Positions 1 through 64,000 of a DNA stretch of 64,000 bases are shown piece by piece. The DNA comes from Desulfobaculum xiamenense. GTDB taxonomy: Bacteria > Desulfobacterota > Desulfovibrionia > Desulfovibrionales > Desulfovibrionaceae. How positions within the stretch are numbered: position 1 is the stretch's first letter; every line of letters begins with the position of its first letter. The stretch is taken from NCBI RefSeq assembly GCF_011927665.1, contig NZ_JAATJA010000002.1, positions 248,001-312,000 of the forward strand, given 5' to 3'. A program made the position numbers and the translations under genes. Under the pieces are notes generated by a model. The model was not told the DNA's origin, ran no database searches, and saw nothing but the letters and a program-made list of their open reading frames with translations.

Positions 1-311
1 ACGGGGAATTTCCAGTCGATGAGGTCCACGAAGAACACCATGGCGACCGTGCCGTAGAGGCTATAGAAGAAGAATCGGCGGCTCACGGCGAACCAGCCGA
101 TGAGAAAGACCGGGATGTTGAGCACGCACAGCCAGATGCCGGGCGTGAGTGCGTCCGTGAGGTAGTAGAGCAGGATGCCCAGACCGGCGATGCCGCCCGA
201 GATGAAGCCGTGGGGCACGGCGATGCTCTTGACGGCCAGCGCGAAGAGCGCGGTGCCGATGGTGATCAGGCCAAGGTTCCAGGGAACGGAATAGGTGATG
301 TCTCGTCGCAT
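1..311 (-). CDS. YitT-family (DUF161-like) membrane protein, C-terminus cut by window edge
   Basis: The first 103 codons of a gene that runs out of the window. The start ATG (309-311) has a strong GGAGG-type ribosome site just upstream. The visible protein has hydrophobic helices separated by short loops, with the pattern PHGFISGGIAGLGILLYY near residue 33, which is typical of YitT/DUF161 integral membrane proteins. The family has five or six helices plus a cytoplasmic domain, which would lie beyond the edge. Its substrate is not established. It is encoded downstream of ahcY but separated from it by a strong terminator, so it is probably its own transcription unit. The family call is good; function is unknown. 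Confidence 0.75.
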   Translation of the reverse strand, partial: MRRDITYSVPWNLGLITIGTALFALAVKSIAVPHGFISGGIAGLGILLYYLTDALTPGIWLCVLNIPVFLIGWFAVSRRFFFYSLYGTVAMVFFVDLIDWKFP

Positions 312-508
312 GTCGCCCCCTCCAGAGGGCATGTGGCCGCCGCACCGTGCGGCAGCCGTTCACGGCACATGTGCCAGTCTTCGGCGCAAAAGGAAACCCC
401 GTTGTGACGGGAACGATTGTCGCAACGATAACAGGAAGATGCGCCCTTTGCCAGACCTTGGCGGTATGGCGCGTTTTCTTCGTTTCGCGGGGTGTGTTTG
501 CGGCCACG

Positions 509-540
509 AAAAAACCGCCCCGCTCTGACGAGCGGGGCGG
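509..540 (-). terminator. Rho-independent terminator after ahcY
   Basis: A perfect 10-bp GC stem (CCGCCCCGCT / AGCGGGGCGG) with a 6-nt loop is followed on the minus strand by six T residues. It lies about 30 bp past the ahcY stop and should end the sahR-ahcY transcript. Confidence 0.92.
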
Positions 541-569
541 CGTGCGAGGCGAAGTCGGAACCGTGTGGA

Positions 570-1997
<1,428 letters not shown>

Positions 1998-2014
1998 GAT
2001 GTTTCCTCCGGAAA

Positions 2015-2938
2015 TTACTGTTTCACCGCCTCGAAGAGCCGCAGGCCAAGGCCCGACGGCAGGTCGAAGCGATCCTCGTTGGCGATGGTGAATCCCGTAT
2101 CGGTGAGCCACGCGCGGACCGTGTCCGGGTCGAAGCCGAGCCAGCGGTCGCCGGATTCGGTGCGCATGGATTCCAGTTCGTGTCTTTCGAAATCGGCCAG
2201 AATGAAGCGGCTGCCCGGCGCGAGCGCGCGGTGCGCCTCCCGTACGCCTTCTACGGGCGAGGCGAGATGGTGCAGTGCCAGACACATTACCGCGAAATCG
2301 GCCTCGCCGTCAGCAAGCGGAAGATGTTCGAGGTCGCCGATGCGCAGGCTCACGCTGCCGCTGGCCCCGGCGCGTTCGCCGAAGGATTCGCGGGCGCGTT
2401 CGAGCATCTCCGTCGAGTTGTCCACGCCGATGACGCGCTGCGCATGCGTGGCCAGCGCATTCAGCAGGCCGCCCGTGCCGCATCCGAGGTCTGCTGCCGT
2501 GGTGGCACCGTGCATCCGCTTCGCCACGATACCCGCGATGTCCAGCCCGCCGAGTGTTTCGTGGCGGATGCGGTCCCAGTCCCCGGCGATGGAGCCGAAG
2601 AAGCGGGCCGTCTCCTTGCGGCGTGCGGCAACGACCCGTGTGGCGCGTGTCGCGTCTTCCGCAAGCTCCTCCTCGTTGCGCACGAAGGAATCGATGGCAT
2701 CGAGGAAGCGCCGGGCTTCGCCGCGCGGCGTCCCTGTGTAGAAGACCCACTGCCCGTCGCGGCGCGATTGCACGAGACCTGCGTCGGACAGAATCTTCAG
2801 GTGTCGCGAGATGCGCGACTGCTTGAGGGAGAGGACTTCGACGATCTCGCCCACGGCCAGTTCGTGCTCATGCAGGATGCTCATGAGGCGCAGGCGGGTG
2901 GGATCGGCGATGGCCTTGGCAAAGTTGAGTATTTGCAT
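2015..2938 (-). CDS. sahR: SahR-like regulator: ArsR winged helix fused to a SAM-methyltransferase-type domain
   Basis: Residues 1-90 form an ArsR-type winged helix ([22 protein letters not shown], then [16 protein letters not shown]). Residues about 130-300 form a class I methyltransferase fold with the SAM motif [15 protein letters not shown]. The published SahR family has exactly this layout; there the second domain senses S-adenosylhomocysteine rather than catalysing, and SAH releases the repressor from SAM-cycle promoters. The position directly before ahcY supports that role. The ATG sits inside a 24-bp palindrome and no Shine-Dalgarno sequence is visible before it, so the message may be leaderless. 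True methyltransferase activity cannot be excluded from sequence. Confidence 0.85.
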
Positions 2939-2958
2939 ATTGAGATATCATCATATGC
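2935..2958. promoter_or_regulatory. Probable SahR operator over the sahR start codon
   Basis: An interrupted palindrome GCATAT-N3-GATATC-N3-ATATGC whose 18 non-spacer bases are all symmetric. It covers the sahR start codon (2936-2938) and the bases just upstream. ArsR-type repressors bind such dyads at their own promoters, so autoregulation of sahR-ahcY is inferred. Binding has not been shown here. Confidence 0.65.
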
Positions 2959-3033
2959 TGAATTGCCACGTGCGTCAAGGCCCGCAAAGGGGTGCGGCGT
3001 GCTGTGGCTGGGCGGGGCGAGCAAGAATGGTGA

Positions 3034-3074
3034 TTGACAGAATTGGTCTGTTTGGTATTTTGGTCAGACCAATT
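3034..3074 (+). promoter_or_regulatory. Promoter with GntR-type operator for the gene at 3089
   Basis: A -35 box TTGACA (3034-3039) is followed after 16 bp by TATTTT (3056-3061). The perfect dyad TTGGTC-A-GACCAA (3060-3072) overlaps the -10 box. A second half, AATTGGTCTG at 3041-3050, is the exact inverse of CAGACCAATT at 3065-3074. TTGGTnnnACCAA-type sites are known operators of FadR/LldR-subfamily GntR regulators, which suggests negative autoregulation. Confidence 0.75.
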
Positions 3075-3088
3075 TGGAGGTCTGAACC

Positions 3089-3823
3089 ATGGGCGTGAAG
3101 ACACTGCCTTCGGAGGTGTTTCGGACGGTCGAGGCCGTGAGCCGGGCATCCGTGTACGAGGCAATCGTGGAACGCATAAGCGGGCTTCTCGCTTCCGGCG
3201 AGCTTGCACCGGGCGACAGGCTGCCGCCGGAGCGGCGGCTGGCCGAGGTTTTTGGGGTGTCGCGCAGTTCCGTGCGCGAGGCCATTCGCGTGCTCTCGGA
3301 GCAGGGCGTGCTGGAGAGCCGCCCCGGCAGCGGCACCTATGTGGCGCACAACCGCCGGGGCGAGTTCATCGCCGGGCTGGCGGATTCCATCGCCGCCGGG
3401 CGACGCAGACTGCGCGAGATGCTCGAAGTGCGGCTTCTGCTGGAGCCGCACATGGCGGGCATGGCCGCGCGCAACGCCACCGGGGACGACGTGGCGGCGC
3501 TGCGGGATATCCTCGACGCGCAGCGGGCCGAAGTGGCCACCGGCGGCACGGGTGGGAGTTCGGACGCGCTCTTTCACGAGCGGCTTTCGCGCATGTGCGG
3601 CAACGCCCTGCTGGCGGAGCTGACCGATCGTATGCGCGATGTGCTGGACGAGGTGCGTGACGATGGCTTGGTGACGGCCGAGCGTAGCGAGGCGTCCCTC
3701 GCCGCGCATGGGCGGATTCTCGATGCGGTGGAGTCCGGGGACGTGCAGGGTGCGCAGAGCGCCATGCGTGGACACCTGGAGCGCGTGTGCGCCATGCTCT
3801 TTCCGGACGGGGATTTCGCGTAG
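3089..3823 (+). CDS. GntR-family regulator, FadR/LldR subfamily
   Basis: A 244-residue DNA-binding protein. Residues about 20-85 form the GntR winged helix, with LPPERRLAEVFGVSRSSVREAIRVLSEQGVLESRPGSGTYV-type sequence. Residues 95-235 form the all-helical FadR C-terminal (FCD) ligand domain, which in this subfamily binds small organic acids. A GGAGG site precedes the ATG. The gene lies 56 bp before an FMN-dependent hydroxy-acid dehydrogenase and has a TTGGTC/GACCAA operator in its own promoter, so a role in sensing lactate or a similar 2-hydroxy acid is plausible. The ligand is an inference; the family is clear. Confidence 0.85.
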   Translation: MGVKTLPSEVFRTVEAVSRASVYEAIVERISGLLASGELAPGDRLPPERRLAEVFGVSRSSVREAIRVLSEQGVLESRPGSGTYVAHNRRGEFIAGLADSIAAGRRRLREMLEVRLLLEPHMAGMAARNATGDDVAALRDILDAQRAEVATGGTGGSSDALFHERLSRMCGNALLAELTDRMRDVLDEVRDDGLVTAERSEASLAAHGRILDAVESGDVQGAQSAMRGHLERVCAMLFPDGDFA

Positions 3824-3879
3824 GGTGACGCGGCGGGCTGGCCTGCCGCATGGCAACGAATCAAACAGGAGTTTCGAGC

Positions 3880-4914
3880 ATGGAGATGAAGGACGTTCGG
3901 GCGCGCGCCCGCGAGGCGATGAAGGGATACTGCCGGGTGTGCCCCGTGTGCGACGGTCGCGCCTGCTCCGGCGAGGTGCCGGGCATGGGCGGTCTGGGAA
4001 CCGGTTCCGCGTTTCGGGCCAACGTGACCGCGCTGGCCGGGGTGAAGCTGAACATGCGCCTGATGCACGGTGCGGCCCAGCCCGACACCGCAACCAGCGC
4101 CCTTGGCCTCGATTTCGACATTCCGGTGCTGGCCGCGCCCATCGGCGGCGTGTCGTTCAACATGGGTGGCGCGTTGAGCGAGGACGCCTACGTGGACGCC
4201 ATCCTCGGTGGCTGCCGGGCCTCGGGCATCGTGGGCTGCACGGGAGACGGCGTGCCGCCGTTCATCATCGACGCGGCCCTTGGCGGCATCCGCAAGGTGG
4301 ACGGCCACGGCATTGTGTTCATCAAGCCGTGGGACGGCGAGGAACTGGAGCAGAAGCTTGAGGCCGCCTTTGATACCGGCGCGCGCGTGTTCGGCATGGA
4401 CGTGGACGCGGCGGGCCTCATCACCCTGCGCAAGATGGGTCGCCCCGTGTCGCCCAAGACGCCGGAGCAGCTTCGCGAGATCATCGCCATGGTCCACGCT
4501 GCGGGCGGAAAGTTTATCCTCAAGGGCGTCATGACCGTGGACGAGGCCGAACTGGCCATCACGGTCGGCGCGGACGCCATCGTGGTCTCCAACCACGGTG
4601 GACGCGTGCTCGACCACACGCCGGGCACGGCCGAGGTGCTGCCCGACATCGCCGAGGCGGTGCACGGACGCATCTGCATCATTGTGGACGGCGGCGTGCG
4701 CGACGGCGTGGACGTGCTGAAGATGCTGGCCCTTGGCGCGGATCTGGTCATGATCGGCCGTCCGTTTGCCGTGGCCGCCATCGGCGGCGGGCAGGAGGGC
4801 GTGGCGGCGTACGTCGCCGCGCTCAAGGCCCAGCTGACGCAGGCCATGGTCCTTACCGGCTGCGCGAACGTGGCCGAGGCGGACCGGCGTATCCTTTACG
4901 GTTTCAAACGGTAG
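3880..4914 (+). CDS. FMN-dependent alpha-hydroxy-acid dehydrogenase/oxidase family protein
   Basis: A 344-residue TIM-barrel flavoprotein related to lactate oxidase and glycolate oxidase. Family signatures include IVVSNHGGRVLDHTPGTAEVLP near residue 230, with the catalytic His-Gly-Gly-Arg, and the phosphate-binding stretch IIVDGGVRDGVDVLKMLALGADLVMIGRP. Unlike classical members it begins with four clustered cysteines (residues 18, 21, 24 and 29, pattern CxxCPxCDGxxxC), a feature of a clostridial/deltaproteobacterial branch of unknown substrate. The start at 3880 has AGGA nine bases upstream; an ATG ten codons earlier lacks a ribosome site. The GntR neighbour suggests a 2-hydroxy-acid substrate such as lactate, not proven. 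Confidence 0.85.
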   Translation: MEMKDVRARAREAMKGYCRVCPVCDGRACSGEVPGMGGLGTGSAFRANVTALAGVKLNMRLMHGAAQPDTATSALGLDFDIPVLAAPIGGVSFNMGGALSEDAYVDAILGGCRASGIVGCTGDGVPPFIIDAALGGIRKVDGHGIVFIKPWDGEELEQKLEAAFDTGARVFGMDVDAAGLITLRKMGRPVSPKTPEQLREIIAMVHAAGGKFILKGVMTVDEAELAITVGADAIVVSNHGGRVLDHTPGTAEVLPDIAEAVHGRICIIVDGGVRDGVDVLKMLALGADLVMIGRPFAVAAIGGGQEGVAAYVAALKAQLTQAMVLTGCANVAEADRRILYGFKR

Positions 4915-4973
4915 CGGGCGTAGGGCGGTCGGCGCGTCCGTCCGCCCGCGCGAAAGGGAATGCGGTAACGATC

Positions 4974-5771
4974 ATGCTGTCCTCACTTCTGCTGTACATG
5001 GTCCTCGGCGCGTTTGCCGGGGTTCTGGCCGGGCTACTCGGCATCGGCGGCGGGCTGGTCATCGTGCCCATGCTCACCTTCTCCTTCGGCTGGCAGGGCG
5101 TCGCGCACGAGCACATCCTGCACATGGCGCTCGGCACGTCGCTGGCCACCATCATCTTCACCTCGCTGTCGAGCATGCGCGCCCACCACGGGCGCGGTGC
5201 CGTTGACTGGCGCGTGTTCTGGCGCATCACCCCCGGCATTCTCACCGGCACCTTCCTCGGCGCGTGGGTGGCGGCGCAACTGCCCACCAACGTGCTTAAG
5301 GCCTTCTTCGGCGTGTTTCTGTACTACGTGTCCTACCAGATGCTCATGGGCAAGAAGCCTAGCGCCTCGCGGGAGCTTCCGGGCAGCGCGGGCATCTTCG
5401 GCGTGGGCAACGTCATCGGCATGGTGTCGAGCCTTGTGGGCATTGGCGGCGGCACGCTGTCCGTGCCCTTCCTGACGTGGTGCAACATGGCCATCCATCG
5501 CGCCATCGGCACGGCGGCGGCCATCGGCCTGCCCATTGCGTTGGCTGGCAGCCTCGGCTTTCTGATCAATGGTCTCGGCGTGTCGGGGCGGCCCGAGTGG
5601 ACCGTGGGCTACATCTATCTGCCTGCCATGGTGGGCATCCTGTCCATGAGCGTGCTCACCGCCCCCTTCGGCGCGAAGCTCGCACATTCGCTTCCCGTGT
5701 CCACCCTCAAGAAGGTGTTCGCCGTGCTGCTCTTCGTGGTCGGCACGCGGATGCTGTGGAGCCTGTTCTAG
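4974..5771 (+). CDS. TSUP-family (TauE/SafE) transporter
   Basis: A 265-residue integral membrane protein with about eight hydrophobic segments and two internally repeated halves, each with a GIGGGxLxVP motif (LLGIGGGLVIVP near residue 22 and LVGIGGGTLSVP near residue 155). This is the hallmark of the TauE/SafE/YfcA family, whose members export or import sulfite, sulfoacetate or other small organic anions. It lies 59 bp after the hydroxy-acid dehydrogenase in the same direction, so co-transcription and an organic-acid substrate are possible. A GC-rich hairpin at about 5798-5826 follows, without a T run. Confidence 0.88.
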   Translation: MLSSLLLYMVLGAFAGVLAGLLGIGGGLVIVPMLTFSFGWQGVAHEHILHMALGTSLATIIFTSLSSMRAHHGRGAVDWRVFWRITPGILTGTFLGAWVAAQLPTNVLKAFFGVFLYYVSYQMLMGKKPSASRELPGSAGIFGVGNVIGMVSSLVGIGGGTLSVPFLTWCNMAIHRAIGTAAAIGLPIALAGSLGFLINGLGVSGRPEWTVGYIYLPAMVGILSMSVLTAPFGAKLAHSLPVSTLKKVFAVLLFVVGTRMLWSLF

Positions 5772-5910
5772 GCAGTCTCGTTCCTCCTCTCGCGCTGGCG
5801 GGGCCGGAGCCGGTCCGGTCCCGCCGGTCATGCGGGTGGGCGCGCAATGTTGCGGCGGCGGTTCGGTTGATCCGGACCTGCCGCCGTTGACTTTCGTGGG
5901 AGAAGCAGGC

Positions 5911-5930
5911 ACTGTTCGCTTGTGAACAGT
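5911..5930. promoter_or_regulatory. Palindromic operator upstream of the MarR gene
   Basis: ACTGTTC and GAACAGT form a perfect 7-bp inverted repeat around a 6-bp spacer, 24 bp before the MarR start. A TACTAT box (5932-5937) abuts it as a possible -10. Its position fits autoregulation of the MarR-MFS pair; assignment to MarR is inference. Confidence 0.6.
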
Positions 5931-5954
5931 TTACTATGCAACAAAGGAAGAGAC

Positions 5955-6416
5955 ATGGAACATCCTCTTGTCGCGCGCCGCAGGACATCACCGGGGTACC
6001 GGGTCACGCGGTTGGCGCGGCTCAATTCCGCCTTTCTCGATCGACTGGTGGAGTCGATGGATATCGGGCACGGGCAGATTCCCTATCTGTGCGCACTGCT
6101 GGCCTGCGAGGGCCTGACGCAGGACGAGCTGGCGGCGGGGGTGGGCGTGAACCGTTCCGCCACGGCGCGGGCGCTGGCGCTTTTGGAGTCCAAGGGCCTT
6201 GTCTCGCGTCGGGAGAATTCGGAGAACAGGCGGCAGAAGCTGGTTTTCCCCTCGGAGCGGGCGAGGCGGATGGCGGATGATTTCTACGCGGTGCTCGATA
6301 GGGAGAACGAGGTGCTCTTCGAGGGCCTTTCCGAGGACGAGCGCCGCGTGGCACTGGACATTATGGACCGGATGATGGCCAACGTGCAGCGCGCGCTGGA
6401 CGAGGAGGAATCATGA
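5955..6416 (+). CDS. MarR-family transcriptional regulator
   Basis: A 153-residue winged-helix protein with MarR core sequence GLTQDELAAGVGVNRSATARALALLESKGLVSRRENSENRRQKLV-type around residues 48-92: recognition helix followed by a wing containing the Arg-rich strand. MarR proteins are dimeric repressors released by phenolic or other small ligands. The ATG at 5955 has AAGGAAG seven bases upstream; an earlier ATG 11 codons back lies within the operator region and has no ribosome site. Its stop overlaps the start of the next gene (ATGA), so it is translationally coupled to the MFS exporter it probably controls. Confidence 0.88.
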   Translation: MEHPLVARRRTSPGYRVTRLARLNSAFLDRLVESMDIGHGQIPYLCALLACEGLTQDELAAGVGVNRSATARALALLESKGLVSRRENSENRRQKLVFPSERARRMADDFYAVLDRENEVLFEGLSEDERRVALDIMDRMMANVQRALDEEES

Positions 6417-7798
6417 GCGGGAACGAGGCGTCGCGTCGGCGCGGCGTGCTTTTCGCGGTGACGGCCACCCAGTTCGCCGTGCCGTTCATGCTGTCGGCCA
6501 TTGCTGTGGCGCTGCCGGTCATCGGGCATGATTTCGGGGCGCGGGCCGTGGAGCTGGGGCTGGTGGAATCGGCGTACATCGCCACGGCGTCCATGTTGCT
6601 TCTGCCTTTCGCGCGGGCATCGGACATGTTCGGGCGTGGTTTCGTGTTCGTCTGCGGCGTGACCACGTTCACCGTGGCGTCGTTGCTTCTGGCACTCGCG
6701 CAGTCCATAGAGTTGTTCATCGGCCTGCGGGTGTTGCAGGGGGTTGGCAGCTCTGCCCAGATCGCCACGGGTCTCGCCATTATTTCGGAGGTCTTTCCGC
6801 GTGAGGAGCGCGGCCGCGCCATCGGCTTGAGTGTCGCGGGCGTGTATGTGGGGCTTTCGGCCGGTCCATATCTGGGCGGGCTGGTGACCACACACCTCGG
6901 CTGGCGCTGGGTGTTTTTGCTGGGCATGGCGGCGTGCCTCGTTGCGCTGATCATGGCCGTGCGCGGGCTTGATGTGCATCCGCGCAAGGGAGATGGCACA
7001 CGCTTCGACTGGGGCGGGCTGGTGACCAGCGCAGCGGGTTTCGGGCTTGTGGTCTTCGGCAGTGCGGAGTGGGGCGGCGTGCCCGGCAAGGTCATGGTCC
7101 TGTGCGGGCTCGCGCTGCTGGGCGTTTTCGCATGGTGGGAGCGCAGAGCCGAAGCGCCGCTTCTGGACATGGGACTTCTGGCGACCAATCGGTCCTTCGC
7201 CTATGCGAGCGCCGTGCAGTTCATCAACTACGCCGCGACGTTCGGCGTGACGTTTCTGACCAGTCTGTACCTCCAGACGGTGCTGGGGATGACGCCGGGG
7301 CAGGCTGGAGCGCTGCTGATTGTGCAGCCGCTGGTGATGGCCTCTCTCGCTCCGGTGAGCGGGCGCATGGCCGACAGGTTGCCGCCGCACCGCGTGGCCA
7401 CGGTGGGCATGGCGCTTGGTACGCTGGGACTGCTGCTGGCCCTGCGCTTTGGACCGTCCACGGAACCATGGTGGGTGATGCTGGTGTTGGCGTTTTTCGG
7501 CATGGGCACGGCCCTGTTCGCCACGCCGAACATGAGCGTGATCATGGGCAGTGTGACCCCGCGCCACTACGCCATGGCTTCGGCCATGACCGGTGGCATG
7601 CGCACGGCGGGCATGACCGCGAGCATCGTGTGCATCGGCTTCGTCCTGTCGAGCGTGATGGGCGACGCCGCGGTGAGCGCCGCGACCAGCGGAGCGTATC
7701 TGCGGGCCATGCACGTGGCGCTTTCCGGATTTGTGATGCTGAGCGCGGTGGGTGTGCTTCTGTCTCTGCGCGCGCCTATGCCGGAACGCGCGGAGTAG
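6413..7798 (+). CDS. Major facilitator superfamily exporter (DHA2/EmrB-like)
   Basis: A 461-residue inner-membrane transporter with about 14 hydrophobic segments, the length and layout of the 14-helix DHA2 drug:H+ antiporters. A motif-C-type stretch GLSVAGVYVGLSAGPYLGG lies near residue 137, characteristic of antiporters, and a motif-A-like loop follows the second helix. It starts within the MarR stop codon, with GAGGAGG eight bases upstream. A MarR-MFS pair usually means ligand-induced efflux of a toxic compound; the substrate cannot be read from sequence. Confidence 0.88.
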   Translation: MSGNEASRRRGVLFAVTATQFAVPFMLSAIAVALPVIGHDFGARAVELGLVESAYIATASMLLLPFARASDMFGRGFVFVCGVTTFTVASLLLALAQSIELFIGLRVLQGVGSSAQIATGLAIISEVFPREERGRAIGLSVAGVYVGLSAGPYLGGLVTTHLGWRWVFLLGMAACLVALIMAVRGLDVHPRKGDGTRFDWGGLVTSAAGFGLVVFGSAEWGGVPGKVMVLCGLALLGVFAWWERRAEAPLLDMGLLATNRSFAYASAVQFINYAATFGVTFLTSLYLQTVLGMTPGQAGALLIVQPLVMASLAPVSGRMADRLPPHRVATVGMALGTLGLLLALRFGPSTEPWWVMLVLAFFGMGTALFATPNMSVIMGSVTPRHYAMASAMTGGMRTAGMTASIVCIGFVLSSVMGDAAVSAATSGAYLRAMHVALSGFVMLSAVGVLLSLRAPMPERAE

Positions 7799-7819
7799 AT
7801 CGGATTTCATGAGATGAAA

Positions 7820-7853
7820 AAAGGGGCGCAAGCCATATGGCTTGCGCCCCTTT
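7820..7853. terminator. Bidirectional terminator between the MFS gene and metK
   Basis: A perfect 12-bp stem GGGGCGCAAGCC / GGCTTGCGCCCC around ATAT, flanked by A residues on one side and TTT on the other. It serves the convergent MFS (+) and panC-metK (-) transcripts. Confidence 0.92.
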
Positions 7854-7875
7854 CGCGTGTGCGATTGGCGTCGAA

Positions 7876-9048
7876 CTAGAGCTTGCAGGCCGTGCGCAGG
7901 TCGTTGACCGCGTCGGTGTGCTCCCAGGTGAATTCCGGACGCTCGCGGCCGAAGTGACCGTAGCAGGAGGACTGGGAGTAGATGGGGCGCTTGAGGTCGA
8001 GGCGCTTGAGAATGTGGTAGGGGCGCAGGTCAAAGACCTCGTTGACGGCCTTGGTCAGGATGTCGTCGGGCACGATGCCTGTGCCCTGCGTGGTGACCAG
8101 CGTGCTGACCGGCTCGGCCACGCCGATGACGTAGGCGACCTGGACTTCGCATTTGGGAGCCAGGCCGGCGGCCACGATGTTCTTGGCGATGTAGCGGGCC
8201 ATGTACGCGCCGGAGCGGTCCACCTTGGACGGGTCCTTGCCGGAGAACGCGCCGCCGCCGTGAGCGCCCATGCCGCCGTAGGTGTCCTGAATGATCTTGC
8301 GGCCGGTGAGGCCAGCGTCACCCATGGGGCCGCCGATGACGAAGCGGCCGGTGGTGTTGATGAAGATGCGGGTCTTCTGGGGGTCGATGTATTCCTTGGG
8401 CAGCGTTTCGAAGATCACTTTCTCGCGGATGGCGTCGCACAGGTCCTGATAGGCGATGTTCTCGTCGTGCTGGGCGGCGACGACGACGGTGTCGATGAAC
8501 TTGGGCTTGCCGTCCTCGTAGACGAAGCTGACTTCGGTCTTGCCGTCAGGACGCAGGAAATCGAGGATGCCTTCCTTGCGGACGTAGGTCAGGCGGCGGG
8601 ACAGCTTGTGCGCCCAGTAGATGGGGGCGGGCATAAGGGTATCGGTCTCGTTGCAGGCGAAGCCGAACATCATGCCCTGATCGCCTGCACCCTGATTCTC
8701 GGGATGCTCGCGGTCCACGCCCTGTGCGATGTCCGGGGACTGCTTGTCGATGGAGGAGATGACGGCGCAGGTCTCGGCGTCGAAGCCCATGTCGGAGCTG
8801 GTGTAGCCGATCTCGCGGATGGTATCGCGCACGATGCGGGGCAGGTCGGCATAGCCCTTGGTGGTGATTTCACCGGCGATGAAGGCGAGGCCGGTGGTCA
8901 CGAGGGTTTCGCATGCCACGCGGGAGTCGGGGTCCTGAGCGAGCAGCGCGTCGAGGACGGCGTCGGAAATGCGGTCGGCGACCTTGTCGGGATGGCCTTC
9001 GGTCACGGATTCCGAGGTGAAGTGGTAGCGTCCGGTGCTGTGTACCAT
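7876..9048 (-). CDS. metK: S-adenosylmethionine synthetase
   Basis: Makes SAM from methionine and ATP in the cytoplasm, usually as a tetramer. The 390-residue protein has all family motifs: GHPDK near residue 18, [12 protein letters not shown] near residue 120, and [19 protein letters not shown] near residue 245 (phosphate loop). The ATG has a GGAGGAAAG site. It is the last gene of panC-DUF502-metK (gaps of 21 and 17 bp). The leader of this operon carries a SAM-I riboswitch and terminator, which gives direct feedback by the product of MetK. Confidence 0.97.
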
Positions 9049-9065
9049 GGTCTTTCCTCCGAAAG

Positions 9066-9701
9066 TTAAACCTGTTTCGATTCAGGGTTGATGATTCCGC
9101 CGGATATCAGGACCTTGAACGAGTCCTCCACGCTCATGTCGAGGGGGATGAGTTCCTCCTCGGGCACCATGAGGTAGAAGCCCGATGTCGGGTTGGGGGT
9201 GGTGGGCACGAACACGTTGACGACCTTCTTCTCAGTCCGGCGCTGAATCTCGCCCACGGCGGTACCCGTGACGTAGGCCAGTGCCCATATGCCCTTGCGC
9301 GGGAACTCGATGAGTACCACGCGCTTGAAGTCCTTGTTTCCACCGTTGAGGATGGTGTTCACCAGCTGCTTCACCGCGTTGTAGAACTTGTTCACCAACG
9401 GGATGTTGTTGAGGAGGGCCTCGCCGATGCGCACCACAAACCGCCCGAGGATGTTCCGGCCGAGAACGCCAGCCAGAAACAGGAACATGAACAGGATGAT
9501 GATTCCCAGTCCGGGAACCTTGAACGGCAGGTACTGCTCCGGGCGGTATGGCTCGGGTATGAGCAGCAGCACCTTGTCCCCCCACTTGAAGAGCAGGCTG
9601 AGGAAGAAGCCCGTGGCCGCCAGCGGCGTGACCACGAGTATTCCGGCCAGAAGGTTTGCCTTCAGCGCGTCCTTGATATGGCGCAGCAGGGTCCTGAACA
9701 T
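9066..9701 (-). CDS. DUF502-family membrane protein
   Basis: A 211-residue inner-membrane protein with two strongly hydrophobic N-terminal segments (about residues 18-38 and 66-88) and a soluble C-terminal domain. The stretches [15 protein letters not shown] and [20 protein letters not shown] are typical of DUF502. The family is widespread and its function is not known. It sits between panC and metK with short spacers, so it is co-transcribed with them and under the same SAM riboswitch; this does not by itself show a role in methionine metabolism. Confidence 0.88.
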
Positions 9702-9722
9702 GGAAGTCTCCTCCGCTTTGGC

Positions 9723-10577
9723 CTAGGCCAGCGCGGGAATGAGCATGTTGTCGAGAAGTCGGGACTTGCCGATGCTCACGGCGATGGCCACCAGCGTCGG
9801 CTCGTCGAGCCGCGTGACCGGCACGATGTTCTCGGGATGGACGAATTCGATGTAGTCGATGACGCCCATGGGAATGTGTTTGGCGTAGTAGGCCGTGAGG
9901 GCCTCGCGCAGCGCGGCGGCGTTCCGCTCGCCCTTGGCCGCAAGGTCCGCGATGTGCAGGATGCCCTTGCGCAGATGCGGGGCGCAGGCGCGCTGTTCGG
10001 GCGTCATGTAGACGTTGCGGGAGCTGAGGGCCAGCCCGTCGGCCTCGCGCACGATGGGGCAGCCCACGATCTCCGTGGGCATGTGCATGTCGCGCGCCAT
10101 GCGGCGCAGCAGGGCCAACTGCTGCCAGTCCTTCTGGCCGAACACCGCGAAGGTGGGCAGCGCCAGATGCAGCAGGATGGAAACCACTGTCGCCACGCCC
10201 CGGAAGTGGATGGGGCGGCTCTTGGCGCACAGGTGCTTGGCAAGGCTCGGCACCTCGACCCACGTGGCGTGGTCCTCGGGGTAGATGTCCTCGGGCTTGG
10301 GCGCGAAGAGGATGTCCGCTCCGGCTGCCTCGGCGAGCTTGGCGTCGTGGTCGAGGTCGCGGGGGTAGGCCGCGAGGTCCTCGTTGGGTCCGAACTGGGT
10401 GGGATTCACGAAGACGCTGACGTAGACCCGGTCCGCGTTGGCGCGCGCGTGGGTGATGAGGCTTTTGTGGCCATCGTGCAGGTAGCCCATGGTCGGAACG
10501 AGCGCGGTGGTGCGTCCTGCCGCGCGCTCAGCCATGGCGATGTTCTGAAATTCGCGCGGATCGGTGATGATCTGCAT
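9723..10577 (-). CDS. panC: Pantothenate synthetase (pantoate-beta-alanine ligase)
   Basis: ATP-dependent condensation of pantoate and beta-alanine to pantothenate, the last step to vitamin B5 and coenzyme A. The 284-residue protein has the nucleotidyltransferase signatures PTMGYLHDGHKSLI (HxGH, residues 28-42), FGQKDWQQLALLRRM near residue 155 and GLALSSRNVYMTPEQR near residue 185 (KMSKS-equivalent loop). Start has AGGAG 12 bases upstream. It is the first gene of an operon ending with metK and lies about 260 bp after a SAM-I riboswitch/terminator. A separate promoter at about 10,619-10,650 (TTGTGG-17-TAATAA on the minus strand) could give it riboswitch-independent expression. Confidence 0.96.
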   Translation of the reverse strand: MQIITDPREFQNIAMAERAAGRTTALVPTMGYLHDGHKSLITHARANADRVYVSVFVNPTQFGPNEDLAAYPRDLDHDAKLAEAAGADILFAPKPEDIYPEDHATWVEVPSLAKHLCAKSRPIHFRGVATVVSILLHLALPTFAVFGQKDWQQLALLRRMARDMHMPTEIVGCPIVREADGLALSSRNVYMTPEQRACAPHLRKGILHIADLAAKGERNAAALREALTAYYAKHIPMGVIDYIEFVHPENIVPVTRLDEPTLVAIAVSIGKSRLLDNMLIPALA

Positions 10578-10834
10578 TCGTCGATGCTCCTAGGCCAGAA
10601 GAATCTCTGGACAATACGGGAAGTTATTACATGCAGCGAGTCGTGTCCACAAGCTTTGCGCAGAGTGCTTGCTGGCATGTGTCGCGACGCGCATGTCGTC
10701 GTGCAGGCTCCGCTTCTGGCTCTTCATGCATGCATCATGCTTGAGCGCCTACTATCGAGACGGCGATGTGCAATGGCTGGGGTGGGCTATGCCGTTTTGT
10801 CCCTTCGCCTTCCCGTCGTCCCGCGTGATGAGCC

Positions 10835-10864
10835 AAAAAAAAGACCCTCCGCCGTGGAGGGTCT
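10835..10864 (-). terminator. Terminator (expression platform) of the SAM riboswitch
   Basis: Minus-strand stem AGACCCTCC / GGAGGGTCT with loop ACGGC, followed by eight T residues. It lies about 20 nt after the riboswitch aptamer, with no gene between, so it is the switch that stops transcription into panC-DUF502-metK when SAM is bound. Confidence 0.93.
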
Positions 10865-10884
10865 CATTGTCCGTGAAGCTGAGT

Positions 10885-10984
10885 CTCCATGGGTCCCTTA
10901 CGGGTCTGGCATTAGCACCTTGCCTTTGTGGCAGGTTGCCGGGCGGTCATGGGGCCAGGTCCCTCGCGCCTCTCTGCATGATCA
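10885..10984 (-). ncRNA. SAM-I (S-box) riboswitch
   Basis: On the minus strand all core S-box elements occur in order: AGAGAGG after P1, the P2 stem GGCG/CGCC with its kink-turn GAGGGAC...UGAC and inner GGG/CCC stem, the highly conserved CCGGCAACC, P3 CCUGCC/GGCAAGG, the junction GUGCUAAU, a P4 hairpin around CCCGUAAGGG, and a closing P1 strand CAUGG. A sigma-70 promoter lies upstream and an intrinsic terminator downstream. This class binds SAM and turns genes off. The downstream operon ends in metK, the SAM synthetase gene. Confidence 0.95.
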
Positions 10985-11016
10985 TATGTCAATGCGCCTC
11001 TATATGAGGCAAACTC

Positions 11017-11045
11017 AATATATGCATCACCAGCCGGGATGACAA
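11017..11045 (-). promoter_or_regulatory. Sigma-70 promoter of the SAM riboswitch leader
   Basis: Minus-strand TTGTCA (11040-11045), exact 17-bp spacer, TATATT (11017-11022). Transcription would start near 11,010. The leader then has a small GCCTC-ATATA-GAGGC hairpin before the S-box aptamer. Confidence 0.82.
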
Positions 11046-11890
11046 GCGTTTTTTTGCGCATGGCTGGGAAGTCGCGAAATTCCTGCCGCACGGGGGTGGT
11101 TTTGCGCCGGACAGGAGGGCGGATGTCGGTGTGGGAGGGGAGTCAAGGAGAGCGACGGGACGATGGGTGCGCGTTGACGAAGACACGTCTGACGGGCAGC
11201 GGGGCGAGCTGCGATGTGGGGGAGGTTGGCGGAGGAGAGCGACGGGAAAGCGGCGCGGTGTTGGGGAGGGCAGCCGGTTTGCGGTGCGTGCGTTTGCGAT
11301 GGGCGGACGGACTGGAGAGGTGGGAGGCTGAACGGCGGTCGCATGGTTGGGGCCGCCGGGTAACGCGCGAGACTGGGAAGAACCGGCTTGGGCTGATGTT
11401 TATGGACGAGCCAAAGACGCGACGATGTTTGGCTGTTTGTTGGCGCGTGAACTTTTGCGGTTCTTTGTTCGACGGGCGTGACGTGGACGGCTGGTGACGT
11501 GCGGAGATGTCGGGGGGAGTGACCGTCGCTCGCACATATTTGGCGCGTATGCGTCACTGCGTGGAGTGACTGTTGTTTGCGCGGTGGAGAATGCAGCACG
11601 GCACATGTCCGATGCCGGACGCTTTCCTGTGCGAAGATGAAAACGGCGTGCGCAACCCTGACGCGGCGTAAAGACACGTCAGGGTTGCGCGAAAATGCTG
11701 TGGTCGAAGACGTGGGCGATGTGGAGCCGAAGGGTGGTGCTGGATCGAGGCCCGGAGCGGAACGTGTGAATTGCGGCCGAAAAAAGTTTGCAAAAGTCCG
11801 GGAAAGAGGCCTGCGTGCCGTTTGGCACCCTTCGCCCCTCTCCTCAATTGGACAGATGGACGTGCCGCGCCGGGCGCGACGGATGTGAAG
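11046..11890. other. 845-bp non-coding region between the S-box promoter and rex
   Basis: No credible gene: all long reading frames here have unnatural composition, rich in Arg, Gly and Trp on one strand and Ser, Pro and Arg on the other, with no ribosome sites. The + strand is strongly G-rich with many runs of three or more G. A 14-base direct repeat GGAGAGCGACGGGA occurs at 11147-11160 and 11234-11247. A long perfect hairpin lies at 11650-11690 (separate entry). Otherwise I see nothing recognisable. Confidence 0.6.
11650..11690. repeat. Perfect 14-bp inverted repeat (hairpin) in non-coding DNA
   Basis: GCGCAACCCTGACG and CGTCAGGGTTGCGC pair without mismatch around a 13-nt loop. There is no T run on either strand, so it is not a typical intrinsic terminator. 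It lies about 200 bp past the rex stop. Confidence 0.7.
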
Positions 11891-12526
11891 CTAGTCCTGC
11901 AACGCCAGCGTGACGTTGAAGGCGACGGCGTAGAAGTGGTGGAAGAAGTCCACGTACTCCACATTCACGTCGTCCGGCACCTCGATGCGTGCGGGGGCAA
12001 AGTTCAGGATGCCCTTGATGCCCGCGTCCACGAGATAGTTGCATGCACGCTGGGCGCGCTCGGGCGGCGTGGTGATGATGCCGACCTCAATGCCCAGTTC
12101 GTCGACCTTTTCCTTCAGCCGTCTGGAGCACACCACTTCCAGCCCGGACACGATTTCGCCGATCTTGAAGGGATCGCAGTCGAACGCGCCGACGATATGG
12201 AAGCCGCGCAGGCGGAATTCGCGGTGGTTGAGCAGGGCGCGACCGAGGTTGCCCACGCCGACCAGCGCGCATTTCCAGACCCGGTCAACGCCGAGGGCCT
12301 GCTTGATGCTCGTGATGAGATCCTGCACGTAGTACCCGACGCCGCGGACGCCGAATTCGCCGAAGTAGGCGAGGTCCTTGCGGATCTGGGAGGGGTTGAC
12401 GTCGCAGGTCCGGGCCAGGAGTTCCGAGGAGATGACGTTCTTGCCATCTCGCTGGAGGTTCTCCAGAACCTGAATGTAGACGGCCATCCTCTGAATAGTG
12501 GCTCTTGGAATGTGTTGACTTTTCAC
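11891..12526 (-). CDS. rex: Redox-sensing transcriptional repressor Rex
   Basis: Dimeric repressor that senses the NADH/NAD+ ratio and leaves DNA when NADH rises. The 211-residue protein has an N-terminal winged helix (IPRATIQRMAVYIQVLENL, then SSELLARTCDVNPSQIRKDLAYFGEFGVRGVGY) and a Rossmann domain with ALVGVGNLGRAL. The C-terminal domain-swap helix ends in FNVTLALQD. Start at 12526 lies downstream of its own Rex-type operator. It is separated from the atpE operon by a terminator, so it has its own promoter. In other Desulfovibrio, Rex represses energy-metabolism genes including sulfate adenylyltransferase. Confidence 0.96.
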   Translation of the reverse strand: MKSQHIPRATIQRMAVYIQVLENLQRDGKNVISSELLARTCDVNPSQIRKDLAYFGEFGVRGVGYYVQDLITSIKQALGVDRVWKCALVGVGNLGRALLNHREFRLRGFHIVGAFDCDPFKIGEIVSGLEVVCSRRLKEKVDELGIEVGIITTPPERAQRACNYLVDAGIKGILNFAPARIEVPDDVNVEYVDFFHHFYAVAFNVTLALQD

Positions 12527-12548
12527 TTTTGTAATTTATCCGAAAGTC

Positions 12549-12566
12549 ATGTGAAATTTTTAACAA
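12549..12566. promoter_or_regulatory. Rex-type operator upstream of rex
   Basis: ATGTGAA-ATTT-TTAACAA matches the known Rex consensus TTGTGAA/TTGTTAA-N4-TTMACAA at nearly every position and lies 23 bp before the rex start codon. It indicates autoregulation; not tested. Confidence 0.72.
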
Positions 12567-12602
12567 AAAAGTTGAAAAAGAAGGCCGCGCCGTGGCGCGG
12601 CC
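12567..12602 (-). terminator. Terminator of the atpZ-atpI-atpB-atpE operon
   Basis: Minus-strand stem GGCCGCGCC/GCGCGGCC with a tight loop, followed by TTCTTTTTC and further T runs, 22 bp past the atpE stop. It separates the F0 operon from rex. Confidence 0.9.
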
Positions 12603-12624
12603 CCCACTCTAGCAAAACTTCGTC

Positions 12625-13014
<390 letters not shown>

Positions 13015-13020
13015 TTAGGA

Positions 13021-13713
13021 TCAATGCGCGTGTTCCAGAGAACCCTTCAGGTAGATCATGCCGAGCATGAAGAAGATGAAGGCCTGGATGAACTTCGCGA
13101 GCACGAACAGGAAGTACATGGGCAGCGTGCCGAGCAGCGGAGCCAGGGAGAACATCAGGATAAGAACGATTTCCTCACCCTTGATGTTGCCGAAAAGTCG
13201 CAGAGTCAGCGAAAGCGGACGGGACAGATGGCTCACGAACTCGATGATCATCATCAGCGGCGCCAGGGCCGGAATGGGGCCCATGAAGTGCTTGATGTAG
13301 CCGAACTTCCAACGCGTGATGCCGATCCAGTTGTAGTAGAGGAACAGGAACAGCGCCATGGCGGCGTTGGTGTTGACGTTGGCGGTCGGTGCGTCGAAGC
13401 CCGGAACGAGACCCACCCAGTTCAGGGGCAGGATGAACAGGAACAGCACGCACAGAACGGGGAAGACCTTGCGGCCGTCCTCGCCGACGTTGGTGACGAC
13501 AAAGTCTTCGAGACCACCGATGATGATTTCGAAGAGATTCTGAAGCTTGCCCGGAACCATCTTCAGGTTGCGGCTGACGATGAAAGCCGTGATGAAGAGC
13601 AACAGCATGACGGTCCACGTCAGGCTGATGTGAACCGGGACATGGATTCCCATGGCGTCAAGCGCGTTGGGAATCAGAAGAACCGGATGCGGTAAACCAC
13701 CACCAGCTGCCAT
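13021..13713 (-). CDS. atpB: F0F1 ATP synthase subunit a
   Basis: Stator membrane subunit that forms the two ion half-channels against the c ring. The 230-residue protein starts [13 protein letters not shown] and has five to six hydrophobic helices. The essential arginine lies in the conserved helix [15 protein letters not shown] (about residue 165). The GGAGG site before 13713 sets the start; an upstream frame extension has unnatural composition. It is followed by atpE after 81 bp and preceded by atpI after 5 bp. Confidence 0.96.
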
Positions 13714-13718
13714 TTTCC

Positions 13719-14150
13719 TTACGCCTCCTTCGCGTTTTTCCCTATCACCTGGGCGGCGCCCCAGATGAGAATCGTGACCACTGCCGTGGAAAGACCTGCC
13801 AGCAATGCGCCGACGACCGCGTTTCCCCATGCGATCAATGCAAGCAGTGCAAGCCCGGTCAAGAGAAGACGCCCGTAAAAGCCGAGGAGCAGACGGCTGA
13901 TGGCGCCCTCACGTTTATGCACCAGATGTTGTGCGAAACGTGCAAGGGAAGAGAAATTGAACGTGATGAGCAGCGCTCCTGCCGCGAAATCGAAAAGCCA
14001 AGGCATCATCCAGCCAAGGCCTGCGGCTGCGATACACGATGCGGCGGCGAGATACAGCTGGTTGCGAACGAGGATTCGTACATCCCGCAGGGTGTAGCCC
14101 ATCCGGTACAGCCGTGCCTCAACCGTTTCGTTTATCGTCTTCATTCTCAT
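13719..14150 (-). CDS. atpI: ATP synthase I-type membrane protein
   Basis: A 143-residue protein with four predicted helices (about residues 30-48, 52-70, 88-108, 112-135), at the position and with the topology of the AtpI/ATP synthase I family, which assists assembly of the c ring. Its start overlaps the end of the upstream atpZ gene by 32 bp (or 26 bp if the second ATG at 14144 is used), so it is translationally coupled. Sequence similarity in this family is low; the call rests on topology and position. Confidence 0.75.
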
Positions 14151-14394
14151 CTTTCGTGTCCTTCCCGTTCATCATTCGCATCGCCTGCTCGTACACGTTT
14201 TTGAATCCGGCGGCAATGCCGATGAACAGGAAGATCAAAAGGAACCACGGGTTCGTGCCGAGCCATTTGTCGAGGTAGTACCCCATGGCCAGCCCGACGA
14301 ACGTGGATGCCACCATGTGCATGCCGATGGTGCCCACGTCCCCCATGAGATCGAGAAGAGGCCGTTCATTCTTCTTCCGATTGCCAAAGAACAT
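14119..14394 (-). CDS. atpZ: AtpZ/AtpI small membrane protein
   Basis: A 91-residue protein with two transmembrane helices joined by the conserved stretch GLAMGYYLDKWLGTNPW, then a charged C-terminal tail. This matches the AtpZ family (two-helix partner of AtpI), encoded at the start of many atp operons and linked to c-ring assembly and possibly divalent-cation transport. AAGGGGG nine bases upstream supports the start at 14394. First gene of the F0 operon. Confidence 0.82.
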   Translation of the reverse strand: MFFGNRKKNERPLLDLMGDVGTIGMHMVASTFVGLAMGYYLDKWLGTNPWFLLIFLFIGIAAGFKNVYEQAMRMMNGKDTKDENEDDKRNG

Positions 14395-14844
14395 GATCGC
14401 AGCCCCCTTGTTGTGGCGGCCTGCTTTCGTGCAAACATTCACAAACAGCAGGCTCCTATCACGACCAAGCCGAGCAAGTCAACGGATAATCGTTGCATTT
14501 TCCGGGACATGCCCTCTGCATTACCCCTTCTGCACACGCATCGACACTGCTCCTGCGGGTGCGTGCGTCCGGGCCGCGCGGTGCGTGGTCCGGGATGCGG
14601 GGATGAAGCAGCGCGCGGATGCTACTCGCGAACGTCCCGTTACGCCAGAGAAAATGTGCGGCGGTCAGGATTTTCGTCCAGTGTATGCCCCTGCGAGGCC
14701 CCTGCGCAATGTTCCGCACGTTCGAGGCTTCGGCCCTTTGCGGTGTGCGCGTGACGGGGCGTGGTCCTCAAGGGCGACGCCCCGTCATGTGGAAGGCTCG
14801 GGCCGCCGCTGATTCCGGATGGACACGACGCCTCGGCCCTACGC
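14395..14844. other. 450-bp intergenic region upstream of the F0 operon
   Basis: Lies between hydF and atpZ, both on the minus strand. A possible promoter for atpZ-atpI-atpB-atpE is minus-strand TTGACT (14477-14482) with a weak ATAGGA 16 bp on (14455-14460). No gene, terminator with a T run, or structured RNA was recognised. Confidence 0.45.
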
Positions 14845-16050
14845 TCACTCCATGCCAAGCGGCCGGATGATGCGCGCCAGCACGCCCTGAAGCTTTGAGA
14901 TGGCCACGCCGTAGTTGGTGACCGGAACCCCGCGCCGCTGGCACTCGCGGATGCGGCGCAGCATTTCGCGGCGGTTCAGCATGCACGCGCCGCAGTGGAT
15001 GCACAGGGCGAAGCGTTCGAGATCCTCGGGGAAGTCGTGCCCGGCGTAGATTTCGAAATGCAGGTCCTTGCCGGTGTAGCGCTTCATCCATGCCGGAATC
15101 TTCACCCTGCCGATGTCGTCGTCCATGGCGTGGTGCGAGCAGGCTTCGGCCACGAGCACCGTGTCGCCGTCCTTGAGCGCGTCGATGGCCTGCGCCCCGG
15201 CCACCAGCGAGGCGAGGTCGCCCTTGTAGCGGGCGAAGAGGGTGGAGAACGTCGTGAGCGGCACGGATTCGGGCACGGTGGCCGCCACGGCGTCCACCAC
15301 CTGCGAGTCCGTGATCACCAGCGCCGGGGCGTCTTTCATGTTATCGAGGGAGGCCGCGAGGTCGTGCTCCTTGACCACGATGCCCGTGGCGTCGGCGTCG
15401 AGGATGTCGCGCAGCACCTGCACCTGCGGCAGGATGAGGCGGCCCTTGGGCGCGGAGAGGTCGATGGGCACCACGCAGGTCACCCACTGGCCGGGAGTGA
15501 CGAGGTCAGCGCACAGCATCGGCTCCTCGCGCATTTCGGCGGGGATGGCGTCGATGAGCGCAGTCTTGAGCGCGTCCACGCCAAGGCCCTCGCGAGCGCT
15601 GACTTCGACGGCCGTCAGGCCGTTTTGCGCGCACCATGCCGCGTCGGCCTCGGAAGGTCCGCGCAGGTCGCGCTTGTTGAAGGCCACGACGCAGGGGATG
15701 TCCAGTTCGCGGATGCGGCTGGCGATGTCGCGCTCGGCGTTGGTGATGCCCTCGCTACCGACCACGATGACCGCAACGTCGGCGCGCCAGAGCACCTTGC
15801 GCGTCGCCTCGATGCGCAGCGTGCCCAGCTCGCCCTCGTCGTCGAGACCGGCCGTGTCGTAGAAGGTCACCGGGCCGAAGGGCAGAAGCTCGTAGTGCTT
15901 GGCGACGGGGTCCGTGGTGGTGCCCGGATGTTCGGAAACGATGGCGATGTCCTGCCCGCACAGGGCGTTGATCAGGGACGACTTGCCAGCGTTTCTGCGT
16001 CCTGCGAGGGCGATGACCAGCCGGACGCCGCGGGGGGCCGTATCAGACAT
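14845..16050 (-). CDS. hydF: [FeFe] hydrogenase maturation GTPase HydF
   Basis: Scaffold GTPase on which the 2Fe subcluster of the H-cluster is assembled before transfer to HydA. The 401-residue protein has Walker A GRRNAGKSS and DTAGLDD in the GTPase domain (residues 10-165), a central dimerisation region, and the C-terminal [4Fe-4S] ligands: CSH in EACSHHAMDD and CIHCGAC near residue 345. GGAGGAAC before the ATG sets the start. It overlaps the end of hydE by 8 bp and closes the maturation operon. Confidence 0.95.
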   Translation of the reverse strand: MSDTAPRGVRLVIALAGRRNAGKSSLINALCGQDIAIVSEHPGTTTDPVAKHYELLPFGPVTFYDTAGLDDEGELGTLRIEATRKVLWRADVAVIVVGSEGITNAERDIASRIRELDIPCVVAFNKRDLRGPSEADAAWCAQNGLTAVEVSAREGLGVDALKTALIDAIPAEMREEPMLCADLVTPGQWVTCVVPIDLSAPKGRLILPQVQVLRDILDADATGIVVKEHDLAASLDNMKDAPALVITDSQVVDAVAATVPESVPLTTFSTLFARYKGDLASLVAGAQAIDALKDGDTVLVAEACSHHAMDDDIGRVKIPAWMKRYTGKDLHFEIYAGHDFPEDLERFALCIHCGACMLNRREMLRRIRECQRRGVPVTNYGVAISKLQGVLARIIRPLGME

Positions 16051-17047
16051 TGGTGTTCCTCCGTGGGGAAAAGCCTTGCGAGGCCGAGGGCACAAGCCCC
16101 AGCTCGCGGATCATGGTCTTGACCTCGTCTGCGAAGGCGAGTGCGTCCGAGGCGAAGGTGTTCTTGCCGGGATAGATGTTGTAGGCGGCGCGCACGTCCT
16201 GCGGTGTGAGCGAGGGCATGATGACGTTGCAGCCACGCATGAGGCCCGTGCGTCGCGCTCCCGGTTCCAGAGCGTCGAGGGCGCTGGTGGCCGGGATGTT
16301 GGCCTGCGGATTCATGACGCGCAGGAGCGCCGCCGCGCGGTAGTTCACGTCGAGGTCGCCGTGGGGCGCGTCGGCAAACGGCGTCTGCGGGTGCGGCACG
16401 AAAGGCCCCACGGCAAGCATGTCCAGCCCGAGGGCGCTCAAGCGCTCGATGTCGCGGGCGAGGATCTCCTCCGTCATGCCCGGAAGCCCCGTAATGACGC
16501 CCGAGCCGACCTCGTAGCCGAGTCCCTTCAGTTCTTCAATGCGCCGGAGTCTGTCGGCGAGGTTCTCGCCCGGACGGCAGCGGGCGTAGAGCGTCTCGTC
16601 CGTGGTTTCCAGCTTGATGAGGTACCGGTCCGCTCCGCAGTCCCTCCAGAGGGCGAATTCGTCGCGCGTGCGGTCGCCGAGGGACAGGGTCACGGCGATG
16701 TGGAAGCGCTCCTTGATCTCGCGCACAAGGGAGCCGATGTCCTCGGCGCTGTAGCTGAAGTCATCTCCGGATTGCAGCACGAGGGTGCCGAAGCCCACGG
16801 CGGGCAAAAGCGCCGCCGCGTCGAGTATCTGCTCGCGGTCGAGGCGGTAGCGCGTGGCGTGGGCGTTGGGCGCACGCAGGCCGCAGTAGTTGCAGCGGCG
16901 GCAGCAGTGGTTCGAGAATTCCACGATGCCGCGCAGGAAGATGTCGTCGCCGAACACGTCGTGCCGCGTGGCGTTTGCGCGGGCGTAGAGACCGGCGTCG
17001 TCCGCGCCGGAGAGAAGGTCGAGAATTTCGGAAACGTTCATGCTCAT
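16043..17047 (-). CDS. hydE: [FeFe] hydrogenase maturation radical SAM enzyme HydE
   Basis: Radical SAM enzyme that helps build the dithiolate-bridged 2Fe unit of the hydrogenase active site. The 334-residue TIM-barrel protein has the CxxxCxxC cluster motif in SNHCCRRCNYCGLR near residue 50. The following regions (LQSGDD, SLGDR, KLETTDETLYARCRPGE) match the HydE/PylB group. Start at 17047 has GAGGA upstream. It overlaps the preceding unknown gene by 4 bp and hydF by 8 bp, so all three are translationally coupled. Confidence 0.95.
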   Translation of the reverse strand: MSMNVSEILDLLSGADDAGLYARANATRHDVFGDDIFLRGIVEFSNHCCRRCNYCGLRAPNAHATRYRLDREQILDAAALLPAVGFGTLVLQSGDDFSYSAEDIGSLVREIKERFHIAVTLSLGDRTRDEFALWRDCGADRYLIKLETTDETLYARCRPGENLADRLRRIEELKGLGYEVGSGVITGLPGMTEEILARDIERLSALGLDMLAVGPFVPHPQTPFADAPHGDLDVNYRAAALLRVMNPQANIPATSALDALEPGARRTGLMRGCNVIMPSLTPQDVRAAYNIYPGKNTFASDALAFADEVKTMIRELGLVPSASQGFSPRRNTNV

Positions 17048-17640
17048 GCGGAAATGTCCTCGCGAGTGGCGGGGGCTGACTCGTCCATGGCCCGCAGGCA
17101 TTCGGACACGATGCGCAGTGCGGCGCGTTCGTCGGCCGTGGCGTGTGGCGGAATGTTTCCGGAGCGCAGCCAGGCGCTCAGGCGCTCCACGTCGGCGTGG
17201 ACGTGGAACCAGAAGCCTTCCGGCGCGGGGATGGGCGAGCGGGCGTAGTGCCCGAAATGGATGTCGTCGTCGATGATGAGAGCCGGAAACAGGCCGGGGC
17301 GCGCGGTTTCGTACAGGCGGACGCGGCCGGGATGCCGCCGTGCGAGGCCATGCAGAAACTCCCGCGAACGGGCGACGTGTTCCGCCATGGCCTCTGGCGT
17401 CCAGCCCTCGCGAAGCGCATCGAGGAAGTCGCGCATGGCCCGTCCTTCCGTCTCCGGGCGGATGCTCACCACGTCGAGTCCGCCGAAGTCCGGATGCGAT
17501 AGCGCCGTTTCAAGGGCTGCCGCGTGCGTCGGTGAGTCCGCGAAGTTTCCGTAGATGGCGGCATGCAGCACGATGCGCCGCCGCGCGGCCGCCAGAGCGG
17601 CCGGGATGTCGAGTGATGCGATTCCGGTGACGGCAATCAT
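17044..17640 (-). CDS. Unknown protein encoded first in the hydE-hydF operon
   Basis: A 198-residue protein I do not recognise. It has no signal peptide and no cysteine cluster. The N-terminal third is Ala-rich helix (LDIPAALAAARRRIVLHAAIYGN), the middle is helical, and the C-terminal half has a conserved-looking core (VRLYETARPGLFPALIIDDDIHFGHYAR, then GFWFHVHADVERL) that resembles small ligand-binding or phospholipase-D-like regulatory modules in a general way. AGGA precedes the ATG. It overlaps hydE by ATGA-type coupling, which suggests a role tied to hydrogenase maturation or its regulation. Codon use and GC match the neighbours. Confidence 0.75.
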   Translation of the reverse strand: MIAVTGIASLDIPAALAAARRRIVLHAAIYGNFADSPTHAAALETALSHPDFGGLDVVSIRPETEGRAMRDFLDALREGWTPEAMAEHVARSREFLHGLARRHPGRVRLYETARPGLFPALIIDDDIHFGHYARSPIPAPEGFWFHVHADVERLSAWLRSGNIPPHATADERAALRIVSECLRAMDESAPATREDISA

Positions 17641-17685
17641 GGAGCGTCCTTTCAGGGCGATGGCTGGCCTCCCCGTGGCCGGGCC

Positions 17686-17893
17686 GTATCGTTCATTGCC
17701 ACATGCAAGCCGTAGGCTCCGCCAGTCAAGGGGCCGCTGGCCCCCTGGACCCCCGATATGCGACGGGCCGTCTGCCTGTGGCAGCCCGTGCGGCTTATCG
17801 GAACGACGCCCTAGTGGGGATTGTCAAGGGAATCATTCCCTTGACCGGGTCCGGGCAGAGCCCGGCCGCCGGAGGCATTGCCCCGCGCAGCGG
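17686..17893 (+). repeat. Multi-hairpin intergenic repeat, copy A
   Basis: Begins GTATCGTTCATTG and contains in order the palindromes CAAGGGGCC/GGCCCCCTGG, GTCAAGGGAATcATTCCCTTGAC and CCGGGCagaGCCCGG, then GCCGCCGGAGGC and CCCCGCGCAGCGG. It forms a direct tandem pair with copy B, 20 bp away, between the unknown hyd gene and hydG. Confidence 0.85.
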
Positions 17894-17912
17894 TCTTTCC
17901 CGTGGCTGGGCC

Positions 17913-18119
17913 GTATCGTTCATTGCCACATGCAAGCCGTAGGCGCCGCCAGCCAAGGGGCCGCTGGCCCCCTGGACCCCCGATATGCGACGGGCCGTCT
18001 GCCTGTGGCAGGCCGTGCGGCTTATCGGAACGAAGCCCTAGTGAGGATTGTCAAGGGAATCATTCCCTTGACCGGGTCCGGGCAGAGCCCGGCCGCCGGA
18101 GGCCATGCCCCGCAGAGCG
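17913..18119 (+). repeat. Multi-hairpin intergenic repeat, copy B
   Basis: More than 90% identical by eye to copy A and in the same orientation, with the same start GTATCGTTCATTG and the same series of palindromes. It is followed by an extra partial block (GGGGCaaaGCCCC and GCCGCCGGAGGCC at about 18,133-18,162). Confidence 0.85.
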
Positions 18120-18218
18120 TACGGGTGCCGTGGCTGGGGCAAAGCCCCGGCCGCCGGAGGCCATGTTTTCGCATGGTCCGTTGGCCGGGGCGCATGATCC
18201 GGGGTAGTCGAAGCGGGC

Positions 18219-19631
18219 CTAGAAGTACAGGTCGCGCTCGCCGCTGTCGATACGCTTGATGCGTTCGCTGACGAGGTCGCGGCGCTTCTCGTCGGCCATT
18301 CCGGCGACCTCGTTTTCGAGCAGGATGCGACCGGCCTCGCGGGTCTCGGGGGAGGCGTAGTCGTTGAGGTACTCGTTGAAGGTCATGAGGGCGTTGGGAT
18401 GGCAGTAGGTCTGGATGAAGCCCTTCTTGGCCAGTTCCATGAAGTGCTCGCCAGTACGGCCGAGGCGGTAGCAGGCTGTGCACCACGAGGGCAGGTAGCC
18501 CTGCTGCACCACGTCGCGGATGACCTCGTCGAGGGAGCGGCTGTCGCCCACGCAGAACTGCTGGACGTCGGGGCGGTCGTATTCGGGGTCGGTGTACGCG
18601 CCGGGGTAGGTGCGTGAACCGGCGGAAATCTGCGACACGCCGACCTTGATTAGCTCGCTGCGGAACTCGGCGTTCTCGCGGGTGGTGAGGATGAGGCCGG
18701 TGTAGGGCACGGCCAGTCGCAGGATGGCGACCACCTTCTTGAAGTCGTGCAGGCTGATCGGGTAGGGCGGATTGTAGGACATCTCGGAGCCCAGCGCGGG
18801 TTCGAGGCGCGGGAAGGAGATGGTGTGCGGGCCCACGCCGAACATCTTTTCGAGCTCCTCGGCGTGCTGGAGCAGGCCGAGCATGTCGAAGCGGTAGTCG
18901 TACAGGCCGAAGAGCGCGCCCATGGCCACGTCGTCGATGCCCGCCTTCTGCGCGCGGTGCAGGGAGTTGAGGCGCCACAGGTAGTTGGTCTTGCGGCCGG
19001 AGAGGTGGACCTTCTCGTAGGTCTTGCGGTGGTAGGTCTCCTGGAAGCACTGGTAGGTGCCGATACCGGTGTCCTTGAGGGCTCGGTAGCCGTCCACGTC
19101 GAGCGGGGCACAGTTGACGTTGACGCGGCGGATCTCGCCGGACTTCTCGGAGACGGTGTCGTAGACCACCTGCATGGTGTGGGCGATCCACTTGGCGTCG
19201 AGGGTGGGGTGCTCGCCGTAGACGAGCAGCAGGCGCTTCTGGCCCAGATCCTCAAGCACGCGCACTTCGCTGGAGAGTTCCTCGTCGGTGAGGGTGCGGC
19301 GGTCGAGGTCGGAGTTGTCGGCCTTGAATCCGCAGTAGGCACAGCGGTTCATGCACTCGTTGGTGACGTAGAGGGGGGCGAAGAGCACGAGGCGGTTGCC
19401 GTAGATGCCCTTCTTCACCTCGCGGGCGGTGGAGAAGATTTCCTCGTCGAGTTCGAGGTCCTTGTTCTGGAGAAGCACTGCGGTGTCGAACTGGGTCAGG
19501 CCCTTGCGCTCGCGGGCCTTGGCCAGCGTCTCGCGCACGAGGGACGGGTCCGGGTTCTCGGTGCGTTCGATGGTGCTCCAGATTGCAGATTCGTCGATGA
19601 AGTCTCTTGCGTCGGTGGTGTCGATTTTCAT
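18219..19631 (-). CDS. hydG: [FeFe] hydrogenase maturation radical SAM enzyme HydG
   Basis: Splits tyrosine to give the CO and cyanide ligands of the H-cluster. The 470-residue protein has the radical SAM motif CMNRCAYCG near residue 95 and the HydG-specific C-terminal CxxC-N22-C motif (CTACYRLG...TYC, about residues 390-417), which binds the second, auxiliary FeS cluster. Length matches the family. It lies 15 bp after the TM1266-type regulator gene and is separated from the hydE operon by two copies of the intergenic repeat. Confidence 0.96.
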   Translation of the reverse strand: MKIDTTDARDFIDESAIWSTIERTENPDPSLVRETLAKARERKGLTQFDTAVLLQNKDLELDEEIFSTAREVKKGIYGNRLVLFAPLYVTNECMNRCAYCGFKADNSDLDRRTLTDEELSSEVRVLEDLGQKRLLLVYGEHPTLDAKWIAHTMQVVYDTVSEKSGEIRRVNVNCAPLDVDGYRALKDTGIGTYQCFQETYHRKTYEKVHLSGRKTNYLWRLNSLHRAQKAGIDDVAMGALFGLYDYRFDMLGLLQHAEELEKMFGVGPHTISFPRLEPALGSEMSYNPPYPISLHDFKKVVAILRLAVPYTGLILTTRENAEFRSELIKVGVSQISAGSRTYPGAYTDPEYDRPDVQQFCVGDSRSLDEVIRDVVQQGYLPSWCTACYRLGRTGEHFMELAKKGFIQTYCHPNALMTFNEYLNDYASPETREAGRILLENEVAGMADEKRRDLVSERIKRIDSGERDLYF

Positions 19632-19646
19632 GGCTCCGCCTCCCTT

Positions 19647-19889
19647 CTATACAAGCATGGATTTGACTTTGACATTGTCGAGCTGGCCGAGTCGTCCGGT
19701 CATTGCGCCGACCTGATCGGTCGACGCCTCGATGATGAGCGAAATGACGTTCACACCCCGTTCCTTGTAGGGAAGCCCCATGCGGCCGACGATGATGTCA
19801 GCGTACTCGGACAGGATGTCGTTGACTGCGGCCGCCGCAGCGCATCTGTTCTGGATGAAGATGCCGATGACGCCGATGCGTTTTTCCAT
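19647..19889 (-). CDS. TM1266-family iron-only hydrogenase system regulator
   Basis: An 80-residue ferredoxin-fold (ACT/NikR-C-like) protein, EKRIGVIGIFIQNRCAAAAAVNDILSEYADII-type, with the family's RMGLPYKERGVNVISLIIEA core. Such genes are found beside hydE/F/G and are annotated as putative regulators of the [FeFe] system; no DNA-binding domain is present and the mechanism is unknown. The start at 19889 has GGAG ten bases upstream; the ten-codon longer frame lacks one. It is the first gene of a transcript with hydG. Confidence 0.9.
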   Translation of the reverse strand: MEKRIGVIGIFIQNRCAAAAAVNDILSEYADIIVGRMGLPYKERGVNVISLIIEASTDQVGAMTGRLGQLDNVKVKSMLV

Positions 19890-20075
19890 AGCGTAGGTCT
19901 CCGTGGCCGTTTCGGGCAAGCCTTGCGCAGTGTCGGCGGGAGCTGTCCGCGCCGACGGCGCTGTTGCGGTTGCGATGTTTCGAACGGCTCTGCGAAGAGG
20001 GGAGGGAGGCGGGGGAGCCTTGGGCGATGGTGGTGCGGGCGTTCCCGCGTGTCGCCGATGACTCGCGCGTGGCCA

Positions 20076-20360
20076 CCCTCTGGTTCAGACGTGAGTCCTC
20101 CCCGCAGGTCGTATTGCGCATATCGGTAACACGATTTTTCGTTTCGTGTGTCTGTAGCCCCTACACATGTTTTGGCGGGGATGTCAACGGGTAATTTTAT
20201 GAAAGCCGTATGATATCAGCGTGTTACGTGAATGCGCAAAGGAGATGAGCCGTCCGGGCGCGAACCCGGCGGAGGATGGCGTGGGGGAGGGAGGGGCGCG
20301 AAGGGCGACGCCCTCTGGTTCAGACCGGTAGGTCCTTCCCGCAGGCTGCCCGTTGCGTAA
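20076..20360. repeat. Two direct copies of a roughly 45-bp element between hydB and the TM1266 gene
   Basis: CCCTCTGGTTCAGAC...GTCCT-CCCGCAGG...TTGCG occurs at 20076-20120 and again at 20311-20360; the first 15 bases are identical. Between them lie an ACACGA-N9-TCGTGT inverted repeat (about 20130-20150) and a minus-strand TTGACA (20182-20187), a candidate -35 for the TM1266-hydG transcript. The rest of the 474-bp gap (19890-20363) has no gene. Confidence 0.6.
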
Positions 20361-20363
20361 GCG

Positions 20364-20705
20364 CTAGAACTTGAGTTCCACGCCCTTGTCCTTCAGAGCC
20401 TGCACCTTGGCGGCGCGGTCGAAGTAGTGGGTGTGGAGCAGGTGATGCGACTTGTGACCGCAGGGACCCTCGCTCAGGAAACCGTCCTTGGCGTAGAGCG
20501 ACATGACGGTGGGGTTCTCCTGGGACTTGCGCATCTTATAGATGTTGGCGTCCGCATTGTAGACGGAGGCCTGGCGCAGGCCGATGAATTCCATGGCTGC
20601 GGCTGCGGCCTCGCGGGTCAGGTTCACGCCGAGGACGGCGTAACCGCACGCGATGCCAGCGGCCTTGATGAAACCACGACGGGTCAGCTTGGCGACGTTT
20701 TGCAT
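20364..20705 (-). CDS. hydB: Periplasmic [FeFe] hydrogenase small subunit
   Basis: The 113-residue small subunit of the Desulfovibrio-type dimeric periplasmic hydrogenase. It has a Tat signal (TRRGFIKAAGIACGYAVLG, residues 8-26) ending near AAAAAA, which exports the folded large-small complex. The mature part (SVYNADANIYKMRKSQENPTVMSLY-like, ending LKDKGVELKF) matches the family. The start MQNVAKL at 20705 has a GGAGG-type site. It is 10 bp after hydA in the same transcript. Confidence 0.95.
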   Translation of the reverse strand: MQNVAKLTRRGFIKAAGIACGYAVLGVNLTREAAAAAMEFIGLRQASVYNADANIYKMRKSQENPTVMSLYAKDGFLSEGPCGHKSHHLLHTHYFDRAAKVQALKDKGVELKF

Positions 20706-20715
20706 GGTTTCCTCC

Positions 20716-22035
20716 TTAGGCGAGCTTGCGCGCATGGAAGCGCTTGTTGACCTTGGCGATCATGCTCCGGAACAGGGAAGCCTGGACGTCGGGGTCCAGA
20801 GGCTGTCCGCCGCCGTTCACACAGCCGCCGGGGCAGGTCATGATCTCGATGAAGTGGTAGGGGGACTTGCCCGCACGCACTTCGTCGCACAGCTTGGCAG
20901 CATTTTCGAGGCCGGAAGCCACAGCCACCTTCACGGTGCCAAAGCCGGGGACGTCGATGTCCGCGGTATTGATACCTTCGTGGGTGCGCACGACCTTGAT
21001 GTCGGGGTTGGCGAGCTTCTGGCCGGAGAGCACCTCGTAGGCCAGACGCAGAGCCGCTTCCATGACGCCGCCGCTGGCGCAGAAGATGGTCGCCGCGCCG
21101 GTGGACATGCCGAGGGCCGGGTCAGGCTCGATCTCGGGCAGGGTCGCCCAGTCGATGCCGGCCTTCTTGATCATGTATGCCAGTTCGCGGGTATTGATGG
21201 TGGCGTCGATGTCGCGGAAGCCGCTGGAGTTCAGCTCGGGGCGCAGACCTTCGTACTTCTTGGCCACGCAGGGCATGATGGAGACGGTGTAGACCTTCTT
21301 GGGGTCAACGCCGGTCTGCTCCGCACCGTAGGTCTTGGCCATGGGGCCGATCATGCCGATGGGCGACCGGCAGGTGGACAGGTGCGGGAGAAGGTCGGGG
21401 TAGAACGTCTCGCAGAACTTGATCCAGCCGGGGCAGCACGAGGTGAACTGCGGAAGCGGCATGTCGCCGGTCTTCACGCGGTTGATCAGCTCGGTACCTT
21501 CTTCGAGGATGGTGACGTCGGCGGTCCACTCGGTGTCCCACACGAAATCGACGCCCATCTTCTTGAGGGCTGCGTGCATCTTGCCGCTGACGAACTTGCC
21601 GGTGGGCTCGCCGAAGCATTCGCCAAGGGCGTAGCGCACGGCGGGGGCGGGCATGGTCACGACGACGGTGTTGGGATCTTTGAGCTTCTCGAAGATCTCA
21701 TCGACGAAGGACACGTTCTCGTAGATGGCACCGAAGGGGCAGTTGGCCAGACACTGGCCGCAGTTCATGCAGGCAGCGGGATCGACGACCATGTGGACGC
21801 CGTCTGCGTTTTCCTGAATGGCTCCGGTGGGGCAGTAGCTTTCGCATTCGCCGCAGTTTTCACACTTTTCGGGGTCCACCTGCACGAAGAACAGCTCGTC
21901 CGGCTCGACGCCGTGAGGGGCGTTCATCATGTAGCGGATGGACTCCATCTCCTGCATCTTGCCCGCGCCTACGGGGGCGATGCCGGAGAGGTCGACCGGC
22001 TCGACAGGCGGCTTTTGTGCCTTACAACCTGACAT
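20716..22035 (-). CDS. hydA: Periplasmic [FeFe] hydrogenase large subunit
   Basis: Catalyses H2 oxidation or formation; in this family it works in the periplasm with HydB and feeds electrons to cytochrome c3. The 439-residue protein has a two-[4Fe-4S] ferredoxin domain (CENCGECESYCP and CMNCGQCLANCP, residues 65-115), then the H-cluster signatures TSCCPGW, MPCVAKKYE and TCPGGCVNGGGQP. It has no signal of its own, as expected for export with HydB. The start MSGCKAQK at 22035 has GGAGG; the 12-codon longer frame does not. Confidence 0.97.
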   Translation of the reverse strand: MSGCKAQKPPVEPVDLSGIAPVGAGKMQEMESIRYMMNAPHGVEPDELFFVQVDPEKCENCGECESYCPTGAIQENADGVHMVVDPAACMNCGQCLANCPFGAIYENVSFVDEIFEKLKDPNTVVVTMPAPAVRYALGECFGEPTGKFVSGKMHAALKKMGVDFVWDTEWTADVTILEEGTELINRVKTGDMPLPQFTSCCPGWIKFCETFYPDLLPHLSTCRSPIGMIGPMAKTYGAEQTGVDPKKVYTVSIMPCVAKKYEGLRPELNSSGFRDIDATINTRELAYMIKKAGIDWATLPEIEPDPALGMSTGAATIFCASGGVMEAALRLAYEVLSGQKLANPDIKVVRTHEGINTADIDVPGFGTVKVAVASGLENAAKLCDEVRAGKSPYHFIEIMTCPGGCVNGGGQPLDPDVQASLFRSMIAKVNKRFHARKLA

Positions 22036-22119
22036 GGCGATCCTCCTTCCGTTGTTTGTGCGGGCTTGCACCCGCGTTGTTCAACACCTCCAATGAAACC
22101 TGCGTGATGGATACAATTT

Positions 22120-22148
22120 TTTATTCGATCTTACAATAGGAATATCAA
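22120..22148 (-). promoter_or_regulatory. Candidate promoter for hydAB
   Basis: Minus-strand TTGATA (22143-22148), 17-bp spacer, AATAAA (22120-22125), about 85 bp before hydA in a locally AT-rich stretch. Confidence 0.5.
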
Positions 22149-22759
22149 AACGAAATTGTTGTCACGAACGGTATGTAGGGCGTTGTACGCGGAAGGAACG
22201 GTGAAATGCGGAAATTTGGATGGGACGGCTGTCCCCTACACGAATGGTGGGGGAAAATGCAATATGCAATACTAATTACTGCGCATGCATATGCACCCGA
22301 GCGCACGTGCGGACCCCCGCCGGCCTCCGGGCGTATCGCCCGGAGGCCGCAGAGGGTCGCCGGATGGAAATTGTGCCCGAGGGCAGGGGAATTTCCGAAC
22401 CCCGTGGGAGATAGGCATCAGTTGCCCCGTGTGGGACGGGACTGGCGGATGGATGGGTTCAGTACGGAGGTGTCGATGTGCACGGAACCCGAAAGCAAAA
22501 CGTATCCTGCCGCATGCCATGGGCCGAGTCAACACAATATACCGAATGTCGTGCATCTGACGTGTCACGTAAACGACAAAAATGCTACCGTGGTTCGGGC
22601 GTCATCTGTGCGTCGTCGTGCAGGGGTGGCGTGCGCCGCATGTGGCGCGGTTCCGGCAGAGCGTGGCTGTGGCGGGCTCGCTGGTCAGCCGTGACGCTTT
22701 GGGGCATACTTTCGAAAACGCACGTTCCGCATGATGCGGGTGCTATACGGGAGATTCGC
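22149..22759. other. Non-coding region between hydA and the TVP38 gene, with a strong hairpin
   Basis: A perfect 13-bp stem CGGCCTCCGGGCG/CGCCCGGAGGCCG around TAT lies at 22321-22349, with GGACCC/GGGTC arms outside it. No T run follows on either strand. I compared the region by eye with cobalamin, FMN, TPP, Moco, c-di-GMP, 4.5S, RNase P and 6S patterns and found no match. No gene is credible here. Confidence 0.5.
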
Positions 22760-23446
22760 GTGAACGCACGGAAAGTCGCATTGCTCATCATTATCGCCGC
22801 GCTGGTTGCGGCGTACTTCGCGCTGGACCTCGGGCGCTTTCTGACCCTCGAATCCGTCAAGGCGCAGCAGGCGGCCTTCGCCGCGCTCTACGCCGAGCAT
22901 ACGGTGGGCGTCGTGGCCGCATATTTCATTGTTTACGTTGTACTGGTGGCGCTGTCCGTACCCGGGGCCACGGTCATGTCGCTCCTTGGCGGCGGGCTGT
23001 TCGGCTTCTGGATGGGGCTGGTCATTATTTCCTTCGCCAGCACCATCGGGGCGACGCTGGCCACGGCCGTGGCCCGGTTCATCCTGCGCGACTGGGTGCA
23101 GGGGCGCTTCGGGGATCGGCTTGCCGCAGTGAACCGGGGTGTGGAGCGCGAAGGCGCGTTCTACCTTTTCACCATGCGGCTCATTCCCGCCTTTCCCTTT
23201 TTCGCCATCAACCTCGCCATGGGGCTGACGCGCATGCCGCTGTCCACCTACTACTGGGTATCGCAGGTCGGGATGCTTCCCGGGACCATGGTCTACGTCA
23301 ACGCCGGGCGCGAGCTGGCGGGCATCGAATCCCTTTCGGGCATCCTGTCGCCCTCGCTTGTCGCGTCCTTCGCCGCGCTCGGGCTGTTCCCGCTCGTGGC
23401 GCGTCGCGTCATCGTATTCGTCCGGGCGCGGCGCGGCTTGTCCTGA
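22760..23446 (+). CDS. TVP38/TMEM64-family (DedA-like) membrane protein
   Basis: A 228-residue membrane protein with five to six helices. It has the VTT-domain patterns VALSVPGATVMSLLGGGLFGFWMG (residues 57-80) and RLIPAFPFFAINLAMGLTRMPLSTYYWVSQVGMLPGTMVYVNAG-like sequence near 140-180. The start is a GTG at 22760 with GGGAGA seven bases before; the longer upstream frame has no membrane-protein composition. Bacterial members are thought to be lipid scramblases or transporters. It lies 23 bp before a flavin disulfide reductase gene, a pairing seen in many bacteria whose purpose is not established. Confidence 0.85.
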   Translation: MNARKVALLIIIAALVAAYFALDLGRFLTLESVKAQQAAFAALYAEHTVGVVAAYFIVYVVLVALSVPGATVMSLLGGGLFGFWMGLVIISFASTIGATLATAVARFILRDWVQGRFGDRLAAVNRGVEREGAFYLFTMRLIPAFPFFAINLAMGLTRMPLSTYYWVSQVGMLPGTMVYVNAGRELAGIESLSGILSPSLVASFAALGLFPLVARRVIVFVRARRGLS

Positions 23447-23469
23447 CATCTCCAACGCTGGAGGGGGGC

Positions 23470-24936
23470 ATGGCTTCGTACGATTTCGACATGGGCATCA
23501 TCGGCGGCGGAGCGGCCGGGCTTACCGTGGCGGCGGGCAGTGGCCAGCTTGGCGCACGGACCCTGCTTGTCGAGCGCGAGCCGTCCCTTGGCGGCGACTG
23601 TCTGCATTACGGCTGCGTGCCGAGCAAGGCGCTCATTGCCTCGGCCTCGCTCTATCATCGCATGGGTCACCCCGAGCGTCTCGGCCTTCCTCCCGTGGAT
23701 CTGCCGCCCGTGGACTTTGTCCGAATCGCCGCTCGCATCCGCGAGGTGCAGGCCGTCATCCAGCGGCACGACTCCGTGGAGCGTTTCTGCGGCCTCGGCG
23801 TGCGCGTCGAGTTCGGCGAGGCCCATTTCATTGATGATCATGTCGTGGATGTCGGCGGGCGGCGATTCTCCGCTCGGTCATGGCTGGTGGCCACCGGCTC
23901 GTCGGCAGCGCCGCCGCCGTTTCCCGGCGCGGACGTGGTTCCCTTCCTCACCAACCGCGAGATTTTTTTCCTCGATGCGCTCCCCGCGAGCATGATCGTT
24001 CTCGGTGGCGGACCCATCGCCTGCGAGCTGGCGCAGGCCTTCTGTCGCCTCGGCTCCAACGTGCGCATCGTGCAGCGCAGTCCGCAGCTCCTCTCGCGCG
24101 AGGATGCCGACATGGCCGACATCGTGCGCAGTACGCTTATTTCGGAGGGCGTTGAGTGCCACCTTGGCGTCACCGTGCGCGAGGTGCGCCGCGTTGGCGC
24201 TGGCGTCGAGGTCACCATTGTCGATGCGCAGGGACGCGAACAGCCCCTTGCCGCCGATGCGCTCTTTGTCGCCCTTGGGCGTTCGGCCAATGTTGAAGGC
24301 CTCGGCCTCGACCACGCTGGTGTCACGCACGACCGCCGAGGCGTGCCCGTCGATTCGCGCATGCGCACCAGTCAGCCGCACATCTACGCCGCTGGCGACG
24401 TGACCGGGCATCACCAGTTCACCCACGCCGCCGGATACGAGGGCGGCATCGTGGTTTCCAACGCCATCTTTCGCATTCCCCGCCGCGCCGACTACGCACA
24501 CCTGCCGTGGTGCACCTACACCCGCCCCGAATTCGCGAGCATCGGCCTGAACGAGAAACGTGCCGCGGCGCAGGGGCTGGACGTGGAGGTCATCATCGAG
24601 GATTTCGCCACCAATGACCGTGCCATCGCCGAGGACGAGGCCCTTGGGCGCATCAAGCTGCTTCTGCACCGTGGGCGTCCGGTGGGCGTGCAGATCGTTG
24701 GGCCGTCGGCAGGTGATCTCATCGCCGAGTGGGTCGCCATCCAGAACGGCGGCGTGCGCCTGTCCACCCTCGCCGGGGCCGTGCACCCGTATCCGACTTT
24801 CGCCGAGATCAACAAGCGCGTCGCTGGGAGCTACCTCGGCCCGCGCATCTTCTCCGACAAGGTCCGCCGTACGCTCAAGCTCTTCTTTAACTACAAGGGC
24901 AACGCCTGCACCCTCGGCAAGGCCGTGGACGAGTAG
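23470..24936 (+). CDS. FAD-dependent pyridine nucleotide-disulfide oxidoreductase (MerA/Lpd-like)
   Basis: A 488-residue class I flavoprotein disulfide reductase. It has the FAD motif GIIGGGAAGLTVAAG near residue 10, the redox-active disulfide GGDCLHYGCVPSK (residues 43-55), an NAD(P) motif VLGGGPIACELAQAF near 180, the second FAD motif IYAAGDVTGHHQFTH near 310, and a dimerisation domain with the catalytic GAVHPYPTFAEI. It lacks the metal-binding N-terminal domain and C-terminal Cys pair of true mercuric reductase. No lipoyl-dehydrogenase partner genes are nearby. Paired with TVP38; the electron acceptor is unknown. Confidence 0.88.
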   Translation: MASYDFDMGIIGGGAAGLTVAAGSGQLGARTLLVEREPSLGGDCLHYGCVPSKALIASASLYHRMGHPERLGLPPVDLPPVDFVRIAARIREVQAVIQRHDSVERFCGLGVRVEFGEAHFIDDHVVDVGGRRFSARSWLVATGSSAAPPPFPGADVVPFLTNREIFFLDALPASMIVLGGGPIACELAQAFCRLGSNVRIVQRSPQLLSREDADMADIVRSTLISEGVECHLGVTVREVRRVGAGVEVTIVDAQGREQPLAADALFVALGRSANVEGLGLDHAGVTHDRRGVPVDSRMRTSQPHIYAAGDVTGHHQFTHAAGYEGGIVVSNAIFRIPRRADYAHLPWCTYTRPEFASIGLNEKRAAAQGLDVEVIIEDFATNDRAIAEDEALGRIKLLLHRGRPVGVQIVGPSAGDLIAEWVAIQNGGVRLSTLAGAVHPYPTFAEINKRVAGSYLGPRIFSDKVRRTLKLFFNYKGNACTLGKAVDE

Positions 24937-24956
24937 AGCCGTCGCAGTGGTGGACC

Positions 24957-25185
24957 GTATCGTTCATTGACGGGTGCAAGACGTAGGCTCCGCCGGCCAA
25001 GGGGCCGCTGGCCCCTTGGAACCCCGATATGCGATGGCCGTGGGTGCCCTCGGCGCACCGTGCGGCTTTTTGCGACGAAGCCCTAGTGAGGATTGTCAAG
25101 GAAATCATTTCCTTGACTGGGGTCCGGGGCAAAGCCCCGGCCGCCGGAGGCCCTGCCCCGCGCAGCGGCGGGGCGTGAACGATAC
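24957..25185 (+). repeat. Multi-hairpin intergenic repeat, copy C, with terminal inverted repeats
   Basis: The most complete copy. It starts GTATCGTTCA (24957-24966) and ends with the exact inverse TGAACGATAC (25176-25185). Inside are CCAAGGGGCC/GGCCCCTTGG, GTCAAGGAAATcATTTCCTTGAC, CCGGGGCaaaGCCCCGG and GGCCGCCGGAGGCC. It lies between the convergent flavin reductase and cydB genes. Confidence 0.88.
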
Positions 25186-25210
25186 GACAGGCCATGCGCC
25201 CACGAACGGA

Positions 25211-25244
25211 AAACGGCCCGACCAGTGCTGGTCGGGCCGTTTTT
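25211..25244. terminator. Bidirectional terminator between the flavin reductase gene and cydB
   Basis: A perfect 13-bp stem ACGGCCCGACCAG/CTGGTCGGGCCGT with a two-base loop, AAA on one flank and TTTTT on the other. Confidence 0.93.
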
Positions 25245-25288
25245 GCGTGTTTGAGTTTTCCACACCCATGATTCGATGGGACATGCGC

Positions 25289-26314
25289 CTAGTAGGCTTC
25301 CTCGTAGTCGAGGTCGTCCTTGGTGATCTTGTGGGAGAAGGTCTTGAACACCCACAGTTGGTAGAGGATGACCACCGGGACCATGACGAGGGCCACGGTG
25401 AGCATGATCTTGAGCGTGAGCGGGGAGGACGCGGAGTTCTGGATGGTCATGCTCCATGCGTCGTTGAGGCTGGAGGGCAGCAGCCGGGGGTACATGCCCA
25501 CCACGCCGAAGAGCGTGGTGCCTGCGATGCCGGTGGCCGAGGCTGCGAAGGCCCGCCACAGGTGCCCATGGCCGAGGGCGGGGCGGATGGCGATCATGCC
25601 GGCAACAGCGCCGATCAGGATGACCAGCAACAGCGGGTTCTGGATGTAGTTGGCGAGGAGCTTCGTCTCCACTGCGGTGTAGACCACGAAGGTGACGGCC
25701 CAGAGCATGAGCACGGGCCAGGCCTTGGTGGCGAGGGAGACCGCGCGGTCATGCAGTTCGCCGTGGGACTTGATGCCGAGCCAGATGGCCCCGTGCAGCA
25801 CGAACATGATGACGAAGAGCACTCCGCCCGCCAGTCCGTAGGGATTGAGGAGCTGGAGCAGGCCTTCCTGATTCACGCCATTCGCGTCGATGGGGATGCC
25901 GCGAAAGATGTTGGCGAAGGCCACACCGAGCAGCAGGGCCGGGGCGAAGCTGCCAACGACGTGGCAGACGTCCCAGATGGAGCGCCACGCCGCGCTGTCC
26001 ACCTTGGAGCGGAACTCGAAGGAGACGCCGCGCAGGATGAGCGCGAACAGCAGGAGGAACAGCGCCGAGTACATGGCGGAGAACAGCGTGGCGTAGGCGG
26101 CGGGGAATGCCGCGAAGGTCACGCCGCCCGCGGTGACGAGCCACACCTCGTTGCCGTCCCAGAACGGACCTGCCGCGTTGTAGATGGTGCGGCGGTCGGT
26201 CTCGTTGCGGCTGATGAAGGGCATGATGGTGCCCATGCCGAGATCGAAGCCGTCGAGGATGAAATAGACGGCCCACAGGATGCCCCAGAGCAGAAACCAT
26301 GTCGTCTCTAACAT
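25289..26314 (-). CDS. cydB: Cytochrome bd quinol oxidase subunit II
   Basis: The 341-residue membrane partner of CydA, with about nine helices. N-terminal pattern TTWFLLWGILWAVYFILDGFDLGMG is the family signature (residues 4-28), followed by WDGNEVWLVTAGGVTFAAFP near residue 60. GAGG precedes the ATG. It stabilises the heme region of the oxidase. It follows cydA after 55 bp, with a tiny reading frame between them, and ends at a strong terminator. In Desulfovibrio the complex reduces O2 for defence and possibly energy gain. Confidence 0.96.
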   Translation of the reverse strand: MLETTWFLLWGILWAVYFILDGFDLGMGTIMPFISRNETDRRTIYNAAGPFWDGNEVWLVTAGGVTFAAFPAAYATLFSAMYSALFLLLFALILRGVSFEFRSKVDSAAWRSIWDVCHVVGSFAPALLLGVAFANIFRGIPIDANGVNQEGLLQLLNPYGLAGGVLFVIMFVLHGAIWLGIKSHGELHDRAVSLATKAWPVLMLWAVTFVVYTAVETKLLANYIQNPLLLVILIGAVAGMIAIRPALGHGHLWRAFAASATGIAGTTLFGVVGMYPRLLPSSLNDAWSMTIQNSASSPLTLKIMLTVALVMVPVVILYQLWVFKTFSHKITKDDLDYEEAY

Positions 26315-26358
26315 GCCGGTACCTCGTCGGGTATGAAGTTCTTGGAGACCCGTTTCAT
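26308..26358 (-). CDS. 16-codon reading frame between cydA and cydB (possible coupling peptide)
   Basis: Starts 11 bp after the cydA stop and encodes MKRVSKNFIPDEVPAC; its TAG overlaps the cydB start region (ATGTTAG). The ribosome site is weak. It has no transmembrane helix, so it does not resemble the CydX subunit. It could serve translational coupling of cydB or be chance. Confidence 0.3.
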   Translation of the reverse strand: MKRVSKNFIPDEVPAC

Positions 26359-26369
26359 GCCGCTACGAC

Positions 26370-27668
26370 CTATTGCGGGCCCTTGCGGGCGTACTTGAAC
26401 AGCAGGAAGATGTCCGCCGCGCCAAGCAGCAGGTACATGCCCGTCAGCGCAGCGAGGGAGAAGCCGACCTGCTGCGCCGTGATGGGCGACACGGCATCCG
26501 AGGTGCGCATCAGGTTGTAGACGATCCATGGCTGACGGCCGACCTCCGCCACGATCCATCCTGCCTGGTGGGCGAGGTAGGGCAGCGGGATGCACCACAC
26601 CAGCGCCTTGAGCAGCAGCGGGTAGTCCTCCAGTCGGTTGCGGACCAGCCACGCCAGCGCCGAGAGCGCGATGAACAGGCTGCCGAGGCCGACCATGGCG
26701 CGGAAGGCGAGGAAGGTGATGGTGACGGGCGGGCGGTCCTCCTTGGGGAAGTCCTTGAGGCCCTTCACCGTGGCCGAGGGATCGTTGTAGGCGAGGATGG
26801 AGAGCAGTCCCGGAATGGGGAACATCTCCACGAGGTTCTCCTCGTTGGCTTCGTCCGGAATCTGGAACAGGTACATGGGGGCGTTGTCCGTGGTCTCCCA
26901 GTGGGCTTCCATGGCCGCGAGCTTTGCGGGCTGGAGCAGCGCCACCTCGTTGCCGTGGATGTGGCCCTCGAAGGCGGTGAACACGGAGAAGATGAGCGCC
27001 GCGTACATGCCGAAGGCAAAAGACTTGCGGAAGAACTCCGGGTGGGACTTGCGCAGCAGGTGCCACGCAGAGATGCCCATGATGAAGAAGCCCGCCACGA
27101 TGAGCGCTCCGGGGATGACGTGGAAGAACTGCATCCAGCCGAAGGGGTTGGTGACGACGTCCATGAAGTCGGCCAGTTCGGCCCGTCCGCCGCGCAGCGT
27201 GTAGCCCACGGGGTTCTGCATGAAGCCGTTGGCGAGCAGAATCCACAGGCCCGAGAGGTTGGAGGCGATGGCCACCAGCCAGATGGCCATGAGGTGCAGC
27301 TTGGGCGAGATGCGATCCCAGCCGAAGACCCACACCGCGATGAACGTGGATTCGAGGAAGAAGGCCACGGTGGCCTCGATGGCCAGAAGCGAGCCGAAGA
27401 TGTCACCGACGTAGGTCGAATAGCGCGACCAGTTGGTGCCGAATTGGAATTCGAGGGTGATGCCGGTCACCACGCCGAGGGCGAAGTTGATGAGGAACAG
27501 CTTGCCCCAGAATTTCGCCATGCGCTTGTAGATGTCGTTGCCGGTGGAGACGTATCTGGTCTCCATGAGGGCGACGAGGATGGACAGCCCCAGCGTGAGC
27601 GGTACGAAAATGAAGTGGAACATGGTCGCCGCCGCGAATTGCAGCCGCGAGAGGAACAGTGCGTCCAT
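26370..27668 (-). CDS. cydA: Cytochrome bd quinol oxidase subunit I
   Basis: The 432-residue heme-bearing subunit of the terminal oxidase; binds hemes b558, b595 and d and oxidises menaquinol. Visible are the early heme-ligand region TMFHFIFVPLTLGLS (His18), FFHVIPGALIVAGF near residue 186, the GRQPW motif of the quinol site (EVGRQPWIVYNLMRT near 360) and about nine helices. The total length indicates a short Q-loop form, as in many anaerobes. Upstream GGGGGG serves as ribosome site. First gene of cydA-cydB. Confidence 0.97.
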   Translation of the reverse strand: MDALFLSRLQFAAATMFHFIFVPLTLGLSILVALMETRYVSTGNDIYKRMAKFWGKLFLINFALGVVTGITLEFQFGTNWSRYSTYVGDIFGSLLAIEATVAFFLESTFIAVWVFGWDRISPKLHLMAIWLVAIASNLSGLWILLANGFMQNPVGYTLRGGRAELADFMDVVTNPFGWMQFFHVIPGALIVAGFFIMGISAWHLLRKSHPEFFRKSFAFGMYAALIFSVFTAFEGHIHGNEVALLQPAKLAAMEAHWETTDNAPMYLFQIPDEANEENLVEMFPIPGLLSILAYNDPSATVKGLKDFPKEDRPPVTITFLAFRAMVGLGSLFIALSALAWLVRNRLEDYPLLLKALVWCIPLPYLAHQAGWIVAEVGRQPWIVYNLMRTSDAVSPITAQQVGFSLAALTGMYLLLGAADIFLLFKYARKGPQ

Positions 27669-27712
27669 GGTGCGCCCCCCTTGTTAGCGGGTTGTCCCGA
27701 TCCGTTCGTCGA

Positions 27713-27744
27713 GGCTCCGGACGCGGGCCGTCGCGTCCGGAGCC
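27713..27744 (-). other. GC-rich hairpin downstream of roo
   Basis: A perfect 13-bp stem GGCTCCGGACGCG/CGCGTCCGGAGCC between roo and cydA. There is no T run, so it may stabilise the roo message end rather than terminate by itself. Confidence 0.55.
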
Positions 27745-27761
27745 GTCTTTACGTGCTGGGC

Positions 27762-28967
27762 CTAGGCCCCGATCTTCGCCTTGAGCGCCTTGCCCACGGC
27801 GCGGCCGAGTTCCACGCACTCGTCGAGGGATGCCCGGTCCGGGACGTGCTTCGTCTTGACCGGGTCGATCATCTCGAAGCTCATGGATTCGAGCCATTCG
27901 GTGATGGTCTTCACGCATTCGCCGCTCCAGCCGAAGGAGCCGAAGGCCGCGCCGATCTTGTTCTGCGGGCGCAGGCCCTTCATGTAGGTCAGCATGTCGG
28001 CCACGAGGGGCAGGATGCCGTTGTTGTGCGTGGGCGAGCCCACGAGCACCGCTCCGGCCTGGAAGACTTCGGTCATGACCTCGGAGTGGTGGTAGCTCTT
28101 GAGGTGCATGATCCGTACGGACACGCCCTCGTCCAGCAGGCCGTCGGCAATGGCCTTGGCCATCTTTTCGGTGGAGTGCCACATGGTGTCGTAGACGATG
28201 ACCGCGCGGTTGGCGGGCTTCTGCTCGGCGAACTCGCGGTAGGTGTCGAGGGCGAAGTTCACGTCCTCGGTTCCGCGGAAGATCACGCCGTGGTCTGGGG
28301 CGATCATGTCGATGTCGAGCTTGAGGTCCGCCACGCCGTCGAGTGTCTTCTCCACCACGGGGGAGTAGGGCACCACGATGTTGGCGTAGTACTCCATCAT
28401 CCGGCGCTTGAGGAACCCGCGCTCCAGTTCGTCCGCGAAGCGCTCGGATGCGGCCACGTTCTGGCCGAAGGCGTCGTTGGAGATGAGTAGCTTGTCCTCG
28501 GGGATGTAGGAGAGCATGGAGTCGGGCCAGTGCAGCATGCGGGTTTCCACGAACTGCACGGTGCGCTTGCCGAGGGAGATGGACGAACCGGACTTCATGG
28601 CCTCAATGGGCCAGCCCTGCGGGTGGAAATGGGCCTCGATGGCGCGCTGGCCCATGGGCGAACAGAAAATCTTCTCGGGCTTGGCGCGTTCCACCAGTTC
28701 GGCCAGCAGGCCGCCGTGGTCCGGTTCGAGATGGTTGGCGACGATGTAGTCGATGTCCTCGATGTTGACCACCTGCGAGAGGATGTCGAGGAACTCGTCC
28801 CGAAATTCAGCCTTCACGGTGTCGAACAGGGTGATCTTCTCGTCCTTGACGAGATAGGCGTTGTAGGTGGTGCCGAAGCGCGCAACGGAATAGCCGTGGA
28901 AGTCGATGCCGTTCCAGTCGATGCAGCCGACCCAGAAAACGTCCTTCTTGATTTCTACCGGTCTCAT
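27762..28967 (-). CDS. roo: Rubredoxin:oxygen oxidoreductase (flavodiiron protein)
   Basis: Reduces O2 to water (and in some relatives NO to N2O) with electrons from rubredoxin. The 401-residue protein has an N-terminal beta-lactamase-fold diiron domain with the ligand motif HLEPDH near residue 79 and further His/Asp ligands (LHWPDSM near 145, APDHG near 225). The C-terminal flavodoxin domain binds FMN (VIVYDTMWHSTEKMA near residue 257). It is the third gene after dfx and rub, the classic Desulfovibrio oxygen-defence arrangement. Confidence 0.97.
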   Translation of the reverse strand: MRPVEIKKDVFWVGCIDWNGIDFHGYSVARFGTTYNAYLVKDEKITLFDTVKAEFRDEFLDILSQVVNIEDIDYIVANHLEPDHGGLLAELVERAKPEKIFCSPMGQRAIEAHFHPQGWPIEAMKSGSSISLGKRTVQFVETRMLHWPDSMLSYIPEDKLLISNDAFGQNVAASERFADELERGFLKRRMMEYYANIVVPYSPVVEKTLDGVADLKLDIDMIAPDHGVIFRGTEDVNFALDTYREFAEQKPANRAVIVYDTMWHSTEKMAKAIADGLLDEGVSVRIMHLKSYHHSEVMTEVFQAGAVLVGSPTHNNGILPLVADMLTYMKGLRPQNKIGAAFGSFGWSGECVKTITEWLESMSFEMIDPVKTKHVPDRASLDECVELGRAVGKALKAKIGA

Positions 28968-29135
28968 GTCCTTCCTTTCCGATCTGTCGTGTTCAGTTTC
29001 GTGTCAACCGCCCGGCGGGCGGGGGTGTGCCGTTTGGCCGAATCCGGCCTTGCGCGGAGTGCGGGACGTGTCGCGCCGCACCCCGAGCAAGGCCGCCGCG
29101 CGTCCGATGAGGCCGAACGCGCGGTGGCCGGGGTG

Positions 29136-29294
29136 CTACATCTTCTCGAAGTCCGCCTTGGACGCGCCGCAGACCGGGCAGGTCCAGTCGGCGGGCAGAT
29201 CCTCGAAGGCGGTGCCGGGTGCGACGCCGCTGTCCGGGTCGCCCTCGGCGGGATCATACACATAGCCACACAGGGAACAGACGTATTTGCTCAT
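29136..29294 (-). CDS. rub: Rubredoxin
   Basis: A 52-residue electron carrier with one iron bound by four cysteines: CSLCG at residues 6-10 and CPVCG at about 39-43. The core [19 protein letters not shown] and the DWTCPVCG loop are textbook rubredoxin. GGAGAAATC precedes the ATG. It is encoded between dfx and roo and is the expected direct electron donor to Roo and desulfoferrodoxin in the cytoplasm. Confidence 0.98.
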
Positions 29295-29333
29295 GATTTC
29301 TCCGTCATTGGCGGTCAGTTTTGCCGAAAGCCC

Positions 29334-29708
29334 CTAGGCTTTCCACAGGCCGTGCAGGTTGCAGTATTCGCGCGCGCTGACCTTGTCCGCCTTTACGCAG
29401 AAGGTCGCCACGGGAGCATCGCCGGGCTTCAGGAACTGGCGGTAGGCCTTGCCGTCGGCCACCAGCTCGATCCACTCGATCCAATGCTTCTCCTCCATGG
29501 GATGGGCCACGCTGCCCACACTCACCTTGTAGCCGTCAGCGGTCTTCTCGATGACCGGAACGTGCTTTTCCTTGGCGGCGTCCACGGTGTTCTCCTTGAA
29601 GAGCTTCATGGGTTCGCCGCAGCAGACCAGCTCGCCCGCGCCGCCGTGGACGACTTCGACAATGTTGCCGCATGCGTTGCATTTGTAGATCTCAAGAACC
29701 TCGGGCAT
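29334..29708 (-). CDS. dfx: Desulfoferrodoxin (superoxide reductase, 2Fe type)
   Basis: Reduces superoxide to hydrogen peroxide without making O2. The 124-residue protein has a desulforedoxin-like center I with cysteines C10, C13, C29 and C30, and the catalytic center II ligands H49, H69, H75, C116 and H119. GGAGGA precedes the ATG. It is also known as rbo. First gene of dfx-rub-roo. A possible promoter lies about 50-80 bp upstream (minus-strand TTGCCA...GATAAT) but the spacing is short. Confidence 0.97.
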
Positions 29709-29941
29709 GTCGTCCTCCTGTTGTATTACGGAAGGTTGTTCGTGATTTGTTATTAGGAACCATTATCGTTTAGGTTCGGGTTTGGCAAGCCCCGGCGAAA
29801 AGTTTTTCCTGGTTTCCGGATACATGCCCCCTGTAGGCTCTGAAAGCATATCGGGGTCCACCATTTTCTATATCCTCAATGTGAACGGTGGGCAATCCCG
29901 CGTGGAAATGCACGCGCTACGCGGATTCCTGATCAGGTCGC

Positions 29942-29976
29942 AAAGTAAAAGGGGGGAGTGCGAAGCAACTCCCCCC
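29942..29976 (-). terminator. Terminator of the chemoreceptor transcript
   Basis: Minus-strand stem GGGGGGAGT/ACTCCCCCC with an 8-base loop followed by TTTTACTTT, 30 bp past the chemoreceptor stop. The remainder of the 29709-30005 gap shows no gene. Confidence 0.9.
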
Positions 29977-30005
29977 TGCATGATGATGCTTGTCGCGTTC
30001 GTTGG

Positions 30006-32021
30006 CTATTCCCGGAACTTGTCCACAAGCCGGTTCAGCCTCTCGGCCATTCCGGCCACGTCGCGAATGGATGAATTGGCCTGCGTGATGCGCTGTGAGA
30101 TGTCCTGCGACAGCTGGTTTATGGTGGAGAGGTTAAGGTTGATCTCCTCGCTGGTGGACGATTGCTGATCCGCAGCCGTGGCAATGGAGCGCACCATGTC
30201 CGCGATGGATTCGGAGCGCGACACGATGTTGGTGAGCACGTTACCCGCGTTTTCGGCCAGTTCCTCGGTATGGTGGGCGCGCTCGCGGGTGTGGTTCATT
30301 TCCGCGACGGCCTCCTGCGCGCTGTGCTGGATGGCCCGGATGGCGTGGTGGACCTCCTGCGTGGCCGTCATGGTCTTTTCGGCCAGCTTGCGAACCTCGT
30401 CGGCGACGACGGCGAAGCCGCGTCCCGCATCGCCAGCGCGTGCTGCCTCGATGGCGGCGTTGAGGGCCAGCAGGTTCGTCTGGTCAGCGATGTCGTTGAT
30501 GACGGACATGACCTGTCCGATATTCTCTGCCTTTTCGGACAGATCGCCGAGTGTCTTGGCCAGCCCGAGGGTGGTTTCGGCCATCTGGCGGGTTTCCTGC
30601 ACAGTGTTGCCGACCTCGTTGCCGCCATCCTTGGCCACGTCGCGCGCGGTGTTGGACGCGTCCGACGCCGTTCCAGCGTTCTTGGCGACCTCCAGCACGG
30701 TGGCGTTCATCTCCTCCATGGCGGCGGCGACCTGACTGGTCTGCCCGGCCGTTTCCTCCATGCCCCGCGTCAGTTCCTCCATCTGGCGAGTGAGGTCCGC
30801 CGCCGCGTCGGACAGCGAGGTGGACACGGACGTGACCTGATCGGCCACCTGCAACAGGTTCTCGCGCTGTGCGCGGATGCGGGCCTTGTCCTCCTCCTGC
30901 TTGGTGAGGTCGATCATCATGGCGATGGCTCCGACCGCCGCGCCCGTGGCGTCGCGCAGGGCGGAAATCTCGTAGCGCACGGAGACTGGCTCGCCGTCCG
31001 CACGCATCACGCTCGTCTCGCCGTTGCGGCTTGCGCCATCGGCGATCAGTCGGCGTACGGCGTCGCCCCGCAGGGCCTCGCAACCGTCGAACAGTTGCGG
31101 GAAGCTCTGCCGCGTGGCACCGGACCGGTCGATGCCGAGGATGTTTAGCATGGGATCGTTGATGTAGGTCACGCGCTCCCTCTCGTCCGTGACGACGAGG
31201 GGGATGATGATGCCTTCGAGGATTCCCCGGTTGTACTGCAACTGATTCTGGACCGTGCGGACCATCTCACGCAGATTCTCGGACAGGACGGCCAACTCGT
31301 CCTCGCCGCAGGTGTCGAATTCGGCTTCGTAGTCGCCCTTGCGGATGCGGTCGCTGATGTCGGCGATGCACGAGACCTTGTTCAGGATCATGCGCTTGAG
31401 GAATCCCAGAAGCGCCAGCAGCAGGAAAATCGCACCGGCTATGGAGATGCCGAAGCTCATGCGTTCCGAGGCGTGCAGGTCCGCGAACTGGGCGCTGACG
31501 TCCTGCACAAGGACCATCGCACCGAGGATGGGCTGTGACGCGCCGTGGCAGTGGTGGCAGCTCTTCTCGTTGGGAATGGAATTGACCGCCACGAAGCAGG
31601 GCTTGCCGTCCACTGTCGCCAGTACCCCGGAATGCGTCTCGCTGCCGAGGCTTGCCGCAAGCAGTCCGCCGAGTTCCGGTTCCGGGCGGAGTTCATCAAG
31701 ATTCCTGCGCAGCGTCTCGGGAATGGTGGAATAGGTCACGTTGCCGCGGAAGTTGGTCAGGAATACCGAAACGTCCGGGAAATTCTCCGCCACCTTGCGC
31801 AACTGTCGCTCTGTGCCCTCGTTGTCGCCGACACTCATAGGCTCTTCAATGGCCGAAAGCAGCGTGGCGGAGATGCGCGTCGCGGACTGGTTGATGATGT
31901 CGGTGGTGGTCTGGCGATGCCACAGGGAGTTCGTGGCCGCGAGGATGCCGAAGGTCAGGATGGTGATGCAGGAGATGGGGACGAGGATCTTCAATCGTAG
32001 GGATCTGCTGTAGAAACTCAT
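30006..32021 (-). CDS. Methyl-accepting chemotaxis protein with periplasmic c-type heme site (DcrA-like)
   Basis: A 671-residue chemoreceptor. Helix 1 spans residues 11-31 and helix 2 about 190-212. The periplasmic loop between them holds a CHHCH heme c motif (C155-H159). A HAMP-like segment follows, then a PAS domain (about 270-385) and a long methyl-accepting domain with the signalling tip [21 protein letters not shown] (about 520-540). The layout matches DcrA of D. vulgaris, a heme receptor proposed to sense oxygen or redox potential. It lies 13 bp after a tetraheme cytochrome gene and is co-transcribed with it. Confidence 0.93.
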
Positions 32022-32034
32022 GGTCGCCCCCTCC

Positions 32035-32493
32035 CTAGTGTGCGCCGCCGTAGAGCATCGGCTTGAAGTTGAACGTTCCGACGCGCTCCTCGTTGTGACA
32101 GTGCTCGCAGTCCTTGATGTTCAGCGTCCCCTTGATCAGCGAGGGATCGCCGCCTTCCTCGACGTGTGTCGAGCCGGGGCCGTGGCAGACCTCGCACCCC
32201 GCATGCCCGAGCTCCGGTGTCTCGTCGAAGCTCTTGAATCCGCCGGGTTGCCCGTAGCCCGTCGTGTGGCACCCATAGCACTCGCGGACCTCGTCCTTCG
32301 TCAGGTCCGACGCCATGATCTGGATGCTGTGCGACGACTTCGCCTTCTTCGCGTACTTCTGGAAGTTCTCGTACTGTTTCTCGTGGCATTCGGCGCAGGC
32401 CGCGGAACCGAGATACCGCGCATCCTGTGCCAAGGCCGGGGCCGCAGACACCAACGCCAGTGCGACAAGCGCTCCAACAAGCCGGATTCGCAT
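32035..32493 (-). CDS. Periplasmic tetraheme cytochrome c
   Basis: A 152-residue exported protein. The signal peptide is [17 protein letters not shown] with ALA-QD cleavage near residue 23. Four CxxCH heme motifs lie at residues 33-37 (CAECH), 72-76 (CYGCH), 100-104 (CEVCH) and 129-133 (CEHCH). The spacing and [12 protein letters not shown] pattern resemble the cytochrome c554/multiheme family rather than cytochrome c3. The start has GGGAGG; the reading frame stays open further upstream into repeat copy D but that extension is not protein-like. First gene of a pair with the heme chemoreceptor. Confidence 0.92.
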
Positions 32494-32660
32494 GCATTTC
32501 CTCCCACTCTTCAAGGTTCTGCCATCTGTATTGCCGCAATGCCAGACATTGTCAACATCATGAAATGTCTCATGAACTTTGGAATACATTCGGTCCGCCG
32601 TCGTCGCGTCAGGATTTCCGCCTGTGGCAGTGCATTCGGAGATTGGCTGAAAAGGAGAGA

Positions 32661-32855
32661 GGCCTCCGGCGGCCGGGGCTTTGCCCCGGACCCCAGTCAA
32701 GGAAATGATTTCCTTGACAATACTCACTAGGGCTTCGTCGCGCAAAGCCGGGCGGTTCGCCACGGGCAGACGGCCCATCGCATATCGGGGGTCCAGGGGG
32801 CCAGCGGCCCCTTGGCTGGCGGAGCCTACGTCTTGCATCGGTCATTGAACGATAC
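32661..32855 (-). repeat. Multi-hairpin intergenic repeat, copy D
   Basis: Inverted orientation: it ends TTGAACGATAC at 32855 (the GTATCGTTCA terminus on the minus strand) and contains GTCAAGGAAATgATTTCCTTGAC and CCGGGGCtttGCCCCGG. It lies upstream of the tetraheme cytochrome gene and forms a tandem pair with copy E. Confidence 0.85.
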
Positions 32856-32874
32856 GGTTGGCCTCAGCGATGAA

Positions 32875-33101
32875 CCGCTGCGCGGAGCAGGGACGGGAGG
32901 AAAAAGGGCCTCCGGCGGCCGGGGCTTTGCCCCGGACCCCAGTCAAGGAAATGATTTCCTTGACAATCCTCACTAGGGCTTCGTCGCGCAAAGCCGGGCG
33001 GTTCGCCACGGGCAGACGGCCCATCGCATATCGGGGGTCCAGGGGGCCAGCGGCCCCTTGGCCGGCGGAGCCTACGTCTTGCATCGGTCGTTGAACGATA
33101 C
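32875..33101 (-). repeat. Multi-hairpin intergenic repeat, copy E
   Basis: Nearly identical to copy D and in the same orientation. It ends TTGAACGATAC at 33101. Its distal end carries an extra GCTGCGCGG...GCAGGG segment also seen in copies C and H. Confidence 0.85.
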
Positions 33102-33161
33102 GCCCCGCCCACTGCGACCTTACGGCGCTGCGGCCTGCCCGCTGTGCTGGGCAGTTGGCGC

Positions 33162-33199
33162 AAAAAAAGCCGGGAAGGGGTTGAACCCTTCCCGGCCTT
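33162..33199 (-). terminator. Terminator of rny
   Basis: Minus-strand stem GCCGGGAAGGG/CCCTTCCCGGC followed by seven T residues, about 25 bp past the rny stop. Confidence 0.93.
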
Positions 33200-33224
33200 G
33201 TTGTCGTACTGACGTGGGGGTGGC

Positions 33225-34826
33225 CTATTTGGCGTAGCCCACGGCTCGGCGTTCGCGGATGCAGGTCACGCGAATCTGTCCGGGGTAGGTGAGGTTATCC
33301 TCGATCTTCTTGGAGATGTCCTTGCAGAGCAGGTAGGTCTTGTCGTCGTCGATGCGTTCGGAATCGACCATGACGCGGATTTCGCGACCTGCCTGAATGG
33401 CGTAGGCTTTGGAGACGCCTTCGAAGCTGGTGGCGATGCCTTCCAGCTCTTCGAGGCGCTTAACGTAGTTTTCGAGTAGTTCCTTGCGGGCACCGGGGCG
33501 AGCGCCGGAGACGCTGTCCGCGGCCTGCACGAGGATGGCGAGCACGGTCGAGGGCGGGGTGTCCTCGTGGTGAGCGGCGATGGCATGGATGATTTCCTTG
33601 CTTTCGCCGAACTTTTTGGCGAGGTCCGCGCCGATGAGGGCGTGGGGGCCTTCGACCTCGTGGTCCACGGCCTTGCCGATGTCGTGCAGCAGTCCTGCGC
33701 GCTTGGCTTTCTTGACGTCGAGGCCGAGCTCGGCGGCCATGATTCCACACAGGGATGCGACTTCCAGCGAGTGCTGGAGGACGTTCTGGGAGAAGCTGGT
33801 GCGGTACTGGAGTTGGCCGAGCAGTTTGACGACATCGGGGTGGATGCCGTGCACGCCAGCGTCGAAGGTGGCCTGCTCGCCGATTTCACGGACCTTGACG
33901 TCCATCTCCTGTTCGACCTTCTTGACGACTTCCTCGATGCGGGCGGGGTGAATCCGTCCGTCGCTGATGAGGCGTTCGAGGGACATCTTGGCGACCTGCC
34001 TGCGCAGGGGCGAGAAGGCGGAGAGGACGACTGTTTCGGGGGTGTCGTCGATGATGAGATCGACGCCGGTGGCGGCCTCGAAGGCGCGGATGTTGCGGCC
34101 TTCTCGACCGATGATGCGGCCCTTCATGTCCTCACTGGGAATGTTGACGGCCGCAACGGTCTGCTCCCCGACGTAGTCGCCGGAGTAGCGCTGAATGGCG
34201 GTTGCCAGGATTTCCTTGGCCTTGCGGTCTGCGGTTTCCTTGGCTTCCATTTCGATCTGCCGGACGCGCTTTGCGGCGTCGTGGCGGGTCTGGGATTCGA
34301 TTTCGTCGATGAGTCGCGCCTTGGCTTCCTCTGCGGTAAGGCCGGAGATTTCTTCGAGCTTGCTGAGCTTCTGGCGCTCAAGCTCGTCGATTTCCTCTTC
34401 GCGCTGAACGATCTTGCGTTCGAGGCGGGAGAGTCTTTTCTCCATGGCTACGAGCTCGGATTCCTTGCTGTTGAGCTCTTCGGCCTTGTGCTCGTAGCGT
34501 TCTTCCTTTTCCTGATTGCGGGCCTCGCGCTTCTTAACCTCGCGTTCCTGTTCCTTGAGGTCTGCGGCGAGATCCTTGAATTCAGCTTCCTTGTCCTTGA
34601 ACTCGGACTCCATCTCTTTCTTAAGCTTGAGGATTTCGTCCTGAGCCTGAAGCATGAACTCCTTGCGCTGGGCCTGACCTTCCTTGCGCGCCTCATCGAG
34701 GATGCGCTCGGCCAGATCCTTGGCACCGGCAAGGCGTTTCGAGGCGATGTAATTGTGCAGGATGTATCCCGCTGAGGCCCCCACTGCCGCTCCGACAATG
34801 GCGGCGAATAATACAGCCAAACTCAT
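33225..34826 (-). CDS. rny: Ribonuclease Y
   Basis: Membrane-anchored endoribonuclease of mRNA turnover. The 533-residue protein has one N-terminal helix ([23 protein letters not shown]), a long charged coiled coil (about 30-200), a KH domain ([26 protein letters not shown] near 225), and an HD phosphohydrolase domain with [12 protein letters not shown] near residue 370. Length is standard. It is followed by its own terminator and preceded by the 6S RNA region. Confidence 0.97.
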
Positions 34827-35063
34827 GGCACTCTCCTTTTATGCGCTACGGGTGCCGCTGACCCGATACCGTATCGGCAGGGCTTCATGCTTCCTGCCAG
34901 CGGCGTGGCTGAAGCGCGGTACGTCGGAGAAGAGAGCGGCCGGAGGCAGCCGCGGCTGGAATGCCCGGTTGGGCATGTGGGACGGCGGGTCGTGTAAGGC
35001 GTTTAGGAAAGTCCTGTTCGTTTCATGCAGGGTTAAGGTGTTTATCCGCAACCAAATATATAT

Positions 35064-35247
35064 ATCTACCCCGGGGCGCCGTGTCGGGAACTCTTTTGAA
35101 CCTTGCATGTGCAAGGTGGGTGCAACTGTGCCTGCCGTCAGGCTCCCCGGTCGAGCGGGTCTGCGCACGGGCTGGTCTGAAAGCCGCTCCCGTTTTGGAA
35201 GTGTTGGCTCAAAAATCGTTCCTCAATCACGAACTCCCCAGGGAGAT
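35064..35247 (-). ncRNA. ssrS: 6S RNA (ssrS)
   Basis: The 184-nt minus-strand segment has exactly complementary ends (AUCU-CCCUGGGG with CCCCGGGG-UAGAU), the conserved 5' element CCCUGGGGAGUUCG, and the 3' element GCACCCACCUUG...CAAGG followed by CCGACACGGCG, as in known 6S RNAs, whose E. coli form is also 184 nt. It lies right after zapA, the same neighbourhood as in many proteobacteria. 6S RNA mimics an open promoter and sequesters sigma-70 RNA polymerase. A possible -10 (TATGAC) lies six bases before the 5' end. Confidence 0.92.
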
Positions 35248-35267
35248 ACGCATGTCATACGCCTATA

Positions 35268-35537
35268 CTACGGGGTACCGCCGTTGTCGATCTTCGTGAG
35301 AAGACCGGAGAGTTTCCCATCCAGCTCTTCGAGTTTCCGAGTGCTCTGGAGCAGATCATCCGCCAACCCCAGAGCCAGGAATGTCAACAGCTTTTCTTTG
35401 CTGAGTCGTCTACCGTGCTGTGTCAGTTCCCGGTACCGTTCTTCAAGAAGCTCCTTCGCCTTGAGAACTCGCGTATGGTCGGCCTTCGCCTTGAAGGAAA
35501 CCTCCAGATCAAGGACGGAGAGAGTATAGCTCGGCAT
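35268..35537 (-). CDS. zapA: Cell division protein ZapA
   Basis: An 89-residue FtsZ-ring stabiliser. The N-terminal beta-strand region (YTLSVLDLEVSFKAKADHTRVLKAKELLEERYREL) and the C-terminal coiled coil (LLTFLALGLADDLLQSTRKLEELDGKL) match the family. It is 13 bp after the small coiled-coil gene and just upstream of 6S RNA. Confidence 0.9.
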   Translation of the reverse strand: MPSYTLSVLDLEVSFKAKADHTRVLKAKELLEERYRELTQHGRRLSKEKLLTFLALGLADDLLQSTRKLEELDGKLSGLLTKIDNGGTP

Positions 35538-35550
35538 CGGGGACCTTCCG

Positions 35551-35781
35551 TTATTCGGTCTCGACCTGAAGCTTGTTCAGGAGACCGTCTATCTTGGCGA
35601 GCACATCCCGCTTGGCGGAACGTTCCCGCTCGATTTCGTCCCGGAGGGTACGGTTCTCGGTTTCGAGCTCTCTTTTGCCGTCCTCAAGTTCGCGCCGAAG
35701 TCGACGGTTTTCCTCCTCCAGAACCCGGTTCTTGGCGAGAATCGAATCAATTCGGGCTTCCAATTGGCTCAGGGCATCCAT
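35551..35781 (-). CDS. ZapB-like small coiled-coil protein
   Basis: A 76-residue protein that is almost entirely heptad-patterned coiled coil (ILAKNRVLEEENRRLRRELEDGKREL). It has the size and character of ZapB, which binds ZapA and thickens the FtsZ ring, and it sits directly before zapA. Coiled coils carry little family-specific signal, so the call leans on context. Confidence 0.7.
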   Translation of the reverse strand: MDALSQLEARIDSILAKNRVLEEENRRLRRELEDGKRELETENRTLRDEIERERSAKRDVLAKIDGLLNKLQVETE

Positions 35782-35826
35782 AGGCGAATTTTCTATCCTG
35801 TTCAGAGTTCAAAATCAAGAAATGTG

Positions 35827-37209
35827 TTATTTCCTTCGAGGAAGTTCCACCTGTTTGGCTCGGGTGACGGCAAGGTGTTTGGGGCTGACGTCGCGGGTGA
35901 TGACCGAACCTGCGCCCACCAGCGCGCCTTCGCCCACGGTCACCGGTGCCACCAGCGCTGTGTTGCTGCCGATGAAGGCGCGGTCGCAGATGGTGGTCTT
36001 GTGCTTGTTCACGCCGTCGTAGTTGCAGGTGATGGTTCCCGCACCGATGTTCACGTCCGTGCCGACCTCGGTGTCGCCGAGGTAGGTCAGGTGGCTGGCC
36101 TTGGAGCCGTGGCCCAGCACGGCCTTCTTCATCTCCACGAAATTGCCGACCTTCGATTCGTCGCACATGACGGCCTGCGGGCGCAGCCGCGCGTAGGGGC
36201 CGACCTGACAGCCGTTGCCCACAGTCGAGCGTTCGAGGTGGCTGAAGGGCTTCACCTGTGTGCCTTCGCCGATGACGCAGTCCGTGATCCAGCAGTGCGA
36301 GGCGATGGACGTGCCGGAGGCGACGCGCGTAGCGCCGTAGATTTCGCAGGGCCCGTGCAGTTCGCAGCCGGGCGCGATCTGCGCGCGGGGGCCGATGACC
36401 GCCGACGATGGCGAGTGGATGCACACGCCGGAGTTCAGCAGAGCGTCCACGATGCGCGAGCGGATGAGCTCCTCGGAGCGCACCAGTTCGGCCGGGCTGT
36501 TCACGCCGAGAAGCTGGGGATCCCTGCCGCCGGAGGTGGCCGTCACGACGAGGCCGTCGGCCACGGCGAGGGACACGAGGTCCGTGATGTAGAATTCGCC
36601 GCTGGCGTTGGTATTGCTCAGCCGGGGCAGAAGGTCGGCCACGGCCGACATGCGCAGCCAGTAGATGCCCGCGTTGATCTCGCGGACCTCGCCGCCGTGG
36701 ACGGCGGGATCGAAGTCCTTGGCCTCCACGATGGCCCGCACGCGGCCTTCGGCGTCGCGCACGACGCGGCCGTATGCGCCGGGGTCGTCGAGGGTCAGGC
36801 TCATGAAGGCGACGTCCGCCCCGGCGTCCACGGATTCGCGCACAAGGCGTTCGAGGCTTTCAGAGGGGACGAGGGGCGTGTCGCCATTGGCCACGAGTAC
36901 GTAGTCGAGACCGGCGGCCTCAAGGGCGGGCCATGCCTCGCTCAGCGCGTGGCCGGTGCCGAGTTGGGCGGTCTGCATCACGAAATGCTCGGCGGGGACG
37001 TCGGGGAAGGCCGCGCGGACCATGTCCGCCCCGTGGCCGATGACTGTCCACACGCCGCGCAGGCCGAGGCCGTCGAGGGCGCGGTGGATGTACCACAGCA
37101 TGGGTTCGCCGAGAATGGCGTGCAGCACCTTGGGTTTGTCGGAACGCATGCGCGTTCCCTTTCCGGCGGCCAGGACCAGCGCCCCGGCATTGAGAGTCGC
37201 GTCGATCAT
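35827..37209 (-). CDS. glmU: Bifunctional UDP-GlcNAc pyrophosphorylase / glucosamine-1-phosphate acetyltransferase
   Basis: Makes UDP-N-acetylglucosamine for peptidoglycan and lipopolysaccharide. The 460-residue protein has the nucleotidyltransferase motif LAAGKGTRMRSDKPKVLH (residues 12-29) and GTGHAL near 85. From about 255 it has left-handed beta-helix hexapeptides, with the acetyltransferase catalytic region LTYLGDTEVGTDVNIGAGTITCNYDG near 370. Slightly divergent within the second domain but all key motifs are present. It lies 45 bp before the ZapB-like gene on the same strand. Confidence 0.96.
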   Translation of the reverse strand: MIDATLNAGALVLAAGKGTRMRSDKPKVLHAILGEPMLWYIHRALDGLGLRGVWTVIGHGADMVRAAFPDVPAEHFVMQTAQLGTGHALSEAWPALEAAGLDYVLVANGDTPLVPSESLERLVRESVDAGADVAFMSLTLDDPGAYGRVVRDAEGRVRAIVEAKDFDPAVHGGEVREINAGIYWLRMSAVADLLPRLSNTNASGEFYITDLVSLAVADGLVVTATSGGRDPQLLGVNSPAELVRSEELIRSRIVDALLNSGVCIHSPSSAVIGPRAQIAPGCELHGPCEIYGATRVASGTSIASHCWITDCVIGEGTQVKPFSHLERSTVGNGCQVGPYARLRPQAVMCDESKVGNFVEMKKAVLGHGSKASHLTYLGDTEVGTDVNIGAGTITCNYDGVNKHKTTICDRAFIGSNTALVAPVTVGEGALVGAGSVITRDVSPKHLAVTRAKQVELPRRK

Positions 37210-37317
37210 GTATCGGTTCCTCGATTGTCTTCGATGGGTATCGGGTATGCGGTCGCGGCGAGTCCGCCGCGTACCAGTGAGCCTTTACTCTTCGTTCGGT
37301 GCGCTTGTCCAGTTGGG

Positions 37318-37800
37318 CTAGCCGGGGAGGGCGACGCCCTCGATGGTCAGCAACAGGCGCTTGAGGTCGAGCCCGAGGGAATATCCGCCGAGTCCGCCTG
37401 CCGCGAGCACGCGGTGGCAGGGGATGAGAAGCGGCCAGCGGTTGGTGGCCATGGCCCGGCCAACAGCGCGCGCGGCGCGGGGGGAGCCTGCGCGCGCGGC
37501 CAGTTCTGCGTAGGTGACGGTCTCGCCACGGCCCACCGTGTCGCGAAGGGTGACGAGCACCGTGCGGGTGAAGGGCGAGAGGCCGTGCATGGCGTAGGGG
37601 ATGCGGGGCCACGCGACGTCCTCGCCGTTGACGTAGGCGCTAAGCGCCTGCTGGAGCAGTGCTCCGGCGTCGGTGAGCTGTGGCGAGGGAGTGCGTTCGC
37701 CGCGCGCGGAGAGTTCCGTGCGCAGAAGGACGCCGTTGTCCCAGTGCAGGTCGAGGGCGAGGGGGCCGGCTGCGATGCATTCCGTGCGGCGGGTTCTCAT
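37318..37800 (-). CDS. ogt: Methylated-DNA--protein-cysteine methyltransferase
   Basis: Suicide repair protein that removes O6-alkyl groups from guanine. The 160-residue protein has the DNA-binding helix region VTYAELAARAGSPRAARAVGRAMATNRWPLLIPCHRV with the acceptor cysteine in PCHRV (about residue 126), followed by GGLGGYSLGLDLKRLLLTIEG. It has no Ada regulatory domain. It overlaps the upstream radical SAM gene by 4 bp (ATGA) and so is translationally coupled. Confidence 0.94.
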   Translation of the reverse strand: MRTRRTECIAAGPLALDLHWDNGVLLRTELSARGERTPSPQLTDAGALLQQALSAYVNGEDVAWPRIPYAMHGLSPFTRTVLVTLRDTVGRGETVTYAELAARAGSPRAARAVGRAMATNRWPLLIPCHRVLAAGGLGGYSLGLDLKRLLLTIEGVALPG

Positions 37801-38765
37801 GGCGCGACGTCCTCCGGATGCGGGATGGTGGGGTCGAATATCGTCGGGATGGGCGCGTGCGGTGCCAAGGCCCGGCTCTGCCAGGTGTCGGCGGCGGCGA
37901 GCGCCCGGTTTATGGCGTTGTGGATTTCCCGCTTGTCGGCGGCCCAGTCCGGGGCGACGAGTTCGCCCGGTGCGGGGTCGGCGGCGAGGCGGTGGATCAC
38001 GATCTCTGGCCGCAGCAGTTCAAGTGCACCGATGACGCTTTGTATATAGGTATTGAGCGATGGAGGACAGTAGTTTTCCTCTTTGAACATGCGCTCCATG
38101 GGCGTGCCGGTGCAGACGTAGAGGTTGTGGAGCTTCACGCCGCGCACGGGCAGCGCATTCACGAAGCGGGCGCTACGCAGGAAGTCGTGCGGGCCTTCGC
38201 CGGGCAGCCCCATGATGATGTGGGCGCACACGGCGAGCCCGCGATCGGCGGCGGCGTGTGTGGCGCGGGCGAAGGCGGCGGAGTCGTGCCCGCGGTTGAT
38301 GCGGCGCAGGGTGTCGTCATTGGACGACTGGAGGCCGAGATCCAGCCAGACCTCGGGCAGCGGCAGCGCGGCGAGCAGGTCGAGCTTGTCGTCGTCGAGG
38401 CAGTCGGGCCGGGTGCCGATGCACAGGCCGACCGCACCGGGCAGGCTCGTGATGCGCGACAGGACGCGTTCGAGCCGTTCGATGGGGCCGTAGGTGTTGG
38501 AGAACGACTGAAGGTAGGCGATGAAGCGGTCCGTGTGGTGCTTCGCGCCGAGCTGAGCGCGCCAGCGGTTCCATTGTCCCTCGATGTCCATGCCGTCGGC
38601 ATGCAGCCCCGTTCCCGAGCCCTGGCCGTTGCAGAATGCGCAGCCCCGCCGCGAGAGCGTGCCGTCGCGGTTGGGACAGGTGAAGCCCGCGTCCAGCGGT
38701 ATCTTGCGGATGCGGGTGCCGAAGCGGCGGTGCAGGTGGGCCGAGAGGCCGTGGTATCGGTTCAT
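37797..38765 (-). CDS. TIGR01212-type radical SAM protein (YhcC-like)
   Basis: A 322-residue radical SAM protein. The cluster ligands lie in FTCPNRDGTLSRRGCAFCNGQG (residues 28-49): one Cys, then CxxC 12 residues on, as in the YhcC group rather than the usual CxxxCxxC. The core has IGTRPDCLDDD, WLDLGLQSSND and HIIMGLPGEGP. The function of the family is not known. It starts divergently from mreB with about 140 bp between. Confidence 0.88.
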   Translation of the reverse strand: MNRYHGLSAHLHRRFGTRIRKIPLDAGFTCPNRDGTLSRRGCAFCNGQGSGTGLHADGMDIEGQWNRWRAQLGAKHHTDRFIAYLQSFSNTYGPIERLERVLSRITSLPGAVGLCIGTRPDCLDDDKLDLLAALPLPEVWLDLGLQSSNDDTLRRINRGHDSAAFARATHAAADRGLAVCAHIIMGLPGEGPHDFLRSARFVNALPVRGVKLHNLYVCTGTPMERMFKEENYCPPSLNTYIQSVIGALELLRPEIVIHRLAADPAPGELVAPDWAADKREIHNAINRALAAADTWQSRALAPHAPIPTIFDPTIPHPEDVAP

Positions 38766-38797
38766 CGAATGTGCCAGAATGATTTTGGAAACGAACC

Positions 38798-38825
38798 CTT
38801 GCCTGATGCCGGGCGTTTGTATACT
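38798..38825 (+). promoter_or_regulatory. Candidate promoter for the mreB operon
   Basis: CTTGCC (38798-38803), 16-bp spacer, TATACT (38820-38825), about 85 bp before mreB. The -10 box is good and the -35 moderate. Confidence 0.5.
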
Positions 38826-38893
38826 AACTCATGGTGACGACGCTGGCTGAAACCGGATTGTTTCAGCTCATCGAAATTCCACGAATTCATTGA

Positions 38894-40802
<1,909 letters not shown>

Positions 40803-40811
40803 GGGGCGAAC

Positions 40812-41276
40812 ATGCATCCGCTTGTCTGGTGGACGGGCTTCACCGTTGCGGGCATCTGGCTGCAACGGCTGGTGCCCGGCGTGGATTTCCTCGCGCCGGG
40901 GCTGGTCATCCTCATGCAGGAGCGCCGCGTGCGCTCCGCCGTGTGGATGGGCCTGTTCTGGATGTTCGTCATCGAGGGCACATCCGGCCTCGCGTTCGGC
41001 ACGGGGATTCTCTGGTATGCGGCGCTGGTCGGGGCGTTTCTCGCCGGGCGCGGCGTCTTTGAGTCCACGAATTTCCTTTTCATAACCCTCATCGGGCTGT
41101 TCCTCGGCGTCTGGCATATTGCGCTTACCGAACTCATGGTGCAGTTGCAGGACCTTGCCGTGCCGTGGCACAGGCTTCTTCTGGAAGGCCTGTTGCAGGC
41201 GGGATTCTTCCCGGTCCAGTGGGGTCTTACCTACTCGATGTATAAGAACTGGGTACGATATGGCAGCCCAATTTGA
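40812..41276 (+). CDS. mreD: Rod shape-determining membrane protein MreD
   Basis: A 154-residue integral membrane protein with about five helices and MreD character (MQERRVRSAVWMGLFWMFVIEGTSGLAFG; FPVQWGLTYSMY at the C-terminus). The family is weakly conserved, but position between mreC and mrdA is decisive. A GGGGGCG stretch precedes the start; it overlaps the start of mrdA by 17 bp. Confidence 0.88.
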   Translation: MHPLVWWTGFTVAGIWLQRLVPGVDFLAPGLVILMQERRVRSAVWMGLFWMFVIEGTSGLAFGTGILWYAALVGAFLAGRGVFESTNFLFITLIGLFLGVWHIALTELMVQLQDLAVPWHRLLLEGLLQAGFFPVQWGLTYSMYKNWVRYGSPI

Positions 41277-43047
41277 ACCTGAAGGTCAGGCCCCTCCGCG
41301 CTTCGGCCTGTTCCTGCTGCAGGCGCTCATATGGGGGCTCTTTGGCCTGTTCGTGCTGCGTTTCTGGTACCTTCAGGTCCACAAGGGCGAGGAGTTCGCC
41401 CAGAAGGCCCGGGACAACCAGTTGCGGCAGGAACTGCTGCACGCTCCCCGAGGGCTTATCCGCGACCGAAACGGCGTGCTCGTGGCCGTCAATCAGCCCG
41501 CCTACGCGCTGGGACTGATCCGCGAGGATGTGCGCGACGTGAAGGCCACGCTGGACCAGATCGCCGTGTGGACCGACATTGACCTCGCGACCCTTGAGGC
41601 GAAATACGCCAAGGGGCGGCGTCGGGTGAAGCCCTTCGAGCCGCTCATCCTCGTGCCGGACCTCTCCTTCGAGCAGGTGGCGCGTATCGAATCCAACGCC
41701 CTGTTCTGGCCGGGACTCGAAATCGTGGTCCGTCCGCGTCGCTATTACCCGCAGGGACCGCTTCTGGCTCATGTGCTCGGCTACGTGGCCGAGGCCAACG
41801 AGGAAGAGTTGGAGAAGGACCCGACCCTGAGCCTCGGCGACAACGTGGGCAAGGGCGGTCTGGAGTTTACACTCGAAGAGCGCCTGCGCGGTGCCAAGGG
41901 CTTGCGGCAGCTCGAAGTGGACGCCACCGGTCGTCGCCTCAGCCAGCACGTCATGCGCCCGCCCAGAGCTGGCGAGGACCTGCGCCTGTCCATCGACCTC
42001 GAACTGCAGGCGCGTTGCCACGAGATGCTTGAGGGGCAGGCCGGTGCCATCGTCGTGATGGAGCCATTTTCCGGCGAGGTGGTGGCCTTCGTCAGCCAGC
42101 CGAGTTACGACGCCAACTGGTTCGTGACCGGTCTTTCCGGCCCGCAGTGGGAGAAGCTGCGCGACGACCCCATGCATCCGCTGCAGAACCGTGTGGTGCA
42201 GAGCGCCTATCCGCCCGGCTCGGTCTTTAAGCTTGTGGTGGGCGGCGCGGCGTTGGTCAACGGGGTGTCCCCGTCCGAGCGCGTGTACTGCTCGGGGCAG
42301 GTCAAGCTTGGGCGGCACATCTTTCGTTGCTGGAAGAAGCACGGTCACGGTCATATCGACTTTCTGCAGGCCCTCACCCAGTCCTGCGACGTGTACTACT
42401 ACGAGATGGGCAGCCGTCTCGGCGTGGACAAGATAAGCGAGTTCGCCATGACCTGCGGCTTCGGCCACAAGACGGACATCAGTCTGCCGCATGAGAAGGG
42501 CGGGCTGATCCCCACGCGCGAGTGGAAGCGCAGACGCTTCGGTGAGTCATGGCAGGGCGGCGAGAACCTGAACCTGGCCATCGGGCAGGGCTATACGCTG
42601 GTCACCCCGTTGCAGGTTGCGCGCTTCATCGGCGCGCTGGTCAACGGTGGAGACATCCTGCGTCCCACGCTGCTCGCCGGTGGCGAACCGGAGCGGCAGG
42701 GGCACCTGCCACTGACCGACGCACAGCGGCAGCTTCTGGTGCGGTCCATGGTGGAGACCGTGGAGCAGGGAACGGCGCGTCGGCTTAAGCGGCGTGATGC
42801 CGTCATCGGCGGAAAGACCGGCACCGCGCAGGTGGTGCGTCTCAAGCTCAAGGCAGGGGACGTGCGCCGCAAGTTGGAGGAGATGCCTTACGAGGAGCGC
42901 GACCACGCGTGGCTGGCGTCCTTCGGCGAGAAGGACGGCAAGACCTACGTGGCGGTGTGCATGGTGGAGCACGGCGGACACGGCGGCTCCGCGGCCGGCC
43001 CCATGCTCAAGGGCGTGTACGAGCACCTTTTCGGGAAGCAGAAATGA
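41260..43047 (+). CDS. mrdA: Penicillin-binding protein 2 (elongasome transpeptidase)
   Basis: Cross-links peptidoglycan in the lateral wall with RodA. The 595-residue protein has a membrane anchor (about residues 16-37), a pedestal domain (RGLIRDRNGVLVA near 60), and a transpeptidase domain. Its active-site serine lies in YPPGSVFKLV (SxxK, about residue 322), with the SxN-type motif SCDVYYYEMG near 378 and KTGTAQVV near 523. The start MAAQFEPEGQ at 41260 lies inside mreD; the upstream part of the frame is not protein-like. Confidence 0.96.
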   Translation: MAAQFEPEGQAPPRFGLFLLQALIWGLFGLFVLRFWYLQVHKGEEFAQKARDNQLRQELLHAPRGLIRDRNGVLVAVNQPAYALGLIREDVRDVKATLDQIAVWTDIDLATLEAKYAKGRRRVKPFEPLILVPDLSFEQVARIESNALFWPGLEIVVRPRRYYPQGPLLAHVLGYVAEANEEELEKDPTLSLGDNVGKGGLEFTLEERLRGAKGLRQLEVDATGRRLSQHVMRPPRAGEDLRLSIDLELQARCHEMLEGQAGAIVVMEPFSGEVVAFVSQPSYDANWFVTGLSGPQWEKLRDDPMHPLQNRVVQSAYPPGSVFKLVVGGAALVNGVSPSERVYCSGQVKLGRHIFRCWKKHGHGHIDFLQALTQSCDVYYYEMGSRLGVDKISEFAMTCGFGHKTDISLPHEKGGLIPTREWKRRRFGESWQGGENLNLAIGQGYTLVTPLQVARFIGALVNGGDILRPTLLAGGEPERQGHLPLTDAQRQLLVRSMVETVEQGTARRLKRRDAVIGGKTGTAQVVRLKLKAGDVRRKLEEMPYEERDHAWLASFGEKDGKTYVAVCMVEHGGHGGSAAGPMLKGVYEHLFGKQK

Positions 43048-44159
43048 CCCCCATCGATCGACGCATACTGCTGCACATCAACTGGTCCCTCGTGGGCCTG
43101 ACGCTGCTCCTCTTCGGTGTGGGCGTCATGAATCTCTATTCGGCCAGTGGCTTCCGTCTCGAGGACGGCCTGTCCCTGAATCCGTTCTACAAGAAGCAGT
43201 TCCTGTGGGGGCTTATGGGCTTCGGCGGCATGATCACGTTCATGCTGTTCGATTACAGGCACTTGAAGACGCTCGCCGTACCCATGTTTCTGGTCACACT
43301 TTTGCTGCTTCTTTGCGTGCCGGTTTTCGGCAAGGTCATCTACGGCGCGCGGCGCTGGCTGGATCTCGGCTTCTTCAATCTCCAGCCGAGCGAAGTGGCG
43401 AAGATCTCCATCCTGCTCATCGGGGCCAAGCTGCTCTCCAAGGGGCAGCGTCCTCTGGACTGGCTCCAGTTGTTCGGCGTGCTGGCCGTGGGCATGGTGC
43501 CTGCCGGGCTCATCATATTGCAGCCCGATTTGGGGTCAGGCCTGTCCGTACTGCTGTTGCTTGGCGGATTGGTGCTGTATCGCGGCATCCAGATGCGGGT
43601 GTTCAAGCCGCTGATGATTCTTGTGCCCGTATTGCTGCCGATGTCGTGGTTTTTCCTGCACGACTACCAGAAGCGACGCATTCTCACCTTCCTTGACCCA
43701 GGCAACGACCCCCTTGGTGCGGGCTATCACATCATCCAGTCCCAGATTGCCATCGGCTCCGGACGCCTGTGGGGTAAGGGATTTCTGAGCGGCACACAGA
43801 GCCAGCTGCGTTTTCTGCCCGAGAAGCATACGGACTTCGCCATCGCGGTGTTTGGCGAGGAGTGGGGCTTCATCGGGTGCATGTTTCTCCTTTCCCTTTT
43901 CTGTCTCTTCCTGTATCAAATCTACCTCACGGCGCACGACGCAAAGGACCGATTCGGCAGCTTTCTCGCCGCCGGGGTCTTTTTCTATTTCTTCTGGCAG
44001 ATACTGATCAACATGGGCATGGTTCTTGGACTCATGCCGGTGGTGGGAATACCCCTGCCGTTCATCAGCTACGGCGGCAGTGCCACTGTCGTGAATCTGA
44101 GCCTCATCGGACTCGTGTTGAACGTTTCCATGCGCAGGTTCGTGTTCAAGCGCGCCTAG
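43044..44159 (+). CDS. rodA: Rod-shape SEDS glycosyltransferase RodA
   Basis: Membrane glycan polymerase partner of PBP2. The 371-residue protein has about ten helices and SEDS signatures: NLQPSEVAKISILL near 112, LQPDLGSGLSVLLLLGGLVLYRG near 160 and GLMPVVGIPLPFISYGGSATV near 330. It starts at the ATGA overlapping the mrdA stop, with GGGAAG before it. Confidence 0.96.
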   Translation: MTPIDRRILLHINWSLVGLTLLLFGVGVMNLYSASGFRLEDGLSLNPFYKKQFLWGLMGFGGMITFMLFDYRHLKTLAVPMFLVTLLLLLCVPVFGKVIYGARRWLDLGFFNLQPSEVAKISILLIGAKLLSKGQRPLDWLQLFGVLAVGMVPAGLIILQPDLGSGLSVLLLLGGLVLYRGIQMRVFKPLMILVPVLLPMSWFFLHDYQKRRILTFLDPGNDPLGAGYHIIQSQIAIGSGRLWGKGFLSGTQSQLRFLPEKHTDFAIAVFGEEWGFIGCMFLLSLFCLFLYQIYLTAHDAKDRFGSFLAAGVFFYFFWQILINMGMVLGLMPVVGIPLPFISYGGSATVVNLSLIGLVLNVSMRRFVFKRA

Positions 44160-44216
44160 ACCATTCGGCGGCGTGCGAAACGGACTGCGGAGAACCTCTC
44201 GCAACGGAGAGCGACC

Positions 44217-44642
44217 ATGGCGCGCGACGAGATCAACGCCTTTCTGGGTAGCGGAACCACGTATCAGGGGCGTCTGGAATTCAAGGGTTCCGTCCGCATC
44301 GACGGCAGCTTCAATGGCGAGGTCGAGTCGGAGGGGACTCTGGTCATTGGCCGTGAGGCGCATGTCGAGGGCACGCTGCATGTCGGCCAGCTCATCGTCA
44401 GCGGCCGGGTGAAGGGCGAGGTGCGGGCGCTGGCCAAGGTCGTCCTGCACAAGACCGCCAATTTCGACGGAAGCATGTCCACGCCCGTGCTGATGATGGA
44501 GGAAGGAGCTGTTCTCGAAGGACAGGTCAGCATGGGTACGAAGAAGACGGAGAAGCCCGTCGATGACGCCCGTAGCGGTGCAACGGGTTCCACTGTCGGT
44601 CTCGCCACTGCAACGCGACCCACACTTGCAGTGACGAAATGA
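44217..44642 (+). CDS. Bactofilin (polymer-forming cytoskeletal protein)
   Basis: A 141-residue bactofilin: a central beta-helix of short repeats (YQGRLEFKGSVRIDGSFNGEVESEGTLVIG..., about residues 15-105) between disordered ends. Such proteins form membrane-associated filaments and often localise wall enzymes. A GGAGAG site precedes it. Its place at the end of the mreBCD-mrdA-rodA operon supports a role in cell shape. Confidence 0.92.
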   Translation: MARDEINAFLGSGTTYQGRLEFKGSVRIDGSFNGEVESEGTLVIGREAHVEGTLHVGQLIVSGRVKGEVRALAKVVLHKTANFDGSMSTPVLMMEEGAVLEGQVSMGTKKTEKPVDDARSGATGSTVGLATATRPTLAVTK

Positions 44643-44722
44643 AGCACAATACGGTTCTCCATTGTACCCGCTCCGAAAATGCAGGAATAGCCGTCGTTAA
44701 CACGTCGATTTAGAAAAATGTT

Positions 44723-44751
44723 TTGACAGGGTACCTGAAATCGGCTAAAGC
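44723..44751 (+). promoter_or_regulatory. Candidate promoter of the atpF'-atpF-atpHAGDC operon
   Basis: TTGACA (44723-44728), 17-bp spacer, TAAAGC (44746-44751), 46 bp before the first gene, in an AT-rich stretch. The -35 is perfect and the -10 moderate. Confidence 0.6.
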
Positions 44752-44796
44752 CCGTTTGACTTTGCTCAATAATTCACAACCTCCGAGAGGGCGCGT

Positions 44797-45213
44797 ATGA
44801 TTGATCTCGATATCACCTTTTTTATTCAGTTTGTGAACTTCGTGGTCACGTTGATTGTTCTGAACTTTCTTCTCATCCGCCCCATCCGGGAAATCATCAA
44901 GAAGCGTAATGACCGGATGTCCGGCTGTCTCGAGGATGCCGAAAAGTTCAATGCCTCCTCTCAGGAGAAGCTGAAGAACTATTCCGCAGCGCTCGAAGAG
45001 GCTCGCCGTTCCGGTGTCGAAATTCGCAATGACCTCCGTGAAGGTGGCGTTGCGGAAGAGAAGGGCATCATCGAAGCCGCCAATGCCAAGGCCGCTGTCG
45101 CACTCAAGGCCGAGCGCGACGCTGTCGCCGCCGAGATCAAATCCTGCATGGACGATCTCAAGGCCCAGGTCAACGGCATGGCTGGCAAGGTCGTTGCCAA
45201 GGTGCTCGGCTAA
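44797..45213 (+). CDS. F0F1 ATP synthase subunit b' (first b-type subunit)
   Basis: A 138-residue peripheral-stalk subunit: one N-terminal helix (FFIQFVNFVVTLIVLNFLLIRPIREII), then a long charged coiled coil. It lacks a signal peptide, unlike the next gene. Two different b-type subunits in tandem imply a b/b' heterodimeric stalk, as in cyanobacteria and many deltaproteobacteria. First gene of the F1 operon. Confidence 0.9.
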   Translation: MIDLDITFFIQFVNFVVTLIVLNFLLIRPIREIIKKRNDRMSGCLEDAEKFNASSQEKLKNYSAALEEARRSGVEIRNDLREGGVAEEKGIIEAANAKAAVALKAERDAVAAEIKSCMDDLKAQVNGMAGKVVAKVLG

Positions 45214-45300
45214 TCACGCGCAAGAGGCGAAACCCCACGGGGCTTCGCCTTCACGTCTTTTGCTCAAGCCAAAGAACCGGATGGAAAGGAGGGTTTCGCG

Positions 45301-45879
45301 TTGAAAGGGCTTAAACGAATCGTGCCGGCTCTGCTGCTCGTACTGGCAGTGGCATCGGTCGCTTATGCGTCCGAGGCCGGCGGCGCGCACGGCGGACACG
45401 GGCTGAACTGGAAGGACTTCCTGCTCCGTGTCGTCAACTTCGTCATCTTCATCGGCATTATCTACAAGTTTGCCGGAAAGAAGATCGCCGAACTCTTCGT
45501 CGGGCGCCGCAAGCAGATCGAGACCCAGCTGGCCGACTTGGCCGACCGTCGCGAAGAGGCCGAGAAGAAGCTGGCTGAGGTCGAGAAGAACATCGCCAAC
45601 ATCGAGCAGGAGCGCGAGGCCATCCTGGCTGAGTTCCGTGCGCAGGGCGAGTCGCTCAAGGCATCCATCATCGAGGCTGCAAAGCTGAATGCCGAGAAGA
45701 TCACCGCCCAGGTCAAGCTCACTGCCGAGCAGGAGCGCCGCGCAGCCATCCAGTCTGTGCGCGCCGAAGTGGCGGAGCTGGTTGTCGAGGCTGCTGAAAG
45801 GCTCCTGACGGAGAAGCTCTCCGCCACCGAGCACAACAAGCTCGTCGACGACTCATTAAAGAAGGTGGTGCTCAATTGA
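45301..45879 (+). CDS. atpF: F0F1 ATP synthase subunit b, TTG start and signal-peptide-like N-terminus
   Basis: A 192-residue stalk subunit starting at TTG (45301), preceded by AAGGAGG at good distance; no in-frame ATG fits. The N-terminus (KGLKRIVPALLLVLAVASVAYASEAGG) looks like a cleavable signal peptide, followed by the true membrane anchor DFLLRVVNFVIFIGIIYKFAG (residues 40-60) and a coiled coil. The delta-binding end overlaps atpH by TTGA. Confidence 0.94.
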   Translation: MKGLKRIVPALLLVLAVASVAYASEAGGAHGGHGLNWKDFLLRVVNFVIFIGIIYKFAGKKIAELFVGRRKQIETQLADLADRREEAEKKLAEVEKNIANIEQEREAILAEFRAQGESLKASIIEAAKLNAEKITAQVKLTAEQERRAAIQSVRAEVAELVVEAAERLLTEKLSATEHNKLVDDSLKKVVLN

Positions 45880-46427
45880 TTGCCAATATCGTAGCACGCA
45901 GATACGCCCGGGCGCTGTTCACCATTGGACAGCAGAAGGGCGCCTCCGAAATCGAGACGTACGGCAAGGACCTGGCTGGATTCAGTGCCGTGCTGGAGAG
46001 CAACCCGGATCTTCTTCGGATCTTCCGGAACCCCATCTTCAGCATCGACGAGAAGAAAGCCATCGTGGAGAAGATTCTGTCTAAGCTGGATCCCAATCCC
46101 ACCGTCAGGAACTTCCTGTTCCTGCTGGCAGACAAGGGACGCCTGTCCATCCTGCCGGATATCGAAGCCTACTTTGGTGTTCTGCTGGACGATGCCCGCG
46201 GTGTCGTTCGTGGTGAACTGGTCACCGCGACGCCCCTCGAGCAGGCCCGGCAGGACGAGGTTCTCAAGCAGCTTGCCGAGCAGCTGGGCAAGGAGCTGGT
46301 GCTGGACTTCGCCACCGATGCCGGAATCCTCGGTGGCGTGGTGCTCAAGGTAGGAGACAAGATTTTGGATGCTAGCTTGCGCGCTCAGCTTCACGGTATG
46401 AAAGAACAGATCAAAAGGGGTGAGTAG
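45876..46427 (+). CDS. atpH: F0F1 ATP synthase subunit delta, TTG start
   Basis: A 183-residue protein linking F1 to the stalk. The N-terminal helical bundle ([19 protein letters not shown]) and C-terminal [27 protein letters not shown] are family-typical. Translation starts at TTG overlapping the atpF stop (TTGA), with AAGAAGG upstream, so it is coupled to atpF. Confidence 0.95.
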
Positions 46428-46431
46428 GGCC

Positions 46432-47940
46432 ATGCAGATCAAGGCTGAAGAAATCAGTAAAATCATTGAGGATTCGATTCAAAATTACGAATCCAAGGTG
46501 GAGATGACCGAAACCGGTACGGTCCTCTACGTGGGCGACGGCATCGCCCGCGTCCACGGCGTGGAGAACGTCATGGCCATGGAGCTGCTGGAGTTCCCCG
46601 GCGGCCTCAAGGGCATGACGCTCAACCTCGAAGAGGACAACGTCGGTGTCGCTCTCCTCGGTGACGACACGGGCATCAAGGAAGGCGACCCGGTCAAGCG
46701 TACCGGCGAGATCTTCTCCGTGCCGGTCGGCGATGCGGTTATGGGCCGCGTCATCAACCCCCTTGGCCAGCCCATCGACGGTCTTGGACCGATCGACGCC
46801 AAGGAGACCCGTCCCGTCGAGCTGAAGGCTCCCGGCATCATCGCTCGTAAGTCCGTTCACGAGCCGATGTACACCGGCCTGAAGGCCATCGACGCCATGA
46901 CCCCCATCGGCCGTGGTCAGCGCGAGCTGATCATTGGCGACCGTCAGACCGGCAAGACCGCCGTCTGCATCGACGCCATCCTGGCCCAGAAGAATTCCGA
47001 TGTGCACTGCATCTACGTTGCCATCGGCCAGAAGAAGGCCTCCGTTGCCCTCGTGGCCGACGTGCTGCGCAAGCACGGTGCCCTGGAGTACACCACCATC
47101 ATCTCGGCCACCGCGTCCGAGCCCGCTCCGCTGCAGTTCATCGCTGCCTACGCCGGTGCGACCATGGGTGAGTACTACCGCGACAACGGCAAGCACTGCC
47201 TCATCATCTACGATGATCTTTCCAAGCAGGCTACCGCTTACCGCCAGATGTCCCTGCTGCTCCGCCGTCCTCCGGGACGTGAGGCTTTCCCCGGCGACGT
47301 CTTCTACCTGCACTCCCGTCTGCTCGAGCGTGCGGCGAAGGTCAACGACAGCCTCGGCGCCGGTTCCATGACCGCACTGCCCATCATCGAGACCCAGGCA
47401 GGCGACGTGTCCGCGTACATCCCGACCAACGTTATTTCCATCACCGACGGTCAGGTGTACCTGGAGCCTAACCTCTTCAACGCTGGCGTGCGTCCGGCCA
47501 TTAACGTCGGCCTCTCGGTCTCCCGAGTTGGCGGCGCGGCCCAGATCAAGGCCATGAAGCAGGTTGCCGGTACCATGCGTCTGGAAATGGCTCAGTACCG
47601 CGAACTGGCTGCCTTCGCGCAGTTCGGTTCCGACCTCGACAAGGCCACTCAGCAGAAGCTGAACCGTGGTGCCCGCCTGGTCGAGCTGCTCAAGCAGCCC
47701 CAGTACAAGCCCCAGCCGGTTGAAGAGCAGGTTTCCGCCATGTTCATGGCGACCCGCGGCTTCATGGACGATGTCCCGGTCGCAGCCATCCGGAAGTGCG
47801 AGACGGAATTCATCGACTTCCTGCGCAATTCCAAGGCCGACATCCTCGAAGGCATCCGGACCAAGAAGGTCATCGACGACGAGATCGACGGCAAGCTTCG
47901 TTCCGCCATCGCTGAGTTTAAGAAGAGCTTCCAGGCTTAA
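46432..47940 (+). CDS. atpA: F0F1 ATP synthase subunit alpha
   Basis: Non-catalytic nucleotide-binding subunit of F1. The 502-residue protein has Walker [10 protein letters not shown] (residue 170 region), Walker [12 protein letters not shown] and the alpha signature [17 protein letters not shown] near 365. The ATG at 46432 follows AGGGGTGAG; a GTG four codons upstream overlaps atpH and is less likely. Confidence 0.98.
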
Positions 47941-47957
47941 CTTGAGGAGGTAACGAC

Positions 47958-48833
47958 ATGCCTTCGCTCAAGGATGTCCAATTGAAGATCGTCGGGGTCA
48001 AGAAGACCAAGCAGATCACCAAGGCCATGAACATGGTGGCCTCGGCAAAGATGCGTAGCGCCCAGGATCGAATCGAGCGCTTCCGCCCTTACGCCGACAA
48101 GTTCTATGAGATGCTTGGCGACCTCGCGACCGGAGCGGATGCCGAAGCGCATCCCCTCCTTGAGGTCCGCGAGGAGATTAAGACCTCGGCCATCGTTCTG
48201 GTCACCTCCGACCGCGGTCTGTGCGGCAGCTTCAACGCGAACCTCATCAAGATGGCTTCGAAGCTGGCTGCCCAGAAGACCGCCGAGGGAAAGACGGTCA
48301 AGTTCTACTGCATCGGCAAGAAGGGTCGCGATTTCTTCAGGAAGACCTCCTACGAGATCGCACTCGGACTCGGCGATGCCATGGGACACTATGACTTCTC
48401 CCTCGCCAACAAGGTCGGCATGGAGATCATTGGCGGCTATCTGTCCGGCGAGCTGGACGAGGTGACGGTTGTCTACGGTCAGTTCATCAACATGGCGAAG
48501 CAGGAGCCTGTGGCTCTGAACGTGCTCCCCATCACCCCGGGCGAGGCCGAAGAGGCCGAAGTCGGAGCCGGTGCGGAATACGTCTACGAGCCCGCAGTGG
48601 AAGGCCTTCTGGCCGAACTGCTCCCCCGCTTCATCAAGGTGCAGCTCTACCGCGGCATGCTCGACACGTCCGCGTCCGAGCACGCAGCGCGAATGGCCGC
48701 CATGGACAACGCCACCAAGGCCTGCGACGACATGGTCGGATCCCTGACGCTCATCTTCAACAAGACCCGTCAGGCCGCCATCACCACCGAGCTTATGGAT
48801 ATCGTCGGCGGCGCAGAAGCGCTGAATGGATAA
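47958..48833 (+). CDS. atpG: F0F1 ATP synthase subunit gamma
   Basis: The central rotor shaft of F1. The 291-residue protein begins with the conserved helix LKDVQLKIVGVKKTKQITKAMNMVASAKM and ends with the conserved partner helix ATKACDDMVGSLTLIFNKTRQAAITTELMDIVGGAEAL. TTGAGGAGG precedes the start. Confidence 0.98.
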   Translation: MPSLKDVQLKIVGVKKTKQITKAMNMVASAKMRSAQDRIERFRPYADKFYEMLGDLATGADAEAHPLLEVREEIKTSAIVLVTSDRGLCGSFNANLIKMASKLAAQKTAEGKTVKFYCIGKKGRDFFRKTSYEIALGLGDAMGHYDFSLANKVGMEIIGGYLSGELDEVTVVYGQFINMAKQEPVALNVLPITPGEAEEAEVGAGAEYVYEPAVEGLLAELLPRFIKVQLYRGMLDTSASEHAARMAAMDNATKACDDMVGSLTLIFNKTRQAAITTELMDIVGGAEALNG

Positions 48834-50264
<1,431 letters not shown>

Positions 50265-50287
50265 GTCCTGGTTAACAGGAGGAAGCT

Positions 50288-50716
50288 ATGGCCAGATCGT
50301 TGCACTTGGAGATCGTCACCCCGGACCGGCTCGTCCTGAGCAAGGAAGTGGAATACGTGGGTGCCCCCGGTTTCGAGGGCGAATTCGGTATCATGCCGAA
50401 CCACATCCCTTTCCTGTCGGCCCTGAGGGTGGGGAGTCTGTACTACAAGGACGGCGGTAAGACGTTCTACGTCTTCGTCGCCGGAGGCTTCGCAGAAGTC
50501 TCCAACAACAAGGTAACCATCCTTGCCGAGGTGGCTGAAATCGCCGCCGAGATCGACGTCGAGCGTGCCCGCGTGGCCCGCGAACGCGCCGAGCAGCGCC
50601 TTGCGCAGCGGCAGGAGAAAATCGACTATGCGCGGGTTCAGGCTTCCCTGGCTCGCTCCCTGGCCCGCATTTCCTGCCGTGACCGCGCCACCGCGGCCGG
50701 CACCTGCGAAATGTAG
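50288..50716 (+). CDS. atpC: F0F1 ATP synthase subunit epsilon
   Basis: A 142-residue subunit that couples and inhibits the rotor. The N-terminal beta sandwich contains [33 protein letters not shown] (residues 6-38); the C-terminal helices ([20 protein letters not shown] and on) form the regulatory hairpin. AGGAGGAAGC precedes the ATG. Last gene of the operon, followed by a terminator. Confidence 0.97.
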
Positions 50717-50748
50717 CCAAACGGCATAGTCCCTATCGCCCCTATGAG

Positions 50749-50786
50749 AAGGCGGACCGTCACCGACGGTCCGCCTTCCTTTTTTC
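50749..50786 (+). terminator. Terminator of the F1 ATP synthase operon
   Basis: Stem GGCGGACCGTC/GACGGTCCGCC with a small loop, followed by TTCCTTTTTT, 33 bp past atpC. Confidence 0.92.
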
Positions 50787-50831
50787 CCTTCGCCCCAATC
50801 GTCTCGCGTCCCCACGTCGTCGTGGCCGACG

Positions 50832-51025
50832 GTGTCGTTCCCTGCCACATGCAAGCCGATAGCTCCGCTGGCCAAGGGGCCGCTGGCCCCCTGGACCCCC
50901 GATCTGCGATTGGCCGCCTGCCCTTGGCAGACCGTACGGCTTTACGCGACGAAGCCCTAGTGAGGATTGTCAAGGGGGTCACCCCCTTGACCGGGTCCGG
51001 GGCAGCGCCCCGGTCGCCGAAGGCC
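50832..51025 (+). repeat. Multi-hairpin intergenic repeat, copy F
   Basis: Starts GTGTCGTTCCCTG, a variant of the common terminus. It contains GTCAAGGGGGTcACCCCCTTGAC and CCGGGGCagcGCCCCGG, and lies between convergent atpC and rhodanese genes. Tandem with copy G and sharing its left flank (TGGCCGACGGTGTCG). Confidence 0.83.
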
Positions 51026-51087
51026 ACACCCGCGTAGCGCGTAGCGCGTTGCCGTGTCGCCGCACCGTGTCGTCGCCTTGGCCGACG

Positions 51088-51296
51088 GTGTCGTTCCCTG
51101 CCAGATGCAAGCCGTAGGCTCCGCCAGCCAAGGGGCCGCTGGCCCCCTGGACCCCCGATCTGCGATGGGCCGTCTGCCCTTGGCGTACCGTACGGCTTTG
51201 CGCGACGAAGCCCTAGTTGGGATTCTCAAGGGCCCACGGTCCTTGAGCGGGTCCGGGGCAGCGCCCCGGTCGCCGAAGGCCTCGCCCGCGCAGCGG
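51088..51296 (+). repeat. Multi-hairpin intergenic repeat, copy G
   Basis: Same orientation and end variant as copy F. Its third palindrome has diverged to CTCAAGGgcccacggtCCTTGAG: the outer bases changed on both arms (G to C, C to G), while the centre decayed. Ends with CCCGCGCAGCGG. Confidence 0.83.
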
Positions 51297-51329
51297 CCAC
51301 GCCCCGCGCCGCCCGCATCGGGTGCGGCC

Positions 51330-51734
51330 CTACGGTTCTGCGCTTCTGACCGATTCGCCACCGAAGAGCTTCCAGCCGACCATCCCCCATGTCAGATTCG
51401 AAACCGTACCCAGCCCTGCTTTGCGCAGCCGCCATGCCATGATGGGCGAGCGGTGCCCGGTCATGCAGATGACCACAGTATCGCGGCCCTTCCAGTCCAT
51501 GAGCTGCTCCGGGGTGGGCAGTTGCGGAGCCGGGACGTTCACGGCGTCGTGTATATGAAATATGGCGAATTCCTGCGGTGTCCTGACGTCGAGGAGTACG
51601 GGCGGTTCCCCACGTTGGGCGAGGAGCCGTTTCAAGGCCCATGGCGGGCGCTGTGCGATGCCGAAAGCCGCCACGCCGACGTCCCATGCCAGCCAAGCAA
51701 CGACAAGCGCGAGAAGCGCGAATTTCATAGTCAT
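51330..51734 (-). CDS. Membrane-anchored rhodanese-like protein
   Basis: A 134-residue protein with an N-terminal hydrophobic segment (FALLALVVAWLAWDVGVAAFG, residues 5-25), then a single rhodanese domain (PPVLLDVRTPQEFAIFHIHDAVNVP) with an active-site-type cysteine in VVICMTGHRSP. Probably faces the periplasm and handles persulfide sulfur; the true substrate is unknown. GGAGGAACC precedes the chosen ATG (51734). Confidence 0.86.
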   Translation of the reverse strand: MTMKFALLALVVAWLAWDVGVAAFGIAQRPPWALKRLLAQRGEPPVLLDVRTPQEFAIFHIHDAVNVPAPQLPTPEQLMDWKGRDTVVICMTGHRSPIMAWRLRKAGLGTVSNLTWGMVGWKLFGGESVRSAEP

Positions 51735-52037
51735 CGGGTTCCTCCGTTCGGCGACATGATTAAGACTTTTCACTGCCGACAGCATCCTGTGCACAATACC
51801 AATTCCGGCGAACCGTGGACAGTGTAAGAAGCAATTTGGTCCCGTTGTCGTTGATTTGGGTGCGGATGGCCTGTGGATAACATTGGCGTGTTCCGCTGGG
51901 TGGCGTTGCTGGCTGGGGCGCGTCGAGCGTCGCTTTTGGGGAGCGTTGCGCAGGGCATTGAACGTGTGCGTTTCGCGTGGTCCTGACAGGGCAGAAGCTG
52001 GGCATCCCTGTGTGCCACCGACCTGCGGGCAAAACGA
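51735..52037. other. Intergenic region between the rhodanese and MqnP-like genes
   Basis: About 300 bp with no credible gene or RNA. It probably holds the rhodanese promoter; no clear boxes were found. Confidence 0.4.
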
Positions 52038-52069
52038 AAGCGGCCGCCGGAAGTGTCCGGTGGCCGCTT
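52038..52069 (-). terminator. Terminator of the MqnP-like gene
   Basis: Minus-strand stem AAGCGGCCACCGGA/TCCGGCGGCCGCTT (one G-T-type mismatch) followed by TCGTTTTG, 30 bp past the stop. Confidence 0.82.
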
Positions 52070-52098
52070 GATGGTGGCTTTATGTGGTGGGCGGGGCT

Positions 52099-52947
52099 CT
52101 ACAGGTAGAGGCCCAGCAGCACGCCCACGAAGAGGAAGACGGCAATCACGCCGTTGAGGGTGAAGAAGGCGAGATTGACGCGGCTCATGTCGTCGGCCTT
52201 GATGAGGGTGTGCTCGTAGACGAGGATTCCCGCCACCACGGCCCAGACGGGGTAGTACCACGCGCCTGCGCCCGCGGCCCATCCGGCGAGGCCGAAAAGG
52301 ATGGCTGTCACCACGTGGCCGAAGGTGCTCAGCGCCAGCGCAGTGGGGATGCCAAGGCTGGCAGGTGCGGAGTGCAAGCCGTTTTCGCGGTCGAACTCCA
52401 CGTCCTGACAGGAGTAGAGGATGTCGAAGCCCGCGACCCAGAAGGTCACGCCGAAGAAGAAGAGCACGGCGGGTAGGGTGAAGGTTGGCTCGTATGCCAG
52501 CCAGCCCGCGAGCGGGGCGAGGCCGAGCACGCTGCCCAGCCAGTAGTGGCAGAGCATGGAGAAGCGCTTGAGGTAGCTGTAGCCGCCGGCCACGAAGAGC
52601 GCCACGGGCGACAGTGCGAGGCACAGGGTGTTCAGCCCGGCGCAGGCCAGCACGAACACGGCGGCGGTTCCGGCAAGGAATGCCCACGTCTCGCGCACGG
52701 TGATTTCGCCGGTGACGAGGGGGCGGTTCTGCGTGCGTGGGTTTTTCGCGTCGTACTTGAGGTCCGCGAGGCGGTTGAAGGCCATGGCGAAGGATCGCAC
52801 CGCCACCATGGCGAGGGTCAGCAGCAGGAAGACGCGCAGGCCGGGCCAGCCGCCCGCCGCCAGGAAGACGCCGATGTAGGCGAAGGGAAGGGCGAAGACC
52901 GAGTGCTCGATCTTCACCATCCTGCACAGTGCGAGAAACTTGTCCAT
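52099..52947 (-). CDS. mqnP: UbiA-family prenyltransferase, probably MqnP of menaquinone synthesis
   Basis: A 282-residue membrane enzyme with eight to nine helices that joins a polyprenyl chain to an aromatic acid. Both Asp-rich motifs are present: NRLADLKYDAKN (about residue 60) and DVEFDRENG near 186. The sequence fits the 4-hydroxybenzoate-prenyltransferase-like group (TIGR01475) that serves the futalosine menaquinone route in sulfate reducers. The start at 52947 has GGAGGCATC; the longer frame lacks one. Specific assignment to MqnP is inference. Confidence 0.82.
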   Translation of the reverse strand: MDKFLALCRMVKIEHSVFALPFAYIGVFLAAGGWPGLRVFLLLTLAMVAVRSFAMAFNRLADLKYDAKNPRTQNRPLVTGEITVRETWAFLAGTAAVFVLACAGLNTLCLALSPVALFVAGGYSYLKRFSMLCHYWLGSVLGLAPLAGWLAYEPTFTLPAVLFFFGVTFWVAGFDILYSCQDVEFDRENGLHSAPASLGIPTALALSTFGHVVTAILFGLAGWAAGAGAWYYPVWAVVAGILVYEHTLIKADDMSRVNLAFFTLNGVIAVFLFVGVLLGLYL

Positions 52948-53074
52948 GGATGCCTCCGAAAGGTGTTGAATGCCGGGCGTGGTGTCGCGCGTTGCGATTG
53001 CGTTCTTGATGCGTGCCATGTGGCGCGCCGGGCCGCCCGGTCCGGGCCCGGAATGTGCGGGCCGAAAGTGAACA

Positions 53075-53100
53075 AGCCCGCCATCCGGAGACGGCGGGCT
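53075..53100 (-). terminator. Hairpin after tyrS
   Basis: Stem AGCCCGCC/GGCGGGCT just past the tyrS stop; on the minus strand it is followed by TGTTCAC, a poor T run. Likely a weak terminator. Confidence 0.55.
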
Positions 53101-53109
53101 TGCGTGTAA

Positions 53110-54366
53110 CTATTTCAGTACCACGAGTCCGTAGTGCTTCTTGCCCTTTCTGATGAGCAGCACCTCACCGTGGAGGAAGTCCGCTGGCTGCGGCGTGTGG
53201 ACCATGTCCGTCACCTGCTCGCCGTTGACGCGGACCGCACCGGCCTGAATGTCCTTCTTGGCCTGTCCCTTGGACTTGATCAGCCCGAGGTCCACCAGCA
53301 TGTCTGCCAGCTGAGGCAGGGCGTCGGCGGCGTATTCCACGCTGGGCGCGGACTGCATGGCGGCGCGCAGTGTCGCGATGTCGACGGTGGCGATATCGCC
53401 GCCGCCGAAGAGCACATCCACCGCGCCGAGAATCTTGTCCAACTCCTCGCGGCCGTGGACCATGATCGTCATTTCCTCGGCCAGCGCCTTCTGGGCTTCA
53501 CGCAGGTGCGGAGCCTCTTCCATGCGCTGTACGAGGGCCTTGATTTCGTCTTCGGTCTTGAAGGTGAAGAACTTGAGCAGGCGTTCCACGTCACGGTCAT
53601 CGGCGTTGATCCAGAACTGGTAGAACTCCCACGGGGAGGTCATGGTCGGATCAAGGTAGATGGCACCCTTCTCGGACTTGCCGAACTTTGCGCCGCTGGC
53701 CGTGGTCAGCAGCGGGAAGGTCAGGGCGAAGGCCTCGCCGCTGGACTTCTTGCGGATGAGCTCCGTGCCAGCGGTGATGTTGCCCCACTGGTCGGAACCG
53801 CCGATCTGGAGCTTGCAGTCGCGCGTCCTGAACAGGTGCTCGTAGTCCAGCGACTGGAGAATCATGTAGCTGAATTCGGTGTAGGAGATGCCCACCTCGT
53901 CGCGCACGATGCGCTGACGCACGGATTCCTTGCGCATCATCTCGTTCACCGTGAAGTGCTTGCCGATGTCGCGCAGGAAGTCGATGGGGTTCATCTGCTT
54001 GATCCAGTCGTAGTTGTTCAGCACGGGGGTGTCGTCGCCGAACAGACGGTGGACCTGCTTGCGGATGCAGTCGATGTTGTTGTCGATGATGCTGTAGTCG
54101 AGCAGCTGGCGTTCCTGATCCTTGCCGCTGGGGTCGCCGATGCGGCCCGTCGCGCCGCCCATGAGCGCCATGGGGGTGTGGCCAGCCTTCTTGAAGCGCA
54201 AAAGCGCCAGAAGGGGCACCATGTTGCCCACGTGCAGGCTCTTGGCCGAGGGGTCAAAGCCGCAGTAGAGCGTGCGGCCGGAAGTTTCGAAGTACTCGCG
54301 CAGCTTCGCTTCGTCGGTGGTCTGGAAAATGAGGCCGCGCCATTTGAGTTCGTCGATGATGTTCAT
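53110..54366 (-). CDS. tyrS: Tyrosyl-tRNA synthetase
   Basis: Charges tRNA-Tyr. The 418-residue class I enzyme has the HIGH-equivalent HVGN (in SLHVGNMVPL near 45), KMSKS-equivalent KFGKS (near 230), tyrosine-binding residues in YSYMILQSLDYEHLF-type sequence, and a C-terminal S4 RNA-binding domain (AKKDIQAGAVRVNGEQV). The ATG at 54366 has AGGA eight bases before; the ATG three codons earlier overlaps that site. A peptide-coding leader and terminator precede it. Confidence 0.96.
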   Translation of the reverse strand: MNIIDELKWRGLIFQTTDEAKLREYFETSGRTLYCGFDPSAKSLHVGNMVPLLALLRFKKAGHTPMALMGGATGRIGDPSGKDQERQLLDYSIIDNNIDCIRKQVHRLFGDDTPVLNNYDWIKQMNPIDFLRDIGKHFTVNEMMRKESVRQRIVRDEVGISYTEFSYMILQSLDYEHLFRTRDCKLQIGGSDQWGNITAGTELIRKKSSGEAFALTFPLLTTASGAKFGKSEKGAIYLDPTMTSPWEFYQFWINADDRDVERLLKFFTFKTEDEIKALVQRMEEAPHLREAQKALAEEMTIMVHGREELDKILGAVDVLFGGGDIATVDIATLRAAMQSAPSVEYAADALPQLADMLVDLGLIKSKGQAKKDIQAGAVRVNGEQVTDMVHTPQPADFLHGEVLLIRKGKKHYGLVVLK

Positions 54367-54449
54367 CGTGGTCATCCTGTATATGTTGTGCCCCTGTGGG
54401 CCGGTGAAAAGACGTGTGGATGGAAACGGGGGAGGGGGACGCTTAAAAT

Positions 54450-54481
54450 GCCCGGCGCTGGTCCCGGTGAATGCGCCGGGC
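54450..54481 (-). terminator. Terminator-like hairpin between the leader frame and tyrS
   Basis: Minus-strand GCCCGGCGC/GCGCCGGGC stem with a 14-nt loop followed by ATTTTAAG. It begins at the stop codon of the short leader frame and lies 83 bp before tyrS. Confidence 0.65.
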
Positions 54482-54606
54482 TAGCAATACAGGCTGAGCG
54501 TATACAGGTGCCCGAGAAGGGCGGAGGCAAATGCACGGCGAGGCCGCGACGATGCCGCGGCTGGAAAAGTGAATCGGTGGTGGGCGTGAATTCTGGTCGT
54601 CATCAT
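54481..54606 (-). CDS. 41-codon leader reading frame upstream of tyrS
   Basis: Starts MMTTRIHAHH with AGGAAAAGC before the ATG, and ends LYTLSLYC with its TAG at the foot of a terminator-like hairpin. Two Tyr codons lie in the last eight. The arrangement recalls an attenuator leader peptide, but only two Tyr codons and no checked antiterminator make this tentative. Confidence 0.35.
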   Translation of the reverse strand: MMTTRIHAHHRFTFPAAASSRPRRAFASALLGHLYTLSLYC

Positions 54607-54695
54607 GCTTTTCCTGAATGTCTTGGATGCGAGGAATGGGTTGTATCCCGTGGCGCGGGTGGAGTCAAATGCAAGAGGCATTGCGTTTGAGACAG

Positions 54696-54906
54696 GCCCG
54701 CTGCGCGGGGCAGGGCCTCCGGCGGCCGGGCTCTGCCCGGACCCGGTCAAGGGGGTGACCCTCTTGACAATCCTCACTAGGGCTTTGTCGCGCAAAGCCG
54801 CACGGTGTGCCTAGGGCACCCACGGTTATCGCAAATCGGGGTTCCAAGGGGCCAGCGGCCCCTTGGCCGGCGGAGCCTACGGCTTGCATGTGGCAATGAA
54901 CGATAC
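54696..54906 (-). repeat. Multi-hairpin intergenic repeat, copy H
   Basis: Inverted orientation, ending ATGAACGATAC at 54906. It contains GTCAAGAGGGTcACCCCCTTGAC read on the minus strand (one mismatch), CCGGGCagaGCCCGG, and the terminal GCCCCGCGCAGCGGG block. It lies between yjbQ and the tyrS leader. Confidence 0.84.
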
Positions 54907-54926
54907 GGCTCGGCCATGGTTTGGCG

Positions 54927-55322
54927 TCAGCCCTGTAGCCACTGCATCCACAGCGAGCGCGTGCGAGGGCCGTCGAATTCACAGAAGTAGACGCCCTGCC
55001 ACGTGCCGAGCTGAAGTCGTCCGCCGTCCACGATGAGGGTGAGTCCGGGGCCGAAGAGGCTGGTCTTGATGTGGGCGTCGGAGTTGCCCTCTGCGTGGCG
55101 GTAGTCGCCCCGGTGCGGCACCAGCCCGCGCATGCCCACCACGATGTCCCTCGCGACGTCCGGGTCCGCCGCCTCGTTCACCGTGAGCGCGCCCGTGGTG
55201 TGCGGGCACCACAGAACAACGGCACCGTTGTCCCAGCCGCGTTCGCGGATGCGCTCGTTGAGCGCGGACGTGACGTTGACCAGCTCCTCTCGCATATGCG
55301 TGACGATCGTCATTTTTTCCAC
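54927..55322 (-). CDS. yjbQ: YjbQ-family protein (secondary thiamine-phosphate synthase type)
   Basis: A 131-residue protein of the UPF0047/YjbQ family, with the signature CPHTTGALTVNEAADPDVARD (about residues 35-55) and the His-containing loop DYRHAEGNSDAHIKTSLFG. Members have a weak thiamine phosphate synthase activity; the real role is unknown. GTG at 55322 with AGGAG eight bases before is preferred; ATG three codons in is the alternative. Confidence 0.88.
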   Translation of the reverse strand: MEKMTIVTHMREELVNVTSALNERIRERGWDNGAVVLWCPHTTGALTVNEAADPDVARDIVVGMRGLVPHRGDYRHAEGNSDAHIKTSLFGPGLTLIVDGGRLQLGTWQGVYFCEFDGPRTRSLWMQWLQG

Positions 55323-55441
55323 AGCAACACTCCTGTTGTTCACAGCCGGTCATCGTTTAAATTCGTATTTACGGCGCAAAATGACGATTTGCAGCGCCAG
55401 CCCAAGGTGGCAAGGTGCCCATCAAGGAGCCGTGGATGGAC

Positions 55442-55641
55442 GTTGTCGTTCGCGGCCCGGTGCAAGACGCGGCCTCCGGCGGCCAAGGGAGCGCGGCTCC
55501 CTTGGATCCCCGAATAGGCGATGGACCGCGTCCCTATTGCGAACGCTTCGGCTTTGCCACTGTCCCCATATCGGGGGTCCAGGGGGCCAGCGGCCCCTTG
55601 GCCAGCGGAGCTATCGGCTTGCATCTCGCAGTGAACGATAC
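55442..55641. repeat. Intergenic repeat, copy I: two left halves head to head
   Basis: The first arm (55442-55529, + strand) starts GTTGTCGTTC and reads into CCAAGGGAGCgcgGCTCCCTTGG. The second arm (55538-55641) is the same left half inverted, ending GTGAACGATAC. The right-hand palindromes are missing. A further isolated terminus TGAACGATAC occurs at 55675-55684. Confidence 0.78.
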
Positions 55642-55713
55642 GGCCCGGTCATGCGAGGACCTGCTATGGTGCCGTGAACGATACGCCTCGCCCACGGCCT
55701 CAAGGCCGCCGCG

Positions 55714-56382
55714 CTAGGCGGCGGCCCGGACGGCGGCGAGGATGGCCTCGAAGACCTGATCGATGTCGAGGCTGGAGGTATCGATGACGACGGCGTCGTC
55801 TGCGGGGCGCAGCGGGGCGACGGGGCGATTTCGGTCGCGGTCGTCGCGCTGGCGGATCTGTTCGGCCAGTTCGGCGAGGTCGGCCTCGCGGCCCATGTCG
55901 CGCAGTTGGTGGTAGCGGCGTTCGGCGCGAACCTCGGGCGTGGCGTCGAGGAAGATCTTGCAGGTGGCGTGGGGGAAGACCACGGTGCCCATGTCGCGCC
56001 CCTCGACGACGAGGGACGTTCCGCTGCCGATGGCCTGCTGGGCCGTGCACTGGAATTCGCGGACGAGGGGAAGCGTGGCGATGCGCGAGGCCATGGTGCC
56101 GACGTCCTCGGTGCGGATTTCGTCGCCGATGATGCGCCCGTTGACGCGCAGGACGGACTTTTCGCCGCAGCCAGAGAGCTCGAAGCGCAGGGACTGGAGG
56201 CGGGCGACGAGCTCGGAATCCGCGAGGTCGGACGCGCCGGGGCCGAGTTCCAGCGCGGTGGTGCGGAACATGGCCCCGGTGTCGAGGTAGGCCACGCCGA
56301 GGGCCTGTGCGGTCCTGCGGGCGAGGGTGGTTTTGCCGACGCCTGCGGGGCCGTCGATGGTGACGATGAGCGGATTAGGCAT
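55714..56382 (-). CDS. cmk: Cytidylate kinase
   Basis: Phosphorylates CMP and dCMP. The 222-residue protein has the P-loop DGPAGVGKTTLARR (residues 10-23), the CMP-specific region YLDTGAMFRTTAL, and VVEGRDMGTVVFPHATCKIFLDAT near 125. It overlaps the end of hisC by 8 bp, with GGGAG upstream inside hisC, so the two are coupled. Confidence 0.96.
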   Translation of the reverse strand: MPNPLIVTIDGPAGVGKTTLARRTAQALGVAYLDTGAMFRTTALELGPGASDLADSELVARLQSLRFELSGCGEKSVLRVNGRIIGDEIRTEDVGTMASRIATLPLVREFQCTAQQAIGSGTSLVVEGRDMGTVVFPHATCKIFLDATPEVRAERRYHQLRDMGREADLAELAEQIRQRDDRDRNRPVAPLRPADDAVVIDTSSLDIDQVFEAILAAVRAAA

Positions 56383-57493
56383 TGGCGATGAACTCCCGAA
56401 CGGCGCGGATGAATTCGCGGTTCTCCTCGCCGTCGCCCACGGTGATGCGCACGGAGCGCGGCAGGCTGTAGCTGCCGAGGGGGCGGATGATGATGCCGCG
56501 CCGCAGGAGGCCTTCCACGAGGGCGGAGGCGTCGAAGGGCGCGTCGGCGGGCATGTCCACGAGGATGAAGTTGGCGTGGGAGGGGTGGACGCGAAAGCCC
56601 ATGGATTCGAGTTCGGTGCGCAGATAGCTGCGGCCTTCGCAGACGGCGGTGCGGGTGGCACAGACGAAGTCCCGGTCCGCGAGCGCGGCGATGCCTGCGA
56701 TTTCGGCCAGCACGTTGACGGAGAAGGGCAGCTTCACGCGGCGACAGTAGTCGCCAAGCCACTCGGGCAATACGCCGTAGCCAAGGCGCAGCCCGGCGAG
56801 GCCGTACATCTTGGAAAAGGTGCGCAGAAAGGCGACGTTGGGGAATTCATCGCGCCGGGAAAGAAGCGAGTGGGCGTCCTGATCCTCCACGAAATCCATG
56901 TAGGCTTCGTCGATGACGAGCAGACACTGCGGGGGCAGACGCCTAGCGAGGGCTTCGAGTTCGGCGGCGGTGGGCGCGTATCCGGACGGATTGTCCGGGG
57001 TGGTCACGAAGCACAGGGCGGTGTTCTCGTCGGCGAGGGCGAGGAGGTCGTCCCACGGGAAGGAGAAGTCCGCATTGAGCGGGGCCTGCCGGAATTCCAC
57101 GCCGCACAGCTTGGACTGGAGCCTGTAGAGGGAGAAGCTCGGCTTGAAGGCGATGACGTTGTCCACGCCGGGGCGCGCCTTGACGCGCACGATGAGGTCG
57201 ATGACTTCGTCGGAGCCGTTGCCGGTGACGATGGCCCCTTCGGGTACGCCCAGATGTTCGGCGATGGCGCGGTTGAGGCGCGGGGTTCCCGCCTGCGCGT
57301 AGCGGAAGGCCAGTGCGGCGTTCTCGGCCAGCGCCTGCTGCACGACGGGGGAGGTGCCAAGCGGGTTTTCGTTGCTGGCGAGCTTGATGACGCGGCCGAG
57401 GCCGTAGCGCTCCCTGATTTCCTCAATGGCCAGCCCGGGGCTGTACGGCTCGAAATCCGGCACCTGCGGCCGGACGGTCTTCTGAAGATCCAT
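56375..57493 (-). CDS. hisC: Histidinol-phosphate aminotransferase
   Basis: PLP enzyme of histidine synthesis; may also transaminate other substrates. The 372-residue class II aminotransferase has IKLASNENPLGTSP near 35, TPDNPSGYAPTA near 160 and the PLP lysine in FLRTFSKMYGLAGLRLGY near 228. GAGGCACACG precedes the ATG at 57493. Co-transcribed with cmk; no other his genes are in the window. Confidence 0.95.
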   Translation of the reverse strand: MDLQKTVRPQVPDFEPYSPGLAIEEIRERYGLGRVIKLASNENPLGTSPVVQQALAENAALAFRYAQAGTPRLNRAIAEHLGVPEGAIVTGNGSDEVIDLIVRVKARPGVDNVIAFKPSFSLYRLQSKLCGVEFRQAPLNADFSFPWDDLLALADENTALCFVTTPDNPSGYAPTAAELEALARRLPPQCLLVIDEAYMDFVEDQDAHSLLSRRDEFPNVAFLRTFSKMYGLAGLRLGYGVLPEWLGDYCRRVKLPFSVNVLAEIAGIAALADRDFVCATRTAVCEGRSYLRTELESMGFRVHPSHANFILVDMPADAPFDASALVEGLLRRGIIIRPLGSYSLPRSVRITVGDGEENREFIRAVREFIANA

Positions 57494-57614
57494 GACGTGT
57501 GCCTCGCGATTGTGTGTGCGGACGCGAATGCGCCGAACGGATGACGGCGGTGGATGTTCCACCATGAGGCGGAGATGAGAATGGAATCCGGCGGGAAAGT
57601 CAACTCGGGGAAAT

Positions 57615-57639
57615 GCGGGCCGCCGGATGGACGGCCCGC
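57615..57639 (-). terminator. Hairpin after the first UspA gene
   Basis: Stem GCGGGCCG/CGGCCCGC with a 9-base loop, followed on the minus strand by ATTTCCCC. Probable weak terminator of the UspA cluster. Confidence 0.55.
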
Positions 57640-57651
57640 CGGGATTGCGGC

Positions 57652-58098
57652 CTAGGAGCGGGGACGCACCGTGAATACGGGGCACGGCGCGGACTTGACG
57701 ACCTTCTCGGCCACGGAGCCGAAGATGATGCGGTTGAGCCCGGTGCGTCCGTGGGAGCCGATGACGATGATGTCGCAGTCGAAGTCGCGGGCGGCGTGGA
57801 GGATTTCGTCCGAGGGGTAGCCGGTGGTTACGTGGCTTCGGGCGGAGACGTCCTTGAAGTGGCGGGACATGAATTCTTCCATGCTCTTGCGAGCGCCTTC
57901 GGCGATGTCGCCCACGAGGGCGTTGAGCTTGCTGGCGGGGACGTCGAAGCCCGCATAGTGTTCGAGGGTGGGGGCGGCGTAGAAGACGACGACCTCGGCG
58001 GTCATGCACTTGGCGAGGGTTTCGGCGTATTCGGCCACCTTCTCGCTGTGCTCGGAAAAATCGACGGCGCAGAGAATCCTGTTGACCTGAATCATCAC
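57652..58098 (-). CDS. Universal stress protein UspA (third of three)
   Basis: A 148-residue single-domain Usp: ILCAVDFSEHSEKVAEYA at the start and the ATP-binding pattern IVIGSHGRTGLNRIIFGSVAEKVVKSAPCPV near residue 110 (GxxG-N9-GS). Such ATP-binding members dimerise and support survival under starvation or oxidative stress. It is one of three adjacent paralogs on the minus strand. Confidence 0.95.
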   Translation of the reverse strand: MMIQVNRILCAVDFSEHSEKVAEYAETLAKCMTAEVVVFYAAPTLEHYAGFDVPASKLNALVGDIAEGARKSMEEFMSRHFKDVSARSHVTTGYPSDEILHAARDFDCDIIVIGSHGRTGLNRIIFGSVAEKVVKSAPCPVFTVRPRS

Positions 58099-58129
58099 GC
58101 TCCTCCTGTGGTGTTCTCCCCGGCCCGCG

Positions 58130-58576
58130 TCAGACGGCGCGTGGCCGTACGGTCAGTACGGGGCAGAAGGAGCTTCGCACGACCTTTTCGGCCACGGAGC
58201 CGAAGATGATGCGGTCGACGCCCTGCCGCCCGTGGGTGCCGATGACGATGAGATCGGCACTCATGTTCCTTGCCTCGCCCAGTATCTCCTGGGCCGGATA
58301 GCCCGCGGTGACGCGGGGGGTGACCTTCATGCCGGGAAAGCGCTCGGCCACGAAGGCGCGCATGCGTTCGGCCGCGCCCTTCATGATGCCGCCGACGAGA
58401 TCCTCGATGTGGGTCAGGGGGACGTCGAAGCTGAGATACTGGTCGAAGGAGGGGGCGGCGTAGAGGACGGTGAGTTCAGCGCCGGTGGATTTGGCGAGGG
58501 CGAGGGCGTAGTCGGCCACGATGGGGCTGTGTTCCGAGAAATCTATGGCACAGAGGATTCTGCGGATCGTTGGCAT
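58130..58576 (-). CDS. Universal stress protein UspA (second of three)
   Basis: A 148-residue paralog: ILCAIDFSEHSPIVADYALALAKSTGAEL at the N-terminus and IVIGTHGRQGVDRIIFGSVAEKVVRSSFCPV near residue 110. The ATP-binding loop is intact. Start at 58576 with GGAGGC upstream; the frame extends further upstream through the neighbouring gene but that part is not protein-like. Clearly related to its neighbours by tandem duplication. Confidence 0.95.
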   Translation of the reverse strand: MPTIRRILCAIDFSEHSPIVADYALALAKSTGAELTVLYAAPSFDQYLSFDVPLTHIEDLVGGIMKGAAERMRAFVAERFPGMKVTPRVTAGYPAQEILGEARNMSADLIVIGTHGRQGVDRIIFGSVAEKVVRSSFCPVLTVRPRAV

Positions 58577-58592
58577 GTGCGCCTCCGGTGTG

Positions 58593-58625
58593 TCCGGACC
58601 GTCGGCGCGGGGCCGACGGTCCGGA
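58593..58625. repeat. Long hairpin between two UspA genes
   Basis: A perfect 14-bp stem TCCGGACCGTCGGC/GCCGACGGTCCGGA with a 5-nt loop. No T run follows; it may act on message stability between the UspA genes. Confidence 0.65.
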
Positions 58626-58641
58626 TGCTTCATCCGGTCTG

Positions 58642-59085
58642 TCAGCTCTGGGGACGGATGGTCAGGACCGGGCAGGCCGAGCCCTTGACCACCTTCTCGG
58701 CCACGGAACCGAAGAGTATGCGGTCGATACCCTTGCGGCCATGCGTGCCGATGACGATCATGTCCACCTTTTCGTTGTGTGCCGTTTCGAGGATTTCCTC
58801 GGCGGCGTATCCGGTGGCGACCCTTCCGGTCACGGATACGTCGGTGAAGTTCTCGTCGATGAAGGTGTCCATGGTCATTTCGGCCCCGGACACGATCTCC
58901 CCGACGAAATTCTCGATGCTCGACGGCGGGACGTGAAATCCTACATACTGGTTGAGGGACGGTGCGACGTAGAGAACGATGATCTCCGCATTCATGCACT
59001 TTGCGAGGGCCTGGGCATATGAGGCAACGCTCGGGCTGTAATCGGAAAAGTCGACGGCGCACAGAATCCTGTTCACTTGAACCAT
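58642..59085 (-). CDS. Universal stress protein UspA (first of three)
   Basis: A 147-residue paralog starting MVQVNRILCAVDFSDYSPSVASYAQALAK, with IVIGTHGRKGIDRILFGSVAEKVVKGSACPV near 110. GGAGGAA precedes the ATG at 59085. The N-terminal sequence VQVNRILCAVDFS is shared almost exactly with the third copy, which marks recent duplication. Confidence 0.95.
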   Translation of the reverse strand: MVQVNRILCAVDFSDYSPSVASYAQALAKCMNAEIIVLYVAPSLNQYVGFHVPPSSIENFVGEIVSGAEMTMDTFIDENFTDVSVTGRVATGYAAEEILETAHNEKVDMIVIGTHGRKGIDRILFGSVAEKVVKGSACPVLTIRPQS

Positions 59086-59386
59086 GTCATTCCTCCGGTT
59101 GGTGCTTGCGCCCACAAGCCGCTACGGGCTGTCCTCCCTTTACGGGTACGATGGAGAAACCAATTGGCAAATCAGGATGTTCACACAATACAAGTAACCG
59201 CACGAAGGCTTGTTAGACAAGGAGTTTTTTATCCAGTATGTTGTCGGACATGGGCTGGCTGGGCGACTTGAGCGAGTCTGCCTCGCGGCGCGGCGGTTTC
59301 TCCACCGGGCCATGCGCGGGGAAAAAAATGCCGAGGGCCCAGCGGCGAAGTCCTTTAAAATCAGTATGTTGCGAATGCGTTCCTCG
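59086..59386. other. Divergent intergenic region between uspA and the sigma-54 gene
   Basis: About 300 bp with no gene. It should hold the UspA promoter on the minus strand and possible activator sites for the sigma-54 promoter; none could be identified. Confidence 0.4.
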
Positions 59387-59403
59387 TTGGCAAGCTATTT
59401 GCT
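59387..59403 (+). promoter_or_regulatory. Sigma-54 (-24/-12) promoter
   Basis: TTGGCAAGCTATTTGCT matches the RpoN consensus TGGCA-N6-TTGCT, with the invariant GG (59389-59390) and GC (59401-59402) exactly ten bases apart. It lies 38 bp before the start codon at 59441. Confidence 0.82.
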
Positions 59404-59440
59404 TCACACGTGGAAACACCATACGGGATAGGAGTGTGCC

Positions 59441-59929
59441 ATGAAAATCCGTCCTGATCAGATCAAGGCCTATGAGCAGGAACAGGCCAAGCAGAAGCGC
59501 GTCCATGGGGACGACGAGGAGTTCGGCCGCCTGCTCGCCGGCGAGATCGGGAAGAGTGGGGAAGCGTCCAAGACGCGGGGCGCGGTTCCCACACCTCCCC
59601 TGTCCGGTCTGCTGACCGGCCAGATTCTCGCGGCGCAGGGCGCAAACCGGTCCGGTGAATCCGCGCAGACGGGGCGAGAAGCCATGGAGAAGTTGGAAAC
59701 CGTTCTGGACGAATGGGAAAATTATGCCGAAAATCTCGGCTCCGCCAGCACCAACCTGCGTCAGGCCGAGGGAACCCTTCGGGGCATCGAGAACGGCATT
59801 GCCGGTATCCGCGAGAAGTGGCCCGGCCTCGCCAAGGACAATCCCGGCATGAACGCCCTCGTCGACGAAGTGGAGATTATGGCCGTCACGGAACGCATCA
59901 AGCTCAACCGGGGCGACTACATCGAATAG
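59441..59929 (+). CDS. Unknown soluble protein under a sigma-54 promoter
   Basis: A 162-residue protein without signal or membrane segments that I do not recognise. It starts MKIRPDQIKAYEQEQ, has a low-complexity Gly/Thr/Pro linker (about residues 35-75), and then a helical region (AMEKLETVLDEWENYAENLGSASTNLRQAEGTLRGIENGI) ending in IKLNRGDYIE. Ends of this kind are seen in flagellar and anti-sigma (FlgM-like) proteins, and flagellar genes are often RpoN-dependent, so a motility role is possible. AGGAGTG precedes the ATG. Confidence 0.8.
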   Translation: MKIRPDQIKAYEQEQAKQKRVHGDDEEFGRLLAGEIGKSGEASKTRGAVPTPPLSGLLTGQILAAQGANRSGESAQTGREAMEKLETVLDEWENYAENLGSASTNLRQAEGTLRGIENGIAGIREKWPGLAKDNPGMNALVDEVEIMAVTERIKLNRGDYIE

Positions 59930-59995
59930 CGCCCGATAGCGACGGTCCATCGGACGGACACCGTCGCGCCACGAACCAACGCCGAAGCCAGCGGG

Positions 59996-60559
59996 TCACA
60001 CGGATGTGGCCCGATATTCGGAGAGCGCCGCATAGCGGGGGCCGCCGGGCGTCAGACGGCTCCGCCACAGTACGAAACGGTCCACGGTCACCGTGGGCCA
60101 TTCCATTTTCCCGAACTCCGAAAGCATATCACTCCACGGATCGCGTCCGGCATCCTTCACCCGGCACACGGTGAGATGCGGCGAGAATCCGCGTGCCTCC
60201 GGCGTAAAGCCCACGGGCGTGAGCGCCTCTTCCACGGCCCGCGCCAATCCGGCGAGTTCCTCGCCGCCTTGCGCCACGCCGACCCAGACCACGCGCGGCG
60301 TTCCCTTTGGGGGAAACGTTCCGCACCCACCAGCACGAAATTCGAAGGCGTCGAAACGTACGCCAGACAGCGCGTGACGCACCTGCGGCACGTGGTCTTC
60401 CGCCACGTCGCCCAGAAAGCGCAGCGTCACGTGCCAGTTGCCCGGCCGCGTCCAACTGGTGCGGGAGGAAAGCCGCCCGCGCCACTGCGCCATGCGTTCC
60501 AACTGTTTCTGGTAGTCCTCGGGAAGTGGGATGCCAACGAAGGCCCGAATGGTCGTCAT
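59996..60559 (-). CDS. thpR: RNA 2',3'-cyclic phosphodiesterase (ThpR/LigT)
   Basis: A 187-residue 2H phosphoesterase. The two catalytic HxT motifs are WHVTLRFLG (about residue 43) and FSPHLTVCRVK near 128. Opens 2',3'-cyclic RNA ends; also reported to ligate tRNA halves in vitro. It begins MTTIRAFVGIPLPEDYQ, typical of the family. Confidence 0.93.
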   Translation of the reverse strand: MTTIRAFVGIPLPEDYQKQLERMAQWRGRLSSRTSWTRPGNWHVTLRFLGDVAEDHVPQVRHALSGVRFDAFEFRAGGCGTFPPKGTPRVVWVGVAQGGEELAGLARAVEEALTPVGFTPEARGFSPHLTVCRVKDAGRDPWSDMLSEFGKMEWPTVTVDRFVLWRSRLTPGGPRYAALSEYRATSV

Positions 60560-60723
60560 GTCGATTCCTCCAGCCGCTGCGGCATGCCGAATCGGTGGTG
60601 GGGGAGGCGGGAGAGGAGGCGGCTACCGGCGCGCGGCGATGGCCCATTGTTGCCGATTTTCTTTGGGATGTCTTCCCACGGCGCTCTTTTCCCGGCATGG
60701 CGGTCGCGCCGTGGATGCGGATG

Positions 60724-60764
60724 CCTCGGGCTTCGCAGGCCGTCATGGTCTGCGAAGCCCGAGG
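60724..60764 (-). terminator. Long hairpin after the nitrogenase-like operon
   Basis: A perfect 15-bp stem CCTCGGGCTTCGCAG/CTGCGAAGCCCGAGG with an 11-nt loop, 18 bp past the K-like stop. No T run follows on the minus strand, so termination may be Rho-assisted or the hairpin may protect the 3' end. Confidence 0.6.
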
Positions 60765-60782
60765 TGTGTTTGATGGATAGGG

Positions 60783-61985
60783 CTACGCGGGGAGAACGGC
60801 GGCGAGATACTCGTATCCGGCGTCCACGGCGTATTCGTACGGCATGTCCCAGTGGATGCGCGCACTCATGGCGATGTGCGGCAGCGGGATGAAGGTCGCG
60901 GAGCCTTCCAGCAGTGCCTGATAGCAGGGGTCGGCCACCACGAGATCGACGTCCGCCTCGTTCATGAGCGCCGCGATGGTCCGTTCGTCGTCCGTGTCCC
61001 GGTCATGGGGACCGCGCTCTGCCAGCAGGCCCACGCGGCCCGGAGACTCCCGGAAGATCGGATCGCTCGGCGTGACGGAGATCACGTCCACGCGGGGAAC
61101 GCCGAAGTCGTTTCGCAGGCAGTGTTGCAGACCGTAGCCGAGCACAGGTTCGCCGATGACCAGCGCGCGTTTGCATGACGTCGCGCGTTGGGGAGTGGAC
61201 GCGGGGACGGTCTGCGAGCCGCGCAGCATGGCCAGAAAGGCGTCGCGCGCCGAAAGGCCCACGGGCATGCCCGTCACGTACGGGATGCCGTACTCGGTGA
61301 ACATGCGCTCGGCGAGGTCCAGACCGCTTGTGGAGACCACGGCGTTGATGGCCGCGCCCGGAGCCTGCCGCACGCCTTCGAGGGGGTCCGTCCGGTCGTG
61401 GCGGGGCGCGGAGAATACGCCCACCAGTTCGTGCCCGTCATTCTCGATGGCCTGAAGCAGCGGCTCCAGATGGTTTTCGCGACCCGTGGAGAGGTGGATG
61501 GCTCCGAGGACGTTGACGCCCCGTTCCCGCCGGGGGGCGGCCGGATCCATGAACGTGTCGGCCAGCGCGAGGAAGGCCTTGGACGCTCCCTCGGGATAGG
61601 GCTCGGAACCGGCGGTGGGGACCATGAAGACCGGCATGCCGGTGCGGGCCTGGATGGTCCGCGCGAAGCCCTTGAGGTCCGTGCCGATGATCTCCGAGAT
61701 GGGCGTTCCAGAAAGGGCAACGAAGCGGCGATTCAGGCCCTTGGCCGTCTTCACGATGTTGTCGATGAACTTGTCGTCGTTGCCGAGGATGACGTCCATC
61801 TCCAGCAGGCCCGCGCCCACGACCGTGGCCGGGCCGCGATACCAGCGCGGCTCGTCCTCGATGTTGATGTGCCATGCTCCCCCGGCCGGACCGTAGATCA
61901 CCACGAGGCCCTCGAAATCGTAGAGGGCGGAGCTGACTCCGAAGTAGCCGGTGGCGAGGGGCAGAAGGCGATGATATTCCTTCAT
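60783..61985 (-). CDS. Nitrogenase-like component 1, K-type subunit lacking cluster cysteines
   Basis: A 400-residue protein of the nitrogenase component 1 fold (NifD/K, BchN/B, CfbD group). Recognisable are the start YHRLLPLATGYFGVSSALYDFEGLVVIYGP, a metal-site-like core SGTPISEIIGTDLKGFARTIQ, and PVFMVPTAGSEPYPEGASKAFLALA. Where catalytic homologs carry the bridging-cluster cysteines it has Gly (GPAGGAWH, about residue 36) and Thr (SGTPISEIIG, about residue 94), so no cluster ligand is visible in its N-terminal half. It follows the D-like gene after 35 bp and should form a heterodimer or heterotetramer with it. Confidence 0.85.
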   Translation of the reverse strand: MKEYHRLLPLATGYFGVSSALYDFEGLVVIYGPAGGAWHINIEDEPRWYRGPATVVGAGLLEMDVILGNDDKFIDNIVKTAKGLNRRFVALSGTPISEIIGTDLKGFARTIQARTGMPVFMVPTAGSEPYPEGASKAFLALADTFMDPAAPRRERGVNVLGAIHLSTGRENHLEPLLQAIENDGHELVGVFSAPRHDRTDPLEGVRQAPGAAINAVVSTSGLDLAERMFTEYGIPYVTGMPVGLSARDAFLAMLRGSQTVPASTPQRATSCKRALVIGEPVLGYGLQHCLRNDFGVPRVDVISVTPSDPIFRESPGRVGLLAERGPHDRDTDDERTIAALMNEADVDLVVADPCYQALLEGSATFIPLPHIAMSARIHWDMPYEYAVDAGYEYLAAVLPA

Positions 61986-62020
61986 GTGAAATCCTTGTGT
62001 CTTGCGGTGTGCCGTTATCC

Positions 62021-63319
62021 TCAGATGAGGAAGTTGCGGCCGTAGATCCACTCGTAGTTGCTCACCGGATGCTCCAGCGCCTCGTGGGTCTGTTCGAGCA
62101 TCCAGAGCGTGGCCTCGTAGCCGTACTTCTGCTCCTGATAGCGCGAGAGGGGAACGTTCGCCGCGTTGACGCAGTAGATGCCAGCGTCCACGCCGTAGGC
62201 GAGTTCCACGTCGTCGAAGGATTCGGTCCTGCCGCACAGGGCGGGATGCGAGGCGTTGTAGACCATGATGTCCGGCTTGACCGCGCGCAGTCGCTCCACG
62301 AGCTCCCACTCGTAGGGCTTGATGGTGCCGCGGGCGAAGATCGTGTCCACGCTCAGCCCGTTCTGGACCAGAAATAGCGCCAGTTCGAAGGGGCTGCCGT
62401 TGATGCTGCATCCCACGGCGGTCTTTTTGCCGCGCAGATCGGCGAGCAGCGGCTCGGCGGCCCGGCGGGCTTCCTGCTCCCGGTCATCGATGGGCAGCGC
62501 TCGTCCGATGGCCTCGGAGATCAGACCGTACTGTTCCCTGATGGTTGAGAAGCCGTAGGAGGTGGGCGCGAAGCAACTGGGGATGCCCATTTCCTGCTCC
62601 ATCTTTCCGCACAGGCCGTTGGCGAGGGGATGCAGGACCACCGAAGCCCGCGCGTGGGCCATGCGGGAGAATTCCGCGAGATCACGGCACAGGGGAATCT
62701 GCACCACCGTCTCCATCCCGGCCTCGGTCAGCACCTGATACAGCTCCCCGGATTCGGAAAGCGGCATGAAGGTGCCAAGCAGGTTCACGACGCCGTCGTC
62801 GAGGCGGCGCGGCTCGTGCTTCAGGAATTCGAAGAACGAGGTGTAGGCCGAAGTGAAGGGCGATTCCTTGAGACCGATGGTGATGGGGGCCATGGCCCCG
62901 AGGATGATCCTCCTACCGGTCTTTTCCTCCAGCCGCCTGATGACGCCGGAGAAGTCGGTGCCCAGAATGTAGTCCGGGCAGCCCACGATGAGGAAGACCA
63001 CTTTCTCGTCGCGCCGGGCGATGATATCGGCGACGCCTCGTTCCACCTTGTCCAGATGGTTGCCGAGGGTCATGTCCAGTTCGGACAGGCAGAGCATGTG
63101 GAAGCGGTCGGTGAAGCCACGGGCGTGGGCCATGAAGGCCGAGTGGCGCAGGCAGGCCGACGGTCCGGCCATGACGGCCACGGACTCGGGCAGCAGCAGG
63201 CAGGTTTCGATGACGCCCCATCCGGCAAGATTCGGCCCCACGCCCTCAAGGGGCGCGAAGGGAAAGTCGGGTTTCTTTCGCAGGTGCTCCAGCCTGATCC
63301 CCGCGTGATCCAAATCCAT
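62021..63319 (-). CDS. Nitrogenase-like component 1, D-type subunit
   Basis: A 432-residue NifD/K-family protein. Candidate cluster cysteines are C40 (IETCLLL), C56 (GPSACLRH), C77 (HMLCLSELD) and C114 (VGCPDYILGTD); the last three sit where NifD and BchN have their shared-cluster ligands. Further cysteines occur near 248 and 260 (GLCGKMEQEMGIPSCF). The C-terminal His-rich FeMo-cofactor pattern of true NifD is not evident. The gene lies between the NifH-like ATPase and the K-like subunit, in an operon of group IV type (not nitrogen fixation). Confidence 0.88.
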   Translation of the reverse strand: MDLDHAGIRLEHLRKKPDFPFAPLEGVGPNLAGWGVIETCLLLPESVAVMAGPSACLRHSAFMAHARGFTDRFHMLCLSELDMTLGNHLDKVERGVADIIARRDEKVVFLIVGCPDYILGTDFSGVIRRLEEKTGRRIILGAMAPITIGLKESPFTSAYTSFFEFLKHEPRRLDDGVVNLLGTFMPLSESGELYQVLTEAGMETVVQIPLCRDLAEFSRMAHARASVVLHPLANGLCGKMEQEMGIPSCFAPTSYGFSTIREQYGLISEAIGRALPIDDREQEARRAAEPLLADLRGKKTAVGCSINGSPFELALFLVQNGLSVDTIFARGTIKPYEWELVERLRAVKPDIMVYNASHPALCGRTESFDDVELAYGVDAGIYCVNAANVPLSRYQEQKYGYEATLWMLEQTHEALEHPVSNYEWIYGRNFLI

Positions 63320-63344
63320 ATGGTTCTCCTTGTTCGCCGTGCGT

Positions 63345-64000
63345 TCAGACGGCTTTTCGTTCAGCACCGAAGCCGACGATGGTTTTGGCGAGGTCGAAGA
63401 AGCGTTGCGAGGTGGGCAGCGTGCGGTCGCCCTCAACGATGGTCTTTCCTTCCTCTTCGAAGGTGTGGATGGCCCTGTCGCGGGGGATGATGCCGATGAC
63501 GGACGTTCCCATCTCCTCGGCGAAGTCCGTGACGCGTTCCACTTCGTCGGCCATGTCGCGGCAGTTGAGGATCAGGCCGCCGAGCTGGGCGTAGTTGCGG
63601 TCCGCGAAGTTGCGCAGGGCCATGATGATGTTCTTCGCGGCCAGCAGGGCCATCTTCTCGCCAGAGGTGACGATGCACACCTTGTCCGCGAAGCCCTCGC
63701 GCATGGGCACGGCGATGCCGCCGCAGACGATGTCGGCGAGGATGTCATAGAGCACGACGTCCGGCTTGTAGGTCTCGTAGGCGCCCATTTCATCCAGAAG
63801 TTCGAAGGCGGTGAGCATGCCGCGGCCGAAGCAACCCACGCCGGGGGTGGGGCCGCCCACCTCCATGCAGGCCACGTTGCCGAAGCCCTGTCGGACCACG
63901 GCGTCCAGCCGGTCCGGGCGGCCGTTCTCCTGCATGTACTGCAGGATGGGCGGCGGGGGCGTGCCACCCAGAAGATTGATGGTGGAATCGGTCTTGGGAT
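63345..64000 (-). CDS. NifH-like ATPase (dinitrogenase-reductase type), N-terminus beyond the window
   Basis: The C-terminal 217 codons of a NifH/BchL-family protein. It begins at PKTDSTINLLGG (Walker A lies upstream of the window) and has the two cysteines that hold the intersubunit [4Fe-4S] cluster: GPTPGVGCFGRG and DIVCGGIAVP. The switch II region VLYDILADIVCGG and the CIVTSGEKMALLAAKNI stretch are standard. It would deliver electrons with ATP hydrolysis to the D/K-like complex encoded 26 bp downstream. Confidence 0.93.
   Translation of the reverse strand, partial: PKTDSTINLLGGTPPPPILQYMQENGRPDRLDAVVRQGFGNVACMEVGGPTPGVGCFGRGMLTAFELLDEMGAYETYKPDVVLYDILADIVCGGIAVPMREGFADKVCIVTSGEKMALLAAKNIIMALRNFADRNYAQLGGLILNCRDMADEVERVTDFAEEMGTSVIGIIPRDRAIHTFEEEGKTIVEGDRTLPTSQRFFDLAKTIVGFGAERKAV

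Follow-up and report, generated by a model that had tools for sequence, protein, structure and literature searches.

The window, a 64,000-nucleotide stretch of the Desulfobaculum xiamenense genome, ends within an operon encoding a nitrogenase-like ATPase (H) and two nitrogenase component-1 type subunits (D and K). The operon comprises five genes, HydL-HydE*-H-D-K; the window end severs H, with K, D and part of H inside the window. HydL is a name coined in the present analysis, and HydE* denotes a HydE-like protein with an Asp-substituted motif. The features considered here are the following, L006 coordinates being those of the locus beyond the window end.

60783..61985, minus strand: K, nitrogenase component-1 type subunit, 400 aa
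62021..63319, minus strand: D, nitrogenase component-1 type subunit, 432 aa
63345..64000, minus strand, interrupted by the window end: H, NifH-like ATPase; the whole gene is L006:5345-6112, 255 aa
L006:6109-7119, past the window end, minus strand: HydE*, HydE-like radical SAM protein, CX3DX2C
L006:7146-8831, past the window end, minus strand: HydL, [NiFe]-hydrogenase large-subunit-like protein; start codon uncertain
14845..16095, minus strand: HydF, likely partner; longest frame from TTG, the real start may lie later
20716..22071, minus strand: HydA ([FeFe] hydrogenase), likely client; longest frame from GTG

H starts with TTG, overlapping the stop of the preceding gene, and the intergenic gaps are 25 bp between H and D and 35 bp between D and K. 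The first-pass annotation of this stretch had described a three-gene H-D-K operon with gaps of 25-35 bp; the gaps and the grouping stand, but the extent does not, as two more genes lie upstream. Reading of the upstream genes, which that annotation had recommended, revealed the radical SAM protein HydE* and HydL, and the order HydL-HydE*-H-D-K recurs in all seven of the family genomes found first. H had been described as a NifH-like ATPase with both cluster cysteines, and alignment with the Fe protein 1cp2 agrees, as the P-loop and both cysteines (PGVGC, DIVCGG) are retained. The Pfam scores of H (Fer4_NifH, 4e-76), D (Oxidored_nitro, 2e-26) and K (Oxidored_nitro, 2e-27) are far beyond chance. 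H is the only full-length match among five PF00142 matches in the genome, the other four spanning 36 to 68 model positions; no nif genes were seen by eye among the ORFs around H-D-K, in keeping with the earlier statement that nitrogen-fixation genes are lacking nearby.

Four cysteines of D (Cys56, Cys114, Cys304 and Cys383) are invariant in 13 orthologues; Cys114 occupies the position of Cys154 and Cys56, as judged by eye, that of Cys88. The FeMo-cofactor ligands, which according to the first-pass annotation neither subunit shows plainly, are lacking in the 13 aligned D sequences: the column of NifD Cys275 holds Leu or a gap and the region of His442 has no conserved His. K has no Cys at any of the three P-cluster positions. 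The cluster of D-K might be ligated by D Cys56, D Cys114 and a residue of K other than Cys, for example His39. H scored below the cut-offs of the NifH equivalog (281.9 bits versus 394.35), BchL (171.8 versus 345.15), BchX (157 versus 331.2) and CfbC (274 versus 402) models, as did D with the BchN model (36.7 versus 419.95) and K with the CfbD model (23.4 versus 268.4). In trees with Nif and Bch as references, H, D and K are separate from both clades; the reference rows, Bch included, are long-branched, and the firm clades are thus those inside the new group only. The trees and the D and K alignments comprise 13 of the 14 loci, leaving out L128 (G509). The earlier proposal of an uncharacterised HDK type is upheld by this phylogeny, for Nif and Bch only, and by the scores below the NifH, CfbC, CfbD and Bch cut-offs. 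Among solved structures, D finds its best sequence match in MarD, with 50 bits over 242 residues. D matches in 39 other relatives are weak (best E 2.5e-12), and all seven loci scanned among them proved to be NifE. Nitrogen fixation is rejected as the function on account of the missing FeMo-cofactor ligands and of H being the sole full-length PF00142 match, F430 synthesis on account of the Cfb scores and the presence of K, and protochlorophyllide-type reduction on account of the Bch scores.

HydE belongs to the [FeFe] hydrogenase maturases, and HydE* scores just above the cut-off of the HydE equivalog model TIGR03956 (257.7 bits versus 254.6), its orthologue in L054 reaching 303.3 bits. The cluster motif is CX3DX2C in HydE* versus CX3CX2C in HydE; when 14 HydE* were compared with 17 canonical loci chosen by similarity (L071 and L126 being the same gene), Asp51 was present in 14/14 orthologues and Cys in 17/17 canonical HydE loci. 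Further signature residues that differ from canonical HydE are His42, Ala251, Ala253, Asn254, Thr255, Cys281 and Asn282. These changes, together with the Asp motif, suggest that radical SAM chemistry has been lost or altered. Since Asp is able to ligate iron-sulfur clusters in other proteins, HydE* may possibly still be a radical SAM enzyme.

HydL, which heads the operon in 11 of 14 loci, matches PF00374 with 280.8 bits (cut-off 25.8), and [NiFe] large-subunit folds match it at a TM of about 0.75; hydrogenase large-subunit models are matched as well, the HupK model being absent from its nine NCBIfam matches. Nine of the 11 HydL loci were aligned (L048, cut at a contig end, and L128 being left out), and all nine retain the Cys motifs xC[LI]CN and PCN[AT]C. 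The RxCGxC and C-terminal DPCxxC..H motifs of active enzymes are absent from these sequences, with xC[LI]CN instead and no His at the processing position; HydL is rejected as an active [NiFe] hydrogenase because of this loss. No small-subunit gene was seen by eye near HydL in L006, nor is there one among the shared neighbours. HydL was not found by tblastn near HydE*-HDK in L054 and L055, and the L056 sequence starts at HydE* and is silent on HydL.

The neighbours of the operon were surveyed at 15 loci (14 orthologous and L127) with ORFs of 90 aa or more. Besides the operon itself, the families occurring in at least three loci were HydF, aspA, HypC, HypD, HypE, HypF and HydA/B, and the unnamed shared ORFs are, as far as their coordinates tell, alternative frames over operon genes or over hyd, hyp or aspA genes. 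Within the retrieved stretches, hydA, hydB, hydF, aspA and/or hyp genes lie near the operon in nine of the 14 loci, and no hyd, hyp or aspA genes were found in five (G000, G025, G048, G058, G119). The Desulfofervidaceae locus L054 has the run hydA-hydB-hypE-hypC-aspA-hydF-hydE*-H-D-K-hypF-hypD; genome G471 carries hypCDEF beside hydA-hydB-hydE-hydF plus two HDK sets. Eight of the 14 loci contain hyp genes. Leaving HydL aside, 12 of the 15 genomes examined have a [NiFe]-type large subunit, and the nearby hyp genes are therefore not proof. No [NiFe] large subunit was found in G471 (best match 67 positions, 39 bits), nor any besides HydL in G119 and G121.

HydG is regarded as the enzyme that makes the CO and CN- of the H-cluster. 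It was found above cut-off in three of the 14 operon genomes and not in the other 11, and canonical HydE in five. Of the 119 relatives, 37 have HydF above cut-off, and these include all seven that carry the operon (Fisher p = 1.8e-4, kinship not corrected). Within this set of 37, HydG is missing from five of the seven with the operon versus six of the 30 without it (p = 0.016, kinship not corrected), a modest HDK/HydG association. Neither G048 nor G068, each a single contig, has HydG above cut-off. One genus offers a contrast, with hydB-hydA-hydF-hydE-aspA-hydG and no operon in G041 versus the operon and hydB-hydA-hydF-aspA, there without hydE or hydG, in G068; yet G509, of the same genus as G068, has HydG and canonical HydE, as does the operon genome G058. 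In G025 a hydG remnant persists as a frame of 160 codons matching HydG residues 7-138 only. HydA with all three H-cluster motifs occurs in eight HydG-less genomes (G021, G025, G048, G061, G068, G120, G122, G123), and HydF with its cluster motif in the same eight and in G121 (G197 and G229 are taken to be G122 and G123, and L050, L051 and L053 to be G021, G025 and G061, since their contig numbers or lengths agree). The genome-wide searches for HydA and HydF covered seven of the 14 operon genomes, HydA being seen in three more and HydF in four more at their loci. Nine genomes have neither HydG nor canonical HydE, with a single contig known for G068 only; G119-G124 were assembled from metagenomes, and how complete they are is not stated. 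HydG with its full C-terminal motif accompanies the double HDK of G471. The absence of HydG has other explanations too, because G012, G035 and G042 possess HydA, HydE and HydF and have neither HydG above cut-off nor the operon. D. xiamenense itself retains canonical hydE, hydF and hydG, which counts against simple replacement.

The position of HydE* and HydL upstream, and the hydA, hydB, hydF, aspA and hypCDEF neighbours in relatives, point to a role in assembling a hydrogenase cofactor. Of the substrates that the first-pass annotation had offered, neither the tetrapyrrole nor the sulfur compound is supported by this context; its third option, something new, comes nearest. Judging from the genome context, a general role of the operon in H-cluster assembly is likely. 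We propose, with a probability of about 0.6, that the operon encodes a nitrogenase-like system for H-cluster assembly, capable of substituting for HydG and HydE and probably starting from Fe(CN)2CO made by the Hyp proteins. The detailed chemistry of such a pathway is tentative. At clearly less than even odds, it would form a second, HydG-independent route in which Hyp-made Fe(CN)2CO passes to HydL, then to HydE* (here no ordinary radical SAM enzyme) and, after reduction by HDK, becomes a [2Fe] precursor on HydF. HypCDEF would supply the Fe(CN)2CO unit, HydL would hold it in transit, like HoxV of [NiFe] hydrogenases, and HydE* would bind the iron unit. H would deliver electrons to D-K with ATP, and D-K would perform the hard reduction, taking Fe(II) to Fe(I) or else removing or converting a single CN ligand. 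The [2Fe] unit would pass to HydF, the bridge would be completed with ammonium from AspA, and HydA would then be loaded.

Maturation of [NiFe] hydrogenases, with HydL as holder and HydE*-HDK supplying or adjusting the CO in Fe(CN)2CO, is an unlikely alternative to which the adjoining hyp genes, the kinship of HydL to [NiFe] large subunits and the [NiFe] hydrogenase in most of these genomes lend some appeal. However, the neighbours also include hydF, hydA, hydB and aspA, HydF accompanies the operon in every one of the seven genomes among the relatives, and, HydL apart, G471, G119 and G121 show no [NiFe] large subunit; the HydE family of [FeFe] maturases does not fit, and the loss of HydG would be left unexplained. 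In favour of this alternative, PMC12134894 ranks the question of where [NiFe] hydrogenases obtain their CO under anaerobic conditions as the foremost one still to be answered.

Less probable still is that HDK, in the manner of Mar or Isr, reduces some small substrate, a sulfur compound or another, with the hydrogenase genes as bystanders. The match of D to MarD would fit, as would the pairing of a radical SAM gene with HDK, which also occurs in Isr and Mar (PMC11423573, in the part available); but the cysteine pattern is unlike that of Isr, nothing corresponds to Cys275 of the sulfur-linked type, the radical SAM partner comes from the HydE family and the common neighbours are hyd/hyp/aspA genes, and sulfur compound reduction of this kind is set aside on account of cysteines and neighbours. 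Least probable of the three is that HydL is itself the product, a metalloenzyme of novel type with a site assembled by HydE* and HDK. HydL does lead the operon in most loci and keeps both Cys motifs throughout the alignment, but it was not found in L054 and L055, where the hydF/hydA/hyp linkage is strong.

The proposed HydE*-HDK system for H-cluster assembly resembles canonical HydE/HydF/HydG in that HydE* scores as HydE and HydF and HydA appear as partners, but the middle cluster Cys is replaced by Asp, HydG is often absent and a nitrogenase-like reductase is added. MarHDK ranks first among solved structures by sequence match to D and is also one of the closest folds, but the match reaches just 50 bits, D lacks the Cys275 equivalent and sulfur-metabolism genes are absent from the shared neighbours. 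We take Mar to be the sulfur-linked type that includes an R. rubrum gene. For that nitrogenase-like type, a Cys275 equivalent and sulfur-metabolism neighbours are described (PMC3464626, available part). CfbCD likewise is a nitrogenase-like reductase serving metal cofactor synthesis (F430), but according to the excerpt of PMC11423573 it has no K, which is present here. In the same excerpt, IsrBHDK isethionate reductase shares the order of a radical SAM gene followed by H-D-K; IsrB, however, has BciD and not HydE as its best SWISS-PROT match, the gene context differs, and Isr has three P-cluster Cys in K and only the Cys88 equivalent in D, whereas our K has none and our D has Cys56 and Cys114. 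HoxV/HupK, like HydL, are large-subunit-like proteins without H2-activation residues in a hydrogenase assembly context, but they serve [NiFe] hydrogenases, holding Fe(CN)2CO (PMC12134894, in part), and the NCBIfam matches of HydL do not include HupK. Prior art in the open-access literature searched amounts to one sentence, without experiment, in Dos Santos et al. 2012 (PMC3464626), by which Coprococcus catus and other Firmicutes have NifHEN-like genes associated with hydrogenase maturation proteins. That group likewise combines a nitrogenase-like H and two component-1 proteins with such maturation proteins, and is set apart by description only, as the available text does not mention a HydE variant, HydL, a Hyp link or HydG loss (PMC3464626). 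The G471 locus with its two HDK sets may belong to this Firmicutes type.

The genes adjoining the operon, together with the loss of standard maturation genes from many relatives that carry it, suggest that the operon helps to build the H-cluster by a so far undescribed route. [FeFe] hydrogenases without detectable HydG were reported in five of eight clostridial acetogens, for which the authors offered scenarios and, in the part available, no firm explanation (PMC9431212). The operon provides a concrete, testable candidate for HydG-less [FeFe] hydrogenases in a non-clostridial group. A nitrogenase-like enzyme thereby gains a likely role in organometallic cofactor building. The operon also exemplifies a radical SAM family whose cluster motif contains a conserved Asp, and it may bear on the open problem of where [NiFe] hydrogenases obtain CO anaerobically (PMC12134894). 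If true, the HydG-independent route through HydL and HydE* would unite nitrogenase, [NiFe] and [FeFe] hydrogenase machinery in a single assembly line.

The three nitrogenase-like genes lie at the end of the window on the minus strand, where the first-pass annotation had placed them, and are separated by gaps of 25 and 35 bp:

60783-61985, minus strand, K, Pfam Oxidored_nitro (E-value 2e-27)
62021-63319, minus strand, D, Pfam Oxidored_nitro (2e-26)
63345 to past the window end, minus strand, H, Pfam Fer4_NifH (4e-76)

H keeps both cluster cysteines and the P-loop. PF00142 matches five places in the genome, which spans 3.64 Mb in 8 contigs, and H is the one full-length match. The locus taken around the operon (L006; window position = L006 position + 58000) extends past the window end, and reading the genes there, as that annotation had advised, revealed two further genes in the same direction upstream of H, labelled here as HydL, a [NiFe]-hydrogenase large-subunit-like protein, and then HydE*, a HydE-like radical SAM protein whose stop codon overlaps the TTG start of H. 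Three tandem universal-stress-protein-like genes, identified by eye, occupy the downstream side of the operon (57652-59115, minus strand).

D orthologues at at least 69% identity are present in 7 of 119 related genomes, the window's own counted, and the five-gene order is identical in all seven. A scan of the collection gave nine loci, three of them previously seen and six new (L048, L049, L052, L054, L055, L056); L054 and L055 belong to the more distant Desulfofervidaceae (D identity 49-51%) and L056 to the Desulfobacterales, also more distant (43%). In a profile search across the phylum, 7 genomes out of 395 gave matches with E no higher than 1e-40; this added G509 and the distant variant G471. 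With G471 counted apart, orthologues are present in 14 genomes. HydL is present in 11 of the 14 loci; L054 and L055 yielded no HydL, and the L056 sequence starts at HydE*.

Four cysteines of D are invariant among 13 orthologues (56, 114, 304 and 383). Cys114 falls at the NifD Cys154 position by profile alignment, and Cys56 (GPSAC), judged by eye, resembles the Cys88 position. The orthologue alignment of K contains no invariant cysteine, and K is invariant around GPAGGAWH and EDEPRWYR. AlphaFold2 predicts a component-1 fold for D (pLDDT 84.9); chains of nitrogenase, DPOR, NifEN and Mar match it about equally well, with Z between about 23 and 27. Trees built without Mar, Isr and Cfb group the D proteins of 13 loci in one firm clade (99/99) and the K proteins in another (100/96), both adjoining the proteins of G471 and Treponema and separate from Nif and Bch, in agreement with the earlier view of H-D-K as an uncharacterised nitrogenase-like system. 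Relatives of H-D-K also occur beside iron ABC transporter genes on plasmids pTS1 of Treponema saccharophilum (L145 13979-20275) and pSPTER of Sporomusa termitida (L146 5504-12828); these plasmid operons are nitrogenase-like groups without assigned function.

With 257.7 bits, HydE* scores barely above the curated threshold of the HydE model (254.6 bits) and is alignable with solved HydE over 276 residues (4e-76). The middle cysteine of its cluster motif is replaced by aspartate (CX3DX2C): in a comparison selected independently of the motif, position 51 is Asp in 14/14 HydE* and Cys in 17/17 canonical HydE loci, two of which are one gene. Judged from these alignments, the aspartate is a conserved signature and no sequencing error. 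HydE* further carries His42 where canonical HydE has Glu, Ala251, Ala253, Asn254 and Thr255 against Pro, Thr, Thr/Ser and Ala, and Cys281-Asn282 against Val/Leu/Phe/Ala and Thr/Ser. HydL is similar to [NiFe] large subunits (Pfam 3e-83; best solved chain 8e-74; fold TM about 0.75), with xC[LI]CN in place of the CGxC motif in all nine aligned sequences, none of which has the His after PCN[AT]C. By eye, no [NiFe] small-subunit gene was seen next to HydL in L006.

All-against-all clustering of ORFs of at least 90 aa from 15 loci identified the families HydF, aspA, HypD, HypC, HypE, HydA/HydB and HypF in at least three loci besides the five operon genes; the unnamed shared clusters, as far as printed, were other-frame overlaps of operon or named neighbour genes. 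Three gene orders are representative:

G021: aspA-hydF-hydL-hydE*-H-D-K-hypD-hypE
G061: aspA-hydF-hydL-hydE*-H-D-K-hypC-hydA-hydB
L054 (names checked): hydA-hydB-hypE-hypC-aspA-hydF-hydE*-H-D-K-hypF-hypD

Of the 14 loci, 9 have at least one gene of the hyd, hyp or aspA kind within the sequence fetched around the operon, 8 having hyp genes and 6 hydF; none was found in the stretches from G000 (the window's genome), G025, G048, G058 and G119. The product of aspA is described as a known companion of hydF and ammonium source for the bridge (PMC11736057). The tetrapyrrole or sulfur substrate suggested earlier is unsupported, the common neighbours being hyd, hyp and aspA genes. The window also holds a canonical [FeFe] set, HydF, HydE, HydG and HydA (14845-22071, minus strand), about 39 kb from H-D-K.

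In canonical maturation, HydG is described as making Fe(CO)2(CN) from tyrosine, followed by HydE and HydF (PMC13360658). HydG is above cut-off in 3 of 14 operon genomes (G000, G058, G509) and canonical HydE in five (the same three, G025 and G048); by these models, the remaining nine lack both. G048 and G068 lack HydG above cut-off and are single contigs, which makes an assembly gap unlikely. Eight HydG-less genomes encode HydA complete in its three H-cluster motifs, and these eight and G121 encode HydF with its cluster motif. Between two members of one genus, the operon is exchanged for hydE/hydG: operon-less G041 has hydB-hydA-hydF-hydE-aspA-hydG and operon-bearing G068 has hydB-hydA-hydF-aspA, although G509, of the same genus, is a counterexample holding operon, HydG and HydE. 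In G025, a hydG frame of 160 codons just before aspA matches HydG residues 7-138 only. Among the 37 related genomes with HydF, HydG is missing in 5/7 that carry the operon versus 6/30 that do not (p = 0.016 by Fisher test, uncorrected for kinship). Three of these six (G052, G089, G101) have no HydA above cut-off. G012, G035 and G042 encode HydA, HydE and HydF, with neither HydG above cut-off nor the operon, so HydG absence also has other explanations.

The strongest rival reading is that the operon serves [NiFe] maturation through CO supply. It is weakened by the hydF, hydA and aspA genes adjoining the operon, and by G471, G119 and G121 (the latter two metagenome assemblies), in which the search turned up no [NiFe] large subunit except HydL. 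In G471, one stretch (L127 1740-19388) carries hydA-hydB-hydE-hydF, two complete H-D-K sets, hypF and, further on, hypC-hypD-hypE, its hydE being canonical (CX3CX2C). The best large-subunit match in that genome covers 67 positions at 39 bits, so its Hyp proteins are without an obvious [NiFe] client. Simple replacement of HydG is counted against in G471, since HydG with the full C-terminal motif lies elsewhere in the genome. The HydG-type sequence with that motif (L142; G471:C69:36798-38093) ends a longer frame, 664 aa from the first ATG, with extra N-terminal sequence. The reading of H-D-K as a C-S reductase of the Mar or Isr kind is weakened by the cysteine pattern and gene context, and the reading of HydL as the actual product by the lack of HydL next to HydE*-HDK in L054 and L055.

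We propose instead that the operon contributes to HydG-less [FeFe]-hydrogenase assembly. HypCDEF would supply Fe(CN)2CO, which HydL may hold by analogy with HoxV, described as the Fe(CN)2CO holder for a [NiFe] enzyme (PMC12134894). The iron unit would be bound by HydE*, with changed chemistry, and H would drive electrons into D-K at the expense of ATP. A ligand change would be required, because the H-cluster iron is richer in CO and poorer in CN than Fe(CN)2CO. As candidate steps, D-K could perform the reduction done by radical chemistry in the canonical route or alter a cyanide ligand; cyanide is reducible by nitrogenases. HydF and AspA may then complete the [2Fe] unit for HydA.

The same idea, nitrogenase-like genes with hydrogenase maturation, appears in Dos Santos et al. 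for another group, in Firmicutes (PMC3464626). The open-access literature searched yielded no further prior art; within its bounds, the CX3DX2C form of HydE*, the HydL protein, the connection to hyp genes and the loss and decay of HydG in operon genomes are new. The operon makes HydG-less hydrogenase assembly directly testable.
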